Source: Microbacterium sp. AK031 (GTDB lineage: Bacteria > Actinomycetota > Actinomycetes > Actinomycetales > Microbacteriaceae). From it: a DNA stretch of 64,000 nt. Below the pieces are notes generated by a model, which made no database searches, was not told where the DNA came from, and saw only the letters and a list, made by a program, of their open reading frames with translations. The stretch spans positions 62,001 through 126,000 of the forward strand of contig NZ_JANUCA010000007.1 in the NCBI RefSeq assembly GCF_024807145.1, written 5' to 3'. Made by a program: the position numbers and the translations under genes. Below are positions 1 through 64,000 of the stretch, piece after piece. Numbering within the stretch: the first letter of the stretch is position 1; every line of letters begins with the position of its first letter.

Positions 1-872
1 TCTGGCAGCAGGACGACGGGCTCTTCGCGTATCCGTTCTCGAACAGCCCGTTCGCGATGTTCGTCAACACCGACCAGCTCGCAGCGGCAGGTCAGCCGAA
101 TCCCGCTGATCTCGTCGCATCCGGAGACTGGACCTTCGACACCGCCCGCGACATGTCGGCCGCAGCGGCCGCCGCCTCGGGGAAGCAGGGACTCGTCGTC
201 CGTGACTTCGACTACAAGGCCTGGGAGGTGCTGGGCTCGGTGTGGAACGGATGGGGAGCGGCACCGTGGAGCGAGGACGGCACGCAGTGCACGTTCACCG
301 AACCTGAGATGGTCGACGCCATGACGTGGATCCACGACGCCGTGTTCAGGGATTCCGCGATGCCGGGGCCCGGTGTCACCGCTGACTTCTTCGCCGGCGA
401 CGCGGCGATGACGATCACTCAGATCAGTCGCGCATCCGCGCTCGACGACTCGTTCGCGTGGGACATCCTGCCGCTTCCGGCCGGCCCAGAGGGCCAGCAG
501 AACGTCATCGGCCAGGCCGGCATCGGCGTCTTCGCGAATGCGAAGCACCCCACGATCGCGGCGGACTTCCTCGCGTACTTCACCGACCCGGAGAACGCCG
601 AGAAGCTCGCGACGTACTTCCCGCCGCCGCGTGAATCGCTGCTCAACGCCGAGACGCTGGGTGCTGCCAACCCCAAGCTCAGTGAAGAGCAGTTGCAGGC
701 GGTCGTCGTCGACGGCATCCAGGACGCGGTCACCAAGCCGACGCACGCCAGCTTCGCGAAGCTGCAGGACACCGTGCGGGCAGAGCTCGACGCGCTGTGG
801 ACGGCGGATGCCGATGTCCAGGCCGTTCTCGAAGACACCTGCGGCGCCATCTCACCGCTGCTGGAGGGCTGA
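1..872 (+). CDS. Sugar ABC transporter substrate-binding protein, 3' part
   Basis: Extracellular solute-binding protein of the family-1 (maltose/sugar) type, cut by the left edge of the window; the first complete codon is at position 3. About 289 residues of the C-terminal part remain, without the signal peptide. The visible part has the mixed alpha/beta, Trp- and Tyr-rich composition of sugar-binding proteins, with motifs such as NTDQL, the GDAAM stretch and a conserved 'GIGVFANAKH' segment. Two MalF/MalG-like permease genes follow, the first 6 bp downstream, so it should capture a carbohydrate outside the membrane and hand it to them. No ATPase gene is in this cluster, as usual for actinobacterial CUT1 systems that share MsmK-type ATPases. 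The substrate cannot be read from the sequence. Confidence 0.9.
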   Translation, partial: WQQDDGLFAYPFSNSPFAMFVNTDQLAAAGQPNPADLVASGDWTFDTARDMSAAAAAASGKQGLVVRDFDYKAWEVLGSVWNGWGAAPWSEDGTQCTFTEPEMVDAMTWIHDAVFRDSAMPGPGVTADFFAGDAAMTITQISRASALDDSFAWDILPLPAGPEGQQNVIGQAGIGVFANAKHPTIAADFLAYFTDPENAEKLATYFPPPRESLLNAETLGAANPKLSEEQLQAVVVDGIQDAVTKPTHASFAKLQDTVRAELDALWTADADVQAVLEDTCGAISPLLEG

Positions 873-878
873 TACCGC

Positions 879-1853
879 ATGACCACCACTGCCGCCAGCG
901 ACGCGGCTCAGACCACGGAGCGGAGGGGACGCGCAGGGCGTCCTCCCCGCCCCGCGGGTATGCGCGGCCGCCGAGCGGCCGCCACCCGCGGCGACTGGAT
1001 CGTCGGCTACACGATGGTCGCGCCGGCCGTGCTCGGCGCGCTCGCCTTCGTGATCGCGCCGCTCATCGCCGTGTTCTGGTTCTCGCTTCATGACTGGAAC
1101 GTCCTGGCGAACACGTTCGTCTTCTCCGGAACGGAGAACTACGAGCGGATGCTGAGCGATCAGGGTCTGCATGACTCTCTGCTCGCCAGCGTGTGGTTCT
1201 CGATCGGTTTGGTCGCGCTGAACATCACGCTCGCGCTGTTCTTGGCCGTGCTGCTCAATCAGAAGCTGCCTGGGACGACCACGTTCCGAACGTTCTTCTT
1301 CTCTCCGGTCGTGGTCTCGCTGGTGGCCTGGACCATCGTGTGGAGCTTCCTGCTGCAGGCCGACGGGGGAATCAACGGCTTCCTCTCGCTCGTCGGCGTC
1401 GACGGTCCGAACTGGCTGCGAAACGACTTCACGGCGATGGTCTCCGTGATCATCGTGCAGGTCTTCAAGAACGTCGGCATGAACATGATCCTGTTCCTCG
1501 CGGCGCTCCAAGGAGTGCCGGAGGAGATCATGGAGGCCGCGCGCATCGACGGCGCGGGGGCCTGGCGCCGGTTCCGCGCAATCACCCTGCCGATGATCAG
1601 CCCGACGATCCTGCTGGTCTCGATCCTGACGATCGTCGGATCGCTCGAGGTCTTCGCGCAGATCGCCGTCCTCACCGGCGGCGGACCGGGCAACTCCACC
1701 ACGGTGCTCGTCTACTACCTGTACCAGCAGGCGTTCCGCTTCAACGACTTCGGCTACGCCAGCGGCATCTCCGTGCTGCTGTTCATGATCGTGCTGGTTC
1801 TCACCCTCATCCAATGGCAGACGCGAAAGAGGTGGGTCTTCAATGAGAACTGA
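879..1853 (+). CDS. Carbohydrate ABC transporter permease (MalF-like)
   Basis: Inner-membrane subunit of a CUT1 sugar importer, 324 aa. A charged cytoplasmic N-terminus of about 40 residues precedes six predicted transmembrane helices. The EAA loop that docks the ATPase is near residues 217-236 (EAARIDGAGAWRRF). The ATG follows a GGAGGG ribosome site at 863-868 that overlaps the end of the binding-protein gene. The 3' end overlaps the next permease by 11 bp, so the two should be translated together and form a heterodimeric channel. Confidence 0.93.
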   Translation: MTTTAASDAAQTTERRGRAGRPPRPAGMRGRRAAATRGDWIVGYTMVAPAVLGALAFVIAPLIAVFWFSLHDWNVLANTFVFSGTENYERMLSDQGLHDSLLASVWFSIGLVALNITLALFLAVLLNQKLPGTTTFRTFFFSPVVVSLVAWTIVWSFLLQADGGINGFLSLVGVDGPNWLRNDFTAMVSVIIVQVFKNVGMNMILFLAALQGVPEEIMEAARIDGAGAWRRFRAITLPMISPTILLVSILTIVGSLEVFAQIAVLTGGGPGNSTTVLVYYLYQQAFRFNDFGYASGISVLLFMIVLVLTLIQWQTRKRWVFNEN

Positions 1854-2781
1854 CGCTCCCCTGGCCGATGTCGATCCGATCGACACGACGACCGTGGTGA
1901 CCGGATCGACCACCCCTGCGCGCCGTGTACGCGCCGGCAGTTCACGCGTGAAGCGGCGGTGGGTCTCGATCGGTCTCGTCGTACTGCTCGCAGTCATCAG
2001 CATCCCGTTCATCTTCCCCACCTGGTGGATGGCGACTTCGAGCCTGAAGCCGATGAGCGAGATCCTGCGCAAGGTCCCGACGCTCTGGCCGGAGAATCCG
2101 AGCTTCGACGCGTACGGCGAGGTGTTCCGTCTGCAACCGTTCGCGCAACAGTACTGGAACAGTCTCTACATCGCGGTGATCGTGACCGTTGGGACACTGC
2201 TGGTCGCGGCGATGGCCGGCTACGCGTTCGCGCGCATCCGCTTCCCCGGCGCCAACGCGCTGTTCCTGGTGGTGCTGGTCGGTCTTCTGGTTCCGAGCGA
2301 GGTGACGATCGTGCCGCTGTTCCGGCTGGTCAACGGCATGGGCCTGATCGATACGCACTGGCCGCTCATCGTGATCCCGATCTTCGGAGCACCCGCCGTG
2401 CTGTCGGTCTTCATCATGCGTCAGTTCTTCCTCGGGCTGCCCACCGAGCTGGAGGAGGCAGGGCGCATGGACGGCCTCGGCCGCTGGGGGATCTTCTGGC
2501 GGATCGCGTTCCCGCTGTCACGTCCCGCGTTGGGGGCGGTCGCGATCTTCACGTTCCTGAAGTCGTGGAACCTCTACCTCGAGCCGATCGTGTATCTGTC
2601 GAGCAAGGACATGTTCACGCTGCCTCAGGCTCTGACGCAGTACGTCGACGCGTATGGCGGGCCGATGTGGAATGTGCAGCTGGCTGCGACGACGCTGACC
2701 GTCGTTCCCGTGCTGCTGGTGTTCCTGTTCGCTCAGAAGCAGTTCGTGCAGGGCCTGGCGCACACCGGGTTGAAGGGTTAG
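1843..2781 (+). CDS. Carbohydrate ABC transporter permease (MalG-like)
   Basis: Second membrane subunit of the same sugar importer, 312 aa. It has an N-terminal cytoplasmic stretch of about 45 residues, six predicted transmembrane helices and a clear EAA loop near residue 203 (EEAGRMDGLG). The C-terminus 'FVQGLAHTGLKG' is the usual ending of MalG-type permeases (FVxGLTxGAVKG). It overlaps the upstream permease and is the last gene of the operon: a strong hairpin follows 22 bp after the stop and the next gene points the other way. Confidence 0.93.
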   Translation: MRTDAPLADVDPIDTTTVVTGSTTPARRVRAGSSRVKRRWVSIGLVVLLAVISIPFIFPTWWMATSSLKPMSEILRKVPTLWPENPSFDAYGEVFRLQPFAQQYWNSLYIAVIVTVGTLLVAAMAGYAFARIRFPGANALFLVVLVGLLVPSEVTIVPLFRLVNGMGLIDTHWPLIVIPIFGAPAVLSVFIMRQFFLGLPTELEEAGRMDGLGRWGIFWRIAFPLSRPALGAVAIFTFLKSWNLYLEPIVYLSSKDMFTLPQALTQYVDAYGGPMWNVQLAATTLTVVPVLLVFLFAQKQFVQGLAHTGLKG

Positions 2782-2803
2782 CGCTTCGGCGGACACTTCG
2801 CTT

Positions 2804-2857
2804 GGAAGAAGAGTTTCACGGCTTCCCGCCGCTCGGAACCCGTGAAACTCTTCTTCC
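2804..2857. terminator. Long perfect hairpin between convergent genes
   Basis: An 18-bp perfect inverted repeat: the left arm is 2804-2821 and the right arm 2840-2857 (CCGTGAAACTCTTCTTCC), with an 18-nt loop. It lies between the permease stop (2781) and the stop of the convergent DUF6226-like gene (2896). A bidirectional transcription terminator is the simple reading. There is no long U-tract, as is common in high-GC actinobacteria. It belongs to a set of similar hairpins in this window. Confidence 0.7.
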
Positions 2858-2895
2858 ATCGCGTTTGGCGGAAGGCTTCACCCTCCCGGTGCCTG

Positions 2896-3528
2896 TCACC
2901 GGAGCCTGGGCCAGGCGGTCCAGGCTCCGTCGATCTCCGTGAGTGCGCCGGACGCAGCATCCAACCGCGCTCGCGGCACATCTTGGCTCTGTCCCGAACT
3001 GCTCCGAGATCCGTCCGCGTCTGAGAGACGGTACGCCTCTCCCTGCCGGCCTGCGCGCTCCTCGTAGCCGCCCTCCACTACCGTCTGCACATCCCATTCC
3101 ATGGAATCCGCCACCCGCTCCCAGGTTTCATCGCACGCGTCGCAGCCGCACACCGGGTAGAGGAAGTCGTGCAGCAAACCCGCGTGCACGAGGATGGAGG
3201 GGAACGAGGTGAAGACGAACGTCAGCGGTGCCGCCGTGGAATCGTCCGGCGTGATCCTGACGGCGCGGATCACATCGTCGCGATCGTGCATGAGGTCGGA
3301 TGCCAGTGCGAGGTCGTCTTCGACCGTCACCGCGTACTCGCTCGCGAGCGCGTCGATCAGAGCCTGGGCGACCTGATGCAGCGGACGGAACCGCTCCACG
3401 TTCGACAACACTGAATAGCTGTCGCTCGGAGGCGAATCCGGCCCCCACCGGTCGCCATATGCGATCACCGCGCCGTCGTCATCGCGGAACACCTCGGGCT
3501 CGATGCCCGGTCTGCGATACGAATCCAC
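2896..3528 (-). CDS. DUF6226-like protein
   Basis: A 210-aa soluble protein of unknown function, read from a GTG at 3528 (start VDSYRRPGIEPEVF). The GTG sits 4 bp after the stop of the rhodanese gene, so the two are probably co-transcribed. The frame stays open far upstream, but that part is the antisense of the rhodanese gene and was left out. The sequence resembles what is annotated as DUF6226 in actinobacteria; this is from memory. The middle holds a small Cys cluster (CGCDAC) near residue 145 that could bind metal, followed by a Trp/Glu-rich part. There are no membrane segments or signal peptide. The function is unknown. Confidence 0.7.
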   Translation of the reverse strand: MDSYRRPGIEPEVFRDDDGAVIAYGDRWGPDSPPSDSYSVLSNVERFRPLHQVAQALIDALASEYAVTVEDDLALASDLMHDRDDVIRAVRITPDDSTAAPLTFVFTSFPSILVHAGLLHDFLYPVCGCDACDETWERVADSMEWDVQTVVEGGYEERAGRQGEAYRLSDADGSRSSSGQSQDVPRARLDAASGALTEIDGAWTAWPRLR

Positions 3529-3532
3529 TCGG

Positions 3533-4375
3533 TTACTCCGCGGTGGCGACAGCGCGACCTGGTGTGTTCGACCACTGACTCCAGGAGCCGTGGAAGATCT
3601 TCGCATCGATGCCCGCTTCGGCGAGCACAAGCGCGGTGTGCGCTGCGGTGATGCCCGAGCCGCAATAGGTCGCGACCGGGGTGCCGTCGTCGATGCCGGC
3701 ATCCGCGAAATTCTTCTTGAGCGCCTCGAGGTCGAGCAGCGTGCCGTCGCCCGCGACGTGCTTCCCCGTCGGCAGGTTGACCGCTCCGGGAATGTGTCCG
3801 GCGATCGGATCGAGTGGCTCAGTCTCGCCGCGGAAGCGCTCCGGCGCACGCACATCGAGCAGCACACCGGATGCCGGGAACGCCGCCGCCTCGTCGATCG
3901 TGAGGCTGTCCGCCGAGACGTCCGCGAGAGTAACCGTCCCCGGCGAGTACTCCACGGAACCACTCTCGACATCGCCGCCGGCATCCTTCCACGCCTGCCA
4001 GCCGCCGTCGAGAACCCGCACATCGAGGCCACCTTGGCGCAGCAGCCACCACGCGCGTGCCGCGGGCAGCCCGCCGGCATCGTCATAGGTGACGACCACG
4101 TCACCGTCGTTCAGACCCCACCGACGCGCAGCATCCTGCACCTGCGCGGTCGAGGGAAGCGGATGCCGCCCCTCATCGGGCTGGCCGTGCCGGGTCAGCT
4201 CGCTCTCGAGATCGGCGAACACCGCTCCAGGGATGTGCCCCTGATGGTATTCCTCCCGGCCGTCCGGCTGGGAGCGTCCGTCTGGAACGCTCAGACGCCA
4301 GCGCACATCGACGACGCGCACGGCCTCGTCGCGTATCAGCTCGGCCAGCTCATTCACACTCACCATGTGGGACAT
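3533..4375 (-). CDS. Sulfurtransferase (two-domain rhodanese)
   Basis: Thiosulfate or 3-mercaptopyruvate sulfurtransferase, 280 aa, with two rhodanese domains (about residues 8-120 and 155-275). The first, inactive domain has the EYHQGHIPGAVF signature. The second has the active-site loop CGSGITA with the persulfide-forming Cys near residue 239. Such enzymes move sulfane sulfur to cyanide or thiol acceptors in the cytoplasm. The length fits the family. The downstream DUF6226-like gene starts 4 bp after the stop. Confidence 0.93.
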   Translation of the reverse strand: MSHMVSVNELAELIRDEAVRVVDVRWRLSVPDGRSQPDGREEYHQGHIPGAVFADLESELTRHGQPDEGRHPLPSTAQVQDAARRWGLNDGDVVVTYDDAGGLPAARAWWLLRQGGLDVRVLDGGWQAWKDAGGDVESGSVEYSPGTVTLADVSADSLTIDEAAAFPASGVLLDVRAPERFRGETEPLDPIAGHIPGAVNLPTGKHVAGDGTLLDLEALKKNFADAGIDDGTPVATYCGSGITAAHTALVLAEAGIDAKIFHGSWSQWSNTPGRAVATAE

Positions 4376-4430
4376 GATCCCAGGCTACGACGACGCGGGG
4401 TCGTCACCGGCGCTCACCTGGTGGCTCCCG

Positions 4431-6263
4431 TCAGTTCGGGAGTGCCTCGGCGCCATTCCCGTGGCCGTTCCCAGGACCGTGACCGTTCCCAGGACCGTGA
4501 CCGTTCCCAGGACCGTGACCGTTCCCAGGACCGTGGCCGTTCCCAGGACCGTGACCGTTCCCAGGACCACTCCCCGCACCATTTCCGGGATCGGTGCCGT
4601 CCTCACAGGCGGCCAGTTCATCCTCGCTCGGCGTGAACCGCAGCCAGTCGAATCGCGCCTCGGTATCGGGAGCGGTCGTGGCACCGCGGAACGCGGATAC
4701 TCCGACGCCGGTGGCCGCGAGCACATCCGACTCGATCGGCTGGCCGATGCGAACGAACTTCTGGCCATCGGCGGACAGCGAAGCGGTGATCCACTCGCCG
4801 TTGCTGCTCATGCGCAGCCACACGGTGCCGCCGATATCCGCCGGAGGAAAGACGCTGTCCTCCCACGTCCAGGTGTCGAAGCGATCCTTGCCGTTGTTCT
4901 TCCAGGTGAAGTCGAACCGCTGCCCCTGCTGCGCATACGACCACACGAGCTTGGCGTTGTTCGCATCGTCGCGATACAGCACGAGCCCAGCCTGCTGGTA
5001 CTTGGCCACCGGCGCGTAGTCCAGTTCAGTCGTGACCTCCCACGCGCCATCCGGAACGGGCAGTTGCGGAATGGTCGCACCGCCTATCGACGTGGTCGGC
5101 GACGACATCACCAGATCGCCGTCCTCGATGCGCAGGCGATCCTCGCCGTCGCGGACGACACTCCATGCCTCGCCCAGAGCGTCATCGTCGAATTCGTCGG
5201 AACCCTCGCCCGTGCACAGTGCGTACATCGGGTCCTCGGAATGGGTGTTGAGCGGATCCCTCGTGCCTTCGGGATCGAGCACCGCGTGGGCGATGGTCGT
5301 GCCGCTGCGTCCGCCGATCTCGAAGATCATGTGGGTGACGCCATCCTCTTCCACGATCTGCGGCGAAGATGTGCGCCCTTCCTCCGGCGGGAACGGGCTC
5401 GGGATGTACAGCGGCATCGGATCGCCAACGCTGCGAAGGTTCTCGTCGAGCTTCTTCGCGAAGATGGTACCGGCGCTCGATCCGTAGAGAACGTACTGCG
5501 TGCCGTTCCACTCCCAGATCTCGGGTCCGGCGACGTTCGTCCCCTCGACAGCTGTCGGTTCGACCACCCACCCCGGCTGCGCCTCCCAGTTGATCAGGTC
5601 GTGCGAGTAGGCGAGCCCGATGCGTCGCACGTTCGAGGTGTCGTTGACCATGAAGAACATCGCGTGCTCCCACCCGTTCTCCGGGAATGGGTTGGCGAAG
5701 ATGCGGTTGTACGAGGTCTCGGTGGCGTTCTGACCGAACTGCTCGGTCGTCATCACGACGCCGCCGTAGTCGAAGTGCACGCCATCCTCCGACGTGGCAT
5801 ACCGGTCAGTGGAGTTCTCGCCGTGGAAGTAGAGGAACACCTGTCCGGTGCCTTCGTTCCACACGGCATCCGGTGCAGAGACGTGCGAGACGTCGTAGAT
5901 GCCATCCCAGACATTCGACACGATCGGACTGCCCTCGTAGTGGGTCCATGGCCCGTCGAGCGAATCGGCGTACATGAGGTTGATGCCGCCGGGCGCATCA
6001 TGCGGCGCGAAGTAGACGTACCACTCGCCGAGCGGGTTCTCGAGATACTCCCCCGCATGGAACACCGACGGGAAGATGAACTCGTCGCCCGGGTTCCAAG
6101 TCTCGTCCGTGAACCGATCGATGATCGGACCCTGGGTGGTGAAGACCGGAAGTTCTTCTTCTGACGCGGCGGATGCCGCGGTCGACGCCGCTCCTGCGAT
6201 CAGCGCGGTGGCGACGAGCGTCAGCGAGACCGCTGCCGCAGCTATTCTACTTCGAATGGCCAT
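4431..6263 (-). CDS. Secreted GH43-like beta-propeller protein with repeat tail
   Basis: A 610-aa exported protein. Residues 1-33 form a Sec signal peptide ending in an AxA-type site. About residues 35-350 read as a five-bladed propeller of the glycosidase family 43/32/68/117 type, with repeated 'W..Y.SP', 'APDAVWNEGTG' and 'AGPEIWEWNG' blade motifs. About residues 360-560 look like a concanavalin-like (DUF1349/laminin-G) carbohydrate-binding domain. Residues of about 565-610 are a flexible tail with six exact PGNGHG repeats. There is no LPxTG anchor, so it is probably released. The likely role is hydrolysis or binding of plant or fungal polysaccharide. The start has a good GAGAGGAG ribosome site. 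The catalytic residues could not be assigned by eye. Confidence 0.8.
   Translation of the reverse strand: MAIRSRIAAAAVSLTLVATALIAGAASTAASAASEEELPVFTTQGPIIDRFTDETWNPGDEFIFPSVFHAGEYLENPLGEWYVYFAPHDAPGGINLMYADSLDGPWTHYEGSPIVSNVWDGIYDVSHVSAPDAVWNEGTGQVFLYFHGENSTDRYATSEDGVHFDYGGVVMTTEQFGQNATETSYNRIFANPFPENGWEHAMFFMVNDTSNVRRIGLAYSHDLINWEAQPGWVVEPTAVEGTNVAGPEIWEWNGTQYVLYGSSAGTIFAKKLDENLRSVGDPMPLYIPSPFPPEEGRTSSPQIVEEDGVTHMIFEIGGRSGTTIAHAVLDPEGTRDPLNTHSEDPMYALCTGEGSDEFDDDALGEAWSVVRDGEDRLRIEDGDLVMSSPTTSIGGATIPQLPVPDGAWEVTTELDYAPVAKYQQAGLVLYRDDANNAKLVWSYAQQGQRFDFTWKNNGKDRFDTWTWEDSVFPPADIGGTVWLRMSSNGEWITASLSADGQKFVRIGQPIESDVLAATGVGVSAFRGATTAPDTEARFDWLRFTPSEDELAACEDGTDPGNGAGSGPGNGHGPGNGHGPGNGHGPGNGHGPGNGHGPGNGHGNGAEALPN
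4459..4566. repeat. Six 18-bp tandem repeats coding PGNGHG
   Basis: Six consecutive 18-bp units (+ strand form CCGTGACCGTTCCCAGGA; two units carry GGCC in place of GACC) lie inside the 3' end of the GH43-like gene. Each unit encodes PGNGHG on the - strand. The units are nearly identical at synonymous sites, which points to recent slippage and a tail length that can change between strains. Confidence 0.95.
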
Positions 6264-6445
6264 GGACTGCTCCTCTCGGTGCCTTCATCGGCACCGCTCA
6301 GGCAAGGCACCCGCCTTGCTCACAGCGCCTGATCGTACTCACGCCCACCCGTCGCAGTCACGGCCATAATGCGCATCATTTGGCGGTGCGCAGCATTATC
6401 CGGATGCCGACGGCGTCGGGCACGGCGAGCGGAGACGCTGCGTCT

Positions 6446-6975
6446 CTACGCCCGTTTGAGTGCGGCCGCAGTCGCGGTGTCGGCCGGATAGAACGCCTCG
6501 ATGTGGAGATCATCGACCGTGACGTCCACTGCGGAGACGACGGACGCGGCGAAGCTGAACAAGGACAGCTCTTGGTGGCCGACGCTCAGCCGCAGCGGCA
6601 CGACGACATCACGCGACGCGGCCCCCTCCGCGTCCGGGCCTGGGTAATGGCCCGCCTCATCGAGCAGCTCATCCAGTCGCGGGTCAGCGGTGCGCTCGAA
6701 TCGATGCCTCACCTGGCCGAGCAGGAACGACCTCCACTGCCCGAGGTTGCGAATGCGCGGTGCCAATCCGTCCGGATGCAGCGACAGCCGGACGGCATTC
6801 ACCGGCGGTTCGAGCAGGTGATCAGCACATCCGACGAGCAGTAGATCGGTGGCGGCGTTGCGATCCACCACGTTCCACCAACGATCGAGCACGAGGGCGG
6901 GATGGGGCATGTGGGCGTCGAGGAGCACGCGGAACGCGTCGGCGATCGCGTGCAGTTCAGGAGATCGAAGGTACG
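6446..6975 (-). pseudogene. Remnant of MmyB-type XRE regulator (C-terminal domain only)
   Basis: The frame encodes the C-terminal ligand-binding domain of the MmyB/PAS-like regulators (ALVLDRWWNVVDRN, then PPVNAVRLSLHPDGLAPRI, NLGQWRSFLLGQ, DPRLDELLDE). The usual N-terminal XRE helix-turn-helix of about 70 residues is absent. Homology stops near 6975, where the remnant of a divergent SnoaL-like gene begins. The open frame continues to 7084 only because it reads the antisense of that second remnant. The gene therefore lacks its DNA-binding domain, start and promoter. Confidence 0.75.
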
Positions 6976-7226
6976 TCGACCCGCTGGCAGAAGTCAGCGG
7001 ACGTGAGGGCATCGGCGGCGTCATCGAGGCTGTCCGCGAGCAGTTCCCCGGATTCGTGTTCGGCCTGGTCTCCGGACCGGACACTCACCACTCACAGGCA
7101 CGTTTCCAATGGGGACTCGGCCCTGCCGGAGAGGATCCGCTCATCGTCGGGTTCGACGTGATCACCGTGGACGAGGACGGACGCATCCGCACCGTGGTCG
7201 GCTTCCTCGACAAGGTGCCTGCCTGA
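6966..7226 (+). pseudogene. Remnant of SnoaL-like (NTF2 fold) protein
   Basis: The C-terminal two thirds of a small SnoaL-like/nuclear-transport-factor-2 protein (RYVDPLAEV, GFVFGLVSGPDTHH, ending VGFLDKVPA). Family members usually begin with about 35 further residues that include a conserved 'W' and 'Y' helix; these are missing. The frame upstream of about 6966 is antisense to the regulator remnant. The original arrangement was probably two divergent genes sharing a promoter, now collapsed by a deletion. Confidence 0.75.
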
Positions 7227-7251
7227 GCCACGCCCCGCGCGGACGCGGTGG

Positions 7252-7301
7252 AAGGAGGAAAGTGTCGGTCCCGATCGAAGGGAACCGGCACTTTCCTCCT
7301 T
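7252..7301. terminator. Long hairpin between convergent genes
   Basis: Arms 7252-7269 (AAGGAGGAAAGTGTCGGT) and 7284-7301 pair over 18 bp with one G-U pair; the loop is 14 nt. It lies between the SnoaL remnant (+) and the DivIVA-like gene (-), fitting a bidirectional terminator. Confidence 0.7.
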
Positions 7302-7352
7302 TGAAGCACTGGACGCGACGGGCGTCAGAGACTGTTCGGACTCGGGGACGAA

Positions 7353-8756
7353 TCAGGCCTTGGCGTCGTCCTCGTCGTCATCCTCGGAGTCTGCGTCTTC
7401 TTCGTCGGCGTCGTCTTCCTCGATGCCAGGCGCCAGCTCGATGATCTCGTCGCCCTCTTCGAGCACGTCCACGTCATCCGCGTCTTCCGTGTCGCCGTCG
7501 TCCGCGGCATCCGATCCGAGCACACCGTCGGGGCGGATGAGCTCGCGCACCTCGGCCATGAAGCTGTTCAGCTGCTGCTGCTGCCAGCGCAGCTGGCGTG
7601 TGCGGTCCTCGGCGTCGCGCAGCACCTCCGTGGTGTGGCCGGTGACCGTGCTGACGATCTTCTGAGCCTTCACACGTGCGCGCTCCAGCGTCTCGCGGGC
7701 GCGCACCTGGGCATCGGCCTCGATGGCCTGAGCCTGCGAGCGCATCAGGCGCTCGTAGTCATCGGCCTTCGCCGAGATGCGCTTGGAGTGCTCGAGGGAT
7801 GCCGCGACCTGCTCGTTCGCGTCGGTAGTGATGCGCTCCGCGTGGGCGACGGCCTGGTTGTGCAGCAGCAGGAACTCCTGCTGCGCGTCGTCCTGTCGGC
7901 GAGTCAGGGTCTCTTCGAACTCCAGCACGCGAGCGTTCATCTCGCGCACCTCGCGCTCGGCATCCGCCCGCTGCTGGCTGGTCTCGCGGGTGACCATCGA
8001 GCGCAGCGCCGCGGAGCCCTTCTCCGCCTCGGTGCGAACCGTCGCGGCCTCCTGCTCGGCCTGGATGACCTTCTCGGCCGCGTGCGCGGCCTCGCGCTGG
8101 ATCGTCGCTTCGTGTGCGGTGTACTCGGTATCGATCCGCAGACGCACCTGATCGGCGTCGTGCTGAGCCTGCGCGGTGATGCGGTCGACCTCTGCGGCCA
8201 GCTCGGCCCGACGCGACTCCGCCTCTTCGCGAGCGGCCTCCAGCAGACGCTCGGCCTGCACGGCCGCGTTCTGGATCAGGACCGTTGCCTGCTCCTCGGC
8301 GACGCGCAGCACGGCCTCGAACTGCAGGCGCGAGCCCTCGGTGTCGGCACCCGTCTTGGGGGCGTCTACGAGCTCGCTCGTCAGCGTCGCGACCTGCTGC
8401 TCGGCGTCGTCGGCCTGCGCACGGGCGGCGGCGAGATCGGCCTCCAGCGCTGCGATGCGGTCGTCGTTCTGCGCCTCGAGCTCGGCGATGCGGGCGTCGC
8501 GCTCGGCGAGCGCGGACTCGACCTCGGAGCGTGCGGACTCGACGTCGCGGCTCACACCCGCCCGCGCCTCGGCGAGCTCGGCGTCGACCCGCTGCACCTG
8601 CATCCGCAGGCCCGCGAGCGCAGCATCCACCTCGCCGCGGTCGTACCCGCGGAAGCCGATCGTGAAATTACCCTGTTCCCTGGGCTGTCCCTGCGCGAGC
8701 TGGTCGAAGAAGTCGGCCCCGTGCTCGTCGACGTTGTTCTCGGCGGAGTTGCTCAC
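7353..8756 (-). CDS. DivIVA-like coiled-coil protein
   Basis: A 467-aa cytoplasmic protein with a short DivIVA-type N-terminal motif (IGFRGYDRGEVDAAL, about residues 36-50), a very long coiled coil of Ala/Glu/Arg heptads (about 50-410) and a strongly acidic tail (about 425-467, rich in Asp/Glu). DivIVA/Wag31 proteins mark curved membranes and organise polar growth or septation in actinobacteria; this one is probably an accessory paralogue, since Wag31 usually sits beside the ftsZ/sep genes. The start is taken as the GTG at 8756 (VSNSAENNVDEH), with GAAAGG upstream. The open frame to 8948 has no conserved content. Transcription is divergent from the CE7 esterase gene. Confidence 0.75.
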   Translation of the reverse strand: MSNSAENNVDEHGADFFDQLAQGQPREQGNFTIGFRGYDRGEVDAALAGLRMQVQRVDAELAEARAGVSRDVESARSEVESALAERDARIAELEAQNDDRIAALEADLAAARAQADDAEQQVATLTSELVDAPKTGADTEGSRLQFEAVLRVAEEQATVLIQNAAVQAERLLEAAREEAESRRAELAAEVDRITAQAQHDADQVRLRIDTEYTAHEATIQREAAHAAEKVIQAEQEAATVRTEAEKGSAALRSMVTRETSQQRADAEREVREMNARVLEFEETLTRRQDDAQQEFLLLHNQAVAHAERITTDANEQVAASLEHSKRISAKADDYERLMRSQAQAIEADAQVRARETLERARVKAQKIVSTVTGHTTEVLRDAEDRTRQLRWQQQQLNSFMAEVRELIRPDGVLGSDAADDGDTEDADDVDVLEEGDEIIELAPGIEEDDADEEDADSEDDDEDDAKA

Positions 8757-8964
8757 AGGGAATGCCTTTCTGGAGGTGCTCACCGAGCGGCCCTCACGAT
8801 GCACAGCATCATCTAGAGAAGGTGACGGTTTGCAGAAATGGGGGGAGGTTCGAGCTGCGAACTCGATACTCAGCCTAATGAGTTCGCCAGCCTTGCGGAA
8901 CCGTCGGATTGCCCTGCGTGCGTTCACGTTGGTGCGCCGTCGCAGCATCGGCCATCCGCACGGA

Positions 8965-8970
8965 TAAACT
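8965..8970 (+). promoter_or_regulatory. Possible -10 box for the CE7 esterase gene
   Basis: TAAACT lies 30 bp before the ATG at 9000 and resembles an actinobacterial -10 element. No convincing -35 box was found at the expected distance. The 243-bp space between the divergent DivIVA-like and esterase genes (8757-8999) shows nothing else I can name. Confidence 0.3.
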
Positions 8971-8999
8971 GCCGCCGACCCCGAGAGAAGGATTCCGCA

Positions 9000-9971
9000 A
9001 TGCCGCGTTTCGATCTGCCGCTGGAGGAGCTCCGCTCCTATCGCCCCGACGTCGCGGAGCCCGCAGACTTCGACGATTTCTGGCAGCAGACGCTTGAGGA
9101 ATCACGCGCGGCGGCGCAGCCGATCCAGCTGCGACGCATCGACTCCCCCTTGCAGTCAGTCGAGGTCTACGACGTGACCTTCAGCGGATTCGGCGGTGAC
9201 CCTGTGGGCGGATGGCTGCTGCTTCCCGCCGACACCGATGAGCCACTGCCCGCGGTGGTGGAGTTCAACGGCTACGGCGGCGGCCGCGGTCTGCCGCACG
9301 AACGTCTGGGATGGGCCTCGTCCGGTTACGCGCACTTTTTCATGGACACCCGCGGGCAGGGAAGCGCGTGGGGAACCGGCGGCGTGACCGCCGACCCGCA
9401 CGGCTCGGGCCCGGCGTCCCCCGGGTTCATGACCCGGGGAATCGAGGACCCTGGCAGCTACTACTACCGCCGTGTCTACACCGACGCCGTGCTCGCGATC
9501 GACGCCATCCGCTCGCTCGATCGCGTCGACGCGGCGCGCGTGGCCGTATGCGGCGGAAGTCAGGGCGGCGGGATCGCGATCGCCGCCGCCGGTCTCTCCG
9601 CAGGGCTCATCGCGGCGATGCCCGACGTGCCGTTCCTGTGCCAGTTCGAGCGCGCCGTGGGCCTGACCGGCCGCGATCCCTACAACGAGATCGTCCGGTA
9701 TCTGTCGATCCATCGCGGCACGGAGGATCGCGTGTTCGAGACCTTGTCGTACTTCGACGGCGTGAACCTCGCGCGGCGCGCGACCGCCCCCGCCCTCTTC
9801 TCGGTCGCGCTGATGGATCCGGTGTGCCCACCGTCGACGGTCTTCGCCGCGCGGAACAACTGGGGTGGAGTCGCGGAGATCGCCGAGTACGCCTTCAACG
9901 AGCATGAGGGCGGACAGGGCGTGCAGTGGCAGAAGCAGGCAGCATTCCTGGCCGAGCAGCTCGCGGGCTGA
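9000..9971 (+). CDS. Acetylxylan esterase / cephalosporin C deacetylase family (CE7)
   Basis: A 323-aa alpha/beta hydrolase of carbohydrate esterase family 7. It shows the family's RGQG motif (residues about 115-118), the nucleophile elbow GGSQGGG (Ser near 183), the acid in 'MDPVCPP' (near 272) and the His in 'NEHEGG' (near 302). These enzymes remove acetyl groups from xylo-oligosaccharides and related substrates in the cytoplasm; no signal peptide is present. The ATG is preceded by GAGAGAAGGA. The next gene on this strand is separated by a very large hairpin, so this is probably a single-gene unit. Confidence 0.9.
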   Translation: MPRFDLPLEELRSYRPDVAEPADFDDFWQQTLEESRAAAQPIQLRRIDSPLQSVEVYDVTFSGFGGDPVGGWLLLPADTDEPLPAVVEFNGYGGGRGLPHERLGWASSGYAHFFMDTRGQGSAWGTGGVTADPHGSGPASPGFMTRGIEDPGSYYYRRVYTDAVLAIDAIRSLDRVDAARVAVCGGSQGGGIAIAAAGLSAGLIAAMPDVPFLCQFERAVGLTGRDPYNEIVRYLSIHRGTEDRVFETLSYFDGVNLARRATAPALFSVALMDPVCPPSTVFAARNNWGGVAEIAEYAFNEHEGGQGVQWQKQAAFLAEQLAG

Positions 9972-9989
9972 CCGCCGCACTTCGGGCCG

Positions 9990-10069
9990 ACACTTGTCAG
10001 TCGAAATCACACCTGTCAGTCGAAACCCAGGGATCTCGACTGACAGGTGTGATCCGGGCTGACAAGTGT
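9990..10069. terminator. 29-bp two-tier hairpin
   Basis: The outer arms 9990-10000 and 10059-10069 pair over 11 bp (ACACTTGTCAG). A 5x5 internal loop follows, and the inner arms 10006-10023 and 10036-10053 pair perfectly over 18 bp around a 12-nt loop. The left arm contains a direct repeat, TGTCAGTCGAAA at 9995-10006 and 10014-10025. It begins 18 bp after the esterase stop and ends just before the operator of the next gene, so it probably terminates the esterase transcript. Confidence 0.65.
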
Positions 10070-10073
10070 GCGT

Positions 10074-10092
10074 GTTCTGCTCTGAGCAGAAC
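10074..10092. promoter_or_regulatory. 19-bp palindrome, likely operator of the ClgR/PopR-like regulator
   Basis: GTTCTGCTCTGAGCAGAAC is a perfect 8+3+8 palindrome, 38 bp upstream of the regulator's ATG. A 16/19-identical copy lies upstream of the clpP pair (12326-12344). Autoregulation and control of clpP by this regulator is an inference. The design resembles the GTTCTGC-type boxes I recall for Streptomyces PopR, which I could not check. Confidence 0.6.
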
Positions 10093-10130
10093 GGCGGTGA
10101 CACCGGCGCGCAGCGGAGTTACCGTGAACC

Positions 10131-10493
10131 ATGGCCGAGATCGTCCCGTTCACCCGTACGCCTCATCCACCGCGCCGACCGCGTCCGCAGACCGACCCGG
10201 AGCCTCTCTGGCGTCATCTGCTCGGTGACCAGCTCCGGCGCCGCCGACATGAGCGCGAAGAGACCCTCACGGAGACCGCCGACAAGGCCGGCGTCTCACC
10301 GCAGTACCTCTCCGAGGTCGAGCGCGGACTGAAGGAACCGTCCAGCGAGATGATCGCCGCGATCGCCGGCGCCCTCGACACGACGCTCATCGAACTCGCC
10401 AGCAGCGTCGCCGATGAGTTGCGCATGGCCTCGGCACCGGCATCCGCTGCGGTGTCTGCCGGCAGCCGTGGCGCGTTCGCCCTCGCAGCCTGA
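10131..10493 (+). CDS. XRE-family regulator, ClgR/PopR-like
   Basis: A 120-aa DNA-binding protein. The helix-turn-helix spans about residues 33-88 (LRRRRHEREETLTETADKAG, then VSPQYLSEVERGLKEPSSE). The 'VSPQYLSEVERGxKEPSSE' recognition region is characteristic of ClgR/PopR, activators of clp protease genes in actinobacteria. The C-terminus ends in a run of small residues (FALAA), reminiscent of the degradation tails on ClgR/PopR that make them Clp substrates; that link is inference. A clpP pair lies 0.5 kb away on the opposite strand, and both units carry the same palindrome. GGAG at 10115-10118 is the likely, rather distant, ribosome site. Confidence 0.8.
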   Translation: MAEIVPFTRTPHPPRRPRPQTDPEPLWRHLLGDQLRRRRHEREETLTETADKAGVSPQYLSEVERGLKEPSSEMIAAIAGALDTTLIELASSVADELRMASAPASAAVSAGSRGAFALAA

Positions 10494-10569
10494 CACTCGT
10501 TCTCCCCGCCATCGCTCGTCCGCCCTGCGGAGGGATGGCCGCGACCCGGAAGCACCTCACGATTGAGGC

Positions 10570-11031
10570 ATGACACCTCCGGACACCGCCACAGCCTCCC
10601 CCTCCTCTGACCGCTCCGTCGGGCGTCGTGACGGCGCGCCCGTCCGACCCGACCGGCTCACGGTCTCGGCCGCGATCGCGCTGCTGACGATCTCGGCGCT
10701 TCACACCGTGGTCTTCGCCCTGCACCCGTGGTGGGGCGCCTGGATGGCGGGGCCGTTCCGAACCGCTCAGCTGCCGGTGGAAGCGGCAGTCCAGTTCTGG
10801 GGACTGCCCGGCGGCTTCGTCGTTCCCGGCGTGCTGCTCGCGCTCCTCGTCCTGCGGGTCGGCAGACGCGGCGACACCGTGCCGCTGTACATCGCGCTCA
10901 CCCTCGGCATCTGGGCTCTCGTGTGCATATGGATGGTGGGCCCGAGCGGATTCGTGCTGCTGCTGGTCCCGGTCGTGCTGTTGCTCATCGCGGCCCTCAG
11001 GGCACGGCGCCGTGCAGAGCATCGGGGCTAG
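10570..11031 (+). CDS. Small membrane protein of unknown function
   Basis: A 153-aa protein with a charged N-terminus of about 32 residues and four predicted transmembrane helices (about 33-53, 73-93, 107-123, 127-143). I do not recognise a family. Its stop codon shares a CTAG tetramer with the stop of the convergent clpP-like gene, leaving no room for a terminator. Confidence 0.75.
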   Translation: MTPPDTATASPSSDRSVGRRDGAPVRPDRLTVSAAIALLTISALHTVVFALHPWWGAWMAGPFRTAQLPVEAAVQFWGLPGGFVVPGVLLALLVLRVGRRGDTVPLYIALTLGIWALVCIWMVGPSGFVLLLVPVVLLLIAALRARRRAEHRG

Positions 11032-11630
11032 CCCGAGCTCTGCACTCGCTCCCCCAGCACGCGGTCGATCAGCCCGTACTCGAGCGCGGCGGATGCTGTG
11101 AACACCCGATCCCGGTCGGTGTCGGCGCGCAGCGCCTCGACGGTGCGGCCGGTGTGACGGGCGAGCACGGCCTCCATGTCGGCGCGCACTCTGACCACCT
11201 CGTCCGCGGCGAGGATGAGGTCGGGGATAGCTCCGCGCGACTGCCCGGCGGGCTGATGCAGCACGACGCGCGCGTGCTCGAGCGCCGCGCGCTGCTCCGG
11301 CGCACCGGCGGCGGCAAGGAGGGCCGCGGGCCCGATCGCCTGGCCGACGACCGTCGTCGCGATGCTCGGGCGGATGTGCTGCATCGTGTCGTAGATCGCG
11401 AGCGCCGCACCCGGATCGCCGCCTTCGCTGTTGATGTAGAACTGGATGCCGGCGTCCGGGCTGTCGGCATCCAGATGCAGTAGCTGCGCGATCAGCGCGT
11501 TCGCGACCCCGGCGTCGATCCCTGTGCCGAGGTAGATCACGCGCTCCGCGAGCAGGTGCGAGTAGACGTCCATGACGCGCTCACCCCGCGGATGCTGCGC
11601 GATGACGTTCGGGATCGTGTAGCTGCTCAT
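11028..11630 (-). CDS. ClpP-like subunit lacking the catalytic serine
   Basis: A 200-aa ClpP-fold protein. The nucleophile loop, normally G-x-A-A-S-M-G, reads GQAIGPA here, so Gly100 replaces the serine. His125 (LHQP) and Asp174 (DTDRD) of the triad are kept, as is the YINSEGGDPGAA handle motif. It should assemble into the protease barrel but not cleave peptides, like ClpR subunits of plastids and cyanobacteria. It overlaps the upstream, intact clpP by 4 bp (ATGA), so the two are made in step and probably form a mixed tetradecamer. Confidence 0.85.
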   Translation of the reverse strand: MSSYTIPNVIAQHPRGERVMDVYSHLLAERVIYLGTGIDAGVANALIAQLLHLDADSPDAGIQFYINSEGGDPGAALAIYDTMQHIRPSIATTVVGQAIGPAALLAAAGAPEQRAALEHARVVLHQPAGQSRGAIPDLILAADEVVRVRADMEAVLARHTGRTVEALRADTDRDRVFTASAALEYGLIDRVLGERVQSSG

Positions 11631-12271
11631 GACTTCTCTCCTTCGTGCGCGGATGCCGCGGCATCCGTCCCCAATCCGACCCGCGCGCGGCGGTGCGGCA
11701 TGACCTCGAAGGTCGACGAGACGATCGCGTCGATGAATCCGTACTCCTCTGCCTGCGCTGTCGTGTACCAGCGGTCGTGCAGCGAGTCCTCGAAGATGCG
11801 CTCGGCGGGCTGACCGGTGTCATCGGAGATCAGGCCCAGCACGGTGTCGCGCATCTGTCTCAGGTCGTCGGCCTGCACCTCGATCTCCACCGCGGAGCCG
11901 CCGATACCTGCCGAGCCCTGGTGCATGAGGATGCGCGCGTGCGGCAGCGCGCGACGCTTGCCCTTCGTTCCGGCGGAGAGCAGGAATTGCCCCGCGCTGG
12001 CAGCGGTCCCGAGCGCGAGGGTGGCCACATCGTTCGGGATGAGGTGCATGATGTCGCGGATCGCCAGCATCGACGGCACCGAGCCGCCGGGCGAATGGAT
12101 CCACAGGGCGATGTCGGCGACCGGATCCTCGGCCGACAGCGTCAGCAGCTGCGTCATCAGCAGCGTGCCGTTGTCGTCGTCGAGGGCGCCGTCGAGCACC
12201 AGGATGCGATCGTGGAACAGCGCGCGCCTGGCCTCGGGGCCGAACCGCGGAATGGGGGTCTCTTCACTCAT
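11627..12271 (-). CDS. clpP: ATP-dependent Clp protease proteolytic subunit
   Basis: A 214-aa serine peptidase subunit. All three catalytic residues are visible: Ser92 in GTAASAGQ, His117 in LMHQ and Asp166 in LHDRW. The 'WIHSPGGSV' segment forms the substrate cleft. It degrades proteins fed in by a Clp ATPase. No clpX or clpC is nearby. It is the first gene of a two-gene operon with a catalytically dead partner. This looks like a second, conditional ClpP system (compare Streptomyces clpP3-clpP4) rather than the essential clpP1-clpP2, which normally neighbour tig and clpX. An operator-like palindrome lies 55-73 bp upstream of the start. Confidence 0.88.
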   Translation of the reverse strand: MSEETPIPRFGPEARRALFHDRILVLDGALDDDNGTLLMTQLLTLSAEDPVADIALWIHSPGGSVPSMLAIRDIMHLIPNDVATLALGTAASAGQFLLSAGTKGKRRALPHARILMHQGSAGIGGSAVEIEVQADDLRQMRDTVLGLISDDTGQPAERIFEDSLHDRWYTTAQAEEYGFIDAIVSSTFEVMPHRRARVGLGTDAAASAHEGEKS

Positions 12272-12325
12272 GACTTCAGCCTGCGCGGCCGCGGCGGAGC
12301 AGGCGCGGAAATCTGCTCACGGCGG

Positions 12326-12344
12326 CTCTGCTCAGGGCGGAACT
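12326..12344. promoter_or_regulatory. Second copy of the ClgR/PopR-type palindrome, upstream of clpP
   Basis: Read on the - strand this is GTTCCGCCCTGAGCAGAGC, matching the palindrome at 10074-10092 in 16 of 19 positions. A further half site (GTGAGCAGA on the - strand) lies at about 12313-12321. It sits between the divergent clpP pair and the thioesterase gene, and so could control either. Confidence 0.55.
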
Positions 12345-12388
12345 GTCCCCGTAACATCGACGAATCATGCGCCTCCTACGCTCGGGAC

Positions 12389-12856
12389 ATGGCAGAGGCA
12401 TGGCAACCGCACGACGACGGCATCAACTTCCACACCCGAAAATGGGTCAGGCCGGAAGACCTCAACGCGAACGGATCACTGTTCGGCGGGAGTCTGCTGA
12501 AGTGGATCGACGAAGAAGCTGCGATCTACGCCATCGTGCAGCTCGGCAACTACCGCGTGGTGACCAAGCTCATCTCGGAGATCAATTTCGAAGCATCCGC
12601 TCTGCAGGGCGACCTGATCGAGATGGGTCTGACCGCGACCCACTTCGGTCGCACCTCGCTGACGATGCGCGCAGTCGTGCGCAACATGATCACTCGCAAG
12701 CGCATCCTGACGATTGAGAAGATCGTCTTCATCAGTCTCGACGAAGACGGGCATCCGACGCCGCACGGATACTCGTCCATCACGTACAACCGCGACCGGA
12801 TGCCGCATGAGCACCCCGACACCGGGACGATCAGGCTCAGGCTCCCCTCGGCCTGA
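12389..12856 (+). CDS. Acyl-CoA thioesterase (hotdog fold)
   Basis: A 155-aa protein of the YciA/BFIT-like thioesterase family. The hotdog helix 'NANGSLFGGSLLKWIDEEAA' (residues about 24-43) carries the conserved Asn and Asp/Glu residues that bind and hydrolyse the thioester. It should split acyl-CoA to free acid and CoA in the cytoplasm. The ATG at 12389 was chosen because the homology begins there (MAEAWQPHDDGINFHTRKWV); the frame stays open upstream without conserved content. The ribosome site is weak. Confidence 0.85.
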   Translation: MAEAWQPHDDGINFHTRKWVRPEDLNANGSLFGGSLLKWIDEEAAIYAIVQLGNYRVVTKLISEINFEASALQGDLIEMGLTATHFGRTSLTMRAVVRNMITRKRILTIEKIVFISLDEDGHPTPHGYSSITYNRDRMPHEHPDTGTIRLRLPSA

Positions 12857-12875
12857 CCCCTACCGCCCTACGGGG

Positions 12876-12952
12876 CACCTGCACGACTCGGGTACATCTG
12901 CACGACCATTCTCGGCACACGGTCGTGCAACTGTGCCGTCGTCGTGCAGGTG
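12876..12952. terminator. Three-tier long hairpin
   Basis: The outer arms 12876-12887 (CACCTGCACGAC) and 12941-12952 pair over 12 bp. A middle stem, 12891-12896 with 12932-12937, has 6 bp including one wobble. An inner stem, 12899-12907 (TGCACGACC) with 12921-12929, has 9 bp and a 13-nt loop. TGCACGAC is directly repeated within the left arm. It lies between the thioesterase and the metal importer and probably ends the former's transcript. Confidence 0.6.
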
Positions 12953-12999
12953 TGCCATGGAACGGGCTTCGTCTTGGCGGATCGAGGCAACGTCGGTTG

Positions 13000-13041
13000 T
13001 TTTCGGTGTACCTAAAAGGTAGGTTTTCGGTGTGCCTAAAA
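13000..13041. promoter_or_regulatory. Two tandem MntR/DtxR-like operators
   Basis: TTTTCGGTGTACCTAAAA (13000-13017) and TTTTCGGTGTGCCTAAAA (13024-13041) are near-palindromes repeated 24 bp apart. They match the general TTTAGG...CCTAAA design of metal-dependent DtxR/MntR regulators. The second copy covers the GTG start of the binding-protein gene at 13032, and the sequence between them carries the AAGGTAGG ribosome site, so a bound repressor would block both transcription and the start region. The regulator gene is not in the window. Confidence 0.65.
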
Positions 13042-13961
13042 ATTCTCGCGCTGCCGCGGTGATCGTCCTCGCAGGCCTGGTCGCGAGTGCCGTCGCGCTC
13101 TCCGGATGCACAGGACCGGATGCCGTCACCGACGACGAGCGGCCGGTCGTGCTGACCACCTTCACCGTGCTCGCCGACATCGCCGAGAACGTCGCGGGCG
13201 ACCACCTGCGCATCGAATCGATCACGAAGGCGGGCGCAGAGATCCACGGCTACGAGCCGACGCCCGGCGACGTGCGCAAAGCGGCAGACGCCGATCTGAT
13301 CCTCGACAACGGACTGAACCTCGAGGTGTGGTTCGCCCAATTCGTCGACTCCGTCGAGGTTCCGCACGTGGTCGTATCGGAAGACGTCGACCCGATCGAC
13401 ATCGCCGAAGACGCATACGCCGGCAAGCCCAACCCGCACGCATGGATGAGCCCGGCCAACGTGCAGTTGTACGTCGACACCATGGCCGCGGCGTTCAGCG
13501 ATCTCGACCCCGGGCACGCCGATGAGTTCGCCGCGAACGCCCAGGCGTACAAGGCCGAGCTTCAGCAGGTGCAGGACGGCCTGGTCGCCGATCTCGCCGT
13601 CCTTCCCGACAACGAACGCGCGCTCGTCACCTGCGAGGGCGCGTTCTCGTACCTGGCGAGGGATGCCGGTCTCACTGAGGCGTACATCTGGGCCGTGAAC
13701 GCCGAGCAGCAGGCGACGCCGCGGCAGATCGTCGCCACCATCGAGTTCGTGGAGGCCAACGACGTGCCGGCGGTGTTCTGCGAATCGACCGTGTCCGACA
13801 AGGCGATGCAGCAAGTGGTCGAAGCGACAGGGACGAGCTTCGGCGGCACGCTCTACGTCGACTCGCTGTCCGAGGCCGACGGACCGGTGCCCACGTATCT
13901 CGACCTCATCCGACACGACGCCGATCTGATCGTCGAAGGCCTGACGGGGAACGGATCATGA
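13032..13961 (+). CDS. Mn/Zn ABC transporter substrate-binding lipoprotein
   Basis: A 309-aa cluster A-I metal-binding lipoprotein. The lipobox is LSGC with Cys26. Likely metal ligands are His in 'EIHGYEPTP' (near 74), His in 'NPHAWMSP' (near 138), Glu in 'CEGAFSYL' (near 202) and a C-terminal Asp/Glu. The PsaA/MntC/TroA-type 'HEYEPTP'-like motif favours manganese over zinc, since no His-rich loop is present. It starts at GTG and overlaps the ATPase gene by 4 bp. The overlapping MntR/DtxR-like boxes fit repression by metal. Confidence 0.9.
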   Translation: MPKNSRAAAVIVLAGLVASAVALSGCTGPDAVTDDERPVVLTTFTVLADIAENVAGDHLRIESITKAGAEIHGYEPTPGDVRKAADADLILDNGLNLEVWFAQFVDSVEVPHVVVSEDVDPIDIAEDAYAGKPNPHAWMSPANVQLYVDTMAAAFSDLDPGHADEFAANAQAYKAELQQVQDGLVADLAVLPDNERALVTCEGAFSYLARDAGLTEAYIWAVNAEQQATPRQIVATIEFVEANDVPAVFCESTVSDKAMQQVVEATGTSFGGTLYVDSLSEADGPVPTYLDLIRHDADLIVEGLTGNGS

Positions 13962-14698
13962 GCGCGATCGACGTCAGCGGTCTCACCGTGCGGTATGGCG
14001 ATGTGCTCGCGCTCGACGACGTCTCGCTCTCAGTCGAGTCGGGACGCGTCACAGGGCTGATCGGCATGAACGGGTCGGGCAAGTCGACCCTTTTCAAGAC
14101 GATCATCGGCCTCGTTCGACCGACCGCGGGTCAGGTGCGACTGGAGGGAGCGGATCCGGGATCCGCCCGACGGCGCGGGCTGATCGGTTATGTGCCGCAG
14201 AGCGAAGACGTCGACTGGACCTTCCCTGTCTCGGTGCGCGATGTCGTGATGATGGGTCGCTACGGCCACCAGGGCGTGCTGCGGCGAGCGCGCGCCGCGG
14301 ACAAGGATGCGGTCGGCGAGGCGCTGGAACGCGTGGAGCTCACAGACCTCGCGGACCGGCAGATCGGGCAGCTCTCCGGCGGGCAGCGCAAGCGCGCGTT
14401 CGTCGCCCGCGGCATCGCCCAGGGTGCCGGCATCCTGCTTCTCGATGAGCCGTTCGCAGGAGTCGACAAGCGCAGCGAGGCGACGATCGTGAGGCTGCTG
14501 CGTGAGCTCGCGGCATCCGGCTGCACGGTGCTCGTCTCGACGCACGACCTGCATGCCCTCCCCTCTCTCGCGGACGAGGCCGTGCTGCTGCTGCGCCGGG
14601 TGCTCTTCCACGGCTCGGTGGACGAGGCGCTCGAGCCCGGCAATCTCGCTCGCGCGTTCGGGCTCGAGAGCGATGCCGACCAGGAGGAGACGCCATGA
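13958..14698 (+). CDS. Metal ABC transporter ATP-binding protein
   Basis: A 246-aa ATPase of an Mn/Zn importer. The Walker A loop is GMNGSGKST (near residue 36), the signature motif LSGGQRKR (near 140), Walker B ILLLDEP (near 158) and the switch His is in 'STHDLHA'. It works on the cytoplasmic side, coupling ATP hydrolysis to the permease encoded next. It overlaps both neighbours by 4 bp, so the three subunits are translationally coupled. Confidence 0.94.
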   Translation: MSAIDVSGLTVRYGDVLALDDVSLSVESGRVTGLIGMNGSGKSTLFKTIIGLVRPTAGQVRLEGADPGSARRRGLIGYVPQSEDVDWTFPVSVRDVVMMGRYGHQGVLRRARAADKDAVGEALERVELTDLADRQIGQLSGGQRKRAFVARGIAQGAGILLLDEPFAGVDKRSEATIVRLLRELAASGCTVLVSTHDLHALPSLADEAVLLLRRVLFHGSVDEALEPGNLARAFGLESDADQEETP

Positions 14699-15567
14699 TC
14701 TTGGACTGGATCCTCGAGCCGCTGCAGTACGACTTCATGGTGCGGGCGCTCATCACGACGGCCATCGCGGCGGTCGTGTGCGCCGTGCTCTCGTGCTGGC
14801 TGGTGCTGGTGGGCTGGTCGCTGATGGGCGACGCCGTCTCGCACGCGGTGCTGCCCGGTGTCGTGCTCGCCTACATCTTCGGGGCACCGTTCGCGTTGGG
14901 CGCCCTGGTCTTCGGTCTTCTCGCCGTCGGACTGATCGGACTCATCCGCGGCACGAGCAGGGTCAAGGAGGATGCCGCGATCGGCATCGTCTTCACGACG
15001 CTGTTCGCGCTCGGGCTCGTGCTGATCTCGGTCACCCCGAGTCAGACCGATCTCAACCACATCATCTTCGGGAACATCCTCGGGGTATCCGCCGGCGACC
15101 TCGTGCAGATCGCGATCCTCGCTGTCATCGCGTTCGGCGTGCTGATCGTCAAGCGCCGCGACCTCACCCTGTACGCATTCGACCCGACCCACGCGTTCGC
15201 GATCGGGCTCTCGCCCCGCCTGCTCGGAGCCCTGCTGCTCGGTGTCCTCGCGCTGACCGCGGTCGTCGCGCTGCAGGTGGTCGGCGTCGTGCTGGTGGTG
15301 GCGATGCTGATCATCCCGGGCGCGACCGCGTATCTGCTGACGGATCGCTTCGGACGGATGCTCGTGATCGCACCCGTCATGTCGGCGCTGTGCAGCGTGA
15401 TCGGGATCTATCTCAGCTACTGGATCGACGCGGCATCCGGCGGTCTCGTGGTCGTCGTGCAGGGTTGCGTCTTCGCCCTGGTGTACCTGTTCAGCCCGCA
15501 CCAGGGCGTGATCGGGAAGCGGCTGCGGAGGCGGAAACTGGCAACGCCTGCTCGAGGTCGGCGATGA
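14695..15567 (+). CDS. Metal ABC transporter permease
   Basis: A 290-aa ABC-3 family membrane protein with about eight hydrophobic segments and the family motif 'GDAVSHAVLPGV' near residue 46. It forms the membrane channel for Mn(II)/Zn(II) with the preceding binding protein and ATPase. Its last 77 bp are antisense to the 3' end of the convergent trans-sulfuration gene, an unusually long coding overlap. Confidence 0.93.
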   Translation: MILDWILEPLQYDFMVRALITTAIAAVVCAVLSCWLVLVGWSLMGDAVSHAVLPGVVLAYIFGAPFALGALVFGLLAVGLIGLIRGTSRVKEDAAIGIVFTTLFALGLVLISVTPSQTDLNHIIFGNILGVSAGDLVQIAILAVIAFGVLIVKRRDLTLYAFDPTHAFAIGLSPRLLGALLLGVLALTAVVALQVVGVVLVVAMLIIPGATAYLLTDRFGRMLVIAPVMSALCSVIGIYLSYWIDAASGGLVVVVQGCVFALVYLFSPHQGVIGKRLRRRKLATPARGRR

Positions 15568-16705
15568 GGTCGCCGACGTTCTCCAGTCCGATCGACAGCC
15601 GCAGCACATCGGCATCCGGACGAGCGTCGGCCGGAACCGGACGGTGCGTGAGGGCCGCCGGATGCTGGATGAGCGAGTCCACACCGCCCAGTGACACGGC
15701 GTGCGTGAACAGCTTCACCGACGACACGACGGCGCTCGCTGCCGCGTACCCGCCGCTCATCCGCATCGCGATCATCGCTCCGGTACCGCGCATCTGACGC
15801 TCGAGAATCCCCTGGGGGTCGCCGTCGAGTCCGGGGAAGGACACCTCGTCGATCTCGGGCCGGTCGATCAGCCACTGCACGATCTGTTGGGCGTTCAGCT
15901 GCTGCTGGCGCATCCTGACCGGCAGCGTGGTGAGTCCGCGGTGCAGCAGATATGCGCCGAGCGGATGCAGCAGCCCGCCGGTCACCGCGCGCACACGTCG
16001 CAGCGCCTCGGCGGTCTGCTCGCTGCACGCCACTGCACCGGCGATCACGTCGCCGTGCCCGCCGAGGTACTTGGTCGCGCTGTGCAACGACATCGCGGCA
16101 CCGTGGTCGAGCGGGTTCTGCAGCAGCGGCGTTGCGAAAGTGTTGTCGACCACCACCGGCACCTCGCCTGCCGCGGCGACGATATCGGCGATGGCGACGA
16201 GCTCGAGCGTGGGGTTTGCGGGAGTCTCCACGACGACGAGCCCGGTGTCCTCCCTCATCATTGACCGCACCTCCGACGGGTGGCAATAGGTGGTATCGGT
16301 GCCGAGAAGTCCGGAGCCGAGCAGGTGATCGGTGCCGCCGTAGAGCGGTCGCACCGCCACGACGTGCGGCTTTCCCATTGCGCTCGTGTGGGCGAGGATC
16401 ACCGCGGTCATCACCGCCATGCCCGATGAGAAGGCGACAGCGGCTTCGGCGTGCTCCATCTCGGCGAGGGCGTCTTCGAAGCGCGCGACGGTCGGATTCC
16501 ACAGCCGCGCGTAGACCATGCTGCCGTCGGCGGGCGGCCGACCACCCGTCGCCATGGCCTCATACGAGTCGCCGCCGCGTTCGATGTCAGGAAGAGGATT
16601 CGTGGTCGACAGATCGATCGGCAGCGCATGCACGCCGAGATCGGCGAGGTCGGCTCTGCCGCTGTGCACGGCGACCGTGTCGGGATGCAGATGCTGGTCA
16701 GTCAT
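15491..16705 (-). CDS. PLP-dependent trans-sulfuration enzyme (cystathionine gamma-lyase/synthase type)
   Basis: A 404-aa Cys/Met-metabolism PLP enzyme. The Schiff-base lysine is Lys212 in 'SLHSATKYLGGHGD'; the PLP-contacting YARLWNPT (from about residue 65) and SSGMAVM motifs are present. Members cleave or form cystathionine, or split methionine; which one cannot be told by eye. The neighbouring divergent Lrp-type gene suggests an amino-acid-responsive catabolic role such as cystathionine or methionine gamma-lyase. The ATG at 16705 is used; the frame beyond it is the antisense of the leader and the Lrp gene. Confidence 0.85.
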   Translation of the reverse strand: MTDQHLHPDTVAVHSGRADLADLGVHALPIDLSTTNPLPDIERGGDSYEAMATGGRPPADGSMVYARLWNPTVARFEDALAEMEHAEAAVAFSSGMAVMTAVILAHTSAMGKPHVVAVRPLYGGTDHLLGSGLLGTDTTYCHPSEVRSMMREDTGLVVVETPANPTLELVAIADIVAAAGEVPVVVDNTFATPLLQNPLDHGAAMSLHSATKYLGGHGDVIAGAVACSEQTAEALRRVRAVTGGLLHPLGAYLLHRGLTTLPVRMRQQQLNAQQIVQWLIDRPEIDEVSFPGLDGDPQGILERQMRGTGAMIAMRMSGGYAAASAVVSSVKLFTHAVSLGGVDSLIQHPAALTHRPVPADARPDADVLRLSIGLENVGDLIADLEQALPVSASAAASRSRPGAG

Positions 16706-16756
16706 GCTTCCACGTTGCCGGAATCCCAATCCAAGTGGGAGAATTCGACAGCATCC

Positions 16757-16789
16757 GCCGAAGAATCGGCATAATTCGCATTCTTCGGC
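16757..16789. promoter_or_regulatory. Inverted repeat between trans-sulfuration gene and Lrp gene
   Basis: The perfect 10-bp arms GCCGAAGAAT (16757-16766) and ATTCTTCGGC (16780-16789) flank the 13-bp spacer CGGCATAATTCGC. They lie in the 112-bp space between the two divergent starts and probably bind the Lrp-type protein to control both genes. Confidence 0.6.
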
Positions 16790-16817
16790 AAATGCGCGCG
16801 GTGAGGAGGGACTGATA

Positions 16818-17282
16818 TTGGCGAAAGCGCAACTCGACGAAGTCGATCTGGAGATCCTCGCGGCGCTCAGCGCCCGCGCAGATCTCACCAACAAGGCGCT
16901 CGCGCTGCAGCTGGGGCTGGCCGAGTCCACCTGTGCGCATCGGGTGCGCAGCCTGCGTGATCGCGGGGTCATCCGCGACACCCGGGTCAGGCTCGATGCC
17001 GCAGCCCTCGGCTATCCGCTGGAGGCCATCATCAAGGTGCGCCTGGCGAATCACACCGGCGAGAAGGTGAACACTCTCTTCGACGCGCTCGTCGCGACGC
17101 CGCGCGTGCTGCAGGTGTTCCACGTCGCCGGCGTCGACGACTTCCTCGTGCACGTCGCAGTGGGAGATGCCGCGGCCCTCCGCGATATCGTGCTGGAGCA
17201 CATCACGGTGCATCCGGTCGTGCGCGGCACCGAGACCCAATTGGTCTTCGAGCTGCGCGACGGCCGGGGCGTGCTCGGATAG
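16818..17282 (+). CDS. Lrp/AsnC-family transcriptional regulator
   Basis: A 154-aa regulator with an N-terminal winged helix-turn-helix (about residues 5-55, 'LTNKALALQLGLAESTCAHR') and a C-terminal RAM ligand-binding domain (about 65-150). The start is the TTG at 16818, supported by a GAGGAGG ribosome site 8 bp upstream; the frame further up lacks conserved content. It is divergent from the PLP enzyme gene and likely controls it in response to an amino acid. Its stop is 4 bp from the stop of the convergent MATE gene. Confidence 0.9.
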   Translation: MAKAQLDEVDLEILAALSARADLTNKALALQLGLAESTCAHRVRSLRDRGVIRDTRVRLDAAALGYPLEAIIKVRLANHTGEKVNTLFDALVATPRVLQVFHVAGVDDFLVHVAVGDAAALRDIVLEHITVHPVVRGTETQLVFELRDGRGVLG

Positions 17283-17286
17283 CCCC

Positions 17287-18759
17287 TCAGCGCCGCAGCA
17301 GATTCTTCCATCGCCGCTGGACGATGATCGGCACGGGCTGGGTGACGACGGCATCCACGGTCAGCGAGCTGTTGTCGGGCCCGACGAGTGCGATCGGCGT
17401 GGTGTGCGTCGGCTCGAGCGGGTTCACGGGCATCTTCGCCAGAGCGCGGTGTGCGCGCACGTAGGCGGGGATGAGGATCACGACCGCGCCGACCCAGGCC
17501 AGCGGGTTGCTCGCCGCGACTCCGCCGAAGCCGAACAGCGCGCCGAGCACGACGGCGGCGCCGACACGCATGAACAGTTCCACAACGCCGGTGATCGTCG
17601 GGATCATCGCCTGTCCGAGCCCCTGCAGGGCGCCGCGCAGCACGAACAGCACGCCCAGCAGTGCGTACGTCGCGCCATTGATGATGAGCATGAGGTGCGC
17701 GAGCTCGACGACCTCGTCCGACCCCTCGCCGACGAACAGCCGCACCAGGTGAGTTCCGAACGCGATGAGCACGACGCCGAGCACGACCGAGGCGATGAGC
17801 GCCATCCACGTCGCCTGCTTCACACCGGCACGGATGCGGTCTGGCCGCCGCCCGCCGAAGTTCTGTGCCACGTACATCGACACGGCGAGCCCGAGCGAGG
17901 CGAGCAGCGCGGTGGCGAGGCTGTCGACGCGGCTCGCGGTCGTGTACGCGGCGACAGCTTCCGCTCCGAGCATGTTCAGGGCCACCTGCACGATCAGCGT
18001 TCCGATCGCGATGATCGACGCCTGGAACCCCATGGGCAGACCCAGCCGCAGGTGGTCCGCGATGTCGTCGCGCGTGACCTTCCAGTCCGCGCGCCGCACG
18101 TGCAGCAGCGGCATCCGGCGCCTGACGAACTCGAGGCACAGCAGCACCGAGACCGCCTGCGAGACCACGGTCGCCAGCGCGGCCCCTGCGACACCCCAGC
18201 CGATGGGACCGACGAGCAGGATGACGAGCACGACGTTCAACGCGCAGGCGATCGTGAGGAAGACCAGCGGGGTCTTGGAGTCGCCGATCGCGCGGATGAT
18301 CGCGGAGAGGTAGTTGAAGAACATCGTCGCGCCAGCGCCGAGGAAGCTCACCTGCGTGAACAGCGTGGCCTCGGCGAGCAGCTCGGGCGGCGTCTGCATG
18401 AGCACGAGCACCGGTTCGGCGAGCAGTGGTCCGCCGATCGTGATCAGGATGCTGGCTGCCGCCGAGAGCAGCGTGCCGGTCGCGACCGAACGCCGAACGG
18501 CCGCGTCGTCCTTCGCGCCGAATGCCTGCGCCGTGGGGATCGCGAAGCCGCTCGTCATGCCCCAGGCGAAACCGAGCAACAGGAACAGCAGGCTTCCGGT
18601 CGCGCCGACGGCGGCGAGCGAGTTCACGCCGAGCTCGCGGCCGACGACGATCGTGTCGACGACCTGATAGAGCTGCTGCACGACGTTGCCGATGAGCAGC
18701 GGAACGGAGAACGCCAGGATGACGCGCCAGGGGCGGCCCGTGGTGAGGGAGGTGGCCAT
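17287..18759 (-). CDS. MATE-family efflux transporter
   Basis: A 490-aa multidrug and toxin extrusion exporter with 12 predicted transmembrane helices. It begins with the typical 'RPWRVILAFSVPLLIGNVVQQLYQ' region; the 'VVDTIVVGRELG' and 'SRVDSLATALLASLGLA' motifs are typical of DinF/NorM-type carriers. It exports cationic or other drugs using Na+ or H+. The last 45 residues are a hydrophilic extension. The ATG at 18759 has only a weak ribosome site. The function is predicted from the family alone. Confidence 0.9.
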   Translation of the reverse strand: MATSLTTGRPWRVILAFSVPLLIGNVVQQLYQVVDTIVVGRELGVNSLAAVGATGSLLFLLLGFAWGMTSGFAIPTAQAFGAKDDAAVRRSVATGTLLSAAASILITIGGPLLAEPVLVLMQTPPELLAEATLFTQVSFLGAGATMFFNYLSAIIRAIGDSKTPLVFLTIACALNVVLVILLVGPIGWGVAGAALATVVSQAVSVLLCLEFVRRRMPLLHVRRADWKVTRDDIADHLRLGLPMGFQASIIAIGTLIVQVALNMLGAEAVAAYTTASRVDSLATALLASLGLAVSMYVAQNFGGRRPDRIRAGVKQATWMALIASVVLGVVLIAFGTHLVRLFVGEGSDEVVELAHLMLIINGATYALLGVLFVLRGALQGLGQAMIPTITGVVELFMRVGAAVVLGALFGFGGVAASNPLAWVGAVVILIPAYVRAHRALAKMPVNPLEPTHTTPIALVGPDNSSLTVDAVVTQPVPIIVQRRWKNLLRR

Positions 18760-18836
18760 GCGGAGAAGAACTTCCGGAACGCGGGGCGGATGGGGATCGG
18801 ATGCCGAGATCCGGCGAAGCGTCCAGTTTATCGAAT

Positions 18837-18879
18837 CGATTCGGCATGGGAAGCCCTTCGGGGAAGATGTGCCGAATCG
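18837..18879. promoter_or_regulatory. Inverted repeat upstream of the MATE gene
   Basis: The perfect 10-bp arms CGATTCGGCA (18837-18846) and TGCCGAATCG (18870-18879) are 23 bp apart; the left arm also overlaps the self-palindrome CGAATCGATTCG (18832-18843). It is 78-120 bp upstream of the MATE start and may be an operator. The rest of 18760-18954 shows no convincing gene. Confidence 0.35.
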
Positions 18880-18954
18880 CCGGGTCGAACTGCGGGCACG
18901 CGAAGCCGAGCGCGTCACCGCAGGAGATGCCGCAGGGCAGCACCTCGACCGCGA

Positions 18955-19350
18955 CTACCGCTGAGCGAGGACCGTGCCGAGGTTCGCGCCGCCGAGCGCC
19001 TCGGTGCGACGCGGACGGGCAGTCGCCACAGGAGCCGGCCCGACGCTCACCGGCTCGGAGCGGGCGGGTCGCCTGTTCAGCGCTGCGCGCACGAGTCCTC
19101 CGATAACGAGCGCCGCGACCAACGCTCCGCCTGCGGCGGCGGTCGGGATCCACTGACCCGAGAAGCCCGCAGCGACACTCAGCATCATGCCGACGATCCA
19201 CACCGCGGTCGCTCCGCCGCACAGGCCCGCCGCTCCGCGCGCAAGGGCGACTGCGGCCACGATCGCGCAGAGCACGGCGATGCCCGCTCCGGTGAGTCCG
19301 ACGGGCAGGAAGAACGCTGCCAGCTCACGTAACGCACTCATTGACGACAT
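18955..19350 (-). CDS. Small membrane protein of unknown function
   Basis: A 131-aa protein with three predicted transmembrane segments (about residues 10-40, 42-62, 68-88) and a hydrophilic C-terminal tail (about 90-131). No family is recognised. The ATG at 19350 is preferred over the farther upstream one because of the G-rich site (GGGGGG, 19361-19366) 10 bp before it. It lies 130 bp downstream of the ferrochelatase gene on the same strand. Confidence 0.6.
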   Translation of the reverse strand: MSSMSALRELAAFFLPVGLTGAGIAVLCAIVAAVALARGAAGLCGGATAVWIVGMMLSVAAGFSGQWIPTAAAGGALVAALVIGGLVRAALNRRPARSEPVSVGPAPVATARPRRTEALGGANLGTVLAQR

Positions 19351-19480
19351 ATCGTCCAAACCCCCCGGTTCAGCCTCCGTGCATCCAAAGATACGGAGCT
19401 TCCGCGGCGTCCGCATCCATCTCAAGGATGATGTTACTCAATCGGTCATCTGGCGTCACCCGGTCGTGCGTCAGTCGAGG

Positions 19481-20740
19481 TCAGGGCTGCAGTCCCGCGA
19501 TCGCCGGCGAGAATCCGAGCCGCTTGTTCGCGCAGCATCCGGGGCGACAGACGTCGAACCAGGGCCCCAGCGATGTCGCATTCGCGCGCTGCCCGACGGG
19601 GCGCCCTGAGACTCTTTCCTGCACCAGGTCGACGAGCGCGCCGACGAACGCCGGATGCGTGCCCGGTGTCGGCGTTCGAAGACTCCACAGGCCCAGACGC
19701 GCCGCGGTCTCGGTCGCCTCAGTGTCGAGATCCCAGATGACCTCCATGTGGTCGCTCACGAACCCGAGCGGCACGATCAGCACGGCGCTGCGGTGTTCGA
19801 GCGACTCGAGCGCGTCGTTGATGTCCGGCTCGAGCCAGGGCTGCGAAGGAGGGCCGGACCGTGACTGGTAGACGAGCTGCCACGAGACCCCCGGCGCCGC
19901 GGTGGCCATGACCTCCTCCGCGACGGCGAGGTGCTGCGCCGCGTATCCTCCGCCATCGGCGTCGGCGAACAGGCCCGCTCCCGACAGCTCCGCGTCCTGT
20001 GTGGGAATGCTGTGCGTGGCGAACAGCACCTCGATCCTCGACGCGTCATGCCCCGCCTGCGTCGCCGCGGCGATCCCATCCCGCACCCCTTCGATGAAGG
20101 GCTGGATGAAGCCGGGGTGCGAGAAGAACTGCCTGACCTTGTCGATCTGCATGATCCCCTGCGTGCCGCTCGCCTCCAAGGCATCCGCCCAGTCCTCCCG
20201 GTACTGCCGGCACGACGAGTAAGACGAGTACGCGCTGGTCGGGATCGCGATCATCCGGCGGATGCCGTCGTTCGCCGCGCTCGCCAGCGCCTCGTCGAGA
20301 TATGGAGCCCAATTGCGGTTTCCCCAGTAGACCGGCAGGTCCAGCCCCGCTTCGGCAAGCGCCGACTTCAGCGCCTGTCGAAGAAGTCGGTTCTGGTCAT
20401 TGATCGGACTCACTCCGCCGAACCGACGGTAATGGTGCGCGACCTCTTCCAGCCGCTCGTCGGGGATGCCTCGGCCTCTCGTCACGTTGCGGAGGAAGGG
20501 CAGTACGTCCTCCTGTCCCTCCGGGCCGCCGAAGCCCGAGAGCAGAATGGCGTCATAGGCGACCGGTTCGACGACGTGCTCCGGTCCGGACTGCGCCGCC
20601 GGCGTGGCAGAGGGCACTTTCGCACCCTGTTCGAGATGCACTCCCGACGCCTTCGGAGGCTTGATCTCGCGGCGGCCGGATGCTGCGGGCACGCTCGCCC
20701 CGGCGGAAGCGTCGTACTGCTGCTCTGGTTCGGTGCTCAT
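19481..20740 (-). CDS. cpfC: Coproporphyrin III ferrochelatase
   Basis: A 419-aa ferrochelatase that inserts Fe(II) into coproporphyrin III in the actinobacterial coproporphyrin-dependent heme route. Conserved parts are 'AILLSGFGGPEG' (near residue 65), 'YWGNRNWAPYLDEAL', 'PTSAYSSYSSCRQYRED' and the metal-side His in 'LFATHSIP'. Cysteines at the extreme C-terminus (CRPGCC, residues about 398-403) are probably ligands of the [2Fe-2S] cluster known in actinobacterial enzymes. The N-terminus carries an extra, disordered stretch of about 60 residues. The good ribosome site CAGGAGA overlaps the upstream gene. It ends the chain of overlapping genes that begins with carotenoid synthesis. Confidence 0.88.
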   Translation of the reverse strand: MSTEPEQQYDASAGASVPAASGRREIKPPKASGVHLEQGAKVPSATPAAQSGPEHVVEPVAYDAILLSGFGGPEGQEDVLPFLRNVTRGRGIPDERLEEVAHHYRRFGGVSPINDQNRLLRQALKSALAEAGLDLPVYWGNRNWAPYLDEALASAANDGIRRMIAIPTSAYSSYSSCRQYREDWADALEASGTQGIMQIDKVRQFFSHPGFIQPFIEGVRDGIAAATQAGHDASRIEVLFATHSIPTQDAELSGAGLFADADGGGYAAQHLAVAEEVMATAAPGVSWQLVYQSRSGPPSQPWLEPDINDALESLEHRSAVLIVPLGFVSDHMEVIWDLDTEATETAARLGLWSLRTPTPGTHPAFVGALVDLVQERVSGRPVGQRANATSLGPWFDVCRPGCCANKRLGFSPAIAGLQP

Positions 20741-21237
20741 TTTCCTGTCTCCTGTTGACCTGTGCTGCTGCGACCTGTGCTTCTGCGGTCGTGTGCGACC
20801 TCGGCCGCCGCGACCTTCTCCCACTCGGCGATCGGACCGCTGACGACAGTGAAGCTCGGATGCGGATCGGGAGCAATCAGTTCGCGCCATCGCTCCCGGA
20901 CGGTCGGACTTCGGCGCTCGAGCTTCGCCAGAAGATGTTGCCACTCATAGACGAGTTGGGCGTCGTTCACGATCAGTGACCGCCCGTACCCGGTCGTGCG
21001 GATCTTTTCCCGTGCGAAGCGGTACCCGCGCGCATCCGCCTCGTCGACGATCGCGCCGAGGTAGTCACCGATCGCCGCACGCGGATCTTCGGTCTCCTGG
21101 AACCTTCGCAGCTGCGGATGACGCGAGTATCCCCTGCCCGGCTCGGCGATCACGGCCTGGGCGAGCAGGCCTTCACGCCAGCACGCCGTCAGCGCCTGAC
21201 GATCGAAGTACTTCGGATGCACCGACCAGAGCCTCAT
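20737..21237 (-). CDS. Pyrimidine dimer DNA glycosylase/endonuclease V-like protein
   Basis: A 166-aa protein beginning MRLWSVHPKYFDRQALTACW, the signature of the Pyr_excise family (bacterial relatives of T4 endonuclease V), with 'GYSRHPQLRRF' and 'AIGDYLGAI' as further family motifs. These enzymes cut at UV-made cyclobutane pyrimidine dimers. The gene overlaps its neighbours on both sides by 4 bp, within a unit headed by carotenoid genes, so it should be expressed with the pigments as part of light protection. The assignment is by motif memory; activity is inferred. Confidence 0.75.
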   Translation of the reverse strand: MRLWSVHPKYFDRQALTACWREGLLAQAVIAEPGRGYSRHPQLRRFQETEDPRAAIGDYLGAIVDEADARGYRFAREKIRTTGYGRSLIVNDAQLVYEWQHLLAKLERRSPTVRERWRELIAPDPHPSFTVVSGPIAEWEKVAAAEVAHDRRSTGRSSTGQQETGK

Positions 21238-22706
21238 GCCGGATCCACCGATGTGCGCTCGGCTTCGCGCATGATGCTCGCTGCCATGCCGTTGAAGATC
21301 ACGCCGTGGAACGGCAGCAGCATCGCCCAGTACAGCCGGCCCGTCAGCCCCTTCGGGAAGTACACGGCCCGCTGGCGGTAGAGGCTCCCGCCGTCCGCCG
21401 ACTCGACACCGAGTTCGAGCCACCCTCGCCCCGGCATCCTCATCTCCGCTCGCAGCCGAAGCGTGCGCCCGTGCTCGACCGCCTCCACACGCCAGACATC
21501 GATCACGTCACCGGTATGCAGACGATTCGGATGCCGGCGACCCCGCCGCATCCCGACGCCGCCGACGAGCCGATCGATCCAGCCGCGCGCGGCCCACGCC
21601 AGCGGGAAGGAGTACCAGCCCTTCTCGCCGCCGATCGACTCGATCACGTCCCAGACGGCCGCAGTGGAGGCGGCGGTTCGCCGCTCGCGCAGGTCGGTGA
21701 AGACGGTGTGTCCTGCCCAGTCCGGGTCACTCGGGAGAGGGTCGCTCGGAGCACCGGGCACTGTGGCGCTCTGCCAGCTGGTCTCGACCTCGCCCTCTTC
21801 CTCGCGCTTGAGAGCGAGCCGCACGGCGACCCGGTACGGCAGAAGCCCGCCCTCGGGCGGCTCGATGTGATCGTCGATGTCATGCTCGCTCATGACGCAG
21901 TCGTTCTGCAGCGAGGCGATGATCGGCACCGCGATCTGGCGCGGAACGGGGCTCACCAGGCTCACCCATTGCGAGGCGAGCCACGGTGTGAGCACGGGCA
22001 GCGCGGCGATGCCGCGCTGCGGCAGCCCCGCCTCGACCGCGTACCCGTTCATCATCTGGCCGTAGCGGAGGATGTCGGGCCCGCCGATGTCGAAGGTCCG
22101 ATTGAGTCCGCCAGGCAGCGACACGGCGCGCACCAGGTAGCGCAGCACGTCTCTGATGGCGATCGGCTGCACATGGTTGCGCACCCAGCGCGGCGCCGGC
22201 ATGTACGGCAGCACCTCGGTGAGGTGGCGGATCATCTCGAACGAGGCCGACCCTGAGCCGATCACGATTCCGGCCTGGAAGACGATGGCCGGCACCCCAC
22301 CGTCCAGGAAGGTCTGTCCGACCCCAGCCCTCGACGAGAGATGCTTCGACAGTGGGGCGCCGTCGGGGTGCAGACCGCCGAGGTAGACGATCCTGCCCAC
22401 CTTCGCGGCGGCGGCCACCTCGGCGAACTGCTCGGCGTCGCGCTTCTCGGCATCCACGAAATCGCGGCCGGCGCTCATCGAGTGCACCAGGTAGAACGCC
22501 ACATCCACCCCATTGGTCGCGCGGCGGATGGCGACGGCATCCGAGAAGTCGCCCTTGAAGATCGTGACCTCCTGCCGCCACGGCACATCGCGCAGCTTCC
22601 AGGGCGAGCGCACGAACACGCTCACCTCGTGACCGGCGGCCAGGAGCTGGGGAACGAGGCGACCGCCGATGTAACCGGTCGCCCCCGTGACGAGCACTCT
22701 GGTCAT
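21234..22706 (-). CDS. NAD(P)-binding SDR protein with C-terminal DUF2867 domain
   Basis: A 490-aa two-domain protein. Residues 1 to about 290 form an atypical short-chain dehydrogenase fold with the nucleotide loop 'VTGATGYIGGRLVP' at the N-terminus. Residues of about 330-485 match the DUF2867 region ('RGRRHPNRLHTGDVIDVWRV', 'GVIFNGMAASIM'). Such proteins often accompany actinobacterial carotenoid and photolyase genes; the reaction is unknown to me. It overlaps the crtEb-like gene and the endonuclease gene by 4 bp each. Confidence 0.85.
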   Translation of the reverse strand: MTRVLVTGATGYIGGRLVPQLLAAGHEVSVFVRSPWKLRDVPWRQEVTIFKGDFSDAVAIRRATNGVDVAFYLVHSMSAGRDFVDAEKRDAEQFAEVAAAAKVGRIVYLGGLHPDGAPLSKHLSSRAGVGQTFLDGGVPAIVFQAGIVIGSGSASFEMIRHLTEVLPYMPAPRWVRNHVQPIAIRDVLRYLVRAVSLPGGLNRTFDIGGPDILRYGQMMNGYAVEAGLPQRGIAALPVLTPWLASQWVSLVSPVPRQIAVPIIASLQNDCVMSEHDIDDHIEPPEGGLLPYRVAVRLALKREEEGEVETSWQSATVPGAPSDPLPSDPDWAGHTVFTDLRERRTAASTAAVWDVIESIGGEKGWYSFPLAWAARGWIDRLVGGVGMRRGRRHPNRLHTGDVIDVWRVEAVEHGRTLRLRAEMRMPGRGWLELGVESADGGSLYRQRAVYFPKGLTGRLYWAMLLPFHGVIFNGMAASIMREAERTSVDPA

Positions 22707-23593
22707 GCGAACAGTCCTCTCGTCGTGCAGAGAATGAGCAGCAGGGTGATCGCGAACCCCACGGCGTAGTTGATGAACAGGAAGCGGCGCCAGGCGCGGT
22801 TGACGTCGCCGGAGTGCAAATCGTCCACACGCAGATAGGGCGATGCACTGAGCAGATACGGCAGCGCAGCGAGCGCTGCGAGGTTCGCCGGCCACGGCGC
22901 GAGGAGCATGAGCAGACCCGCGACGGCCCACAGCAGAACCGCGAACCACACGGTCTTCGATGCTCCGAGCACCGTCGCGATCGATCCGATTCCGGCCTCG
23001 CGATCGGGCACGATGTCCTGCACGGCGCCGAATGCATGGCTCGCCATCCCCCAGCAGAAGAACGCGACCATGGTGACGCCGATCGGCGGCGTGAGAGCCG
23101 TGCCGGCGAGCGCCATCGCGTACAGCGCCGGCGTCACGAAGTGCGTGCTGGACGTGATCGAGTCGAGAAACGGGATCTCCTTGAAGCGCAGGCCGCGCAC
23201 GGAGTAGGCGACGACGGCGAACAGGCTCACGCCGAGCACCGCCCACGAGACCGGCCGGTGCGCACCGAGGATCAGCAGAGCGATCACGAAGGGCGCGGCG
23301 AGCAGCCCCGATACGAGCAGGGTGATGCGGTGCAGCCGAGGCGGCAGCTTCGCCCCTTCCGCTCCGCCCTTGCGGGGATTGGCGAGGTCGGACTCGTAGT
23401 CGAAGACGTCGTTGATGCCGTACATCGCCAGGTTGTACGGCACGAGGAAGAACAGTGTGCCCACCACCAGCGCGACGTCCACGCGTCCGGTCGTGAGCAG
23501 GTAGACGGCGGCAAAGGGGTACGCCGTGTTGATCCAGCTCAGCGGGCGCGAGGCGGTGAGCAGCGTGCGGCTCGTCGCAAGGATCTCAGACAT
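22703..23593 (-). CDS. crtEb: Lycopene elongase (UbiA-type prenyltransferase)
   Basis: A 296-aa membrane prenyltransferase with the Asp-rich motif NDVFDYESD (near residue 62) and about eight transmembrane helices. In Corynebacterium glutamicum CrtEb adds dimethylallyl groups to both ends of lycopene, making flavuxanthin, the precursor of C50 carotenoids. The position after crtYe/crtYf matches that pathway. ATG at 23593 is taken as the start; it overlaps crtYf by 8 bp. Confidence 0.9.
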   Translation of the reverse strand: MSEILATSRTLLTASRPLSWINTAYPFAAVYLLTTGRVDVALVVGTLFFLVPYNLAMYGINDVFDYESDLANPRKGGAEGAKLPPRLHRITLLVSGLLAAPFVIALLILGAHRPVSWAVLGVSLFAVVAYSVRGLRFKEIPFLDSITSSTHFVTPALYAMALAGTALTPPIGVTMVAFFCWGMASHAFGAVQDIVPDREAGIGSIATVLGASKTVWFAVLLWAVAGLLMLLAPWPANLAALAALPYLLSASPYLRVDDLHSGDVNRAWRRFLFINYAVGFAITLLLILCTTRGLFA

Positions 23594-23966
23594 CGCGATC
23601 CTCGTCTCGAGGGTCGGCGCCGCGTTCGCCGGCGCCGCTCTCGATGTCGCCTCCGTCGTGACCGCCGCCGAGCATCTGCCAAGCTCCGCTGAACAGCAGG
23701 GCACCCGCGATCGGGTACATCAGATCCTCGATCGGTATGAGTCCGAGGCGCACGCCCGAGATGTGATCGGCGCCGTAGTCGAAGAACCCGGCCGCCATCA
23801 TCACGTTGTCGAAGATGACGGTGAGGATGATGAGGGATGCCGTGGCCACCGCCCAGGCGGACAAGTACGGCCCGAGCGCACCGCGGCGACGAGCGTGCAG
23901 GGCACCGAGGCCGAACGCGATGAGGGCGATCGCGATGAAGGGCAGCGACATCAGCAGGTACGTCAT
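23586..23966 (-). CDS. crtYf: C50 carotenoid epsilon-cyclase subunit
   Basis: A 126-aa lycopene-cyclase-domain protein with three hydrophobic helices. Together with the preceding small protein it forms the heterodimeric cyclase that closes the rings of the C50 carotenoid (decaprenoxanthin in C. glutamicum). The 'FDNVMMAAGFFDY' and 'GLIPIEDLMYPIAGALLF' motifs are typical. The C-terminal 25 residues are hydrophilic and acidic. The order crtYe-crtYf-crtEb is the standard one. Confidence 0.87.
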   Translation of the reverse strand: MTYLLMSLPFIAIALIAFGLGALHARRRGALGPYLSAWAVATASLIILTVIFDNVMMAAGFFDYGADHISGVRLGLIPIEDLMYPIAGALLFSGAWQMLGGGHDGGDIESGAGERGADPRDEDRDV

Positions 23967-24295
23967 CGACTCCTCCGCTTCGAGCGATGGCGCCGCACGT
24001 GCCGCCATCCGCCGAGCAGCACCAGCGTGAGGTAGCCGAGGAAGACGAGGAAGAGCATCTCCTCGAGCGGGAACTGCGGGAAGAGCAGGATGCCGGTCGC
24101 CCAGCCCGAGTCGACGTGACGGAACACGCCGAGGCTGATCCCGACCGCGTCCCACGCGAAGAAGAATGCGACGCCGATGAGTAGCGCGATCGCAGCGACC
24201 AGCGGCTTGCGCGCGAAGACCAGCCGGAAGCGCACATCGAGCAGGATGACGCACCCGAGGCTCACCAGCAGCGCGGCCGCGTATACGAGGTTCAC
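23963..24295 (-). CDS. crtYe: C50 carotenoid epsilon-cyclase subunit
   Basis: A 110-aa small membrane protein with three predicted helices and the motif 'LLFPQFPLEEMLFLVFLGYL', characteristic of the lycopene-cyclase domain. The GTG start at 24295 overlaps the crtI stop by 4 bp (GTGA) and has a perfect GGAGGA ribosome site. Partner of CrtYf. Confidence 0.87.
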   Translation of the reverse strand: MNLVYAAALLVSLGCVILLDVRFRLVFARKPLVAAIALLIGVAFFFAWDAVGISLGVFRHVDSGWATGILLFPQFPLEEMLFLVFLGYLTLVLLGGWRHVRRHRSKRRSR

Positions 24296-25851
24296 GATTC
24301 CTCCAGCGGCCCTGGCGAATGGTCGCCCCTGACGTGCTTGAGCACGAGCTCGGCGCTGATGAGACACATGGGCAGGCCCACCCCCGGCACCGACGTCGCG
24401 CCCGTGTAATAGAGACCGTCGACTCTGCGTGACCGCGTCACTCCGCGGAAGAACGCGCTCTGGGCGAGTGTGTGTGCAGGCCCGAGGGCGCTGCCGCGGA
24501 AGGTGTTGAACTCCGAGGCGAAGTCGGCTGGCCCGAACGTGCGCTGCACGACGATGCGCGATTTCAGGTCGGGGACGCCCGCCCACGTGCTGATCTGAGC
24601 GATGGCCTGATCCGCGATCAGGCGCACGAGCTCATCACCGGAGTCGTCCACGCCACCGCGACCGATCTTCGTGTCGGCCGGGAGCGGTACGAGCACGAAG
24701 AGGTTTTCGTGGCCGACCGGCGCCACGTCGTCATCGGTGGCGCTCGGCTTGCACACGTACAGCGATGGCGCCTGAGGGATGCGGGTCGGCGATCCGAAGA
24801 TCGCGTCGAAGTTGTCATGCCAGTCGTTCGAGAAGAACAGCGTGTGGTGGCGGAGCTGCGGCAGTTCCCCCCGCACGCCGAGCATGACGAGCACGGCGCT
24901 GGGCCCGGATACCTGTGCATCCCAGCGTTTCTCCGCGTACGACCGGTCTTCGGGTTCGAGCAGAACAGTCTCAGTGTGATGCTCATCGATCGCCGAGACG
25001 ACGAGGTCGGCATAGAGCCGCTGCGCCTCGCCGTTGCGAGTGAACGCGACCGAGCGCACCGCGCCGTCCGCGCTGGAGATGGCCTGCACATCGCAGTCGG
25101 AGAGGAGTTCGACGCGGTTCTCGCGCGCGATGTCGACGAGTGAGGTGACGAACGCGCGGAAACCGCCGCGCGGGTACTTCACTCCGTCGACGAGGTCCAT
25201 GTGGCTCATGAGGTGATACAGCGCCGGAGCAGCGAACGGTGATGTGCCGAGGAAGACGGCCGGATACGCGAGGATCTGCCGTAGACGCGGATCCTGGAAA
25301 CGACGTGCGGCGAACGACCACAGGGACCGGAGCAGCAATGGCAGCACCGCAGGTGCAGAAGCCAGCACGGCTCCGGAGGTGAAGTCCCGCCAGGATGAGA
25401 ACGGATTATACAAGAAGGAGCGCACCGCTGCACGGTAGGTCTTCGTGGCGGATGCGAGGTATTCGCTGATGCGCTCTCCCGCCCCACGCTCGCGACTCTC
25501 GAAGAGAGCGACGACGGCACGCTCCCCCGCCGGTACGTCGATGGCCCCCTCAGGCTCGTCTCCCCTGGGTTGACCGTAGATGCGGTAGCCGGGCTGCAGC
25601 GGTACGAGGTCGAGTTGCTCCGAGGCGGCGGTGCCCATCATCCGGTAGAAGTGCTCGAACACCTCAGGCATGAGGTACCACGACGGACCGGTGTCGAAGG
25701 TGAAGCCGTCCTTCTCCCACACTCCGGCGCGGCCGCCGAACACGCCGTTCTTCTCGAGGACCGTCACCTCGTGCCCGTCGCGCGCGAGCAGGCATGCCGT
25801 GGCCAGGCCGCTCACGCCGCCGCCGACGACGATGACCCGCCTGCCGCTCAC
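24292..25851 (-). CDS. crtI: Phytoene desaturase
   Basis: A 519-aa FAD-dependent desaturase that converts phytoene to lycopene. The dinucleotide fold is at the N-terminus (VIVVGGGVSGLATACLLA). The bacterial phytoene-desaturase signature is near the C-terminus ('GLYYTGATSVPGVGLPM'). The GTG start at 25851 lies inside a GTGA overlap with crtB. Its length and both motifs fit the CrtI family. Confidence 0.95.
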   Translation of the reverse strand: MSGRRVIVVGGGVSGLATACLLARDGHEVTVLEKNGVFGGRAGVWEKDGFTFDTGPSWYLMPEVFEHFYRMMGTAASEQLDLVPLQPGYRIYGQPRGDEPEGAIDVPAGERAVVALFESRERGAGERISEYLASATKTYRAAVRSFLYNPFSSWRDFTSGAVLASAPAVLPLLLRSLWSFAARRFQDPRLRQILAYPAVFLGTSPFAAPALYHLMSHMDLVDGVKYPRGGFRAFVTSLVDIARENRVELLSDCDVQAISSADGAVRSVAFTRNGEAQRLYADLVVSAIDEHHTETVLLEPEDRSYAEKRWDAQVSGPSAVLVMLGVRGELPQLRHHTLFFSNDWHDNFDAIFGSPTRIPQAPSLYVCKPSATDDDVAPVGHENLFVLVPLPADTKIGRGGVDDSGDELVRLIADQAIAQISTWAGVPDLKSRIVVQRTFGPADFASEFNTFRGSALGPAHTLAQSAFFRGVTRSRRVDGLYYTGATSVPGVGLPMCLISAELVLKHVRGDHSPGPLEES

Positions 25852-26729
25852 GGCCGCGCCTTCATCGCCAGCGCGCGCATCAGGATACGCGCCTTGACGT
25901 AGTCGGGCACGCGAACCCTGGTGGTCATCAGCACAGACGCTGGGGCCGCATCGAGGCGGTCGGTGAGCTCGCCGAACATCGCCCTCGCGGCCCAGACCGC
26001 TGGTCGGCACGCGGGATCGAGGAGCGGGATGGCTCCGTCGGCCACGCGGAGATCTTGCCGGATGGATGCGATGGCCTCAGTCTTGGCCTCATCTGTGAGC
26101 GCCGGCGCCGGACTCGTCGGAGCCGCCGCCGCAAGGTAGGTGCGCCCGAGGTCGTCGTGGTCGCCGGAGAAGTCGCGCAGGAAGTTGACCTTCTGAAACG
26201 CCGCCCCGAGGCGCCGAGCGCCCTCCTGAAGTCGTTCACGTTCGCTGTGTTCGCGGACGATCCCGGCCTCGAACACGGCAACGCACATGAGGCCGACGAC
26301 CTCGGCGGATCCGTGGATGTACTCGTCGAGCTGGGCTTGGTCGAACACGACCGAGTCGAGATCTCGGCGCATCGAGGCGAAGAAGGGGCCGCACAGCTCA
26401 ATCCCGATCCCGTGCGCACGCGCGGTCACCGCGAAGGCGTGCACGACGAGGTTCGTGCTGAAGCCCCGCCTCAGTGCTCGCTCCGTCTCGGCTTCTAGGT
26501 CGTCCAGCATCGCCGCTCGGGTCTCGCGGTCGACGCCTGCAGCCTCAGCTGGTCCGTCGACCAATTCGTCGGCGATGCGCACGAGAGCGTAGATCCGGGC
26601 GATGTGATCCCGCATCGATCCGGGGAGGAGACGGCTCGCCCAGCCGAAAGACGTTGAATAGCGACGGATGACGACGCGCGCGCTGGCGTTCGCGGTCGCG
26701 GTGTAGAGCGGGAGATCGGTCGAGTTCAT
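25848..26729 (-). CDS. crtB: Phytoene synthase
   Basis: A 293-aa squalene/phytoene synthase that joins two geranylgeranyl diphosphates. Both Asp-rich motifs are visible: 'RIADELVDGP' (near residue 51) and 'NFLRDFSGDHDDLGR' (near 183). It overlaps crtE and crtI by 4 bp each. Confidence 0.94.
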   Translation of the reverse strand: MNSTDLPLYTATANASARVVIRRYSTSFGWASRLLPGSMRDHIARIYALVRIADELVDGPAEAAGVDRETRAAMLDDLEAETERALRRGFSTNLVVHAFAVTARAHGIGIELCGPFFASMRRDLDSVVFDQAQLDEYIHGSAEVVGLMCVAVFEAGIVREHSERERLQEGARRLGAAFQKVNFLRDFSGDHDDLGRTYLAAAAPTSPAPALTDEAKTEAIASIRQDLRVADGAIPLLDPACRPAVWAARAMFGELTDRLDAAPASVLMTTRVRVPDYVKARILMRALAMKARP

Positions 26730-27787
26730 GAGGTCCGGGCACTGCAGCTAGAAACCAGGTCGGTCAGCAGTTCGCCCATTTTCTCGGGCAGCTGCGACTC
26801 ACCGATCAACCTGTGCACCTCGTCGCGGCGTTCCGAGATCAGCGACTCTACGAACAGCAACGCACCTGATTCCTCGATGACGCGCCGAAGGCTCTCACCC
26901 TCGGACGCGCTCATCTCATCGTCGCCGAAATACGGTGCGACAGTGGCCCAGGCCGCGTCCGAACGCGCATAGGAGACGAGAAGGGTCTCCTTCCCCTCGC
27001 GCAGATCACTGAAGGTGGACTTCCCTGTCTCGCGTTCGTCGCCGAACACTCCGAGAACATCGTCGCGAAGCTGGTAGATCACACCGATGCGGCGCGCGAT
27101 CACCGCCAGTTCCTCGAGAAGGTCCGATGGCGCACCGGCGAGAACGGCAGCGAGGGTGAGAGGCGCCTGGAACGAATATGCGGCGGTCTTCTGGTCGACC
27201 ATGGCCAGCACGTCATCCGCCGACGCGGATTCCAGATGCAGGCTCAGCCATACGTCATGGTGTTCGCCCGCTGCGCTCTCGAAGACCGTCTGGTCGAAGA
27301 TGTCGAGCGCAGCCTGCCGTCGCCTGTCGTCCACGTCGAGCCGGGCGAGCACGGAATGGGCGAGCGTGAGCATGAGGTCGCCGGCCAGCAGAGAGGACGA
27401 TTCTCCCCACGCGTGCGCCGCTCGCCTGGGTGCGCCGCGCAGCAGCGCCTCGGACGCGAATCGTCCCGTGATGTTCATCTCGCCGCGTCGGACCAGATCC
27501 CGGTCGATCACGTCGTCGTGGATCACGAGTGCGACATGCAGCAGTTCGATCGCGCAGGCGGCGTCGACAGCCACGCGCTCATCGGTGCCACCGAGCGCCG
27601 TGTGCGCACCCAGCAGAAGTCTCGGACGCACCTTCTTGCCGCCCAGCGCCATGCGCTCGAGTGCATCCCACAGTTGCGCGTACGGCGCGGAGAACGCCAG
27701 AGAGCGTCCCCTCCGGTGAGCCAGGATCTCGGTGAGCCTCGCGTCGAACACGGCGGTGACATCGACTCCGATCTCGGGATCACGCAT
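26726..27787 (-). CDS. crtE: Geranylgeranyl diphosphate synthase
   Basis: A 353-aa polyprenyl diphosphate synthase. The first Asp-rich motif is 'HDDVIDRDLVRRG' (near residue 96), with 'KKVRPRLLL' before it, and the second is 'QLRDDVLGVFGD' (near 234). It supplies C20 diphosphate to CrtB. The start at 27787 overlaps the idi stop by 8 bp; the longer open frame runs antisense to nothing conserved and was rejected. Confidence 0.93.
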   Translation of the reverse strand: MRDPEIGVDVTAVFDARLTEILAHRRGRSLAFSAPYAQLWDALERMALGGKKVRPRLLLGAHTALGGTDERVAVDAACAIELLHVALVIHDDVIDRDLVRRGEMNITGRFASEALLRGAPRRAAHAWGESSSLLAGDLMLTLAHSVLARLDVDDRRRQAALDIFDQTVFESAAGEHHDVWLSLHLESASADDVLAMVDQKTAAYSFQAPLTLAAVLAGAPSDLLEELAVIARRIGVIYQLRDDVLGVFGDERETGKSTFSDLREGKETLLVSYARSDAAWATVAPYFGDDEMSASEGESLRRVIEESGALLFVESLISERRDEVHRLIGESQLPEKMGELLTDLVSSCSARTS

Positions 27788-28340
27788 GCTCGCCCTCCCC
27801 GACGAATCGGCGTTGGGCGTCGGCGGCAAGATGCGGGAGAACCTGCGGGAGATGCTCCACCAGCCAAGGGCTGAAGGCCCAGGGCGCTGTGCCGGTCGCC
27901 AGCGCGAGTTCGGATGCCGTCGTCCATTGCGCTTCGGCGACCTCATCCGGATTCGGAGAAAGAGAGGATACGGCCCTGGCGATGAAGACCGGGCAGTGCT
28001 CGTTCTCCTGGATGCCGGAGGCGTCGCGCGCCACGTAGCCGAAGTCGGGGACCACGCACTCGATCATGTCGACAGCGAGGCCGAGCTCGAACGCGGCGCG
28101 ACGTCGGACGGCCTTCTCCAGACTTTCATCCGGAGCCGGATGGCCGCAGAACGAGTTCGTCCACACCCCCGGCCAGGTCTGCTTAGTGAGCGCGCGCCTC
28201 GTGACGAGGACTCGACCATCGGCGTCGACGACATGGCACGAGAACGCCAGGTGCCGAGGCGTCGCGGATCCGTGCGTCGTCGCCTTGCTCTGTGTACCGA
28301 TCGGGGTGCCCGCATCGTCGACCAGAACGACCATCTCCAC
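27780..28340 (-). CDS. idi: Isopentenyl-diphosphate delta-isomerase (type I)
   Basis: A 186-aa Nudix-fold enzyme interconverting isopentenyl and dimethylallyl diphosphates. The catalytic Cys lies in 'NSFCGHP' (near residue 65), the Glu side in 'ENEHCPVF' (near 115), and metal-binding His residues are in 'TPRHLAFSCHV'. It heads the carotenoid operon. The GTG at 28340 follows GAGGTG; an ATG 6 bp inside is an alternative start. Confidence 0.93.
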   Translation of the reverse strand: MEMVVLVDDAGTPIGTQSKATTHGSATPRHLAFSCHVVDADGRVLVTRRALTKQTWPGVWTNSFCGHPAPDESLEKAVRRRAAFELGLAVDMIECVVPDFGYVARDASGIQENEHCPVFIARAVSSLSPNPDEVAEAQWTTASELALATGTAPWAFSPWLVEHLPQVLPHLAADAQRRFVGEGEHA

Positions 28341-28355
28341 CGCGTCACCTCATTT

Positions 28356-28400
28356 TATTAGCTAAGCGAGAGTTCAACTTATCATAGGAAATGTATGCTG
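28356..28400. promoter_or_regulatory. Divergent promoter and likely CrtR operator
   Basis: An AT-rich island between idi and the MarR gene. It holds the perfect palindrome TTAGCTAA (28358-28365), a possible -35 for idi (TTGAAC on the - strand, 28372-28377), and a possible -10 for the MarR gene (TATGCT, 28394-28399). Its position fits repression of both genes by the MarR protein. Confidence 0.45.
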
Positions 28401-28954
28401 AGATAGTGCCAGATCCGAAGCGCGACGTCCCTGAGGACGCCGTCATGCGCTACTTCTCCCGTGATTCAGATCTGGTCGACCGTTCGGATCTGACAGAGGC
28501 CGACATCGACCAGTGCGTCAGAGTCATGGAGGCCCTGCGTGGATGGCAGGAGGCCGCACGCACTCTTTCCGAGGCTTCGAAGCGGTACATGAAACTCAAC
28601 GAGAGCGACATGCGTGCGATCCGGATGATCATCAGGGCCCAGCAGCAGGGCCGGGTCGTCACTCCGAAGGACATCGCCAATGAGGTGGGCATCTCCAGTG
28701 CGTCGACGACGAAACTCGTCGATCGGCTCGTCGCCGGAGGTCACCTCGTGCGATCGCAGCATCCGAGCGACCGTCGCACGGTCTGCATCGAGGTCACCGA
28801 ATCGACCCGAATCTCCGCCCATGAGACCATCGGGCGCCAGCACGCACGTCGGTTCGCCGCCGCAGCGACGATGCCGCCGGCCGATCGCGAAGCGGTGATC
28901 CGCTTCCTGACGGCGCTCAGCGCGGCCGACGAGCCTCAGGGCGCGCTCGCCTGA
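28391..28954 (+). CDS. crtR: MarR-family regulator, CrtR-like
   Basis: A 187-aa winged-helix regulator. The DNA-binding wing is about residues 75-135 ('GRVVTPKDIANEVGISSAST', 'SQHPSDRRTVCIEVT'). It is divergent from the idi-crt operon exactly as crtR is in C. glutamicum, where a MarR protein represses the crt genes and is released by geranylgeranyl diphosphate. The start is uncertain: ATG at 28391, or GTG at 28406, which lies at the distance from the TATGCT box expected for a leaderless message. The N-terminal 45 residues extend beyond the usual MarR core. Confidence 0.85.
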   Translation: MYAEIVPDPKRDVPEDAVMRYFSRDSDLVDRSDLTEADIDQCVRVMEALRGWQEAARTLSEASKRYMKLNESDMRAIRMIIRAQQQGRVVTPKDIANEVGISSASTTKLVDRLVAGGHLVRSQHPSDRRTVCIEVTESTRISAHETIGRQHARRFAAAATMPPADREAVIRFLTALSAADEPQGALA

Positions 28955-28998
28955 TTCGCGCCTGAGCCCCGGCGAGGCGCCGGTGCCATGATGGAACA

Positions 28999-29805
28999 GT
29001 GGCTGCTCCTCTTGCTGAACTGACCCGGATGCCGAACCCGCAGCTCGTGTATGCCGCCGACGGCACACGACTCGCGACCTACACGTGGGGCGACATCGAC
29101 GCCCCGGTCGTCGTCATCGTGCACGGCTTCGCCTCCAATGCACGCGACAACTGGGTGCTCACGGGATGGGTGCGCGAGCTCACGGGCGCCGGGTATCGCG
29201 TGCTGGCCGTCGACCAGCGCGGCCACGGGGCCAGCGACAAGCCGCACGACGCCGCGGCATACGCAATCCGCACGCTCGCGACCGACGTGGAGACGATCAT
29301 GGACGTCTATCTCGTCGAAGAGGCGTTCTACGTCGGATATTCGCTCGGCGCCAGGGTCGGGTGGGAGGTCGTGCGCGATCTTCCCCAGCGGATCGGCCGC
29401 GCAGTGCTCGGCGGCGTTCCGGACGGCATCCCTCTCGAGCGCCTCGACATCGACCAGGTGCGCGCGTATGTCGACAGCGGTACCGAGGTGCAGGATCAGA
29501 CCACCAAGAACTACATCGCACTGACCGAGCGCGTCTCCGGCAACGATCTGAACTCGCTCCTGGCGCTGGCAGAGGGGATGCGCTTGACGAGGACGGTCGA
29601 CCCCGATCCGTCGAACGCACCCACCGGCCCGATCCTGTTCGCCACCGGATCGAAGGATGCCATCATCGAGGGCTCGCGAGCGCTGGCGGATGCTGCGCCG
29701 CAGGGCCGGTTCTTCGAGATCCCCGACCGGAATCACTTCAACGCGCCGGGGTCCCGCGCGTTCAAGCACGCCGCGCTGGAGTTCCTCGCCGAGGGCCAGG
29801 GCTGA
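28999..29805 (+). CDS. Alpha/beta hydrolase
   Basis: A 268-aa cytoplasmic alpha/beta-fold hydrolase. The oxyanion motif '[12 protein letters not shown]' is near residue 43, the nucleophile elbow GYSLGAR has Ser near 117, the acid is in 'ATGSKDAII' and the base in '[10 protein letters not shown]'. It could be an esterase, lipase or C-C hydrolase; the substrate is unknown. The start is the GTG at 28999 or the ATG at 29029, since homology begins only after the latter. Confidence 0.87.
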
Positions 29806-29857
29806 CCTCGACGCTCCGCGTTGGCCTCTGCCTCAGCATCCGGTCTACGCTCGGATC

Positions 29858-30907
29858 ATGACCACCGTGATCCCCGCCATCGTCGCGCCCTCCGCCACTG
29901 ATCCCCTCGTCCTCGGCACGATCGAGCGCCGCGATGTCGGCGCGAAAGACGTGCGCATCGACATCCGCTGGGCAGGAATCTGCCACTCAGACATCCACAC
30001 CGTGCAGGGCGACTGGGGCCCGCAGCACTACCCGCTGACAGTGGGACACGAGATCGCCGGCATCGTCGCAGAGGTCGGCTCCGAGGTCACGAAGTTCGCG
30101 GTCGGCGACCGCGTGGGTGTCGGATGCCTGGTGAACTCCTGCGGCGAGTGCGAGAACTGCGCGGCCGGCAGCGAGCAGCACTGCCTGAGGGGCGCGATCG
30201 GCACGTACGGTGCGAGCGACGTCGACGGCACGATCACGCAGGGCGGGTACTCCACCGGCGTCGTCGTCACCGAGGACTTCGTGCTGCGCGTGCCCGAGGC
30301 GATCCCGTACGAGAAGGCTGCTCCCCTGCTGTGCGCGGGAATCACCACCTACTCGCCGCTGCGGCACTGGAACGCCGGCCCTGGCAAGCGAGTCGCCGTG
30401 GTGGGCCTCGGCGGTCTCGGCCACATGGCCGTCAAGATCGCGCACGCCATGGGTGCTGAGGTCACCGTGCTGTCCCGCTCACTGAGCAAGAAGGACGACG
30501 CGCTCGCTCTCGGCGCCGACCACTATTTCGCCACCGAGGACCCCGAGACCTTCCGGTCGTTGCGCTCGAGCTTCGATCTGATCATCAACTCCGTCTCGGC
30601 AGCGATCGACATCGACGCGTATCTGAAGCTGCTGGCGATGGACGGCACGCTCGTGAACGTCGGTGCTCCCGCCGAGCCAATGCCCGTGAGCGTCGGCACG
30701 CTAATCGGCGGTCGTCGCTCGTTCGCCGGGTCGAACATCGGCGGCATCGCCGAGACGCAGGAGATGCTCGACTTCTGCGCAGAGCACGGCATCGCACCCG
30801 ACATCGAGATCGCCTCGGCCGATCAGATCAACGAGGCCTGGGCTCGGGTGCTGGCATCCGATGTGCGCTACCGATTCGTGATCGACATCGAGACGCTGAC
30901 CGCCTGA
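29858..30907 (+). CDS. Zinc-dependent alcohol dehydrogenase (cinnamyl-alcohol type)
   Basis: A 349-aa MDR-family NAD(P)-dependent alcohol dehydrogenase. Catalytic zinc ligands are Cys ('AGICHSDIH', near residue 41), His-Glu in 'VGHEIAGIV', and a later Cys. The structural zinc site is the four-Cys cluster in 'CGECENC...C' (near 94-108). The Rossmann loop is '[12 protein letters not shown]' (near 176). It reduces aldehydes or oxidises alcohols in the cytoplasm. It is 52 bp downstream of the hydrolase gene and possibly co-transcribed. Confidence 0.92.
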
Positions 30908-30933
30908 CCTCCTTCTGAGGCCCTCTGGGGCGC

Positions 30934-30950
30934 GAGGTCCGCGAGACCTC
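30934..30950. terminator. Short hairpin after the alcohol dehydrogenase gene
   Basis: The arms GAGGTC (30934-30939) and GACCTC (30945-30950) flank a 5-nt loop, 27 bp after the stop. It is weak compared with the long hairpins elsewhere but in the right place for a terminator. Confidence 0.35.
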
Positions 30951-31022
30951 TGAATCGTCGCGCCACCGCAGTCGACGCGTTCCGGCGCATCCATCGACGA
31001 CCGTCGGCATCCGTCGAGCCTG

Positions 31023-31105
31023 TTGACACTCCTCGTCAAACCGGTTTACACTTTCGTCAAACCGGTTCACGTGCGCACCGGTTCACGTGCGCGGTTCACG
31101 TGCGC
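31023..31105 (+). promoter_or_regulatory. LacI-type promoter and operators of the GH130 operon
   Basis: A good promoter is visible: TTGACA (31023-31028) and TACACT (31047-31052), 18 bp apart. The LacI-type operator AAACCGGTTT (31038-31047) lies between the boxes, and a second copy, AAACCGGTTC (31059-31068), lies at the expected transcription start. The 13-bp unit GGTTCACGTGCGC follows three times (31064-31076, 31080-31092, 31093-31105). Binding of the LacI protein encoded next would switch the operon, including its own gene. Confidence 0.7.
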
Positions 31106-31145
31106 ATAGTCGCGAGTGCTCCGGCGACCGCTACGAGGAGGTGGC

Positions 31146-32177
31146 ATGACCCGTACGACGATCGCCGACGTCGCCCGCGAGGCCGGCGTCACGAAAGCGA
31201 CGGTCTCGCACGCTCTCAGCGGCAACCGCCCGATCTCGAACGAGACCCGGAACAAGGTGCTCGCCGCGGCGGAGCGCCTCAACTGGGTGCCGAGTCAAAG
31301 CGCGAGAGCACTGGCGACCCGTCGAGCCAACGCGATCGCAGTGGTTCTGGCCCGCGACCCTGAGGTCATCGCCAATGACTCGTTCTTCCCTGCGTTCATC
31401 GCCGGCGTCGAATCCGTGCTCGCCCCGACCGAGACGGCGCTCATCCTCCAGGTCGTTCCCGACCGTGCGGCAGAAGAACGTGCCTATCGCGCACTCAGCC
31501 GCGGTCGGGCGGACGGGGCGCTCCTGCTCGACCTCCGCACGGGCGACTGGCGTGTCCCGCTGCTCGACGACCTCAATCTGCCGACCGTGCTGGTCGGCGC
31601 CTACGACCAGCACACCCGATTCTCGTGCGTCCGTACCGACGACACCGCCCCAGTGCGTGAGATCGTCGCCAAGCTCCGTGCCGACGGACACAAGCGCATT
31701 GCCCATGTCTCCGGCCCGCTCGACTACGTGCACTCGAAGGCTCGCGCGGAGGCGTATGTCGATGCCATAGGCGGCGAAGAACTGCTCCGCGAAGGCGACT
31801 TCACCGCTGCGAGCGGCCGCACGCTCACCGCCGAGCTGCTCGCCTTGCCCGAGCGCCCGTCCGCCATCCTCTACTCGAACGACACCATGGCGATCGCCGG
31901 GCTGTCGTACGCCCGCTCGCAGGGCCTCTCGATCCCGCGTGACCTCGCGATCTCAGGATTCGACGACGATCACCTGTCCGCCCACCTCTCGCCGGCGTTG
32001 ACCAGTGTCTCGTCCGATCCAGCCGCGCGCGGCCGCGCGGCTGCACGCCTCCTGCGAGAGGGCATCCTGGGCGCGGAGCCTCGCACCGAGACCGTCGACT
32101 GCAACGTCGTGCACTTCCGCGAGAGCACCGCACCTGCCATACCCGCACCACCCGAAGTGTCAAGGAGGACACCATGA
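31146..32177 (+). CDS. LacI-family transcriptional regulator
   Basis: A 343-aa regulator with an N-terminal LacI helix-turn-helix ('TTIADVAREAGVTKATVSHA', residues about 3-22, then the hinge 'SARALATRRANAIAVVL') and a periplasmic-binding-protein-like sensor domain. It is the first gene of the importer/GH130 operon behind two AAACCGGTT operators, so it probably represses its own operon until a mannoside-type sugar binds. The ATG at 31146 has a GAGGAGG site. The last codons overlap the next gene by 4 bp (ATGA). Confidence 0.92.
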   Translation: MTRTTIADVAREAGVTKATVSHALSGNRPISNETRNKVLAAAERLNWVPSQSARALATRRANAIAVVLARDPEVIANDSFFPAFIAGVESVLAPTETALILQVVPDRAAEERAYRALSRGRADGALLLDLRTGDWRVPLLDDLNLPTVLVGAYDQHTRFSCVRTDDTAPVREIVAKLRADGHKRIAHVSGPLDYVHSKARAEAYVDAIGGEELLREGDFTAASGRTLTAELLALPERPSAILYSNDTMAIAGLSYARSQGLSIPRDLAISGFDDDHLSAHLSPALTSVSSDPAARGRAAARLLREGILGAEPRTETVDCNVVHFRESTAPAIPAPPEVSRRTP

Positions 32178-33442
32178 AGAAGACACGCGCAACAGCGGTG
32201 ATCGCCGCCGTCGCACTCGTCGCCACCGGATGTTCGTCCGGGGGCGGAGGCGGCGGAGAGGGCGCCGCCGAAGGCACCGGCCCCATCGACGTCTGGTTGT
32301 CCAACAACGAGCAGGAGGTCGCGTGGGGCACCGCCGTCGTCGAGGCCTGGAACGCAGAGCACCCCGACGAGAAGGTCACAGCGCAGGAGATCCCGGCAGG
32401 TTCGTCCTCTGAGGAGGCCATCACCGCGGCGATCACCGCCGGCACCGCCCCATGCCTCGTCTACAACGTCGCCCCGGCTGCCGTCTCCGGCTGGGTCAAG
32501 CAGGGCGGGCTCGTCGATCTCAGCTCTATCGAGGGCGGCAGCGACTACATCACCGAGCGGGGCGGCGAGGTCGACTCCTACGCGAGCGACGGCAGCTTCT
32601 ATCAGCTGCCGTGGAAGTCGAACCCCGTCATGGTCATGTACAACAAGGCGCTTTTCGAGGCCGCGGGCATCGACCCAGAAGACCCGCAGATGAACACCTA
32701 CGACGCGTTCCTCGAAGGGTCTCGCGCGATCGTCGACTCAGGGGTGCAGAGCGCCATCTGGCCGTCGCCGACCAGCGAGTTCTTCCAGCCGTGGTTCGAC
32801 TTCTACCCGCTGTACCTCGCCGAGACCGACGGCACGATGCTCGTCGAGGATGGCAAGGCAACCTTCGATTCGGATGCCGGACGCACCGTCGCCGAGTTCT
32901 GGGCGACGTTCTACGAGGAGAAGCTCTCACCGAACGAGGCATCCACCGACGACGCGATGTCGGCCGGGACCACGGCGATGCAGCTCGCGGGCCCGTGGGC
33001 GATTCCGTCATACGCCGAGACCGTCGACGTGGGCTTCATGCCGGTGCCGACCAGTGACGGGCGCGACAACCCGGTCACGTTCGCCGACTCGAAGAGCGTC
33101 TCGATGTTCACCGCGTGCGAGAACCAGGCCACCGCATGGGAGTTCCTCGAGTTCTCGACGAGCGTCGACAGCGACGGGCAACTCCTCGAGCTCACCGGGC
33201 AGATGCCGATGCGCACCGACCTCACGGACACCTACGCCGACTACTTCGAAGCGAACCCGAACTACGTGGCTTTCGCCGAGCAGGCCGAGTCGACGGCTGA
33301 CGTGCCCAGCATCCCGAACTCGGTGGAGGCGTGGCAGGCGTTCCGCGACGAGTACTCGGCAGCCGTGATCTTCGGAAAGAACTCGATCGACGACTTCCTG
33401 AAGAACGCTGCGGCGAAGATCGACGACCTCGTCGCCGAGTGA
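32174..33442 (+). CDS. Sugar ABC transporter substrate-binding lipoprotein
   Basis: A 422-aa family-1 extracellular binding protein. The lipobox VATGC places the lipidated Cys at residue 20, followed by a Gly/Ser-rich linker. The rest has the usual alternation of solute-binding domains with conserved 'NPVMVMYNKALFEAAGI' and 'GPWAIPSY' motifs. It is translationally coupled to the LacI gene and followed by two permeases. The GH130 enzyme in the same operon points to beta-mannosyl oligosaccharides as the ligand. Confidence 0.92.
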   Translation: MKKTRATAVIAAVALVATGCSSGGGGGGEGAAEGTGPIDVWLSNNEQEVAWGTAVVEAWNAEHPDEKVTAQEIPAGSSSEEAITAAITAGTAPCLVYNVAPAAVSGWVKQGGLVDLSSIEGGSDYITERGGEVDSYASDGSFYQLPWKSNPVMVMYNKALFEAAGIDPEDPQMNTYDAFLEGSRAIVDSGVQSAIWPSPTSEFFQPWFDFYPLYLAETDGTMLVEDGKATFDSDAGRTVAEFWATFYEEKLSPNEASTDDAMSAGTTAMQLAGPWAIPSYAETVDVGFMPVPTSDGRDNPVTFADSKSVSMFTACENQATAWEFLEFSTSVDSDGQLLELTGQMPMRTDLTDTYADYFEANPNYVAFAEQAESTADVPSIPNSVEAWQAFRDEYSAAVIFGKNSIDDFLKNAAAKIDDLVAE

Positions 33443-33446
33443 TCTC

Positions 33447-34343
33447 ATGACCGACAAACGACGGCTGCGCACCCGATGGCTGGGTGCGCAGCCGATCGGC
33501 GGCCTCTTCGCGCTGCCGTACTTCGTGTTCGTGATCGCGATCTTCGCGTACCCCCTCGCGTTCGCGGTGTACATCGCGTTCCACGACTACTTCTTCACCG
33601 CGCCTGGTGTGGAAGTAGACCGTCCGTTCGTCGGCTTCGACAACTTCGCCACGGTGCTCACCGATCCACGGGTGCTCGACTCCTTCCGCAACACCCTGAT
33701 CTTCCTGGTCATCAACGTGCCGCTGACGGCAGTGCTCTCGCTCGTGCTCGCGGCCGCACTGAACACCGGCATCCGCTGGGTGGCCGCCTATCGCGTCGCG
33801 TTCTACGTGCCCTACCTGACGGCGAGCGTCTCGCTCGTCGGCGTCTGGATGCTGTTGTTCTCGGGCAACGGACTGATCAACACGATCCTCGGCCCACTCG
33901 CCCCCAACCCGTCCTGGCTCGTGAACAGCGCGCTGGCGATGCCGATGATCGCGCTCTACGTGACGTGGAAGCAACTGGGCTTCTACATCCTGCTGTATCT
34001 CGCCGCCCTCCAGAACGTGCCGAAGGAGCTCTACGAATCGGCGGAGACCGACGGCGCGGGCACCTTCAAACGCTTCCTGCACGTGACGGTTCCCGGAGTG
34101 CGCAACGCCACGATGCTCGTACTGATCCTGTCGATCATCACCGGCGCCAACCTGTTCACCGAGCCTTACCTGCTGACCAACGGCGGCGGTCCGGACGGAG
34201 CATCGTCCACACCCGTCCTGCTCATCTACCAGCTGGGCATCCAGCAGCAGAACCCCGACACAGCGGCCGCGATCGGCATGATCCTCGTGATCCTGGTCGG
34301 GATGCTGTCGCTGGCCGCCAACCGCGCGACGAGGGAGAGATGA
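33447..34343 (+). CDS. Carbohydrate ABC transporter permease (MalF-like)
   Basis: A 298-aa membrane protein with six predicted helices and the EAA-type loop 'PKELYESAETDGAGTFKRFL' near residue 192. First membrane subunit of the LacI-controlled importer; it overlaps the next permease by 4 bp. Confidence 0.93.
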   Translation: MTDKRRLRTRWLGAQPIGGLFALPYFVFVIAIFAYPLAFAVYIAFHDYFFTAPGVEVDRPFVGFDNFATVLTDPRVLDSFRNTLIFLVINVPLTAVLSLVLAAALNTGIRWVAAYRVAFYVPYLTASVSLVGVWMLLFSGNGLINTILGPLAPNPSWLVNSALAMPMIALYVTWKQLGFYILLYLAALQNVPKELYESAETDGAGTFKRFLHVTVPGVRNATMLVLILSIITGANLFTEPYLLTNGGGPDGASSTPVLLIYQLGIQQQNPDTAAAIGMILVILVGMLSLAANRATRER

Positions 34344-35182
34344 TGAAACGCACTCGCAAGGCTCCGCGGATCCTGAGCGTCATCCTGCTCACGATCGCGG
34401 CCATCGCCTTCGCCTTCCCGTTCTACTTCATGCTGGTCGGCGCGTTTCAGGAGAGCCCGACGAACTCTCCGGACGAGCTCTTCCCGACCGGCGGGTGGAC
34501 CGTCGACAACTTCGTCGCGATCGATTCGCGGATCGACCTGGCGGGCTCGCTGCTGAACTCGTTGATCTTCACAGCAGGAGTGCTGCTCGGCACTGTGGTG
34601 TTCGGCCTCTTGGCCGGATACGCGATCGCGCGGCTCGACTTCCGCGGCCGAGGAGTGATCTGGGTGCTGATGCTGCTCGTCCAGATGGTGCCGTTCCAGC
34701 TGCTGATGATCCCGCTGTACGTGCAGATCACCCGCAGCTACGGCCTGGGGGATTCGTACCTCGGAATGATCCTGCCGTTCCTCATCAACACCACGGCGGT
34801 GTTCATCTTCGTGCAGTTCTTCAAGGCGCTGCCGGTGGAGATCTTCGAGGCGGCGCGCATCGACGGTGCGGGAGAGATCCGTCTGCTGACGTCCGTGGCG
34901 ATTCCCCTCATCCGCCCCGTGCTGGTGACCGTGGTCCTCGTCACGTTCATCGGCCCGTGGAACGAGTTCCTCTGGCCCTTCCTCATCACGAAGGACGCGA
35001 CCCTGCAACCGCTCGCCGTCTCCTTGGCGAACTACATCTCCAACGTCGCGCAGTCCACTGCCAACCCGAACGGGGCGATCCTCGCCGGCGCAACGGCGCT
35101 CGCGTTCCCCGTCGTGATCCTGTTCATCGTCTTCCAGCGCTTCTTCAGAGCCACCGATCTCGGCGCAGCCGTCAAAGGTTGA
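34340..35182 (+). CDS. Carbohydrate ABC transporter permease (MalG-like)
   Basis: A 280-aa membrane protein with six helices, the EAA loop 'PVEIFEAARIDGAGEIRLL' near residue 167 and the family ending 'ATDLGAAVKG'. There are two consecutive ATG codons; the first (34340) overlaps the upstream stop. Partner of the preceding permease. Confidence 0.93.
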   Translation: MMKRTRKAPRILSVILLTIAAIAFAFPFYFMLVGAFQESPTNSPDELFPTGGWTVDNFVAIDSRIDLAGSLLNSLIFTAGVLLGTVVFGLLAGYAIARLDFRGRGVIWVLMLLVQMVPFQLLMIPLYVQITRSYGLGDSYLGMILPFLINTTAVFIFVQFFKALPVEIFEAARIDGAGEIRLLTSVAIPLIRPVLVTVVLVTFIGPWNEFLWPFLITKDATLQPLAVSLANYISNVAQSTANPNGAILAGATALAFPVVILFIVFQRFFRATDLGAAVKG

Positions 35183-35212
35183 TCAAACGCCGGCTAGCCA
35201 GAAAGGGCATCC

Positions 35213-36187
35213 ATGTTCACCGGAGCCACGTTCCCCCTCGGCCCCTTCACCCCGTTCGAGGGCAACCCCATCCTGCGACCCCGCGGCGACAGCTGGGAAT
35301 CGGCCAACCTCTACAACCCGGCTGCGCTCGTCGACGGCGACGAGGTCGTGCTGCTCTACCGTGCGCACGCCGACGACATCGTCTCGCACATCGGTATGGC
35401 CCGGTCGCGCGACGGCGTGAACTTCACGCGTGAGGATGCACCTATCCTCTCCCCGTCCGAGGACTACGAGCGCTTCGGATGCGAGGATCCTCGGATCGCG
35501 CTGATCGACGGCACCTACTACCTCACTTACACCGGATGGGACCGCCACAGCGCGCAGCTGTGCCTCGCGACCTCACCGGATCTGCGCACCTGGACCAAGC
35601 ACGGGCCCCTGTTCGAGGACTTCGACACGTTCAAGACGATGGATCCGCGAGGCTTCAATTGGTCGAAAGCCGGCGTGATCGTCCCGGTGCAGATGCACGG
35701 CAAGTGGTGGATGTACTTCGGCGAGGGGGCGATCTACTGGGCGACCAGCGACGACCTGATCCACTGGACGCCGGGCACAGCCGACACCGATCCGATGTAC
35801 TCCCCGACTCCCGGCACGTGGGATGAGGCGCTCGTCGAGATCGGCACCTCGCCCGTGCTGGCCGACAACGGCCTGCTGGTCTTCCTCACCAACGGTGCGA
35901 CGCGTGTGGTCAACGACGACGGTTCAGTCGACGTCGATTACCGGTGCGGCCAGATCGCAATCGACCCGGACGAGCCGACGAGGGTCATCGCCCGTCTGCA
36001 GGAGCCCTGGCTTCGCCCGCAGACGTTCGAGGACACCAACGGTCTCGTCTCGAACGTGACGTTCGTCGAGGGACTGGTGAAGTTCCAGGAGAAGTGGTTC
36101 GCGTACTACGGCCAGTCCGACACGACCCTGGCCGTCGCCATCCACGACCCGGCTCAGCCGTGGGGGCGCTCATTGCGCACCGCGTGA
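35213..36187 (+). CDS. Glycoside hydrolase family 130 protein (mannoside phosphorylase type)
   Basis: A 324-aa five-bladed propeller of family GH130. Characteristic pieces are 'NLYNPAALVDGDEVVLLYRA' (residues about 34-53), 'CEDPRIALIDGTYYLTYTGW' with the catalytic Asp in 'EDPR' (near 86), and 'FNWSKAGVIVP'. GH130 enzymes phosphorolyse beta-1,4-mannosyl-glucose or -N-acetylglucosamine, or hydrolyse beta-1,2-mannosides. It has no signal peptide, so it acts on sugar imported by the transporter encoded upstream. Last gene of the LacI operon, 30 bp after the permease. Confidence 0.9.
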   Translation: MFTGATFPLGPFTPFEGNPILRPRGDSWESANLYNPAALVDGDEVVLLYRAHADDIVSHIGMARSRDGVNFTREDAPILSPSEDYERFGCEDPRIALIDGTYYLTYTGWDRHSAQLCLATSPDLRTWTKHGPLFEDFDTFKTMDPRGFNWSKAGVIVPVQMHGKWWMYFGEGAIYWATSDDLIHWTPGTADTDPMYSPTPGTWDEALVEIGTSPVLADNGLLVFLTNGATRVVNDDGSVDVDYRCGQIAIDPDEPTRVIARLQEPWLRPQTFEDTNGLVSNVTFVEGLVKFQEKWFAYYGQSDTTLAVAIHDPAQPWGRSLRTA

Positions 36188-36196
36188 GGCGGATGG

Positions 36197-36742
36197 TCAG
36201 GCGGTCGAGGCCTCTTCGCGCTTCGGCAGCACCCATCCCGCTCGGGGGAAGTGGCAGGTGTACCCGTTCGGGTAGGTGATCAGGTAGTCCTGGTGCTCAG
36301 GTTCGGCCTCCCAGAAGGGGCCTTCCGGCTCGATCGTCGTGACCGCCTTGGCCGGCCACAGGCCGGACGCGTCGACGTCGGCGATGGTGTCACGAGCGAT
36401 CTGCTCCTGCTCGGGGCTCAGCGGGAAGATCGCCGAACGGTAGCTCGTTCCGATGTCGTTGCCCTGGCGGTTCAGCGTCGAGGGGTCGTGGATCTGGAAG
36501 AAGAACGCCAGGATGTCACGATACGTCGTCTTAGTGGGGTCGAACACGACCTCCAGCGCTTCAGCGTGACCGGGGTGGTTACGGTAGGTCGCGTTGGCGT
36601 TCTCGCCGCCGGTGTAGCCGACCCTGGTGTCGAGCACGCCGGGCTGGCGACGGACGAGGTCTTCCATGCCCCAGAAACATCCGCCGGCGAGGATGGCCGT
36701 CTCAGTGCCGGGGGTGCGGGTGATGGTTCCATTGTCAGTCAT
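36197..36742 (-). CDS. msrA: Peptide-methionine (S)-S-oxide reductase
   Basis: A 181-aa repair enzyme that reduces methionine-S-sulfoxide in proteins. The active-site motif GCFWGMED (Cys near residue 22) is typical; '[24 protein letters not shown]' completes the family pattern. One further Cys (TCHFP, near 163) may resolve the disulfide. The ATG follows AGAGGAGAAG. It is convergent with the GH130 gene across 9 bp with no terminator visible. Confidence 0.96.
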
Positions 36743-36889
36743 AGTGCTTCTCCTCTGTCAGGGATAAGAACAGTCTCGCCCTTGACGGCATTCCACACGA
36801 CATCGACGTCGCGAGGAGACGGCTTCGCGGCATCCGATTTCACTCGGTGCCAGTAATGTTGCTTTCCTGCCACTCACACAGGGGGACGC

Positions 36890-37807
36890 ATGTCGGTTGG
36901 TCTGCTCGCGGTCGTCGATGACATTCTGAGCGCCGCGTTGAAGGCGTCTGCGAAGTCGGCGGGAGTGGTGATCGACGATGCCGCTGTCACTCCTCAGTAC
37001 GTGCAGGGCATCTCGCCGGCACGCGAACTGCCGGTGGTCTGGAAGATCACGCTCGGCTCACTCGCCAACAAGTTCCTGATCATCATCCCGATCGCGCTGC
37101 TGCTGACCGCGTTCGCGCCGTGGGTGCTGCCGTTCCTCCTCATCATCGGCGGCACGTACCTCTGTTTCGAGGGCGCGGAGAAGGTGCTGGAGTGGTTCGG
37201 GTTCCATCACGGTCACGCCGACGAGGGCGCGCGCAACGAGAACAAGCTCGTCTGGGGTGCCATCCGCACCGACCTCATCCTGTCGACCGAGATCATGCTC
37301 ATCTCGCTCGCGAATCTCGAGGCCGGGCTCAGCATCTGGATGACGCTCGCGATCCTCGCCGTCATCGCGCTGATGATGACCGTCATCGTGTACGGCGCGG
37401 TCGCACTTCTCGTCAAGATCGATGACATCGGTCTGAAGATGGCGAAGAATCCCTCGCGTCGCGTGCGTCATACCGGCACCCGGATCGTGCGATCGATGCC
37501 GGCGGTGTTCCGCGTCATCAGCGTCGTCGGAACCGTCGCCATGCTCTGGGTCGGTGGGCACCTGCTGCTCGCGAACCTAGGCGAGGTGGGACTGGTCTTC
37601 TTCAGCGACGTGCTGCACGGCATCCACGACTTCCTCGCGCCCGCCGGCGCGGTGATCGCGTGGATCGGCGAGACGTTCGTCTCGGCCGTGGCAGGGCTCG
37701 TCGTGGGACTTGTGATCGTCGGAGCGGTGCTGCTGATCGGACGGGTGCTGGGCAAGGAGCCGAGCTTCCACGAGGGCGAGGAATCGCCGGCGACGGTGTC
37801 GGCGTAG
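36890..37807 (+). CDS. DUF808 family membrane protein
   Basis: A 305-aa inner-membrane protein of the DUF808 (YedI-like) family, with about seven hydrophobic segments. The N-terminal 'LLAVVDDILSAALKASAKSAGVVIDDAAVTPQYV' region, cytoplasmic in character, and the 'RTDLILSTEIMLISLANLE' motif are typical. The function is unknown. Possible -10: TAATGT at 36853-36858. It ends 3 bp before the stop of the convergent methyltransferase gene. Confidence 0.9.
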   Translation: MSVGLLAVVDDILSAALKASAKSAGVVIDDAAVTPQYVQGISPARELPVVWKITLGSLANKFLIIIPIALLLTAFAPWVLPFLLIIGGTYLCFEGAEKVLEWFGFHHGHADEGARNENKLVWGAIRTDLILSTEIMLISLANLEAGLSIWMTLAILAVIALMMTVIVYGAVALLVKIDDIGLKMAKNPSRRVRHTGTRIVRSMPAVFRVISVVGTVAMLWVGGHLLLANLGEVGLVFFSDVLHGIHDFLAPAGAVIAWIGETFVSAVAGLVVGLVIVGAVLLIGRVLGKEPSFHEGEESPATVSA

Positions 37808-37810
37808 AGT

Positions 37811-38413
37811 TCAGTCTCCCTCGCCATCCTCAAGAGGAACGAAACTGTAGATCCCGGCATCCTCTCGCCTGTGCGCGACGCCGTCGCGCATATCGACGAC
37901 GGTCATCAGGCCCGCGACCGGCACGACCATGCACCCGCCCTCTGCGAGCTGCGCTTCCAGGCGCACCGGTATGCTCGTCGCCTGCGCGGACACCAGGATC
38001 CGATCGAACGGCGCCTCCTCAGGCAGACCCAGAACGCCGGGGATGGCTTCCCGGATCTCGGCGCGAGCCCTTGTCTCTGCGAGTCGCTCGCGCCCGTAGC
38101 TCACCAGTTGAGGGACCAGTTCGACGCCGATGACGGTGCCTTCCTCTCCGGCCAGAGTGCTCAGAATGGCGGTCGTCCATCCTGAACCGCTTCCCACATC
38201 GAGCACGCGGTCGCCCGGTTGAACATCGAGCAGGGCCAGCATCCTGGCAACCGTCGACGGTTGCGAGTTCGTCGCGTTCCAGCCGATCATCACCGGGTGG
38301 TCGGCGTCCGCCAGATGGCGCACATCGGGAGGCAGGAAGTTCTCCCGCGAGTTCGCCGACATCGCGGCTCGCACGCGGGCACGCGTGGTGGGATCCACCC
38401 CGATTCCGGCCAT
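37811..38413 (-). CDS. Protein-L-isoaspartate O-methyltransferase family protein
   Basis: A 200-aa SAM-dependent methyltransferase. The SAM loop is 'VLDVGSGSGWTTAIL' (near residue 72), preceded by 'NSQPSTVARMLALL', as in PCMT enzymes that repair isoaspartyl residues. The ATG at 38413 (MAGIGVDPTTRARVRAAM) is used because family homology starts there; an ATG at 38479 is possible. It converges with the DUF808 gene. Confidence 0.88.
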   Translation of the reverse strand: MAGIGVDPTTRARVRAAMSANSRENFLPPDVRHLADADHPVMIGWNATNSQPSTVARMLALLDVQPGDRVLDVGSGSGWTTAILSTLAGEEGTVIGVELVPQLVSYGRERLAETRARAEIREAIPGVLGLPEEAPFDRILVSAQATSIPVRLEAQLAEGGCMVVPVAGLMTVVDMRDGVAHRREDAGIYSFVPLEDGEGD

Positions 38414-38562
38414 GCTCCGACGGTACGCCGGAGGATGCTGGAGCACCAGATTGCGTCCCCGCTCTTCCTCCACAGGCATGTGGTCTCGCGTGGTTGTGCA
38501 CAGGTTGTGAATAGCCTCTGATCGGGGGTTTGAATGTCGGTGGCCCCGGGTTGAATGGGGGT

Positions 38563-40142
38563 ATGGGATCACTGGCGCAGGAGTTGGAGGACGTCGATCG
38601 GTTGTTGGCCGAGGCGATGGGCTCCGCTGACATCGCGCGTGCGGATGAGAGTGTTCTGCTGGATGTGGTCCGGGTGTTGGGGTCGGTGCAGCGGCGCCTG
38701 GATGGGGCGGTCGTAGCGGTCATGGAGCGGATCGTGGAGCGGGATCAGTGCGAGCGTGACGGCAGGTTGTCGACGCGCGCGGGATGCCGGGACGCCGCCG
38801 AGCTGCTGCGGCGCACGCTCCTCGCGGACGGACCTGCCTCCCGCCGGTATGTGACGGCGGCAGGGGCGATGCACCGCGAGGTCGACATCACCTCGGGAGC
38901 GCCGCTGCCGGGGAAGTTCCCGGAACTTGCGGCAGCGCTGGCGGACGGGTGTTGTCCGTGGGCGGGTTCCTGGCATGTACGGTCCCGCTGATGAAAGCAG
39001 CACGGATCGGTGTCACCGATCGTCTGGCGGCGGATGCGGTGCTGGCACGGTTCGCGGCCGGACGGCCGCTGGACGGCTCGGTCTCTGCGGAAGTAGCCCC
39101 GGCGCCGACAACGGACGAACTCGCGGCGTTGGCGGCGCATATCATGGCGCGGTTGGATCCGGACGGGGCGGAGACGTCGGATCGGGCGGGCAAGCGCAGA
39201 CGGCATTTCACGATCGGGAAGCTGCGGGACGGGTCCGTGCCGGTGCGAGGGGAGCTGCTGCCGGAGGTGGCGGCGCAGTTGCAGAAGCTCATCGACAGCC
39301 TGTTGAACCCCAAGGCCGAAGACAACGGCAGCGGGAGTACGGTGCGGTTCCGGCCCTCCGACGACACCGGCGACGGCGAACGCAGCTCCGAGTACGGTGC
39401 CGAGGAGGTATCAGACCGAGCGGACGGGCTCGAACCCCACAAAGCCAAAGCACCTCCGGCACAGGCGGCAGACTTGCGCACGCACGCACAGAAACGGCAC
39501 GACGCGTTCGCGACCGTGCTCATGGTCGCCGCGGCATCTGGCGGCATGCCCACATTGGGTGGTGCGGCGCCGACACTGGTGGTCTCGGTCACCGCGGAAG
39601 ACTTCGCCAACAGGACCGGGCGGGCGAGAGTCGAAGGTGCCGGGTATGACGTGCCGGTCGGGGCGGCCGATCACGCCGGGTGTGCGGGAGGGGTTCATCG
39701 GGTGCTGTTCGATCAGAAGGGCGCGATCGTCGCGATCGGCACCACTGCACGGCTGTTCAACGCGACCCAGCGGCGGGCGATCGTGCTCAGAGACCGCGAA
39801 TGCCTCATCCCTGGGTGCAGTGTGCCCGCGGAATGGTGCGAGATCCACCGCGTCACCGAGCACGCCCGCGGCGGGCCGACCCATACCAGCAACGGGGTGC
39901 CGTTGTGCTGGCACCACCACCGCACCCTCGACGAAGGCATCTGGCACATCCGGATGCGCGACGGGCTCCCCGAGATCCGAGGTCCCCGATGGTGGGACCC
40001 CTACGCAAATGGCGATCCCCTCACCACGACTACCGAGCCATCGACCACGCCCTCGACACCGAACATGAGCGAGAACGCGCACGAAAACCCGCGTGGAACA
40101 CCTGGTGATGGCGCGCTGTTGATCCTGAAATGCCGCAACTGA
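38563..40142 (+). pseudogene. HNH endonuclease / DUF222 protein with frameshift
   Basis: A DUF222-HNH protein as found in many copies in actinobacteria. The N-terminal part (38563 to about 38949) begins MGSLAQELEDVDRLL and reads to 'LAAALADG'. It then leaves the frame at a GGG run (38947-38949); adding one G restores 'GVLSVGGFLACTVPLMKAAR' in the +2 frame, which runs to 40142. The HNH motif is intact ('CLIPGCSVPAEWCEIHRV', 'NGVPLCWHHHRTLDEG'). The C-terminus is also doubtful: near 39995 another frame gives a plausible ending (RKWRSPHHDYRAIDHAL...) with a stop at 40108. It is either a decayed gene or a sequencing error in a G run. Confidence 0.75.
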
Positions 40143-40861
40143 ACGACATCGAAGTCATCGTGTTCGACGTGCTGGGAACCCTTGTCGACGAGCCGGAGGG
40201 CCAGCGATCAGCGATCCGCGAAGCATTTCCTCAAGCTGACCCCCGCCAGGTGCAATCTCTGACGGAGAGTTGGCAACGCTACGTCAGAGATCAGCAGGCC
40301 GAGATCGCCGAAGGTCGCCGCGCGTACGTCGATTCGGAAATGCTCGACGCGGAGGCCGCGACAGCCGTGTTCGACGAGGCTGCAGGTCTCGGACTTCCCG
40401 CAGCACACGATGGCGCTGCCGATCTGGCGGATCCAGCGCCCGACCCCGGAGCCCGCCTCGCAACCGCGAGCAGGCGCCTACCGCCCTGGCCGGATTCCGT
40501 CGCCGAACTCGAACGCATCGCCGCGCGCCTCCCCGTACTCGCGCTCTCCAACGCGGGTCCGACGACGCTCCTTCACCTCTCCGCGCACACCGGCCTGCGT
40601 TGGCATCAAGCCGTGACCGCCCACTCGATGTCTGCGTACAAGCCGGCGCCGTCGCTCTACCGGCGAGCAGTGCGGGTCGCCGACCGCCCACCCGAACGAA
40701 TACTCATGGTCGCCGCGCACGCGTGGGATCTGCGCGCAGCGCAGAATGCCGGCATGCGCACCTGCTACGTCGACCGACCGGTGGGCGACCCACAAACGGC
40801 ATCCGACCACTTCGACATGACCGTCGCCGGGCTGAACGAGATCCTCCCTGGCCTCGGGTAA
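40130..40861 (+). CDS. HAD-family hydrolase (haloacid dehalogenase type II-like)
   Basis: A 243-aa HAD hydrolase. Motif I is 'VFDVLGTLVDE' (nucleophile Asp near residue 13), motif II 'LALSNAGPTTL' (Ser near 142), motif III Lys in 'YKPAPSLYRRA' and a weak motif IV ('HAWDLRAAQNAG'). The pattern is closest to L-2-haloacid dehalogenases, but the substrate is open. The start overlaps the HNH reading frame by 13 bp; if that gene ends at 40108 there is no overlap. Confidence 0.88.
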   Translation: MPQLNDIEVIVFDVLGTLVDEPEGQRSAIREAFPQADPRQVQSLTESWQRYVRDQQAEIAEGRRAYVDSEMLDAEAATAVFDEAAGLGLPAAHDGAADLADPAPDPGARLATASRRLPPWPDSVAELERIAARLPVLALSNAGPTTLLHLSAHTGLRWHQAVTAHSMSAYKPAPSLYRRAVRVADRPPERILMVAAHAWDLRAAQNAGMRTCYVDRPVGDPQTASDHFDMTVAGLNEILPGLG

Positions 40862-40881
40862 TGTTCCGGATGAACACGCAC

Positions 40882-41004
40882 GTGCTCCGGGGTCGGTGAA
40901 ATTCCGAACCGGCGGTCATAGTCCGCGACCCGCGGCTCCTCGGAGCTTCGGTTGAACCGGTGGAACTCCGGTACCGACAGTCAAAGTCTGGATGGGAGAA
41001 GCAC
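40882..41004 (+). ncRNA. FMN riboswitch (RFN element)
   Basis: The conserved RFN core is plain: GGTCGGTGAAATTCCGAACC (40891-40910), GGCGGT, AGTCCGCGACCC, GGTTGAACCGGTGGAA, CCGGTACCGACAGTCAAAG and TGGATGGGAGAAGCAC. The closing stem P1 pairs GTGCT (40882-40886) with AGCAC (41000-41004). It binds FMN and controls the riboflavin transporter gene downstream. No intrinsic terminator follows; a hairpin over the ribosome site suggests control at translation. Confidence 0.95.
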
Positions 41005-41045
41005 AGCTGACTGGCACGCCCGAACGCGTGTGAGCGACCAGCATC

Positions 41046-41074
41046 CTCCTCGGCAGCATCGATGCCGAATGGAG
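41046..41074 (+). promoter_or_regulatory. Hairpin that can hide the ribM ribosome site
   Basis: CTCC (41046-41049) can pair with GGAG (41071-41074), the Shine-Dalgarno sequence of ribM, stacked on CGGCA (41051-41055) with TGCCG (41063-41067) around a 7-nt loop. It is a likely expression platform of the FMN riboswitch; this is inferred from pairing by eye. Confidence 0.55.
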
Positions 41075-41078
41075 AACG

Positions 41079-41795
41079 ATGGAAATCCTGCGCTGGCTGG
41101 TCGACGCCTTCAACTCGCAATGGGCGCTGCCCGGCGGGCAGAGCCTGCTCATCCGCGAAGTCGTCGGTAACGTCTTCGGCCTCGCCAGCGCACTCGGTGG
41201 CATGCGTCGCAAAGTCTGGGCATGGCCCGTCGGCATCGTCGGCAACCTTCTGCTGCTGACGGTGTTCCTCGGATCCATCCTCAACCCCGACCATTCGCTG
41301 CCGAACCTGCTCGGCCAGGCCGGCCGCCAGGTCATGTTCATCGCCGTCGCGATCTACGGCTGGATCCGCTGGCGCCAGGCGAAAGCAGACGGCGGGCAGC
41401 TGACACCCCGCTGGGCGCCGAACAGCGCGCGTGTCGGCCTCGTGCTCGCGCTGGTCCTCGGCACGATCGCCCTGACTCCACTTTTCCGCGTGCTCGGCTC
41501 CTACGAGCCGGTCTGGGCGGATGCCTGGACCTTCGTCGGCTCATTGCTCGCGACCTACGGAATGGCGAAGGGCTGGACCGAATTCTGGCTGATCTGGATC
41601 GCCGTCGATGTCGTCGGTGTGCCCCTGCTGTTCAGCTCCGGCTACTACGCGACCGGTTTCATGTACGTCTTCTACGGCGTCTTCACCGCCATCGGTTTCG
41701 TGGTCTGGTGGCGGGCGCACGCGAACGCGAAACCGAAGATCGAAACGATCATGCCGGATCCACGAGTGGTGAAGACCAGCGAGAATGGTAGGTGA
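41079..41795 (+). CDS. ribM: Riboflavin transporter, PnuC family
   Basis: A 238-aa membrane protein of the PnuC/RibM (PnuX) type with seven to eight hydrophobic helices. The motifs 'VVGNVFGLASALGGMRRKVWAWPVGIVGN' and 'WLIWIAVDVVGVPLLF' match the fold in which Trp and Asn residues form the vitamin site. Its FMN riboswitch identifies riboflavin as the substrate. The stop overlaps the next gene's start (TGATG). Confidence 0.93.
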   Translation: MEILRWLVDAFNSQWALPGGQSLLIREVVGNVFGLASALGGMRRKVWAWPVGIVGNLLLLTVFLGSILNPDHSLPNLLGQAGRQVMFIAVAIYGWIRWRQAKADGGQLTPRWAPNSARVGLVLALVLGTIALTPLFRVLGSYEPVWADAWTFVGSLLATYGMAKGWTEFWLIWIAVDVVGVPLLFSSGYYATGFMYVFYGVFTAIGFVVWWRAHANAKPKIETIMPDPRVVKTSENGR

Positions 41796-42706
41796 TGTTC
41801 GACAGCCCGCTCTCCGCCTCCGCGTACGACGTGCTCGGCGTCGACCCCACTGCCACTGAAGAAGAGCTGCGGCGTGCGTTCCGGCTGAGACTGCGTCAGA
41901 CGCATCCGGATGCCGGTGGCGACGCCGCCGCGTTCATCCAGGTGCAGCGCGCCTGGGACCTGGTCGGCACTGCGGAGGCGCGTACGGACTACGACCGCGG
42001 CCATGGCTTCACCGACGAGGTGAGCTGGAACGGGTGGCAGGCGCCTCCCGCTCAAACCGACACCCGCCCGAAGGCGCGCTCCTACGGACACCCCGGTGGG
42101 TGGCGCCGCGAACGCTACCTGTCGCTGATCCGGGAATGGGCCGGTCACGGGGTCGAAGTGCCCGACCCCTACGACCCGGCACTCGTGCGATCCGCACCGC
42201 ACGAACTGCGACGCATGCTCGCAGACGCCCTCGCCGAAGAGGAGACGGCGCGCACCGTCTCAGACCTCGGCATGGGCTTCACCGTGTGGCACGACGTCGC
42301 CACCGGCCGGGATGCCGACGACAAGCTCGACCATGTCATCCTCAGCCCGTCCGGCCTTTACGGCATGCTGTCAGAGGATTTCGGTGAGATCGTGCGATTC
42401 CGCCGAGGCGAGATCATCGGCAGGGCCGTCGAAGGCGCGCCCGTCGCCCGGCTCCTTGCCCGCATGCGCGTGGTCGCCCGTTCGGCCCGCGTGCGCTTCG
42501 GCGGCGCCATCGTCGTGCTGCCCGATGACGACCTCGACCAGGCGATCACGCCGCTGGGGAAGGTGCGCGGCGTCCCGGTGGTCGTCGTGCGCCGCAGCAC
42601 TCTGCGCACCGTGCTGCGCCAGGGCGTGCCTGGCGCGCGCGACATCGGCGGCAACGAGCTGTTCGATGTGCGCACGCGCCTGCAGCACGCCGTGCGATTC
42701 GTCTGA
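41795..42706 (+). CDS. J-domain protein with C-terminal nuclease-like domain
   Basis: A 303-aa protein. Residues of about 9-65 are a DnaJ domain with the HPD tripeptide ('LRQTHPDAGGDAA', near 33). The middle is Trp/Arg-rich. The C-terminal part (about 165-290: 'DHVILSPSGLYGMLSEDFGE', 'GVPVVVVRRSTLRTVL') resembles the NERD nuclease-related fold, but the catalytic residues are not obvious. It may recruit a DnaK to a target. It is coupled to ribM through TGATG; a GTG 3 bp upstream is an alternative start. Confidence 0.75.
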   Translation: MFDSPLSASAYDVLGVDPTATEEELRRAFRLRLRQTHPDAGGDAAAFIQVQRAWDLVGTAEARTDYDRGHGFTDEVSWNGWQAPPAQTDTRPKARSYGHPGGWRRERYLSLIREWAGHGVEVPDPYDPALVRSAPHELRRMLADALAEEETARTVSDLGMGFTVWHDVATGRDADDKLDHVILSPSGLYGMLSEDFGEIVRFRRGEIIGRAVEGAPVARLLARMRVVARSARVRFGGAIVVLPDDDLDQAITPLGKVRGVPVVVVRRSTLRTVLRQGVPGARDIGGNELFDVRTRLQHAVRFV

Positions 42707-42742
42707 ACGCGGGGACCACACCCACGACGTTCAAGTCTTGCC

Positions 42743-43693
42743 TCAGCAGAAGGAGCTGACCGCCTCCCACGCCGACGGAACCTCGGCCTGCCCGTCACGC
42801 GTCACAGCCGCTTCGATCAGGCCATATGAGCGATCGGAGGCGAAGAACACCTCATTGGGATTGTCGAGTCCGTACGGCTCGAGGTCGACGACGAAGTGAT
42901 GTTTGTTGGGCATCGAGAAGCGGATCTCCGCGATCTCGGGGTGCGCCTCCAGCACCGCACGACCCATCTCGAACAGCGTCGCCTGCAGCGCCGCCGAATA
43001 CCGCCTGGTGAACTCCTCGAGCAGGATGCGCTTCACATCCGCGTAGATCCCGTTGAAGTCCAGGTCTCTGGATCCGGCGTCCGGCGCATAGCGCCAGCGC
43101 GCCGAGACATCCGTCGCCAGAATGCGATCCGTGGTCTCCTTCAGCGACGTGTAGCGATTTTTCGGGAAGCCGACGAATCCGGACTGCGTGGTCTTGAGTA
43201 CCGTCAGCCCCTTCAGCCCGGCGATGATGTGCCGCTCTGGCCCCTCGGCGACGACGACGGCCGTGCGTGTCTCCTGCCCCGTGCGGACGAAGGAGTGGTC
43301 GTGCTCCTCACCGTCGACTTTGATCCGATCCCAGGCATAGCTCTCGGCGAGCCAGCGACCGCCCTCGACCCAGTCGAACTCGCTCGTGAAGTGATCCGAG
43401 AGCCGCAGCAGAAACGTTTCGGGCGAACCGATCCCCTCACGCGCGAAGCAGAAGACGGTGTTCTTCTGGGTGTCGGTCGCGACGACGTGGCCGTTGTCAC
43501 CGTCCAGATGCGCGGCCTGGAAGTCGCCGCGCAGCTGCGAGGTGACGTTGAGGTCCTCGATCGAGTGCCGGTCGCCCTCTTTGGTGACCTTGACGACACG
43601 GACCTCGGCCTTGCCGTACTGATTGGGGCCGAGGACGATGCCGCCGTTCGGGGTCTCTGCGTCGGTCTGGGTGTGGGTCATGATGTCGGTCAT
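42743..43693 (-). CDS. uox: Urate oxidase
   Basis: A 316-aa cofactor-free uricase oxidising urate to 5-hydroxyisourate with release of H2O2. The motifs 'LVLKTTxSGF'-like 'LTVLKTTQSGFVGFPKNRYT' and 'DRILATDVSARWRY' with 'MPNKHHF' are all present. It is the last gene of the eight-gene allantoin/urate operon, 4 bp after uraH. The downstream enzymes UraH and UraD and a peroxiredoxin for the H2O2 are encoded in the same operon. Confidence 0.95.
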   Translation of the reverse strand: MTDIMTHTQTDAETPNGGIVLGPNQYGKAEVRVVKVTKEGDRHSIEDLNVTSQLRGDFQAAHLDGDNGHVVATDTQKNTVFCFAREGIGSPETFLLRLSDHFTSEFDWVEGGRWLAESYAWDRIKVDGEEHDHSFVRTGQETRTAVVVAEGPERHIIAGLKGLTVLKTTQSGFVGFPKNRYTSLKETTDRILATDVSARWRYAPDAGSRDLDFNGIYADVKRILLEEFTRRYSAALQATLFEMGRAVLEAHPEIAEIRFSMPNKHHFVVDLEPYGLDNPNEVFFASDRSYGLIEAAVTRDGQAEVPSAWEAVSSFC

Positions 43694-43697
43694 CGTT

Positions 43698-44042
43698 CTA
43701 ACTTCCTCGGTAGGTCGAATATGCGAAGGGGCTCAGCAGCAACGGCACGTGATAGTGACGCTGCTCGTCATCGACGACGAACGTGAGCACGACTTCGGGA
43801 TAGAAGGTGGGAGTACCGGTGCGGGCGAAGTACCCACCGGTGTCGAAGTGGAGCCGGTAGGTGCCGGCGGGCAGCGCCTCGGGCCCGAGCTGCTTCGCCC
43901 GGCCGTCAGCATCCGTGACGGCCTCGGCGAGCAGCATCCATTCGCCGTCCCGAAGAGCGGAGAGCACCACCGTGATGCCAGGAGCCGGCAGCCCCTGAAC
44001 GGCATCGAGCACGTGAGTAGTGATATGCGACACAGCAGTCAT
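43698..44042 (-). CDS. uraH: 5-Hydroxyisourate hydrolase
   Basis: A 114-aa transthyretin-like protein. The N-terminal 'SHITTHVLDAVQG' and C-terminal YRGS tetrapeptide, with the conserved His and Arg residues, identify the hydrolase that turns 5-hydroxyisourate into OHCU. It overlaps uraD by 4 bp. Confidence 0.95.
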   Translation of the reverse strand: MTAVSHITTHVLDAVQGLPAPGITVVLSALRDGEWMLLAEAVTDADGRAKQLGPEALPAGTYRLHFDTGGYFARTGTPTFYPEVVLTFVVDDEQRHYHVPLLLSPFAYSTYRGS

Positions 44043-44536
44043 GCGGTGATCGTTCCTCTCAGTCGGAGCAGTGCGATCTCTCGCAGCTGCCCGGCGATGA
44101 TCCGCTCTTCCGAGTCGGGGTCGTGCTGCAGCCGTTCTCGCAGGCTCGACAGGATCTCTGCCGCGGAGCGTCCGGCGGCGCGGATCAGGAAGACCCGGCC
44201 GAAGCGCTCCTCGTATGCGAGGTTGCCGTCGCGAAGCGCCCGCTGCACCTCGGCATCAGACGGGTCGACCCCGGCCTGCTCTGAGCGCGACAGCGTCGCC
44301 TCTCTGCTGTCCCCTCCCGCGCGCTCGCCGATCCGGGGATGGTGAGCGAGCGCCGATTCGATCTCCTCGGTCGTGAACGGATCGGCGGCCCGAGCCGCCT
44401 CCGTCACAAGGGAGTCCACCGACTCGAAGGGACGGCGATCGACGATGTCTTCACACCATCGCGTCACATCGATACACGGCCGGAGCGCGGTGACAGCGTC
44501 GCCCCGCTCCGCCAGATTGAACTGCTCAAGCAACAT
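44039..44536 (-). CDS. uraD: OHCU decarboxylase
   Basis: A 165-aa helical protein that decarboxylates 2-oxo-4-hydroxy-4-carboxy-5-ureidoimidazoline to S-allantoin. The catalytic His and substrate loop are in 'ALAHHPRIGER' (near residue 66), with 'NLAYEERFGRVFLIRAAGRS' downstream. Its neighbours uraH and uox support the call. It lies 30 bp after the peroxiredoxin gene. Confidence 0.93.
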   Translation of the reverse strand: MLLEQFNLAERGDAVTALRPCIDVTRWCEDIVDRRPFESVDSLVTEAARAADPFTTEEIESALAHHPRIGERAGGDSREATLSRSEQAGVDPSDAEVQRALRDGNLAYEERFGRVFLIRAAGRSAAEILSSLRERLQHDPDSEERIIAGQLREIALLRLRGTITA

Positions 44537-44566
44537 TGCTTGATCTCTTTCTCTTGGGTTGTTCGG

Positions 44567-45043
44567 TCATTTCAGCAAGGCATCCCTGAGGCGGGCGATG
44601 TGGCCCTCCGCCTTGACGTTGTACTCCACGGACGAGATGACGCCATCGGCGTCGACCACCACCGTCGTGCGGATCAGACCGTCGAACGTGCGACCGTTGA
44701 CCGTCTTCTGCCCCCACGCGCCCCATTCCCTCGCCACAGCGGAATCCTCATCGGAGAGCAGCGGAAAGCTCAACTGCTCCGCCTCCGCGAACTCCGCGAG
44801 CCTCGACACCGGATCGGGCGAGATCCCGAGCACGGCGTAGCCGGCGCCCTGGAACGATCCGAGATTGTCACGGAAGTCGCACGCCTCGGTGGTGCAGCCC
44901 GGCGTGAACGCCGCGGGATAGAAGTACACGATCACGGGCGTGCCGCGCAGCTCGGACAGAGTGCGCTGCTGTCCGGATGCATCCGTGAGCGTGAAGTCCG
45001 GAGCGGTCTGGCCGACCTCGAGCTCTTCAGATGAGTTGATCAT
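44567..45043 (-). CDS. bcp: Thioredoxin-dependent peroxiredoxin (Bcp/PrxQ type)
   Basis: A 158-aa peroxiredoxin that reduces H2O2. The peroxidatic Cys is in '[15 protein letters not shown]' (near residue 50) with a second Cys five residues on, the arrangement of PrxQ enzymes. The [10 protein letters not shown] strand precedes it. It overlaps the glxK::allB gene by 4 bp and precedes uraD-uraH-uox, so it is made together with uricase, whose reaction produces H2O2. Confidence 0.93.
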
Positions 45044-47631
45044 GCGGTTTCTCCATTCTCGATGTGCTCAGCAGTTCCCCGTCGCAGCAGCCGCCCTCGA
45101 GGCGCGTCGCTCTCGACCGGCGCGCCCGCCAGGAAGGTCGTTCGCACGATACCCGTGAGCTCCTGCCCGTCATAGGGGGTGATCGGATGCCGGTGCGAGA
45201 GCCGTTTCGCATCGACGGTGAACGTCTCGTCCGGGGCGAAGATGGCGAAATCCGCCGCGCCGCCCTCGACGATGCGGCCCTTGTCCACGAGACCGACCCT
45301 GGCGGCCGGCTTCTCCGACATGAGCGACACGATCTGCTCGAGCGAGAAGCCGCGCTGGCGCGCGTGCGTCCACACGAGCGAGAGCCCCAACTGCAGCGAC
45401 GCGATGCCTCCCCAGGCCAGCGAGAAGTCGCCGTCGCCAGCGAACTTCATCTCGGGTGTGGACGGCGAATGATCGGAGACGATGTAGTCGATCGTTCCCT
45501 CGGTAAGCCCGCGCCACAGTTCGTCGCGGTTTCCTTCCTCCCGAATGGGCGGGCAGCATTTGAAGGCGGTGCTCCCCTCGGGGATGTCTTCGGCGGCGAG
45601 AGTCAAATAGTGGGGGCAGGTCTCGACAGTCAGGTCGACGCCGTCGGCGCGCGCGGCGGCGATGCGGCCGAGGGAGTCGCCGTTGGACAGGTGCAGGATG
45701 TGAGCGCGCACACCGGTGTCGGCTGCGCCCTGGATCACCTCGGCGATCGCGGCATCCTCTGCGGAACGCGGCCGTGAGGCGAGGAACGGCGCATACTCGC
45801 GGCTGCCCGGCTGCACCGATTCCTCGATGATGTGCGCGTCCTCGGCGTGCACGACCAGCAACGAGTCCAGCCCCGCCAGCACTTCCATCGCCTCGCGCAT
45901 CTCCGCGACCGACACATCGGGGAACTCCTCCACGCCGGAAGGGAGCAGGAAGCACTTGAATCCGTAGACGCCCTCGTCGTGCAGCGCGACGAGCTCGGCG
46001 ATGTTGCCGGGGATCACACCGCCCCAGAATCCGACGTCGATGAAGACCCGCCCCTCGGCGACGGCCCGCTTCTCGTCGAGCGCTGCGACTGAGACGGTGG
46101 GAGGGATGCTGTTGAGCGGCATGTCCACGATCGTCGTGACCCCACCCACCGCGGCGGCCCTGGTGGCGGACTCGAAGCCCTCCCACTCGGTGCGCCCCGG
46201 CTCGTTGACGTGCACGTGCGTGTCGACCAGACCGGGCAGCAGGACCTCATCGGCGACGAGTTCGACGACCTGATCGGCGTCGAGGCCGGTTCCGGCAGCG
46301 GCGATCTCGGCGATGCGACCATCGCGCACTCCGACTTCGGCTGCCGCGAAGGCGCCGTCGATGAGGGCACGACCCCGCAGGACGAGGTCGTAGCGCTGTG
46401 CCGGGGCATGGGTCGCGGAAGCCGGCACTTCGTGATCGGCGGTCGCCGGAACCGAACCGACGTGACCCGCTGTCGACGGAGCCCGAGTTTCCTGAGCGAT
46501 CTCCTCAGCGATCTCGCGCACCAGATCCTCGGCGAGCTGTTCGAGCAGCGCTCCGGCCTCGGCCATGCTGCGCTCGCCGTCGGGTTCGAGCTCAGACAGC
46601 GCGCGGGCACCGGCGAACCCGGCATCCGCGATCGCCTCGGCCGACAGCGTCGTCCGCCCGCACACGGCATACACCGGCAGACCGGCAGCGGCAGCGGCCC
46701 GCGCGACGCCCACCGGGGTCTTGCCCATCAGGCTCTGCTCGTCGAGGCTGCCCTCGCCCGTGATCACGGCATCCGCGCCCTGCAGCCTCGAGGCGAGGTT
46801 CGTCACCTCGAGCACGACATCCACGCCCGCACGCCGAGTCGCGCCGAGCGCGATCGCAGCGAATCCCACCCCACCGGCAGCACCCGCGCCCTCGCGAGAT
46901 GCGGCTTCGGCAGCCGGCACCGTGAGCGCGTCGCCTGCGCCCAGCACTTCGACGAGTCGGGCAAGACCGGCTTCCAGCGTCGCGACGTCTTCAGCGGTCG
47001 CGCCCTTCTGCGGTCCGAACACCTCTGCGGCGCCGATCGGACCGGTGAGTGGATTGTCCACGTCGCTCGCGAGGATGATCTCGGCGTCTGCCAGCCGCGC
47101 ATCCAGTGCGCTGAGATCCACAGAAGCGAGGCGCACCAGAGCGGCGCCACCGAGCGGCAGCTCTTCGCCCTCGCCGTCGAGGAAGCGCGCCCCGAGCCCC
47201 TGCAGGAGCCCTGCCCCACCATCGGTCGAGGCGCTGCCGCCGATTCCGAGCACGATGCGTCGGCATCCGGCATCCAGAGCCGCCCGCACGAGCTGACCGG
47301 TGCCGAGACTCGTCGCCCCAAGTGGGTCCTTGCGCCCTTCCGGCAGCAGGTCGAGACCGGAAGCACGCGCCATCTCGACGACCGCCTCGGTGCGGCGCAC
47401 CGCGAACTCCGCCTCGATCAGGGCGCCGGTGGGACCGGCGACGAACACCGGCCGCGAGGAGAAGCCGGCTGCGAGCACGGCATCCAGAGTCCCCTCGCCA
47501 CCGTCGGCGACGGGAACCGTCACGACCTCGATCGTCGGGTCGGCGCGACGCGCTCCCGAGGCGACCCTTTCAGCCACTTCCGGAGCCGTCAGCGACCCCT
47601 TGAACTTGTCGGGCGCGATGACCAGACGCAT
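45040..47631 (-). CDS. Fused glycerate kinase-allantoinase
   Basis: One uninterrupted 863-aa frame. Residues 1 to about 380 are a glycerate kinase of the GlxK/GarK family ('[16 protein letters not shown]', '[11 protein letters not shown]', '[20 protein letters not shown]', '[13 protein letters not shown]'). A linker of about 30 residues, rich in Ala, Thr and Pro, follows. From residue 413 to the end is an allantoinase (AllB): metal-binding '[16 protein letters not shown]', the probable carboxylated Lys in '[11 protein letters not shown]' and 'VSDHSPS'. AllB opens allantoin to allantoate; the kinase phosphorylates the glycerate made at the end of the same pathway. The start ATG at 47631 is 1 bp beyond the gcl stop. 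In E. coli the two are separate genes of one regulon. Confidence 0.9.
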
Positions 47632-47632
47632 C

Positions 47633-49429
<1,797 letters not shown>

Positions 49430-49458
49430 TTCGTGCTCCTAGCTCTGGTTTTCGGGGT

Positions 49459-50337
49459 TCACTCGCGACCGGCGAAGGCCGCCGTCAGCTTGAACAGCCC
49501 GGAGTGATCGAGGCCGGAGTCGCCCTGCTGGACGGCGGAGCCGACGAGCTGGGCGACGTGGGCGCCGAGCGGAATCGTGATGCCGGCCTGTCGTGCGGCG
49601 GCGGTGATGATGCCCATGTCCTTGTTGTGGAGGGCGAGTCGGAAGCCGGGGGCGAAGTCGCGATCGAGCATCTTCTGGCCCTTCTGGTCGAGCACCTTGG
49701 AGCCGGCGAGGCCGCCGCCGAGCACCTTGAGGGCGGCATCGGTGTCGACGCCGAAGGCCTCGAGGAAGATGATCGCCTCGGCCAGCGCCTGGATGTTCAC
49801 GGCGACGATCAGCTGGTTCGCGGCCTTCACGGTCTGTCCGGCGCCGGCGGGGCCGACGTGCACGATCGTCTTGCCGACCGACTGGAGGATTTCGTGCGCG
49901 GCGGCGAAGTCGTCATCCGTTCCGCCGACCATGATCGACAGCGCTGCGTCGATCGCGCCCTGCTCGCCACCTGAGACGGGGGCGTCGACGGCGCGGAGGC
50001 CGGCGGCGATCGCCTCGTCCGCGAGCTCCTTGGCGACATCGGGACGGATGCTGGAGGCATCGATCCACAGCGCGCCCTTCTTGGCGTGCGTGAAGATGCC
50101 CTCTTCGCCACGGACGGCGGCGACGACATCAGGGGAATCCGGCACCATCGTGATGATGACGTCGGCGCCCTTCACTGCGTCGGCGATACCGTTCGCGCCC
50201 TGGCCGCCGACGGCGACGAGTTCGTCGATGCGGTCCTGGCTGAGGTTGTAGCCGGTGACGGAATGCCCGGCGGCGAGGAGGTTCTTCGCCATGGGGAGGC
50301 CCATGATGCCGAGGCCGATGACTGCGATGTTGCTCAT
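49459..50337 (-). CDS. glxR: Tartronate semialdehyde reductase
   Basis: A 292-aa 3-hydroxyisobutyrate-dehydrogenase-family reductase. The NAD(P) loop is 'IGLGIMGLPMAKNLLAAGH' at the N-terminus; the substrate motif 'DAPVSGGEQGA' (near residue 118) and the catalytic Lys in 'GQTVKAANQ' (near 170) are visible. It reduces tartronate semialdehyde to D-glycerate. Its position between gcl and hyi confirms the role. Confidence 0.95.
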   Translation of the reverse strand: MSNIAVIGLGIMGLPMAKNLLAAGHSVTGYNLSQDRIDELVAVGGQGANGIADAVKGADVIITMVPDSPDVVAAVRGEEGIFTHAKKGALWIDASSIRPDVAKELADEAIAAGLRAVDAPVSGGEQGAIDAALSIMVGGTDDDFAAAHEILQSVGKTIVHVGPAGAGQTVKAANQLIVAVNIQALAEAIIFLEAFGVDTDAALKVLGGGLAGSKVLDQKGQKMLDRDFAPGFRLALHNKDMGIITAAARQAGITIPLGAHVAQLVGSAVQQGDSGLDHSGLFKLTAAFAGRE

Positions 50338-50388
50338 GATGATTCCTTCGTGTGGTGCGGCGGCGATGCCGCAAGGTATGGGTCGTTT

Positions 50389-51192
50389 TCAGCGCGTTTC
50401 GCCGACGGCCTCGGCCGCCCACGCGAATGCGGTCTCGATCGGCGCTTTGTACTCGAGGCCGATGTAGCCGGAGTAGCCGAGGTCACGGCTACGTGCGATC
50501 CAGGTGTCGATGGGGAGCGATCCGGTTCCGGGTGCGCCGCGGCCGGGTGCGTCGGCGATCTGGATGTGGCCGAACGATGCGGCGTTCTCTTCGATGACCT
50601 GCGGCACATCGTCGCCGTTCACGGCGAGGTGGTAGAAGTCGGCGAGCAGGGCGAGGTTGCGCGCACCGGTCGAGGTGCGCACGTGGTCGATGACGTCCAG
50701 CGCATCAGCGGCCGTGCGCAGCGGGTAGCGCTCGGCGCCGCTGACCGGTTCGACCAGAACGGTGCCGCCGATGGCAGCGACCGCCTCGGCCGCAGCCGCG
50801 AGGTTCTCGATCGCCACCGCATCCTGAGCGGCAGGATCGACGCCGTCGATGCGGTTGCCGTACAGGGCGTTGAATCCTCTGGTTCCCAATGCGCGGCCGA
50901 TGCCGACGACGACGGCCAGGTTGTCGCGGAACTCCTTGCCGCGGGCGGGCCAGGAGACGAGGCCGCGGTCTCCGTTCGGCATATCGCCGGCGTTGAAGTT
51001 CAGACCGGTCAGCTGAACACCGGCGTCGTGGATGGCGGCGATGAACGCGTCGACCTCGTGGTCGAGCGGAACGGAGGTGGAGAAGGGCCACCAGAACTCG
51101 ACCGCGTCGAACCCGGCAGCCTTCGCTGCGGCCGGGCGCTCGAGCAGCGGGAGTTCGGTGAGAAGGATCGAGCAGTTCACCGTGTACGTCAT
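50389..51192 (-). CDS. hyi: Hydroxypyruvate isomerase
   Basis: A 267-aa TIM-barrel isomerase interconverting hydroxypyruvate and tartronate semialdehyde. It begins 'YTVNCSILLTELPLLERPAAAK'; metal ligands Glu ('LVEPVSGAERYPL') and His/Asp ('LLADFYHLAVNGDD') and the C-terminal 'GYIGLEYKA' are present. It is the first gene of the eight-gene operon hyi-glxR-gcl-glxK::allB-bcp-uraD-uraH-uox. Confidence 0.93.
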   Translation of the reverse strand: MTYTVNCSILLTELPLLERPAAAKAAGFDAVEFWWPFSTSVPLDHEVDAFIAAIHDAGVQLTGLNFNAGDMPNGDRGLVSWPARGKEFRDNLAVVVGIGRALGTRGFNALYGNRIDGVDPAAQDAVAIENLAAAAEAVAAIGGTVLVEPVSGAERYPLRTAADALDVIDHVRTSTGARNLALLADFYHLAVNGDDVPQVIEENAASFGHIQIADAPGRGAPGTGSLPIDTWIARSRDLGYSGYIGLEYKAPIETAFAWAAEAVGETR

Positions 51193-51219
51193 TTCGACTC
51201 CTTCGTCGTGTGTGGTTGT

Positions 51220-51234
51220 TTCCGGATTATGGAA
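51220..51234. promoter_or_regulatory. AllR-like operator at hyi
   Basis: TTCC-GGATTAT-GGAA, an exact match to the TTCC-N7-GGAA pattern found at the other purine-operon promoters. Its centre is 35 bp before the hyi start codon. Confidence 0.6.
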
Positions 51235-51315
51235 GCTATCTTCTGCTAGATGAAAGTCTAGGACGCGGAGAGTGGGCTGTCAATGGTCGCCGTCACGTTC
51301 GCTCGCCGTCACGGA

Positions 51316-51375
51316 CAGCGGAGACGAGTTTCCCGGGTTCACGCGACGATTTACCCGGGAAACTCGTCTCCGCTG
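51316..51375. terminator. 23-bp perfect hairpin upstream of the DUF559-like gene
   Basis: The arms 51316-51338 and 51353-51375 are perfectly complementary over 23 bp (core GAGACGAGTTTCCCGGG), with a 14-nt loop. Unlike the other hairpins of this type it lies between divergent genes, in the leader of the DUF559-like gene, so ordinary 3'-end termination does not explain it. Its core resembles the hairpin just behind that gene. Confidence 0.6.
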
Positions 51376-51493
51376 GCTCTTGGGCGGCGGGGCGGGCGGG
51401 ACTTGGCCTGCACGCGGAGTCGGGAGCACGGGTTATCCCCCGGGGGTGGGAATCGGCGGATGCCGCGGCATCCGCGTGCGTCAGCATCGGCGG

Positions 51494-52462
51494 ATGAAAC
51501 ACCGGATCCCGCTGCCGCAGCACCTGGGACATGCATTCTCGGTCAAGCGTGCCGAAGCCGCCGGCATCCGCCCTGGCCGGCACAGCACGCCCGACCTGCA
51601 CCGTCCGTTCCGCGGCGTCCGTTCCGTCGAGAAGCCGAAGGCCTTCAATGACTTCGTGAACTGCTACGCGCCTCGGCTGAAGCCTGGCCATCGGTTCGGA
51701 GGCATCACTGCGGCGCGCGATTGGGGCCTGCCACTGCCCACGGCATGGACGATGACAGAACCGATCGACGTCGTCGCCCCGTCATCGGGGACCCCACCTA
51801 AGGCTCGCGGAGTGCGTGGGCACCGGCTCCGCGAAGATCGAGCCGAGACCCGCATCCTGAAGGGGCATCCCGTTGTCGATCCGGTCGCGGCGCTGTTCAT
51901 GTGCGCGGGGAATCTCACGGTCACGCAGGCCGTCATCATGCTCGATGCGCTGCTGACGACAGCATCCAACTATCCAGAGTTGGGACCAGGCAGGCCGCTG
52001 AGCACACGTGACGAGATCACCCGTCGACTCGACGAATGGGGGCGGTTCCCTGGAAGCGGCACCATCCGCGCCTCGCTTCCGCTCGCCTGCGAGAGGGTCG
52101 AGTCACCGAAGGAGACCGAGACCCGCCTGCTGCTCGTCGACAGCGGGCTGCCCGAGCCGATCGTGCAGCACGAGGTCTGGGCTGACGGGCGAATGCTCGG
52201 CCGCTGCGACCTCGCCTATCCCGAGCTGAGGATCGCGTTCGAGTACGAGGGCGACGGCCACCGCACGGAGAAGGAGCAGTGGCGCAAGGACATCCAGCGC
52301 CAGCGGTACCTCGAAGGTGAGGGGTGGATCGTCATCCGTTTGACCCAGGCCGACCTTGACAAGCCGGAGATGCTCATCGCCAGCATCCGACGCGCCATGT
52401 CCGCACCCCGCTCTTCTCCGCCTGCCGCAGGCGAGAACAGTTTCCGGGGCTTTAGGGCATGA
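51494..52462 (+). CDS. DUF559-like endonuclease-fold protein
   Basis: A 322-aa protein. The N-terminal region ('GGITAARDWGLPLPTAWTM', 'IDVVAPSS') resembles AbiEi-like regulators. The C-terminal part (about residues 205-305: 'ETRLLLVDSGLPEPIVQHEV', 'GRCDLAYPELRIAFEYEGDG', 'GWIVIRLTQADL') has the layout of the DUF559/Vsr PD-(D/E)xK nuclease fold, with Asp in 'RCDLAYP' and Glu in 'EYEGDGH'. The role is unknown. The stop codon lies in the loop of the downstream hairpin. The start ATG at 51494 lacks a good ribosome site. Confidence 0.7.
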   Translation: MKHRIPLPQHLGHAFSVKRAEAAGIRPGRHSTPDLHRPFRGVRSVEKPKAFNDFVNCYAPRLKPGHRFGGITAARDWGLPLPTAWTMTEPIDVVAPSSGTPPKARGVRGHRLREDRAETRILKGHPVVDPVAALFMCAGNLTVTQAVIMLDALLTTASNYPELGPGRPLSTRDEITRRLDEWGRFPGSGTIRASLPLACERVESPKETETRLLLVDSGLPEPIVQHEVWADGRMLGRCDLAYPELRIAFEYEGDGHRTEKEQWRKDIQRQRYLEGEGWIVIRLTQADLDKPEMLIASIRRAMSAPRSSPPAAGENSFRGFRA

Positions 52463-52481
52463 AGACCCCGGAAACTGTTCT
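52434..52481. terminator. Hairpin spanning the end of the DUF559-like gene
   Basis: The arms AGAACAGTTTCCGGGG (52434-52449) and 52466-52481 pair perfectly over 16 bp. The left arm is made of the last codons of the gene, the TGA stop (52460-52462) is in the 16-nt loop, and TT follows the right arm. It separates convergent genes, so it is probably a bidirectional terminator. Confidence 0.7.
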
Positions 52482-52536
52482 TTGACCGCGGCTCGACGGG
52501 CGCGGCGACGAGCCGCGCTGCGGCGCGCGAGGCCCC

Positions 52537-53376
52537 TCAGCCCCAGGGGCGCGGATCCGCACCGCGGGTCAGCATCACCTGACGGTTGACGTCCTTGTAG
52601 AGCAGGTAGCGGAACGGCCCAGGTCCGCCCGCATAACAGGCCTGCGGGCAGAAAGCGCGCAGCCACATGAAGTCGCCGGCCTCGACCTCGACCCAGTCGT
52701 CGTTGAGCCGGTAGACGGCCTTGCCCTCGAGCACGAACAGGCCGTGCTCCATGACGTGCGTCTCTGCGAACGGGATCGACCCGCCCGGCTGGAAGGTCAC
52801 GATGTTGACGTGCATGTCGTGCGAGAGATCATCCGGGTCGGCGAAGCGCGTGGTCGCCCATGCCCCGTCGGTGTCGGGCATCTCGCGAGGCTCGACATCC
52901 TGATCACGGGTGACGAACGACGCAGGCAACGCGATGCCCTCCACGCGCTCGTATGCCTTGCGGATCCAGTGGAACGATGTCGTCGCCGCTCCGTCGTTGG
53001 ACAGCGACCACGTCTCGCCGGGGGAGAGGAACGCGTAGCCGCCTTCGGCGAGAATGTGCGCTTCCCCGGCGACAGTCACCGTCAACTCCCCTGAAGTGAC
53101 GAAGATCACGCCTTCGACCCCCGCCTCAGGCTCTGGCTTCTCCGCCCCGCCGCCCGGCTGGATCTCGACGATGAGCTGCGAGAACGTCGTGGCGAATCCG
53201 GCGATCGGCCGGGCGATGATCCACGAGCGCGTCTTCGTGAAGCCCGGGAGGTTGCTCGTGACGATGTCGCGGAACACTCCCTTGGGGATGACGGTGTAGG
53301 CCTCTTTGACGATGGCGCGGTCCGTGAGCAGCGTGCTCTGATCCGGAAGGCCTCCGGCCGGCGTGTAGTAGCCCAT
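52537..53376 (-). CDS. allE: (S)-Ureidoglycine aminohydrolase
   Basis: A 279-aa bicupin (cupin domains about residues 60-140 and 190-265). The metal-binding 'THVMEHGLFVLEGKAVYRLN' in the second cupin and the start 'MGYYTPAGGLPDQSTLLTDRA' are characteristic of AllE/YlbA. It releases ammonia from ureidoglycine, giving S-ureidoglycolate. It is the last gene of the aceB-DUF6986-allE operon. Confidence 0.93.
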   Translation of the reverse strand: MGYYTPAGGLPDQSTLLTDRAIVKEAYTVIPKGVFRDIVTSNLPGFTKTRSWIIARPIAGFATTFSQLIVEIQPGGGAEKPEPEAGVEGVIFVTSGELTVTVAGEAHILAEGGYAFLSPGETWSLSNDGAATTSFHWIRKAYERVEGIALPASFVTRDQDVEPREMPDTDGAWATTRFADPDDLSHDMHVNIVTFQPGGSIPFAETHVMEHGLFVLEGKAVYRLNDDWVEVEAGDFMWLRAFCPQACYAGGPGPFRYLLYKDVNRQVMLTRGADPRPWG

Positions 53377-53400
53377 GATTCTCCTCTGGTGTGTCTTGCG

Positions 53401-54669
53401 TCAACTGCGGGCGAGCGTGTTGTCGGCGAGCCGGGGATGCGCGAGCACGGTGAGTTCGTCGACCCGGATGCCGATATCTGCAGCCATCTCGGCTGCGTCG
53501 ATGGCGCCGCACTGCACTCCACGGAGCACGAACCACGCGAGCGCTCGCGCAGTGGCCGGCTCGTCCATGACAGCACCCTCCTCCTGTGCGAGGTAGGCAC
53601 GCAGCCGCGATGCCGCGTCCGGGTAGCCATTCCGGTAGAAGGCATATGTGGCCAAGTACCGCGTCGCCAGTTGATGCGGGTGGAGGTCCCATCCCTGGTA
53701 GAAGCCGCGCTCGAGCGAGCGCCGCACGAGTCGCGCATGCAGCGTCCATGCTTCGGTCGCGCGTTCGCCCACCGGCAGGATGTTCGTCGAGCCGTCGGAG
53801 AGACGGATGCCGGTACCGGCGACCGTGAGCTGCATGATCTCCTTCGCGAGATCGGCGGCGGGATGCTCCATCGACTGATACCCGGCGGCGATGCCGAGCG
53901 AGGCGCTGTAGTCGTAGGTGCCATAGTGCAGCCCCGAGATGCGGCCGGGTGCGACCACCGGCAGCTGCGCCAGCGGCGAGCGCCCGTCGGCGCCGAGCAC
54001 GAGCTGCGGCGTCTCGACCTGCACCTCGAAGCGGATGCGACCGGCTTCCAGTCCGTGGGCGCGCTCGAGAGCGTCGACTGCGATGACCATCGCCTCGACC
54101 TGCGCGGTGGTCGTCACCTTCGGGAGCGTGAGCACCAGTCCGTCGGGCAGCGGGCCGGCATCGAGCAGCCCGCCGATGAACAGGTCGAGGGTACGAAGGC
54201 CGCGTGCGCGAGTCGGCTTCTCGAAGCATTTGAAGCGGATGCCGATGAAAGGGGGAGCCGACCCGGATGCCACGGCATCCGACACCTTCGATGCCGCAGT
54301 CACGACATCCGCGTCCTCCGTGTCGCCGCGATCTCCGTAGCCGTCCTCGAAATCCAGTCGCAGGTCTTCGATCGGCTCGGAGGCGAGCTTGTGGGCCACC
54401 CGCTCCGCCACGGGGCCGATGAGCGCGGCCTCGATGCCCACGTGCGTGGCGAGGCTCTCCATCCCTCCGGCTGCCTCGACGGCGGCGAGCGCCTGCGCAC
54501 CCCACCGTGAGGCCAGATCCGGCGTGAACTGATCGGCGGGAATGTAGACGGTGTGCACCGGCTGGCGTGACCCGCTGTCACCGGGATAGGCGGCCTCCAG
54601 AAGCGAATCGGTCGCGGTGAGGTGCCGATCGATCTTCGCCAGGTCGGCGTCACTGAGTCCGGGGCTCAT
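53401..54669 (-). CDS. DUF6986-like protein (HpcH/HpaI aldolase/citrate-lyase fold)
   Basis: A 422-aa soluble protein. Blocks such as 'LRLDFEDGYGDRGD' (near residue 103), 'LTLPKVTT', 'IRFEVQVETPQLVL' (Glu near 222) and 'GLHYGTYDYSASLGI' recall the metal-binding Glu/Asp and phosphate-type loops of the citrate-lyase beta/HpcH TIM-barrel family. It overlaps aceB by 4 bp and is followed by allE, so a role in ureidoglycolate or glyoxylate handling is likely. The reaction is unknown; it may act on a C-C or C-N bond of a glyoxylate derivative. Confidence 0.75.
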   Translation of the reverse strand: MSPGLSDADLAKIDRHLTATDSLLEAAYPGDSGSRQPVHTVYIPADQFTPDLASRWGAQALAAVEAAGGMESLATHVGIEAALIGPVAERVAHKLASEPIEDLRLDFEDGYGDRGDTEDADVVTAASKVSDAVASGSAPPFIGIRFKCFEKPTRARGLRTLDLFIGGLLDAGPLPDGLVLTLPKVTTTAQVEAMVIAVDALERAHGLEAGRIRFEVQVETPQLVLGADGRSPLAQLPVVAPGRISGLHYGTYDYSASLGIAAGYQSMEHPAADLAKEIMQLTVAGTGIRLSDGSTNILPVGERATEAWTLHARLVRRSLERGFYQGWDLHPHQLATRYLATYAFYRNGYPDAASRLRAYLAQEEGAVMDEPATARALAWFVLRGVQCGAIDAAEMAADIGIRVDELTVLAHPRLADNTLARS

Positions 54670-56285
54670 ACGTCCACCTTGGCGGAGGTGCTGTCGATGA
54701 GCAGCTCGTATGCCGGAAGCGTGAGGAAGTCGACGTACTCGTCGTCGAGGCAGATCTGCGAGATCAGGCGAGCTGCCGGCTGGTAGAACTCCTCGAAGTC
54801 CGCGTCGCTGACGCCGGCGGCGATCTTCGCGACCTCCTCGGCCAACAACCGCTGGACGAGGTCGGCTGTGACCTGCTCACCGGTGTCGGCGAGGGTGGTG
54901 GCGCCCCGAAGCTGCTGCCAGATCTGCGAGCGCGAGATCTCAGCGGTCGCGGCATCCTCCATGAGGTTGTTGATCGCGACGGCGCCGTTGCCGGAGAGCC
55001 AGACCGCGGTGTAGGTGACTGCCACGGCGAGGTTGGTGCGCAGGCCGACCTCGGTCGCGTTTCCGGATGCTGACGCCACATCGAGCAGCTCGTCAGCCGT
55101 GACCGACACTTCAGGTCGTTGACGATCCAGCTGGTTGGGGCGCTCGCCGAGCACCTCGTCGAAGACCTCGCGGCAGATCGGGACGAGGTCGGGATGCGCG
55201 ACCCACGAACCGTCGAAGCCGTCGCCGGCTTCACGGGCCTTGTCGGCGCGCACCTTGTCGAAGGCCGCCTTGGTGGCCTCCACGTCGTTGCGGTTGGGCA
55301 CGAACGCGGCCATGCCGCCCATCGCGACGGCGCCGCGCCGGTGACAGGTCTTGACCAGCAGCTCGGTGTACGCGCGCATGAACGGCGCAGTCATCGCGAC
55401 GTCTGCACGGTCGGGCAGGGCGAACGCCTCGCCCTGGTCGCGGAACACCTTGATCAGGCTGAACAGGTAGTCCCAGCGTCCGGCGTTGAGTCCCGAAGCG
55501 TGATCGCGCAGCTCATAGAGGATCTCGTCCATCTCGAACGCCGCGGGAATCGTCTCGATCAGCACCGTGGCGCGGATCGTCCCCTGGGGGATGCCGAGAG
55601 CAGCCTGAGCATGCACGAACACATCGTTCCACAGACGTGCTTCGCGGTGACTCTCGAGTTTCGGAAGGTAGTAGTACGGACCGTGCCCGTTGGCGATGAG
55701 CTGCCTGGCCGTGTGGAAGAAGTGCAGCCCGAAGTCGACGAGCGATGCGCTCGCGCGTTCACCGTCGATGAGCACATGGCTCTCGGAGAGGTGCCAGCCC
55801 CTGGGTCGGGTGACGACCGTAGGACGGTTCACGTCCGTGCGCAGGGCATAAGCCTTGCCAGCGGGCGATGTGTAGGCGAGCGTGCCGCGGGCTGCATCGC
55901 GGAGGTTCCTGATCCCCTCGACGACGTTCTCCCAGGTCGGGCTCGACGCGTCCTCCAGGTCGGCCAGCCAGACGCGGGCCTCGGAGTTCAGTGCGTTGAT
56001 CGCCATCTTCGCCGGCGAGGCGGGCCCGGTGATCTCGACTCGACGGTCCTCGAGCGCCGACGGGGCGGAGGCGACCTGCCAGTCCGCCTGACGGATGTGC
56101 GCGGTCTCGGCCAGGAAGTCGAGTCGGCCGGTGCGGGCGACCTGCTCACGGCGCAACTGGCGCGCGAGGAGCAGTTCGCGACGCCTGGTGTCGAACTCAC
56201 GGTGCAGGTCTTCCACGAAACGGAGCGCCTCGGCAGTGAGGATGTCATCCGCCGCATCGATGCGGGGCTGGATCTGAATGGTCAT
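54666..56285 (-). CDS. aceB: Malate synthase A
   Basis: A 539-aa enzyme condensing glyoxylate with acetyl-CoA to malate. Signature parts are 'RTDVNRPTVVTRPRGWHLSE' (near residue 162), 'KLESHREARLWNDVF', 'IRATVLIETIPAAFEMDEIL' and the late 'NAMEDAATAEISRSQIWQ'-like segment. No isocitrate lyase is nearby; the glyoxylate here comes from purines. The ATG at 56285 is 37 bp from an AllR-like operator. First gene of a three-gene operon. Confidence 0.95.
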   Translation of the reverse strand: MTIQIQPRIDAADDILTAEALRFVEDLHREFDTRRRELLLARQLRREQVARTGRLDFLAETAHIRQADWQVASAPSALEDRRVEITGPASPAKMAINALNSEARVWLADLEDASSPTWENVVEGIRNLRDAARGTLAYTSPAGKAYALRTDVNRPTVVTRPRGWHLSESHVLIDGERASASLVDFGLHFFHTARQLIANGHGPYYYLPKLESHREARLWNDVFVHAQAALGIPQGTIRATVLIETIPAAFEMDEILYELRDHASGLNAGRWDYLFSLIKVFRDQGEAFALPDRADVAMTAPFMRAYTELLVKTCHRRGAVAMGGMAAFVPNRNDVEATKAAFDKVRADKAREAGDGFDGSWVAHPDLVPICREVFDEVLGERPNQLDRQRPEVSVTADELLDVASASGNATEVGLRTNLAVAVTYTAVWLSGNGAVAINNLMEDAATAEISRSQIWQQLRGATTLADTGEQVTADLVQRLLAEEVAKIAAGVSDADFEEFYQPAARLISQICLDDEYVDFLTLPAYELLIDSTSAKVDV

Positions 56286-56301
56286 GCGACCCCTTCTGTC
56301 A

Positions 56302-56329
56302 TGTGGATAATAACCTCCACAATACGGAA
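56302..56329. promoter_or_regulatory. AllR-like operator at aceB
   Basis: CTCC-ACAATAC-GGAA (56315-56329) matches the TTCC-N7-GGAA pattern in 7 of 8 positions; its centre is 37 bp before the aceB start. It overlaps a second palindrome, TGTGGATAATAACCTCCACA (56302-56321). Confidence 0.55.
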
Positions 56330-56381
56330 GTTTCAAGACCCGACGTGATTCACGGATGAGATAGCCTGAGCGGGAAGTCCT

Positions 56382-56421
56382 TTCCACCATGTGGATAAGT
56401 CTGTTGGTCCACCCTGTGGAC
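56382..56421. promoter_or_regulatory. Paired AllR-like operators at the iclR gene
   Basis: Two perfect 13-bp palindromes, TCCACCATGTGGA (56383-56395) and TCCACCCTGTGGA (56408-56420), are 25 bp apart, so on nearly the same face of the helix. Each fits the wider (T)TCC-N7-GGA pattern. The second is centred 35 bp before the iclR start, which suggests autoregulation. Confidence 0.6.
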
Positions 56422-56448
56422 GAGTGAGTGAAGTCGAGAGGTCGAGCA

Positions 56449-57204
56449 ATGCCCGCATCAGCGTCAGACGGAGTGAAGTCCGTCACCCGAGTCTTCGACC
56501 TGCTCGAGCTCATCGCCGACGCAGGCGGCGATGTCACCCTCAGTGAGCTGTCGGCTTCCGCCGAGCTGCCGCTGCCGACCATCCATCGACTGCTGCGCAC
56601 GCTCGTCTCACTCGGCTACGCTCGCCAGCTCGCGAACAGGCGCTACGCGCTCGGCCCGCGCCTGGTGCGCCTCGGCGAGGCAGCGAACCGCAAGTTCGGC
56701 CGGATCGCGATGCCGCAGCTCAAGGACCTCGTGGAACGCCTCGGTGAGACGTCCAACCTCGCCACGATCGACGGCGACCGCGTGATCTACGTGTCGCAGG
56801 CGCCGTCCCCGCACGCGATGCGCATGTTCACCGAGGTGGGCCGCCGCTCGTACCTGCACTCCACCGGCGTCGGCAAGGCGATCCTCGCGCAGATGAGCGA
56901 TGACGCCGTCCGCGACATCATCTCCCGCACCGGGATGCCGCGTGACACCGAGCACTCGCTCGGAACGATCGACGCACTGCTGGCCGACCTCGCCCTGACG
57001 CGCGAGCGCGGCTATGCGATCGACGACGGCGAGCAGGAGATCGGTGTGCGCTGCTACGCGATGGCAGTGCCGGACATGCCAACTCTCACGGCGGTGTCCG
57101 TTTCCGGTCCGGTCGCCCGTGTCGACGAGGGATTCGCTGAGCGGGCGATCCCCGTACTGCGCGAGGTCGTAGCCGAGATCTCCGCGCTCTCCAGCGCGAC
57201 CTGA
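56449..57204 (+). CDS. IclR-family regulator, AllR-like
   Basis: A 251-aa regulator with an N-terminal winged helix-turn-helix (about residues 12-70, 'VTLSELSASAELPLPTIHRL') and a C-terminal IclR effector domain (about 85-245). It sits beside aceB and within the purine/glyoxylate genes. In E. coli the IclR-type AllR represses gcl, hyi, glxR, allB, glxK and allE and is released by glyoxylate, so the same role is inferred. The ATG at 56449 has a GAGAGG site; a GTG at 56428 is less likely. Confidence 0.85.
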   Translation: MPASASDGVKSVTRVFDLLELIADAGGDVTLSELSASAELPLPTIHRLLRTLVSLGYARQLANRRYALGPRLVRLGEAANRKFGRIAMPQLKDLVERLGETSNLATIDGDRVIYVSQAPSPHAMRMFTEVGRRSYLHSTGVGKAILAQMSDDAVRDIISRTGMPRDTEHSLGTIDALLADLALTRERGYAIDDGEQEIGVRCYAMAVPDMPTLTAVSVSGPVARVDEGFAERAIPVLREVVAEISALSSAT

Positions 57205-57244
57205 CGGATCGACCGCAGCTCCCCTTCCAGCGGCTGTGCTGCGC

Positions 57245-57840
57245 TCAGGCGGCGGCGACTGCGGTGGAGGCACGCACGATCAGCTGCGAGCCGAGCGTGA
57301 TATCGTCCACGACCGTTCCGACGATCGCCTGCAGCAACACGTCGACCGCGAGGGCGCCGCTGCGGGCGATCGGCATCCGTACCGTGGTGAGCCCCGGCGT
57401 GACCGCACCTGCGAGGTCGATGTCATCGATGCCGACGATGCTGATGTCGGCAGGACACTTCCGGCCGAGTTCCAGTAGACCCGATTCGAGACCGAGAGCG
57501 ACGAGGTCGTTGTAGGCGACGACGGCTGTGGCACCGCTCGCTGCGGCCGGCGGCGTACGCGATGTGAGTATGGCCGAGGGCAGCGAGATGCTCGATAGCC
57601 TGCGCCGGTCCGTGCTCCGAATCCATCAGCACACAGGGGGCGCCGTCGATCTGGCGATTCACGACGACGTACGGCGTGTCACCGACCAGCTCGAGCACCT
57701 CGGCGTCGGGCAGACACGGGGAGCACAGCAGCATGCCGTCGAGCCGACGGGCCTGCTCGATCTGCTCGCGCTCTCTGGTCTTCACACTGAGCGCGCTCGT
57801 CGCCTCGATCTGGATGCCCGAGGTCGCCGGCCGCGACCTG
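57245..57840 (-). pseudogene. Broken LacI-family regulator
   Basis: Two pieces of a LacI sensor domain in different frames. The first (57840 to about 57550) reads 'IQIEATSALSVKTREREQIE', 'ARRLDGMLLCSPCLPD' and 'LGHTHIAYAAG'. The second (about 57537-57245) reads 'ATAVVAYNDLVALGLESGLL', 'DISIVGIDDIDLAGAVTPGL' and ends 'STAVAAA'. About 55-60 residues normally found between them are missing and the frame changes, so there is an internal deletion. The N-terminal DNA-binding domain is also absent; upstream lies the start of the mannonate-dehydratase-like gene. Confidence 0.8.
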
Positions 57841-57945
57841 ACGGACCCCCGCGACGCGATCTGATCGAACAGCTCACCGCGAGCTGGGGTGCGGACGCCC
57901 AACGTCCGCACCCCACACCCCGACCCGTACTTCCAGGAGAACGAC

Positions 57946-59172
57946 ATGACCATCGAGATCGCCGACGTCATCATCACCAGCCCAGGGCGCAACTTCGTCA
58001 CGCTCAAGATCACGACCTCCGACGGCATCGTCGGCCTCGGTGACGCGACGCTCAACGGACGCGAACTCGCCGTCGCCTCGTATCTCTCCGACCACGTCGC
58101 CTCGATGCTCGTCGGCCGCGACGAGGACCGTATCGAGGACACCTGGCAGTACCTGTACCGCGGACCGTACTGGCGCCGCGGCCCGGTCACGATGGCCGCG
58201 ATCGCCGCCGTCGACATGGCGCTGTGGGACATCAAGGCGAAGAAGGCGGGGATGCCCCTGTACCAGCTGCTCGGCGGCGCGAGCCGCGAAGGCGTTCGTG
58301 TCTACGCACACGCCTCGGGCACCGTCTACGCCGCCCTCAAGAACGCCATCGCCGGATACGAGGAGCTCGGCTTCACCGCGGTGCGCGTGCAGACCGGCGT
58401 ACCAGGTCTCGGCCAGATCTACGGCGTCTCGGCCGCGGGACCCGGCGTGCGATATGACTACGAGCCTGCCAAGCGCTCTGGCGACCGCCCCGCCGAGGAG
58501 TCGTGGGACACCCGCAACTACCTCACTCACATGCCCGGGATCATCTCGCAGATCCGCGAGGACTTCGGCACGGACCTGCGCATCCTCCACGACGGACACC
58601 ACCGGATGTCGCCCATCGAGGCCGCGCGCTTAGCGAAGGACATCGAGCCGTACGACCTCTTCTGGCTCGAGGACTGCACTCCGGGTGAGGACCAGACCGC
58701 GCTGCGTCTGGTGCGCCAGCACTCGACGACGCCTCTCGCGATCGGCGAGGTGTTCAACTCGGTCTTCGACTACCAGACCCTGATCACCGAGCGTCTGATC
58801 GACTACGTGCGCTCGGCGGTCACCCACACCGGCGGCATCACCGACATGAAGAAGCTGCTCGACTTCGCCGCGATCTTCGGCATCAAGTCCGGTATCCACG
58901 GGCCGACCGACATCTCGCCGGTGGGCATGGCTGCGGCCCTGCACCTCGACCTCGCGATCCACAACTTCGGCATCCAGGAGTACATGCCGCACAACGAGCA
59001 GACGCTTGAGGTGTTCCAGACCTCGTTCACGTTCGACCGAGGCTTCCTGCACCCCGGCGACCAGCCCGGTCTCGGCGTCGACCTCGATGAGGATGCCGCG
59101 GCCGGCTACGACTACACGAAGGCGTACCTGCCGGTGAACCGTCTGCTCGACGGCACCGTGCACGACTGGTGA
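57946..59172 (+). CDS. Enolase-superfamily mannonate dehydratase (ManD/RspA type)
   Basis: A 408-aa enolase-superfamily protein of the D-mannonate dehydratase/RspA group. It has '[26 protein letters not shown]' near the start, '[25 protein letters not shown]', metal ligands in '[13 protein letters not shown]' and '[11 protein letters not shown]', and '[20 protein letters not shown]'. Family members dehydrate D-mannonate or D-gluconate; some are very slow and probably have other roles. The ATG at 57946 follows CCAGGAGA. The remains of its likely LacI regulator lie just upstream in the opposite direction. Confidence 0.9.
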
Positions 59173-59267
59173 TCAGGAGCAGTCTCCTCACGGGGCATAG
59201 GCCACGCCGGCGTGTACTTGACCACGCTCGACGGTCGGCCTATCCTTTCCATGGAACAGAATAGTGT

Positions 59268-59282
59268 TTCCGAATACTGGAA
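59268..59282. promoter_or_regulatory. AllR-like operator upstream of xdhA
   Basis: TTCC-GAATACT-GGAA, an exact match to the TTCC-N7-GGAA pattern, 114-128 bp before the xdhA start. Further half sites (TTTCC and GGAAC at 59246-59256) lie next to it. The rest of 59173-59395 holds the xdhA promoter region, with no gene. Confidence 0.55.
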
Positions 59283-59395
59283 ACGGGACAATCTGTTTGG
59301 CCCCCACCCGGCATTGTCGGGCGCTTAGACTCGCATCATTGGATCCGGATCGGCGCCCGCACCTGCAGCATCGCCGGACCTGAGGAGATCTACCT

Positions 59396-60865
59396 ATGGA
59401 TGACATCGCGGTCAACGTCAACGGGAAGAGCCGCCCGCTCGCGGGTGCCCCTGCACACACCACTGCCTTGGACTGGTTACGCAGCACCGGACTCTCCGGC
59501 GCAAAAGAAGGCTGCGCCGAGGGAGAATGCGGGGCGTGCGCGGTCATGCTCGCGACGCCGACACCCGAAGGCGGCTCGGCGTGGACACCGGTGAACTCGT
59601 GCCTGGTGCCGGTCTATGCGCTGAACGGTCAGGAGATCGTCACTGCTGAAGGTCTCGGCAGCCCCGGTGCGCTGCATCCCGTGCAGGAGAAGCTCGCCGA
59701 GGCCGGCGGCTCGCAGTGCGGCTACTGCACCCCGGGGTTCGTCTGCAGCATGGCAGGCGAGTACTACCGGGACGGTCGCGAAGCGGTGGCAGAGGGTGCG
59801 GTCGACGACGGGTGCCCTGTGCACGACGCCGAACACGGCCCGAATGGGTTCGACCTTCATGCGCTGAGCGGAAATCTCTGCCGATGCACCGGCTACCGTC
59901 CGATCCGCGATGCCGCATACGCACTCGGCGCACCCGAGAGCGACGACCCCCTGCAGCAGCGCCTCGGCGCGCCCGCGCCCATCCCGGTCGCGACGGCGGC
60001 CACGGTCGACGACTCCCGCTTCATCCGCCGGGCATCCCTCGATGAGACCCTGCGTCTGCTCCGTGACGAACCGGATGCTCTCCTCGTCGCCGGATCCACG
60101 GACTGGGGCGTCGAGGTGAACATCCGCGGCTCACGCGCGCCTCTCGTCGTGGCGATCGAGCACCATGAAGAACTGCGCACGCTCGTCGTCGGCGACGATG
60201 AGATCGAGATCGGCGCCGCACTCGCCCTCTCAGAGATCGAGTCGCGCCTCGGCGGCGCGGTGCCGCTGCTCGCGCAGCTGTTCCCCCAGTTCGCCTCCCG
60301 CCTGATCCGCAACCGCGGAACCATCGGCGGCAACCTCGGCACCGGATCGCCGATCGGCGACACTCCCCCGGCTCTGCTGGCCCTGGGCGCCCGCGTGGTG
60401 CTGGCATCTGCAGACGGAGAGCGCGAAGTCGACCTGGCCGAGTACTTCACCGGGTACCGCCAGTCGGTCAGGCGTGCGGACGAACTGATCCGCGCCATCC
60501 GTATCCCTCTGCCGCTGGCGAAAGTGACCTCGTTCCAGAAGATCGCCAAGCGTCGCTTCGACGACATCTCGAGCGTCGCGGTCGCCTTCGCCCTCGATAT
60601 CGAAGGTGGCTCCGTCGTGGCGGCGAAGATCGGGCTCGGCGGCGTGGCTGCCACTCCGCTGCGCGCCCGGGCAACCGAGGAGGCTCTTGTCGGGCAGCCC
60701 TGGACCATCGCCACCGTCCGCGCAGCATCCGAAGTCCTCGGCAGCGAGGGAACGCCGATGTCCGATCATCGCGCGAGCTCGGAGTATCGCGCGCTCATGC
60801 TCAACACCGCGCTGCTGAAGCTCTACAGCACTACCGTCCTCGACAACAAGGAGGTGTCGGCATGA
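59396..60865 (+). CDS. xdhA: Xanthine dehydrogenase small subunit (2Fe-2S and FAD)
   Basis: A 489-aa subunit. The plant-type ferredoxin cluster is ligated by 'GCAEGECGACAVM' (near residue 40) and the second cluster by 'QCGYCTPGF' and 'NLCRCTGYRP'. FAD binds around 'NRGTIGGNLGTGSPIGD' (near 305). It passes electrons from the Mo site to NAD+. It overlaps xdhB by 4 bp. GAGGAG precedes the ATG. It starts the purine catabolic pathway by making urate. Confidence 0.96.
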   Translation: MDDIAVNVNGKSRPLAGAPAHTTALDWLRSTGLSGAKEGCAEGECGACAVMLATPTPEGGSAWTPVNSCLVPVYALNGQEIVTAEGLGSPGALHPVQEKLAEAGGSQCGYCTPGFVCSMAGEYYRDGREAVAEGAVDDGCPVHDAEHGPNGFDLHALSGNLCRCTGYRPIRDAAYALGAPESDDPLQQRLGAPAPIPVATAATVDDSRFIRRASLDETLRLLRDEPDALLVAGSTDWGVEVNIRGSRAPLVVAIEHHEELRTLVVGDDEIEIGAALALSEIESRLGGAVPLLAQLFPQFASRLIRNRGTIGGNLGTGSPIGDTPPALLALGARVVLASADGEREVDLAEYFTGYRQSVRRADELIRAIRIPLPLAKVTSFQKIAKRRFDDISSVAVAFALDIEGGSVVAAKIGLGGVAATPLRARATEEALVGQPWTIATVRAASEVLGSEGTPMSDHRASSEYRALMLNTALLKLYSTTVLDNKEVSA

Positions 60866-63243
60866 GCGCTCTCGCCGACCGTCCGGCCAATCCCGTCGTG
60901 GGAATTCGCGCCCCGCATGAGAGCGCAGCCCTGCACGTGACGGGTGCCGCCATGTACACCGACGACCTCGCCGCGCACACCGCCGGTGTGCTCACGGCGT
61001 GGCCCGTCCAGTCCACCAACGCGCACGCGAAGGTCAGCATCGACGTCTCCGGAGCGTACGAGGTGCCAGGGGTCGTGCGCGTTCTCACCGCCGACGACGT
61101 CCCCGGTGTCAACGACGCAGGTATCAAGCACGACGAGCCGCTGTTCCCCGACGAGGCCATGTTCTACGGCCACGCCCTGGTCTGGGTGCTCGGCGAAACG
61201 CAGGAAGCCGCCCGGCTCGGCGCCGCCGCCGTCACCGTCGACTATGAGCCCCTGCCGTCACTGATCACGATCCAGGATGCAGTCGACGCCGACTCGTTCC
61301 AGGGCATTGCGCGCACGGTGCAGCGTGGGGACGCGGCATCCGCCCTGGCATCCTCGGCGCACGTCTTCGAAGGCGTGAGCGAGTTCGGCGGGCAGGAGCA
61401 CTTCTACCTCGAGACGCAGGCATCGTTCGCCACGCTCGACTCAGAGGGCCAGTACTTCGTGCAGTGCTCGACGCAGCATCCGTCTGAGACGCAGGACATC
61501 GTCGCGCACGTGCTGAACATCCCCGCGAACCAGGTCACCGTGCAGTCGCTGCGCATGGGCGGCGCGTTCGGCGGCAAGGAGATGCAGTCTCACGGGTTCG
61601 CCGCGATCGCGGCGCTCGGCGCGAAGCTCACCGGACGTCCGGTGCGGCTGCGGCTGAATCGCACGCAGGACATCACGATGACCGGCAAGCGGCATCCGTT
61701 CCGAATCGAGTGGAAGGTCGGCTTCGACTCCGATGGCCTCCTTCAGGGACTGGATGCTGTGCTCACCTGCGACGGCGGATGGAGCCTCGACCTTTCCGAG
61801 CCCGTCCTCGGCCGGGCGCTCTGCCACCTCGACAACGCCTACTGGATCCCCAACGTGCACGCCCACGGGCGGATTGCGAAAACGAACAAGGCTTCGAACA
61901 CGGCCTTCCGCGGTTTCGGCGGGCCGCAGGGCGTGTTCCTCATCGAAGACATCCTCGGCCGCTCCGCCGCTGCCATGGGTATCGACCCGATAGAGCTGCG
62001 CGAGAAGAACTTCTACCAGCAGGGTCAGTCGACCCCTTACGGCCAGCTCGTCAAGGATGCCGCCCGCACGGGCAAGATCTGGAACCAACTACGCGACGAG
62101 GCGAACGTCGACGAGCGCCGCGCCGAGATCGCAAAGTTCAACGCGAACAGCCCGCACGCCAAGCGGGCTCTGGCGATGACACCGGTCAAGTTCGGCATCT
62201 CGTTCAACTTCGCGGCCTTCAACCAGGCCGGCGCGCTCGTGCACGTCTACAAGGACGGCTCGGTGCTGATCAATCACGGCGGCACCGAGATGGGCCAGGG
62301 CCTGCACACCAAGATGCTGCAGGTCGCGGCCACGGCGCTCGGCCTCGAGCTGCACCAGGTGCGGCTCGCGCCCACGCGCACCGACAAGGTGCCGAACACG
62401 TCAGCGACCGCGGCGTCGTCAGGCGCCGACCTCAACGGCGGCGCGGTGAAGAACGCGTGCGAGCAGATCCGCGAGCGCATGGCGGATGTCGCCGCGCGCC
62501 TGCTGAACGTCGACGCGCGCGACGTTCGCTTCTCCGCCGGCCTGATCACCGGTCTCGGCAACACCGAGAAGGCGCTGACCTTCGGCGAGGTCGCCAACGC
62601 CGCCTACCTGCAGCGCGTGCAGTTGTTCGCGGCGGGCTATTACCGCACCGAGGGCCTGCACTGGAACCCCGAGATCATGCAGGGCTCTCCGTTCAAGTAC
62701 TTCGCGTACGGATGTGCGGCGACCGAGGTCGAGGTCGATGAGTTCACCGGGGCGTACCGGGTGCGCCGAGTGGACATCGTCCACGATGTGGGTGATTCGC
62801 TCTCTCCCATGCTCGACGTCGGCCAGATCGAGGGCGCCTACGTGCAGGGCGTCGGCTGGCTGACGCTGGAGGAGCTGCGCTGGGACACCAGCGCCGGTCC
62901 GAATCGCGGACGTCTGCAGACCCAATCGGCGTCGACCTATAAGCTGCCGAGCTTCTCGGAGATGCCGGAAGAATTCAACGTACGGCTGTTCGAGGACGCC
63001 CGAGAGGACGGCGCGGTCTACGGCTCCAAAGCCGTGGGCGAGCCGCCGTTCATGCTCGCGTTCAGTGCGCGCGAGGCGATCCGTGAGGCCGTCGGCGCAT
63101 TCGGACCGGAGGGTCAAATGGTCGAACTCGGCTCGCCCGCGACGCCGGAAGCCGTCTTCTGGGCGGTCCGTGCCGTGCAGCAGGCAGTTGCGGAGGCGAC
63201 GCCCGCTCGTGCCGGTGCTCACGAACTCGCAGCCGTTCGCTGA
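60862..63243 (+). CDS. xdhB: Xanthine dehydrogenase molybdopterin subunit
   Basis: A 793-aa catalytic subunit holding the molybdenum cofactor. Diagnostic motifs are 'GGAFGGKEMQS' (near residue 233), 'NTAFRGFGGPQG' (near 346), 'GGTEMGQGLHTKM' (near 474) and the active-site Glu in 'GSKAVGEPPFM' (near 726). It oxidises hypoxanthine and xanthine to urate. Coupled to xdhA by ATGA and followed by xdhC. Confidence 0.96.
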   Translation: MSALADRPANPVVGIRAPHESAALHVTGAAMYTDDLAAHTAGVLTAWPVQSTNAHAKVSIDVSGAYEVPGVVRVLTADDVPGVNDAGIKHDEPLFPDEAMFYGHALVWVLGETQEAARLGAAAVTVDYEPLPSLITIQDAVDADSFQGIARTVQRGDAASALASSAHVFEGVSEFGGQEHFYLETQASFATLDSEGQYFVQCSTQHPSETQDIVAHVLNIPANQVTVQSLRMGGAFGGKEMQSHGFAAIAALGAKLTGRPVRLRLNRTQDITMTGKRHPFRIEWKVGFDSDGLLQGLDAVLTCDGGWSLDLSEPVLGRALCHLDNAYWIPNVHAHGRIAKTNKASNTAFRGFGGPQGVFLIEDILGRSAAAMGIDPIELREKNFYQQGQSTPYGQLVKDAARTGKIWNQLRDEANVDERRAEIAKFNANSPHAKRALAMTPVKFGISFNFAAFNQAGALVHVYKDGSVLINHGGTEMGQGLHTKMLQVAATALGLELHQVRLAPTRTDKVPNTSATAASSGADLNGGAVKNACEQIRERMADVAARLLNVDARDVRFSAGLITGLGNTEKALTFGEVANAAYLQRVQLFAAGYYRTEGLHWNPEIMQGSPFKYFAYGCAATEVEVDEFTGAYRVRRVDIVHDVGDSLSPMLDVGQIEGAYVQGVGWLTLEELRWDTSAGPNRGRLQTQSASTYKLPSFSEMPEEFNVRLFEDAREDGAVYGSKAVGEPPFMLAFSAREAIREAVGAFGPEGQMVELGSPATPEAVFWAVRAVQQAVAEATPARAGAHELAAVR

Positions 63244-63255
63244 TCGGAACACGAG

Positions 63256-64000
63256 ATGGACTGGCTCGATGCACTTCAGGATCTGCGCACGCGGCGCGTT
63301 CCTGCCGTCGTCGTGACCATGGCCCTCGTCCGCGGTCATGCGCCCCGCAACGGCGGCGCGAAGATGGTCGTCTCCCCCGATGGCGTGTTCGGCACGATCG
63401 GTGGCGGCAACCTCGAGGCGACGACGATCGATCGAGCCCGTGCGATGCTCGCATCCGGGTCGACAGAACCCGAACTGCTCACGCTCACGCTCAGCGACAA
63501 GGCGACGACGGAGTATGGCGTGCAGTGCTGCGGAGGAGAGGTCACGATGATGCTCGAGCCGATGCGGGTCGTCCCCGTCGTCGCGATCTTCGGGATCGGG
63601 CACGTCGGCCTGGAGCTCGCGCGCGTGCTCGCCCGGCACGAGATCGATCTGCATCTGATCGATTCCCGGCCCGAGATGCTCGCGCTCGCGCGCGTCGGCG
63701 AGCCGGGCCGCGACGGCGTCTTCGCGGATGCTGTCGCCAGGATCCACATCACGCACTCCCCCGTTCCCGAGGCGGCGCTCATGACCTTGCCGACCGACGC
63801 GCACGTGCTGGTGATGACGCACGACCATGTCGAGGATCTCGCCGTCGTCGATCAGTCGCTTCGCACAGGCGGCATCCGCTCCATCGGCCTGATCGGCTCG
63901 GCATCCAAGTGGGCGCGTTTCCGCAAGAAGCTCACCGAGCTCGGGCACGCCGAGGCGGATCTCGCGCGCGTCACGACGCCGATCGGCGTGCCGGAGGTGT
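63256..64000 (+). CDS. xdhC: Xanthine dehydrogenase accessory protein XdhC, 5' part
   Basis: The first 248 codons of the molybdenum-cofactor chaperone, cut by the right edge of the window with no stop in view. It begins MDWLDALQDLRTRRVPAVVV; the XdhC N-terminal motif 'GGGNLEATTIDRA' and the Rossmann part 'IFGIGHVGLELARVLARH' followed by 'MTHDHVEDLAVV' are clear. It sulfurates or loads Moco onto XdhB. It starts 12 bp after xdhB. Confidence 0.93.
   Translation, partial: MDWLDALQDLRTRRVPAVVVTMALVRGHAPRNGGAKMVVSPDGVFGTIGGGNLEATTIDRARAMLASGSTEPELLTLTLSDKATTEYGVQCCGGEVTMMLEPMRVVPVVAIFGIGHVGLELARVLARHEIDLHLIDSRPEMLALARVGEPGRDGVFADAVARIHITHSPVPEAALMTLPTDAHVLVMTHDHVEDLAVVDQSLRTGGIRSIGLIGSASKWARFRKKLTELGHAEADLARVTTPIGVPEV

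Follow-up and report, generated by a model that had tools for sequence, protein, structure and literature searches.

What brings the first and the last enzyme of a catabolic route together in one polypeptide? In the stretch of Microbacterium sp. AK031 DNA analysed here (64,000 nucleotides, hereafter the window), a single open frame on the minus strand (45040..47631, 863 residues plus stop, 88.7 kDa) constitutes a glxK-allB fusion gene, in which a glycerate kinase (GlxK) is followed by an allantoinase (AllB). The fusion, present in some Microbacterium and Agromyces, unites the first and last enzymes of an allantoin breakdown route. In E. coli, allB and glxK belong to one regulon and their products catalyse the same reactions as those assigned to the two halves of the fusion. 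They are nevertheless separate genes there, and a transporter gene lies between them in those enterobacterial entries of the plasmid collection whose gene lists cover this place.

One frame, two enzyme domains and a urate operon

The plus-strand frame at 45040-47631 is interrupted by stops, and the coding strand is the minus strand. The mechanical open reading frame starts at 47670 (876 residues); the ATG at 47631 agrees with the aligned relatives and is located one base past the stop of gcl (TGA-G-ATG). At the opposite end (45040..45060, minus strand) a GGAGAA run within the fusion gene precedes the start of prx, and the fusion stop and the prx start overlap as ATGA.

The N-terminal half matched the Pfam family Gly_kinase PF02595 at residues 4-374 (414 bits, cut-off 23) and the NCBIfam glycerate kinase family TIGR00045 at residues 2-372 (369 bits, cut-off 168). 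The C-terminal half matched the Pfam amidohydrolase family at residues 463-837 (87 bits, cut-off 25) and TIGR03178, the NCBIfam allantoinase (AllB) equivalog, at residues 415-849 (546 bits, cut-off 358). An earlier note, made from the letters of the window, had described both halves as complete-looking, and these matches, above curated cut-offs and for the kinase over the whole model, support that description. What we take to be the kinase motifs, around DKFKG, ADGGEGT, ASDVDNP and a further ten-residue stretch, are found in the fusion, and the motif core residues are invariant across 15 aligned fusions (e.g. D8-G12, A42-T48, D190, D192, T291-S295, D297 and Q299). All six AllB metal-ligand residues are in place (H472, H474, K559, H595, H647 and D720), five of them at positions that are presumably ligands beside the lysine. 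This lysine, K146 in AllB, is reported to be a carboxylated metal ligand (PMC10163214).

In a predicted structure of the window protein (mean pLDDT 77, pTM 0.49; below 50 in the linker at 384-411, with the AllB barrel weak in places), the kinase half (model residues 1-380) matched 3cwc (Z 46, rmsd 3.0, 362 residues aligned) and 1to6 (Z 45, rmsd 2.5, 367 aligned), and the AllB half matched 3e74 (Z 36.5, rmsd 3.0, 401 aligned). For the relative G257, which has a 5-residue linker and was modelled from a deeper alignment (pLDDT 93.6, pTM 0.73), the junction was predicted to be ordered and the AllB half matched 8hfd (Z 55.6, rmsd 1.6, 433 aligned) and 3hm7 (Z 55.4, rmsd 1.5, 427 aligned). By score and predicted fold, and for AllB also by its metal ligands, each half is an ordinary member of its family. 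The whole protein is, so far as the literature searched shows, a new architecture built of known enzymes: no description of a glycerate kinase-allantoinase fusion was found in the open-licence PMC papers searched, in agreement with the earlier note, which knew of none.

On the minus strand, the fusion is embedded in the gene order malate synthase, DUF6986, ureidoglycine aminohydrolase, hyi, glxR, gcl, fusion, peroxiredoxin, OHCU decarboxylase, hydroxyisourate hydrolase and urate oxidase (Table 1). Judged by family matches, this operon encodes most steps from urate to 2-phosphoglycerate. Beyond malate synthase lie a divergent IclR-type regulator, a ManD-type dehydratase and xanthine dehydrogenase-like genes. 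Since the malate synthase family match begins at residue 120, the start of this open reading frame is probably placed about 119 residues too far upstream, and the frame as drawn overlaps the divergent IclR-type gene. The space separating hyi from the aminohydrolase gene contains a 396-residue frame of opposite orientation (51272-52462, plus strand) that matched no family at the thresholds used. This space is short in M. aurantiacum but spans about 1.3-1.4 kb in G096, G278, G257, M. murale and the window.

Table 1. Features of the fusion gene and of the surrounding operon (positions in the window)
Feature	Position	Strand	Basis
Urate oxidase, factor-independent (uri)	42743..43693	-	Pfam, NCBIfam
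Hydroxyisourate hydrolase (hiu)	43698..44042	-	Pfam, NCBIfam
OHCU decarboxylase (ohcu)	44039..44536	-	Pfam, NCBIfam
Bcp/PrxQ-type peroxiredoxin (prx), next gene after the fusion	44567..45043	-	Pfam, NCBIfam
Allantoinase domain, residues 413-863 plus stop	45040..46395	-	NCBIfam, metal ligands, fold match
Inter-domain linker, residues ~375-412	46396..46509	-	Relatives' alignment; disorder predicted at 384-411
GTG codon 371, end of last kinase helix, possible internal start for AllB	46519..46521	-	In frame; GAGGA 4 bases ahead
Type-I glycerate kinase domain, residues 1-374	46510..47631	-	Pfam, NCBIfam, fold match
Glyoxylate carboligase (gcl), immediately upstream of the fusion	47633..49429	-	NCBIfam
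Tartronate semialdehyde reductase (glxR)	49459..50337	-	NCBIfam
Hydroxypyruvate isomerase-like (hyi)	50389..51192	-	NCBIfam 242 bits, under cut-off 353
(S)-ureidoglycine aminohydrolase	52537..53376	-	NCBIfam; NF040771 cut-off also exceeded
DUF6986 protein, HpcH/HpaI-like	53401..54669	-	Pfam
Malate synthase A	54666..56600	-	Family match starting at residue 120
IclR-family regulator, divergent	56428..57204	+	Family match

With regard to the middle of the pathway, neither an AllA-type ureidoglycolate lyase (PF04115) nor AllC above cut-off was found in any of the ten genomes searched (0/10 each). The search for allantoicase gave no match, but its positive control gave none either; NF040771, the second family whose cut-off is exceeded by the product of 52537..53376 (minus strand), denotes a bifunctional allantoicase/ureidoglycine aminohydrolase. 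The DUF6986 protein is a candidate for the missing ureidoglycolate step, and the literature search returned no paper on DUF6986 by that name. The Bcp/PrxQ peroxiredoxin gene (44567-45043) is located inside this urate operon, and its product may perhaps counter the peroxide produced by urate oxidase. No such gene was found in the stretches around the six kinase-less operons described below.

Distribution and origin of the fusion

The earlier note had proposed a natural fusion and a count of the genomes that keep the joined form. This proposal was confirmed: the frame, 863 residues in the window, is kept in frame in at least 13 species of two genera (nine Microbacterium and four Agromyces, hereafter the main group). 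The two nearest relatives retain the single frame at 91% and 88% identity, and the fusion persists at identities to the window protein down to 68%. The order hyi-glxR-gcl-[glxK::allB]-prx-ohcu-hiu-uri is common to all 13 fused species. Within the genus of the window, 295 genomes were searched and 52 were classified (30 + 1 + 21), with the fusion in at least eight, a number that is a minimum since it refers to 52 of the 295. Searches of the family, order and class (398, 396 and 394 genomes in overlapping sets, best matches only examined) added at least two main-group Agromyces and the outliers G363 and G815, and a scan of genome contigs (best 80 of 552 loci examined) added at least M. murale, A. 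terreus, A. mediolanus, Kocuria massiliensis and Leucobacter zeae. Among the best 30 of 1256 records of the plasmid collection, the top whole-length match, from Nonomuraea, was split in two pieces.

Of 189 classified loci, copies included, 24 carry the fusion. In 82 the two genes are adjacent but off frame, and in 17 more the adjacent genes are parted by an in-frame stop; 65 loci lack a kinase within 1.5 kb upstream and one lacks AllB. The separate state of the two genes, which the earlier note had mentioned for E. coli, is seen in unfused relatives too. Arthrobacter and its relatives carry adjacent glxK and allB in the same order after hyi-glxR-gcl, mostly with an 8-base overlap, but in two frames that encode two proteins. 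A chance open frame was also considered for the fusion and rejected: 60 other AllB loci, part of those in the searches with an open frame of at least 751 residues, included none fused to a kinase (48 without an adjacent kinase, nine off frame and three with a stop).

The 13 kinase domains formed one clade (SH-aLRT 97, quick tree), so that a single fusion is likely. The 13 fused AllB domains formed one clade (100/99) together with six AllBs whose operons, in stretches of 13-17 kb, are devoid of hyi, glxR, gcl, glxK and prx, the latter being absent from both of the groups distinguished below. In these six operons AllB directly follows the ureidoglycine aminohydrolase gene, and the DUF6986 gene adjoins the aminohydrolase gene in fused and kinase-less operons alike. 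A gcl above cut-off was present in 12 of 12 fused genomes searched vs none of five of the six kinase-less ones. On AllB alone, a single clade of fused AllBs was not rejected (p 0.154). On the concatenated operon core, the fused set as a single clade was rejected (p 4e-5), as were the six kinase-less forms as one clade (p 1.3e-4), which fell into two separate groups, one per genus. Owing to these topology tests and to the single kinase clade, we favour one fusion, after which the kinase half was lost twice along with the glycerate block; a pair of fusions involving near-identical kinases, or gene transfer, seems less likely. The neighbouring genes glxK and allB, which overlap in most of the unfused relatives sampled, would have been joined in frame in an ancestral Microbacterium/Agromyces operon, probably on a single occasion. 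The AllB tree comprised 163 loci after removal of the fetched copies L001, L002 (which holds no AllB), L113, L117, L147, L152 and L156, of ten loci whose match was truncated or interrupted by a stop (including L047) and of nine duplicates; L047 was restored for the kinase tree and the AllB clade test. In a separate alignment lone kinase rows were misaligned to AllB, and the one used in its place has 22 rows fewer, all 13 lone kinases being among those left out.

Four further glxK-allB joins, in K. massiliensis, L. zeae, G363 and G815, fall outside the main group in both trees. These joins have longer linkers, come from one genome each and in two cases contain an in-frame ATG before AllB, and they are less secure than the main group. 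Two Micrococcaceae joins (L043 and L142) have in common the motif NDPxRIRxLIxD... before AllB, which corresponds to an N-terminal extension of AllB. The kinase tree implies at least five changes of fused state and the AllB tree at least seven, losses included; because well-supported branches force only two and five of these, respectively, the number of separate joins is uncertain.

Partnership of the two halves or plain co-expression

The earlier note had pointed out that the two reactions are not consecutive, which is correct, and had seen no obvious reason for their pairing. This second part is incomplete, since a report on E. coli describes binding and activation of AllB by GlxK (PMC10163214). 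According to that report, the Km of AllB for allantoin decreases in the presence of GlxK and 1 mM glyoxylate from >15 to 2.8 mM, while the Mn form of AllB changes little (5.8 ± 1.2 to 3.8 ± 0.9 mM, its Table 2), and GlxK was docked on AllB mostly via residues near the GlxK C-terminus (PMC10163214). In the fusion, this C-terminus is the end joined to AllB. The E. coli complex thus involves the same two enzyme families, with direct binding and glyoxylate-dependent activation, but consists of separate, non-covalently bound proteins of a gammaproteobacterium (PMC10163214), whereas in the fusion both partners are in one chain. Regulation of AllB by a kinase acting several steps downstream is a recent claim from a single species, which its authors judged unlikely to be generally conserved, and the words 'fusion' and 'fused' are absent from the main text of their paper (PMC10163214). 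The natural fusion of that pair in another phylum provides independent, circumstantial support.

A second precedent concerns another member of the superfamily of AllB, for which activation by a partner and fusion of the genes go together. The dihydroorotase of Aquifex, a related cyclic amidohydrolase, is inactive alone and active with aspartate transcarbamoylase, and dihydroorotase is in the same chain as this partner in animal CAD (PMC3880350). Dihydroorotase and transcarbamoylase, however, catalyse adjacent steps of a biosynthetic path (PMC3880350), whereas the steps of GlxK and AllB are several reactions apart.

The reading that we put first, with a probability of about 0.44, is that of a bifunctional enzyme in which the kinase half is the tethered partner of AllB. 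The N-terminal half would phosphorylate glycerate to 2-phosphoglycerate and the C-terminal half would open the allantoin ring, and the fused form would have been retained most likely since the two enzymes work as partners. The tethered kinase would act in cis as E. coli GlxK reportedly does in trans, increasing the affinity of AllB for allantoin as glyoxylate accumulates. Binding and activation are reported for E. coli only; for the present protein, we infer the activity of both halves and their interaction in cis. A stronger form, in which the kinase domain serves the tethered allantoinase as an integral glyoxylate sensor and switches it to high affinity, we consider rather unlikely. Glyoxylate, a late product of allantoin breakdown, would then act via the kinase half, and the last enzyme of the route would drive its first step within one molecule; if so, the regulation described in E. 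coli would be either old or reached repeatedly. In any case, the fusion offers a clean system for testing this regulation, as a single gene of which each half can be cut off, mutated and assayed.

Plain co-expression is a serious competitor, to which we give only slightly less credence than to partnership. The gain suggested in the earlier note, fixed stoichiometry or shared regulation, therefore stays in contention. It holds that adjacent, overlapping genes became joined, with 1:1 production fixed or the join merely tolerated, and that the domains are indifferent to each other, in which case the fusion would be a useful warning on reading function into fusions. The short distance between the genes agrees with this explanation: in the larger stretches, the allB start could be called in 65 unfused adjacent loci, and in 50 of them it overlaps the glxK end, by 8 bases each time. 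So does the lack of linker conservation, together with the linker disorder predicted in the window model. The kinase-less relatives, which manage without a fused kinase, count against partnership, and the rate of evolution of their AllBs is unchanged (ratio 1.14 vs 1.20, p 0.97). Faster evolution of AllB following kinase loss was thus not found. Nor were the docked faces more conserved in the fused set: the GlxK face showed no difference (values as low in 32% of permutations), and the conservation of the AllB face fell short of expectation (values as high in 3% of permutations), in a test that takes the docking, itself a model, as its basis, is approximate in its mapping beyond GlxK residue 338 and includes the four outlying joins among the comparison kinases. 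Both tests are weak, since a docking model underlies the one and two losses of the kinase the other, and neither helps; our weights for partnership and for co-expression are set accordingly.

On the other side, this pair has already been reported to interact (PMC10163214), and the join has lasted across 13 species that diverge down to 68% identity. Joins also concentrate on it: in 97 operon stretches, those of the window and of 96 loci picked for their likeness to the fusion, 17 of 83 glxK-allB pairs are joined, counted as five events, compared with a single join among 394 other neighbouring pairs (p 4e-4). Only pairs seen at least five times were counted, and M. barkeri is present twice (L112, L203). 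When only equally tight gene pairs were compared, the excess was not significant (5/71 vs 1/60, p 0.22). Other tight pairs of the same operons, ohcu-hiu (23) and hiu-uri (22), were never joined, although these numbers are small.

Linker, internal starts and state of the kinase half

The linker had been described as rich in Ala, Thr and Pro, and this holds roughly: residues 373-412 comprise 10 Ala, 5 Glu, 4 Thr and 4 Pro among 40. Between fixed alignment columns, linker lengths in the 13 main-group species were 40 (window), 15, 22, 20, 5, 9, 5, 5, 5, 27, 25, 19 and 23 residues, that of the window being the longest and every one of them in frame, with conservation of neither length nor sequence. 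Among the four closest species, the linker showed 19 synonymous vs 68 non-synonymous codon pairs, in comparison with 640/235 and 668/229 in the two domains, where substitutions are mainly at third codon positions. The preponderance of non-synonymous change in the linker indicates that it is free to vary and yet is kept open.

These features bear on the proposal, improbable in our estimation, that AllB is also or mainly a separate product arising from an internal start near the kinase end or from proteolysis of the linker, which in the window is long and predicted to be disordered. In four of the 13 species an in-frame start at the kinase end is preceded by a GGAGG or GAGGA run 4-5 bases ahead (GTG371 in the window, GTG372 in G257, ATG373 in A. 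mediolanus and GTG373 in Agromyces sp. S2-1-8), so that these species may also make AllB as an additional product. In M. aurantiacum, ATG371 and ATG375 lack such a run, and the outlying joins of Leucobacter zeae (L045) and G815 (L142) have an in-frame ATG before AllB with, by eye, a purine run upstream. Against this, four other species have no in-frame ATG, GTG or TTG between residue 363 and the first AllB strand, the purine runs encode the acidic end of a kinase helix (LAEEL, LAEDL) and may be incidental, and the junction is predicted to be ordered in the 5-residue-linker form modelled, that of G257. Moreover, since the whole frame is free of stops, a full-length product is expected regardless.

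The kinase domain and the pathway genes are gained or lost together, which suggests that the kinase half functions as a glycerate kinase. That it is instead catalytically dead, a purely structural or sensing domain, appears very improbable. Further PF02595 copies in six of 12 fused genomes speak for it, but the fused domain is the sole match to this family in the other six, its motif core residues are invariant in the 15 aligned fusions and it is found only alongside gcl-glxR-hyi. A sequencing or assembly artefact with a missed stop can be set aside as having a negligible chance, since for the main group nothing speaks for it and the independent genomes of 13 species, with differing linker lengths and all in frame, refute it, the four outlying joins being known from one genome each.

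The genome of the window contains a second, lone glycerate kinase (G000:C2:245880-246959). In Agromyces terreus (L037:5995-9159), the frame continues through the peroxiredoxin to give a GlxK-AllB-Prx protein of 1054 residues, with an internal ATG at the usual position of the prx start.
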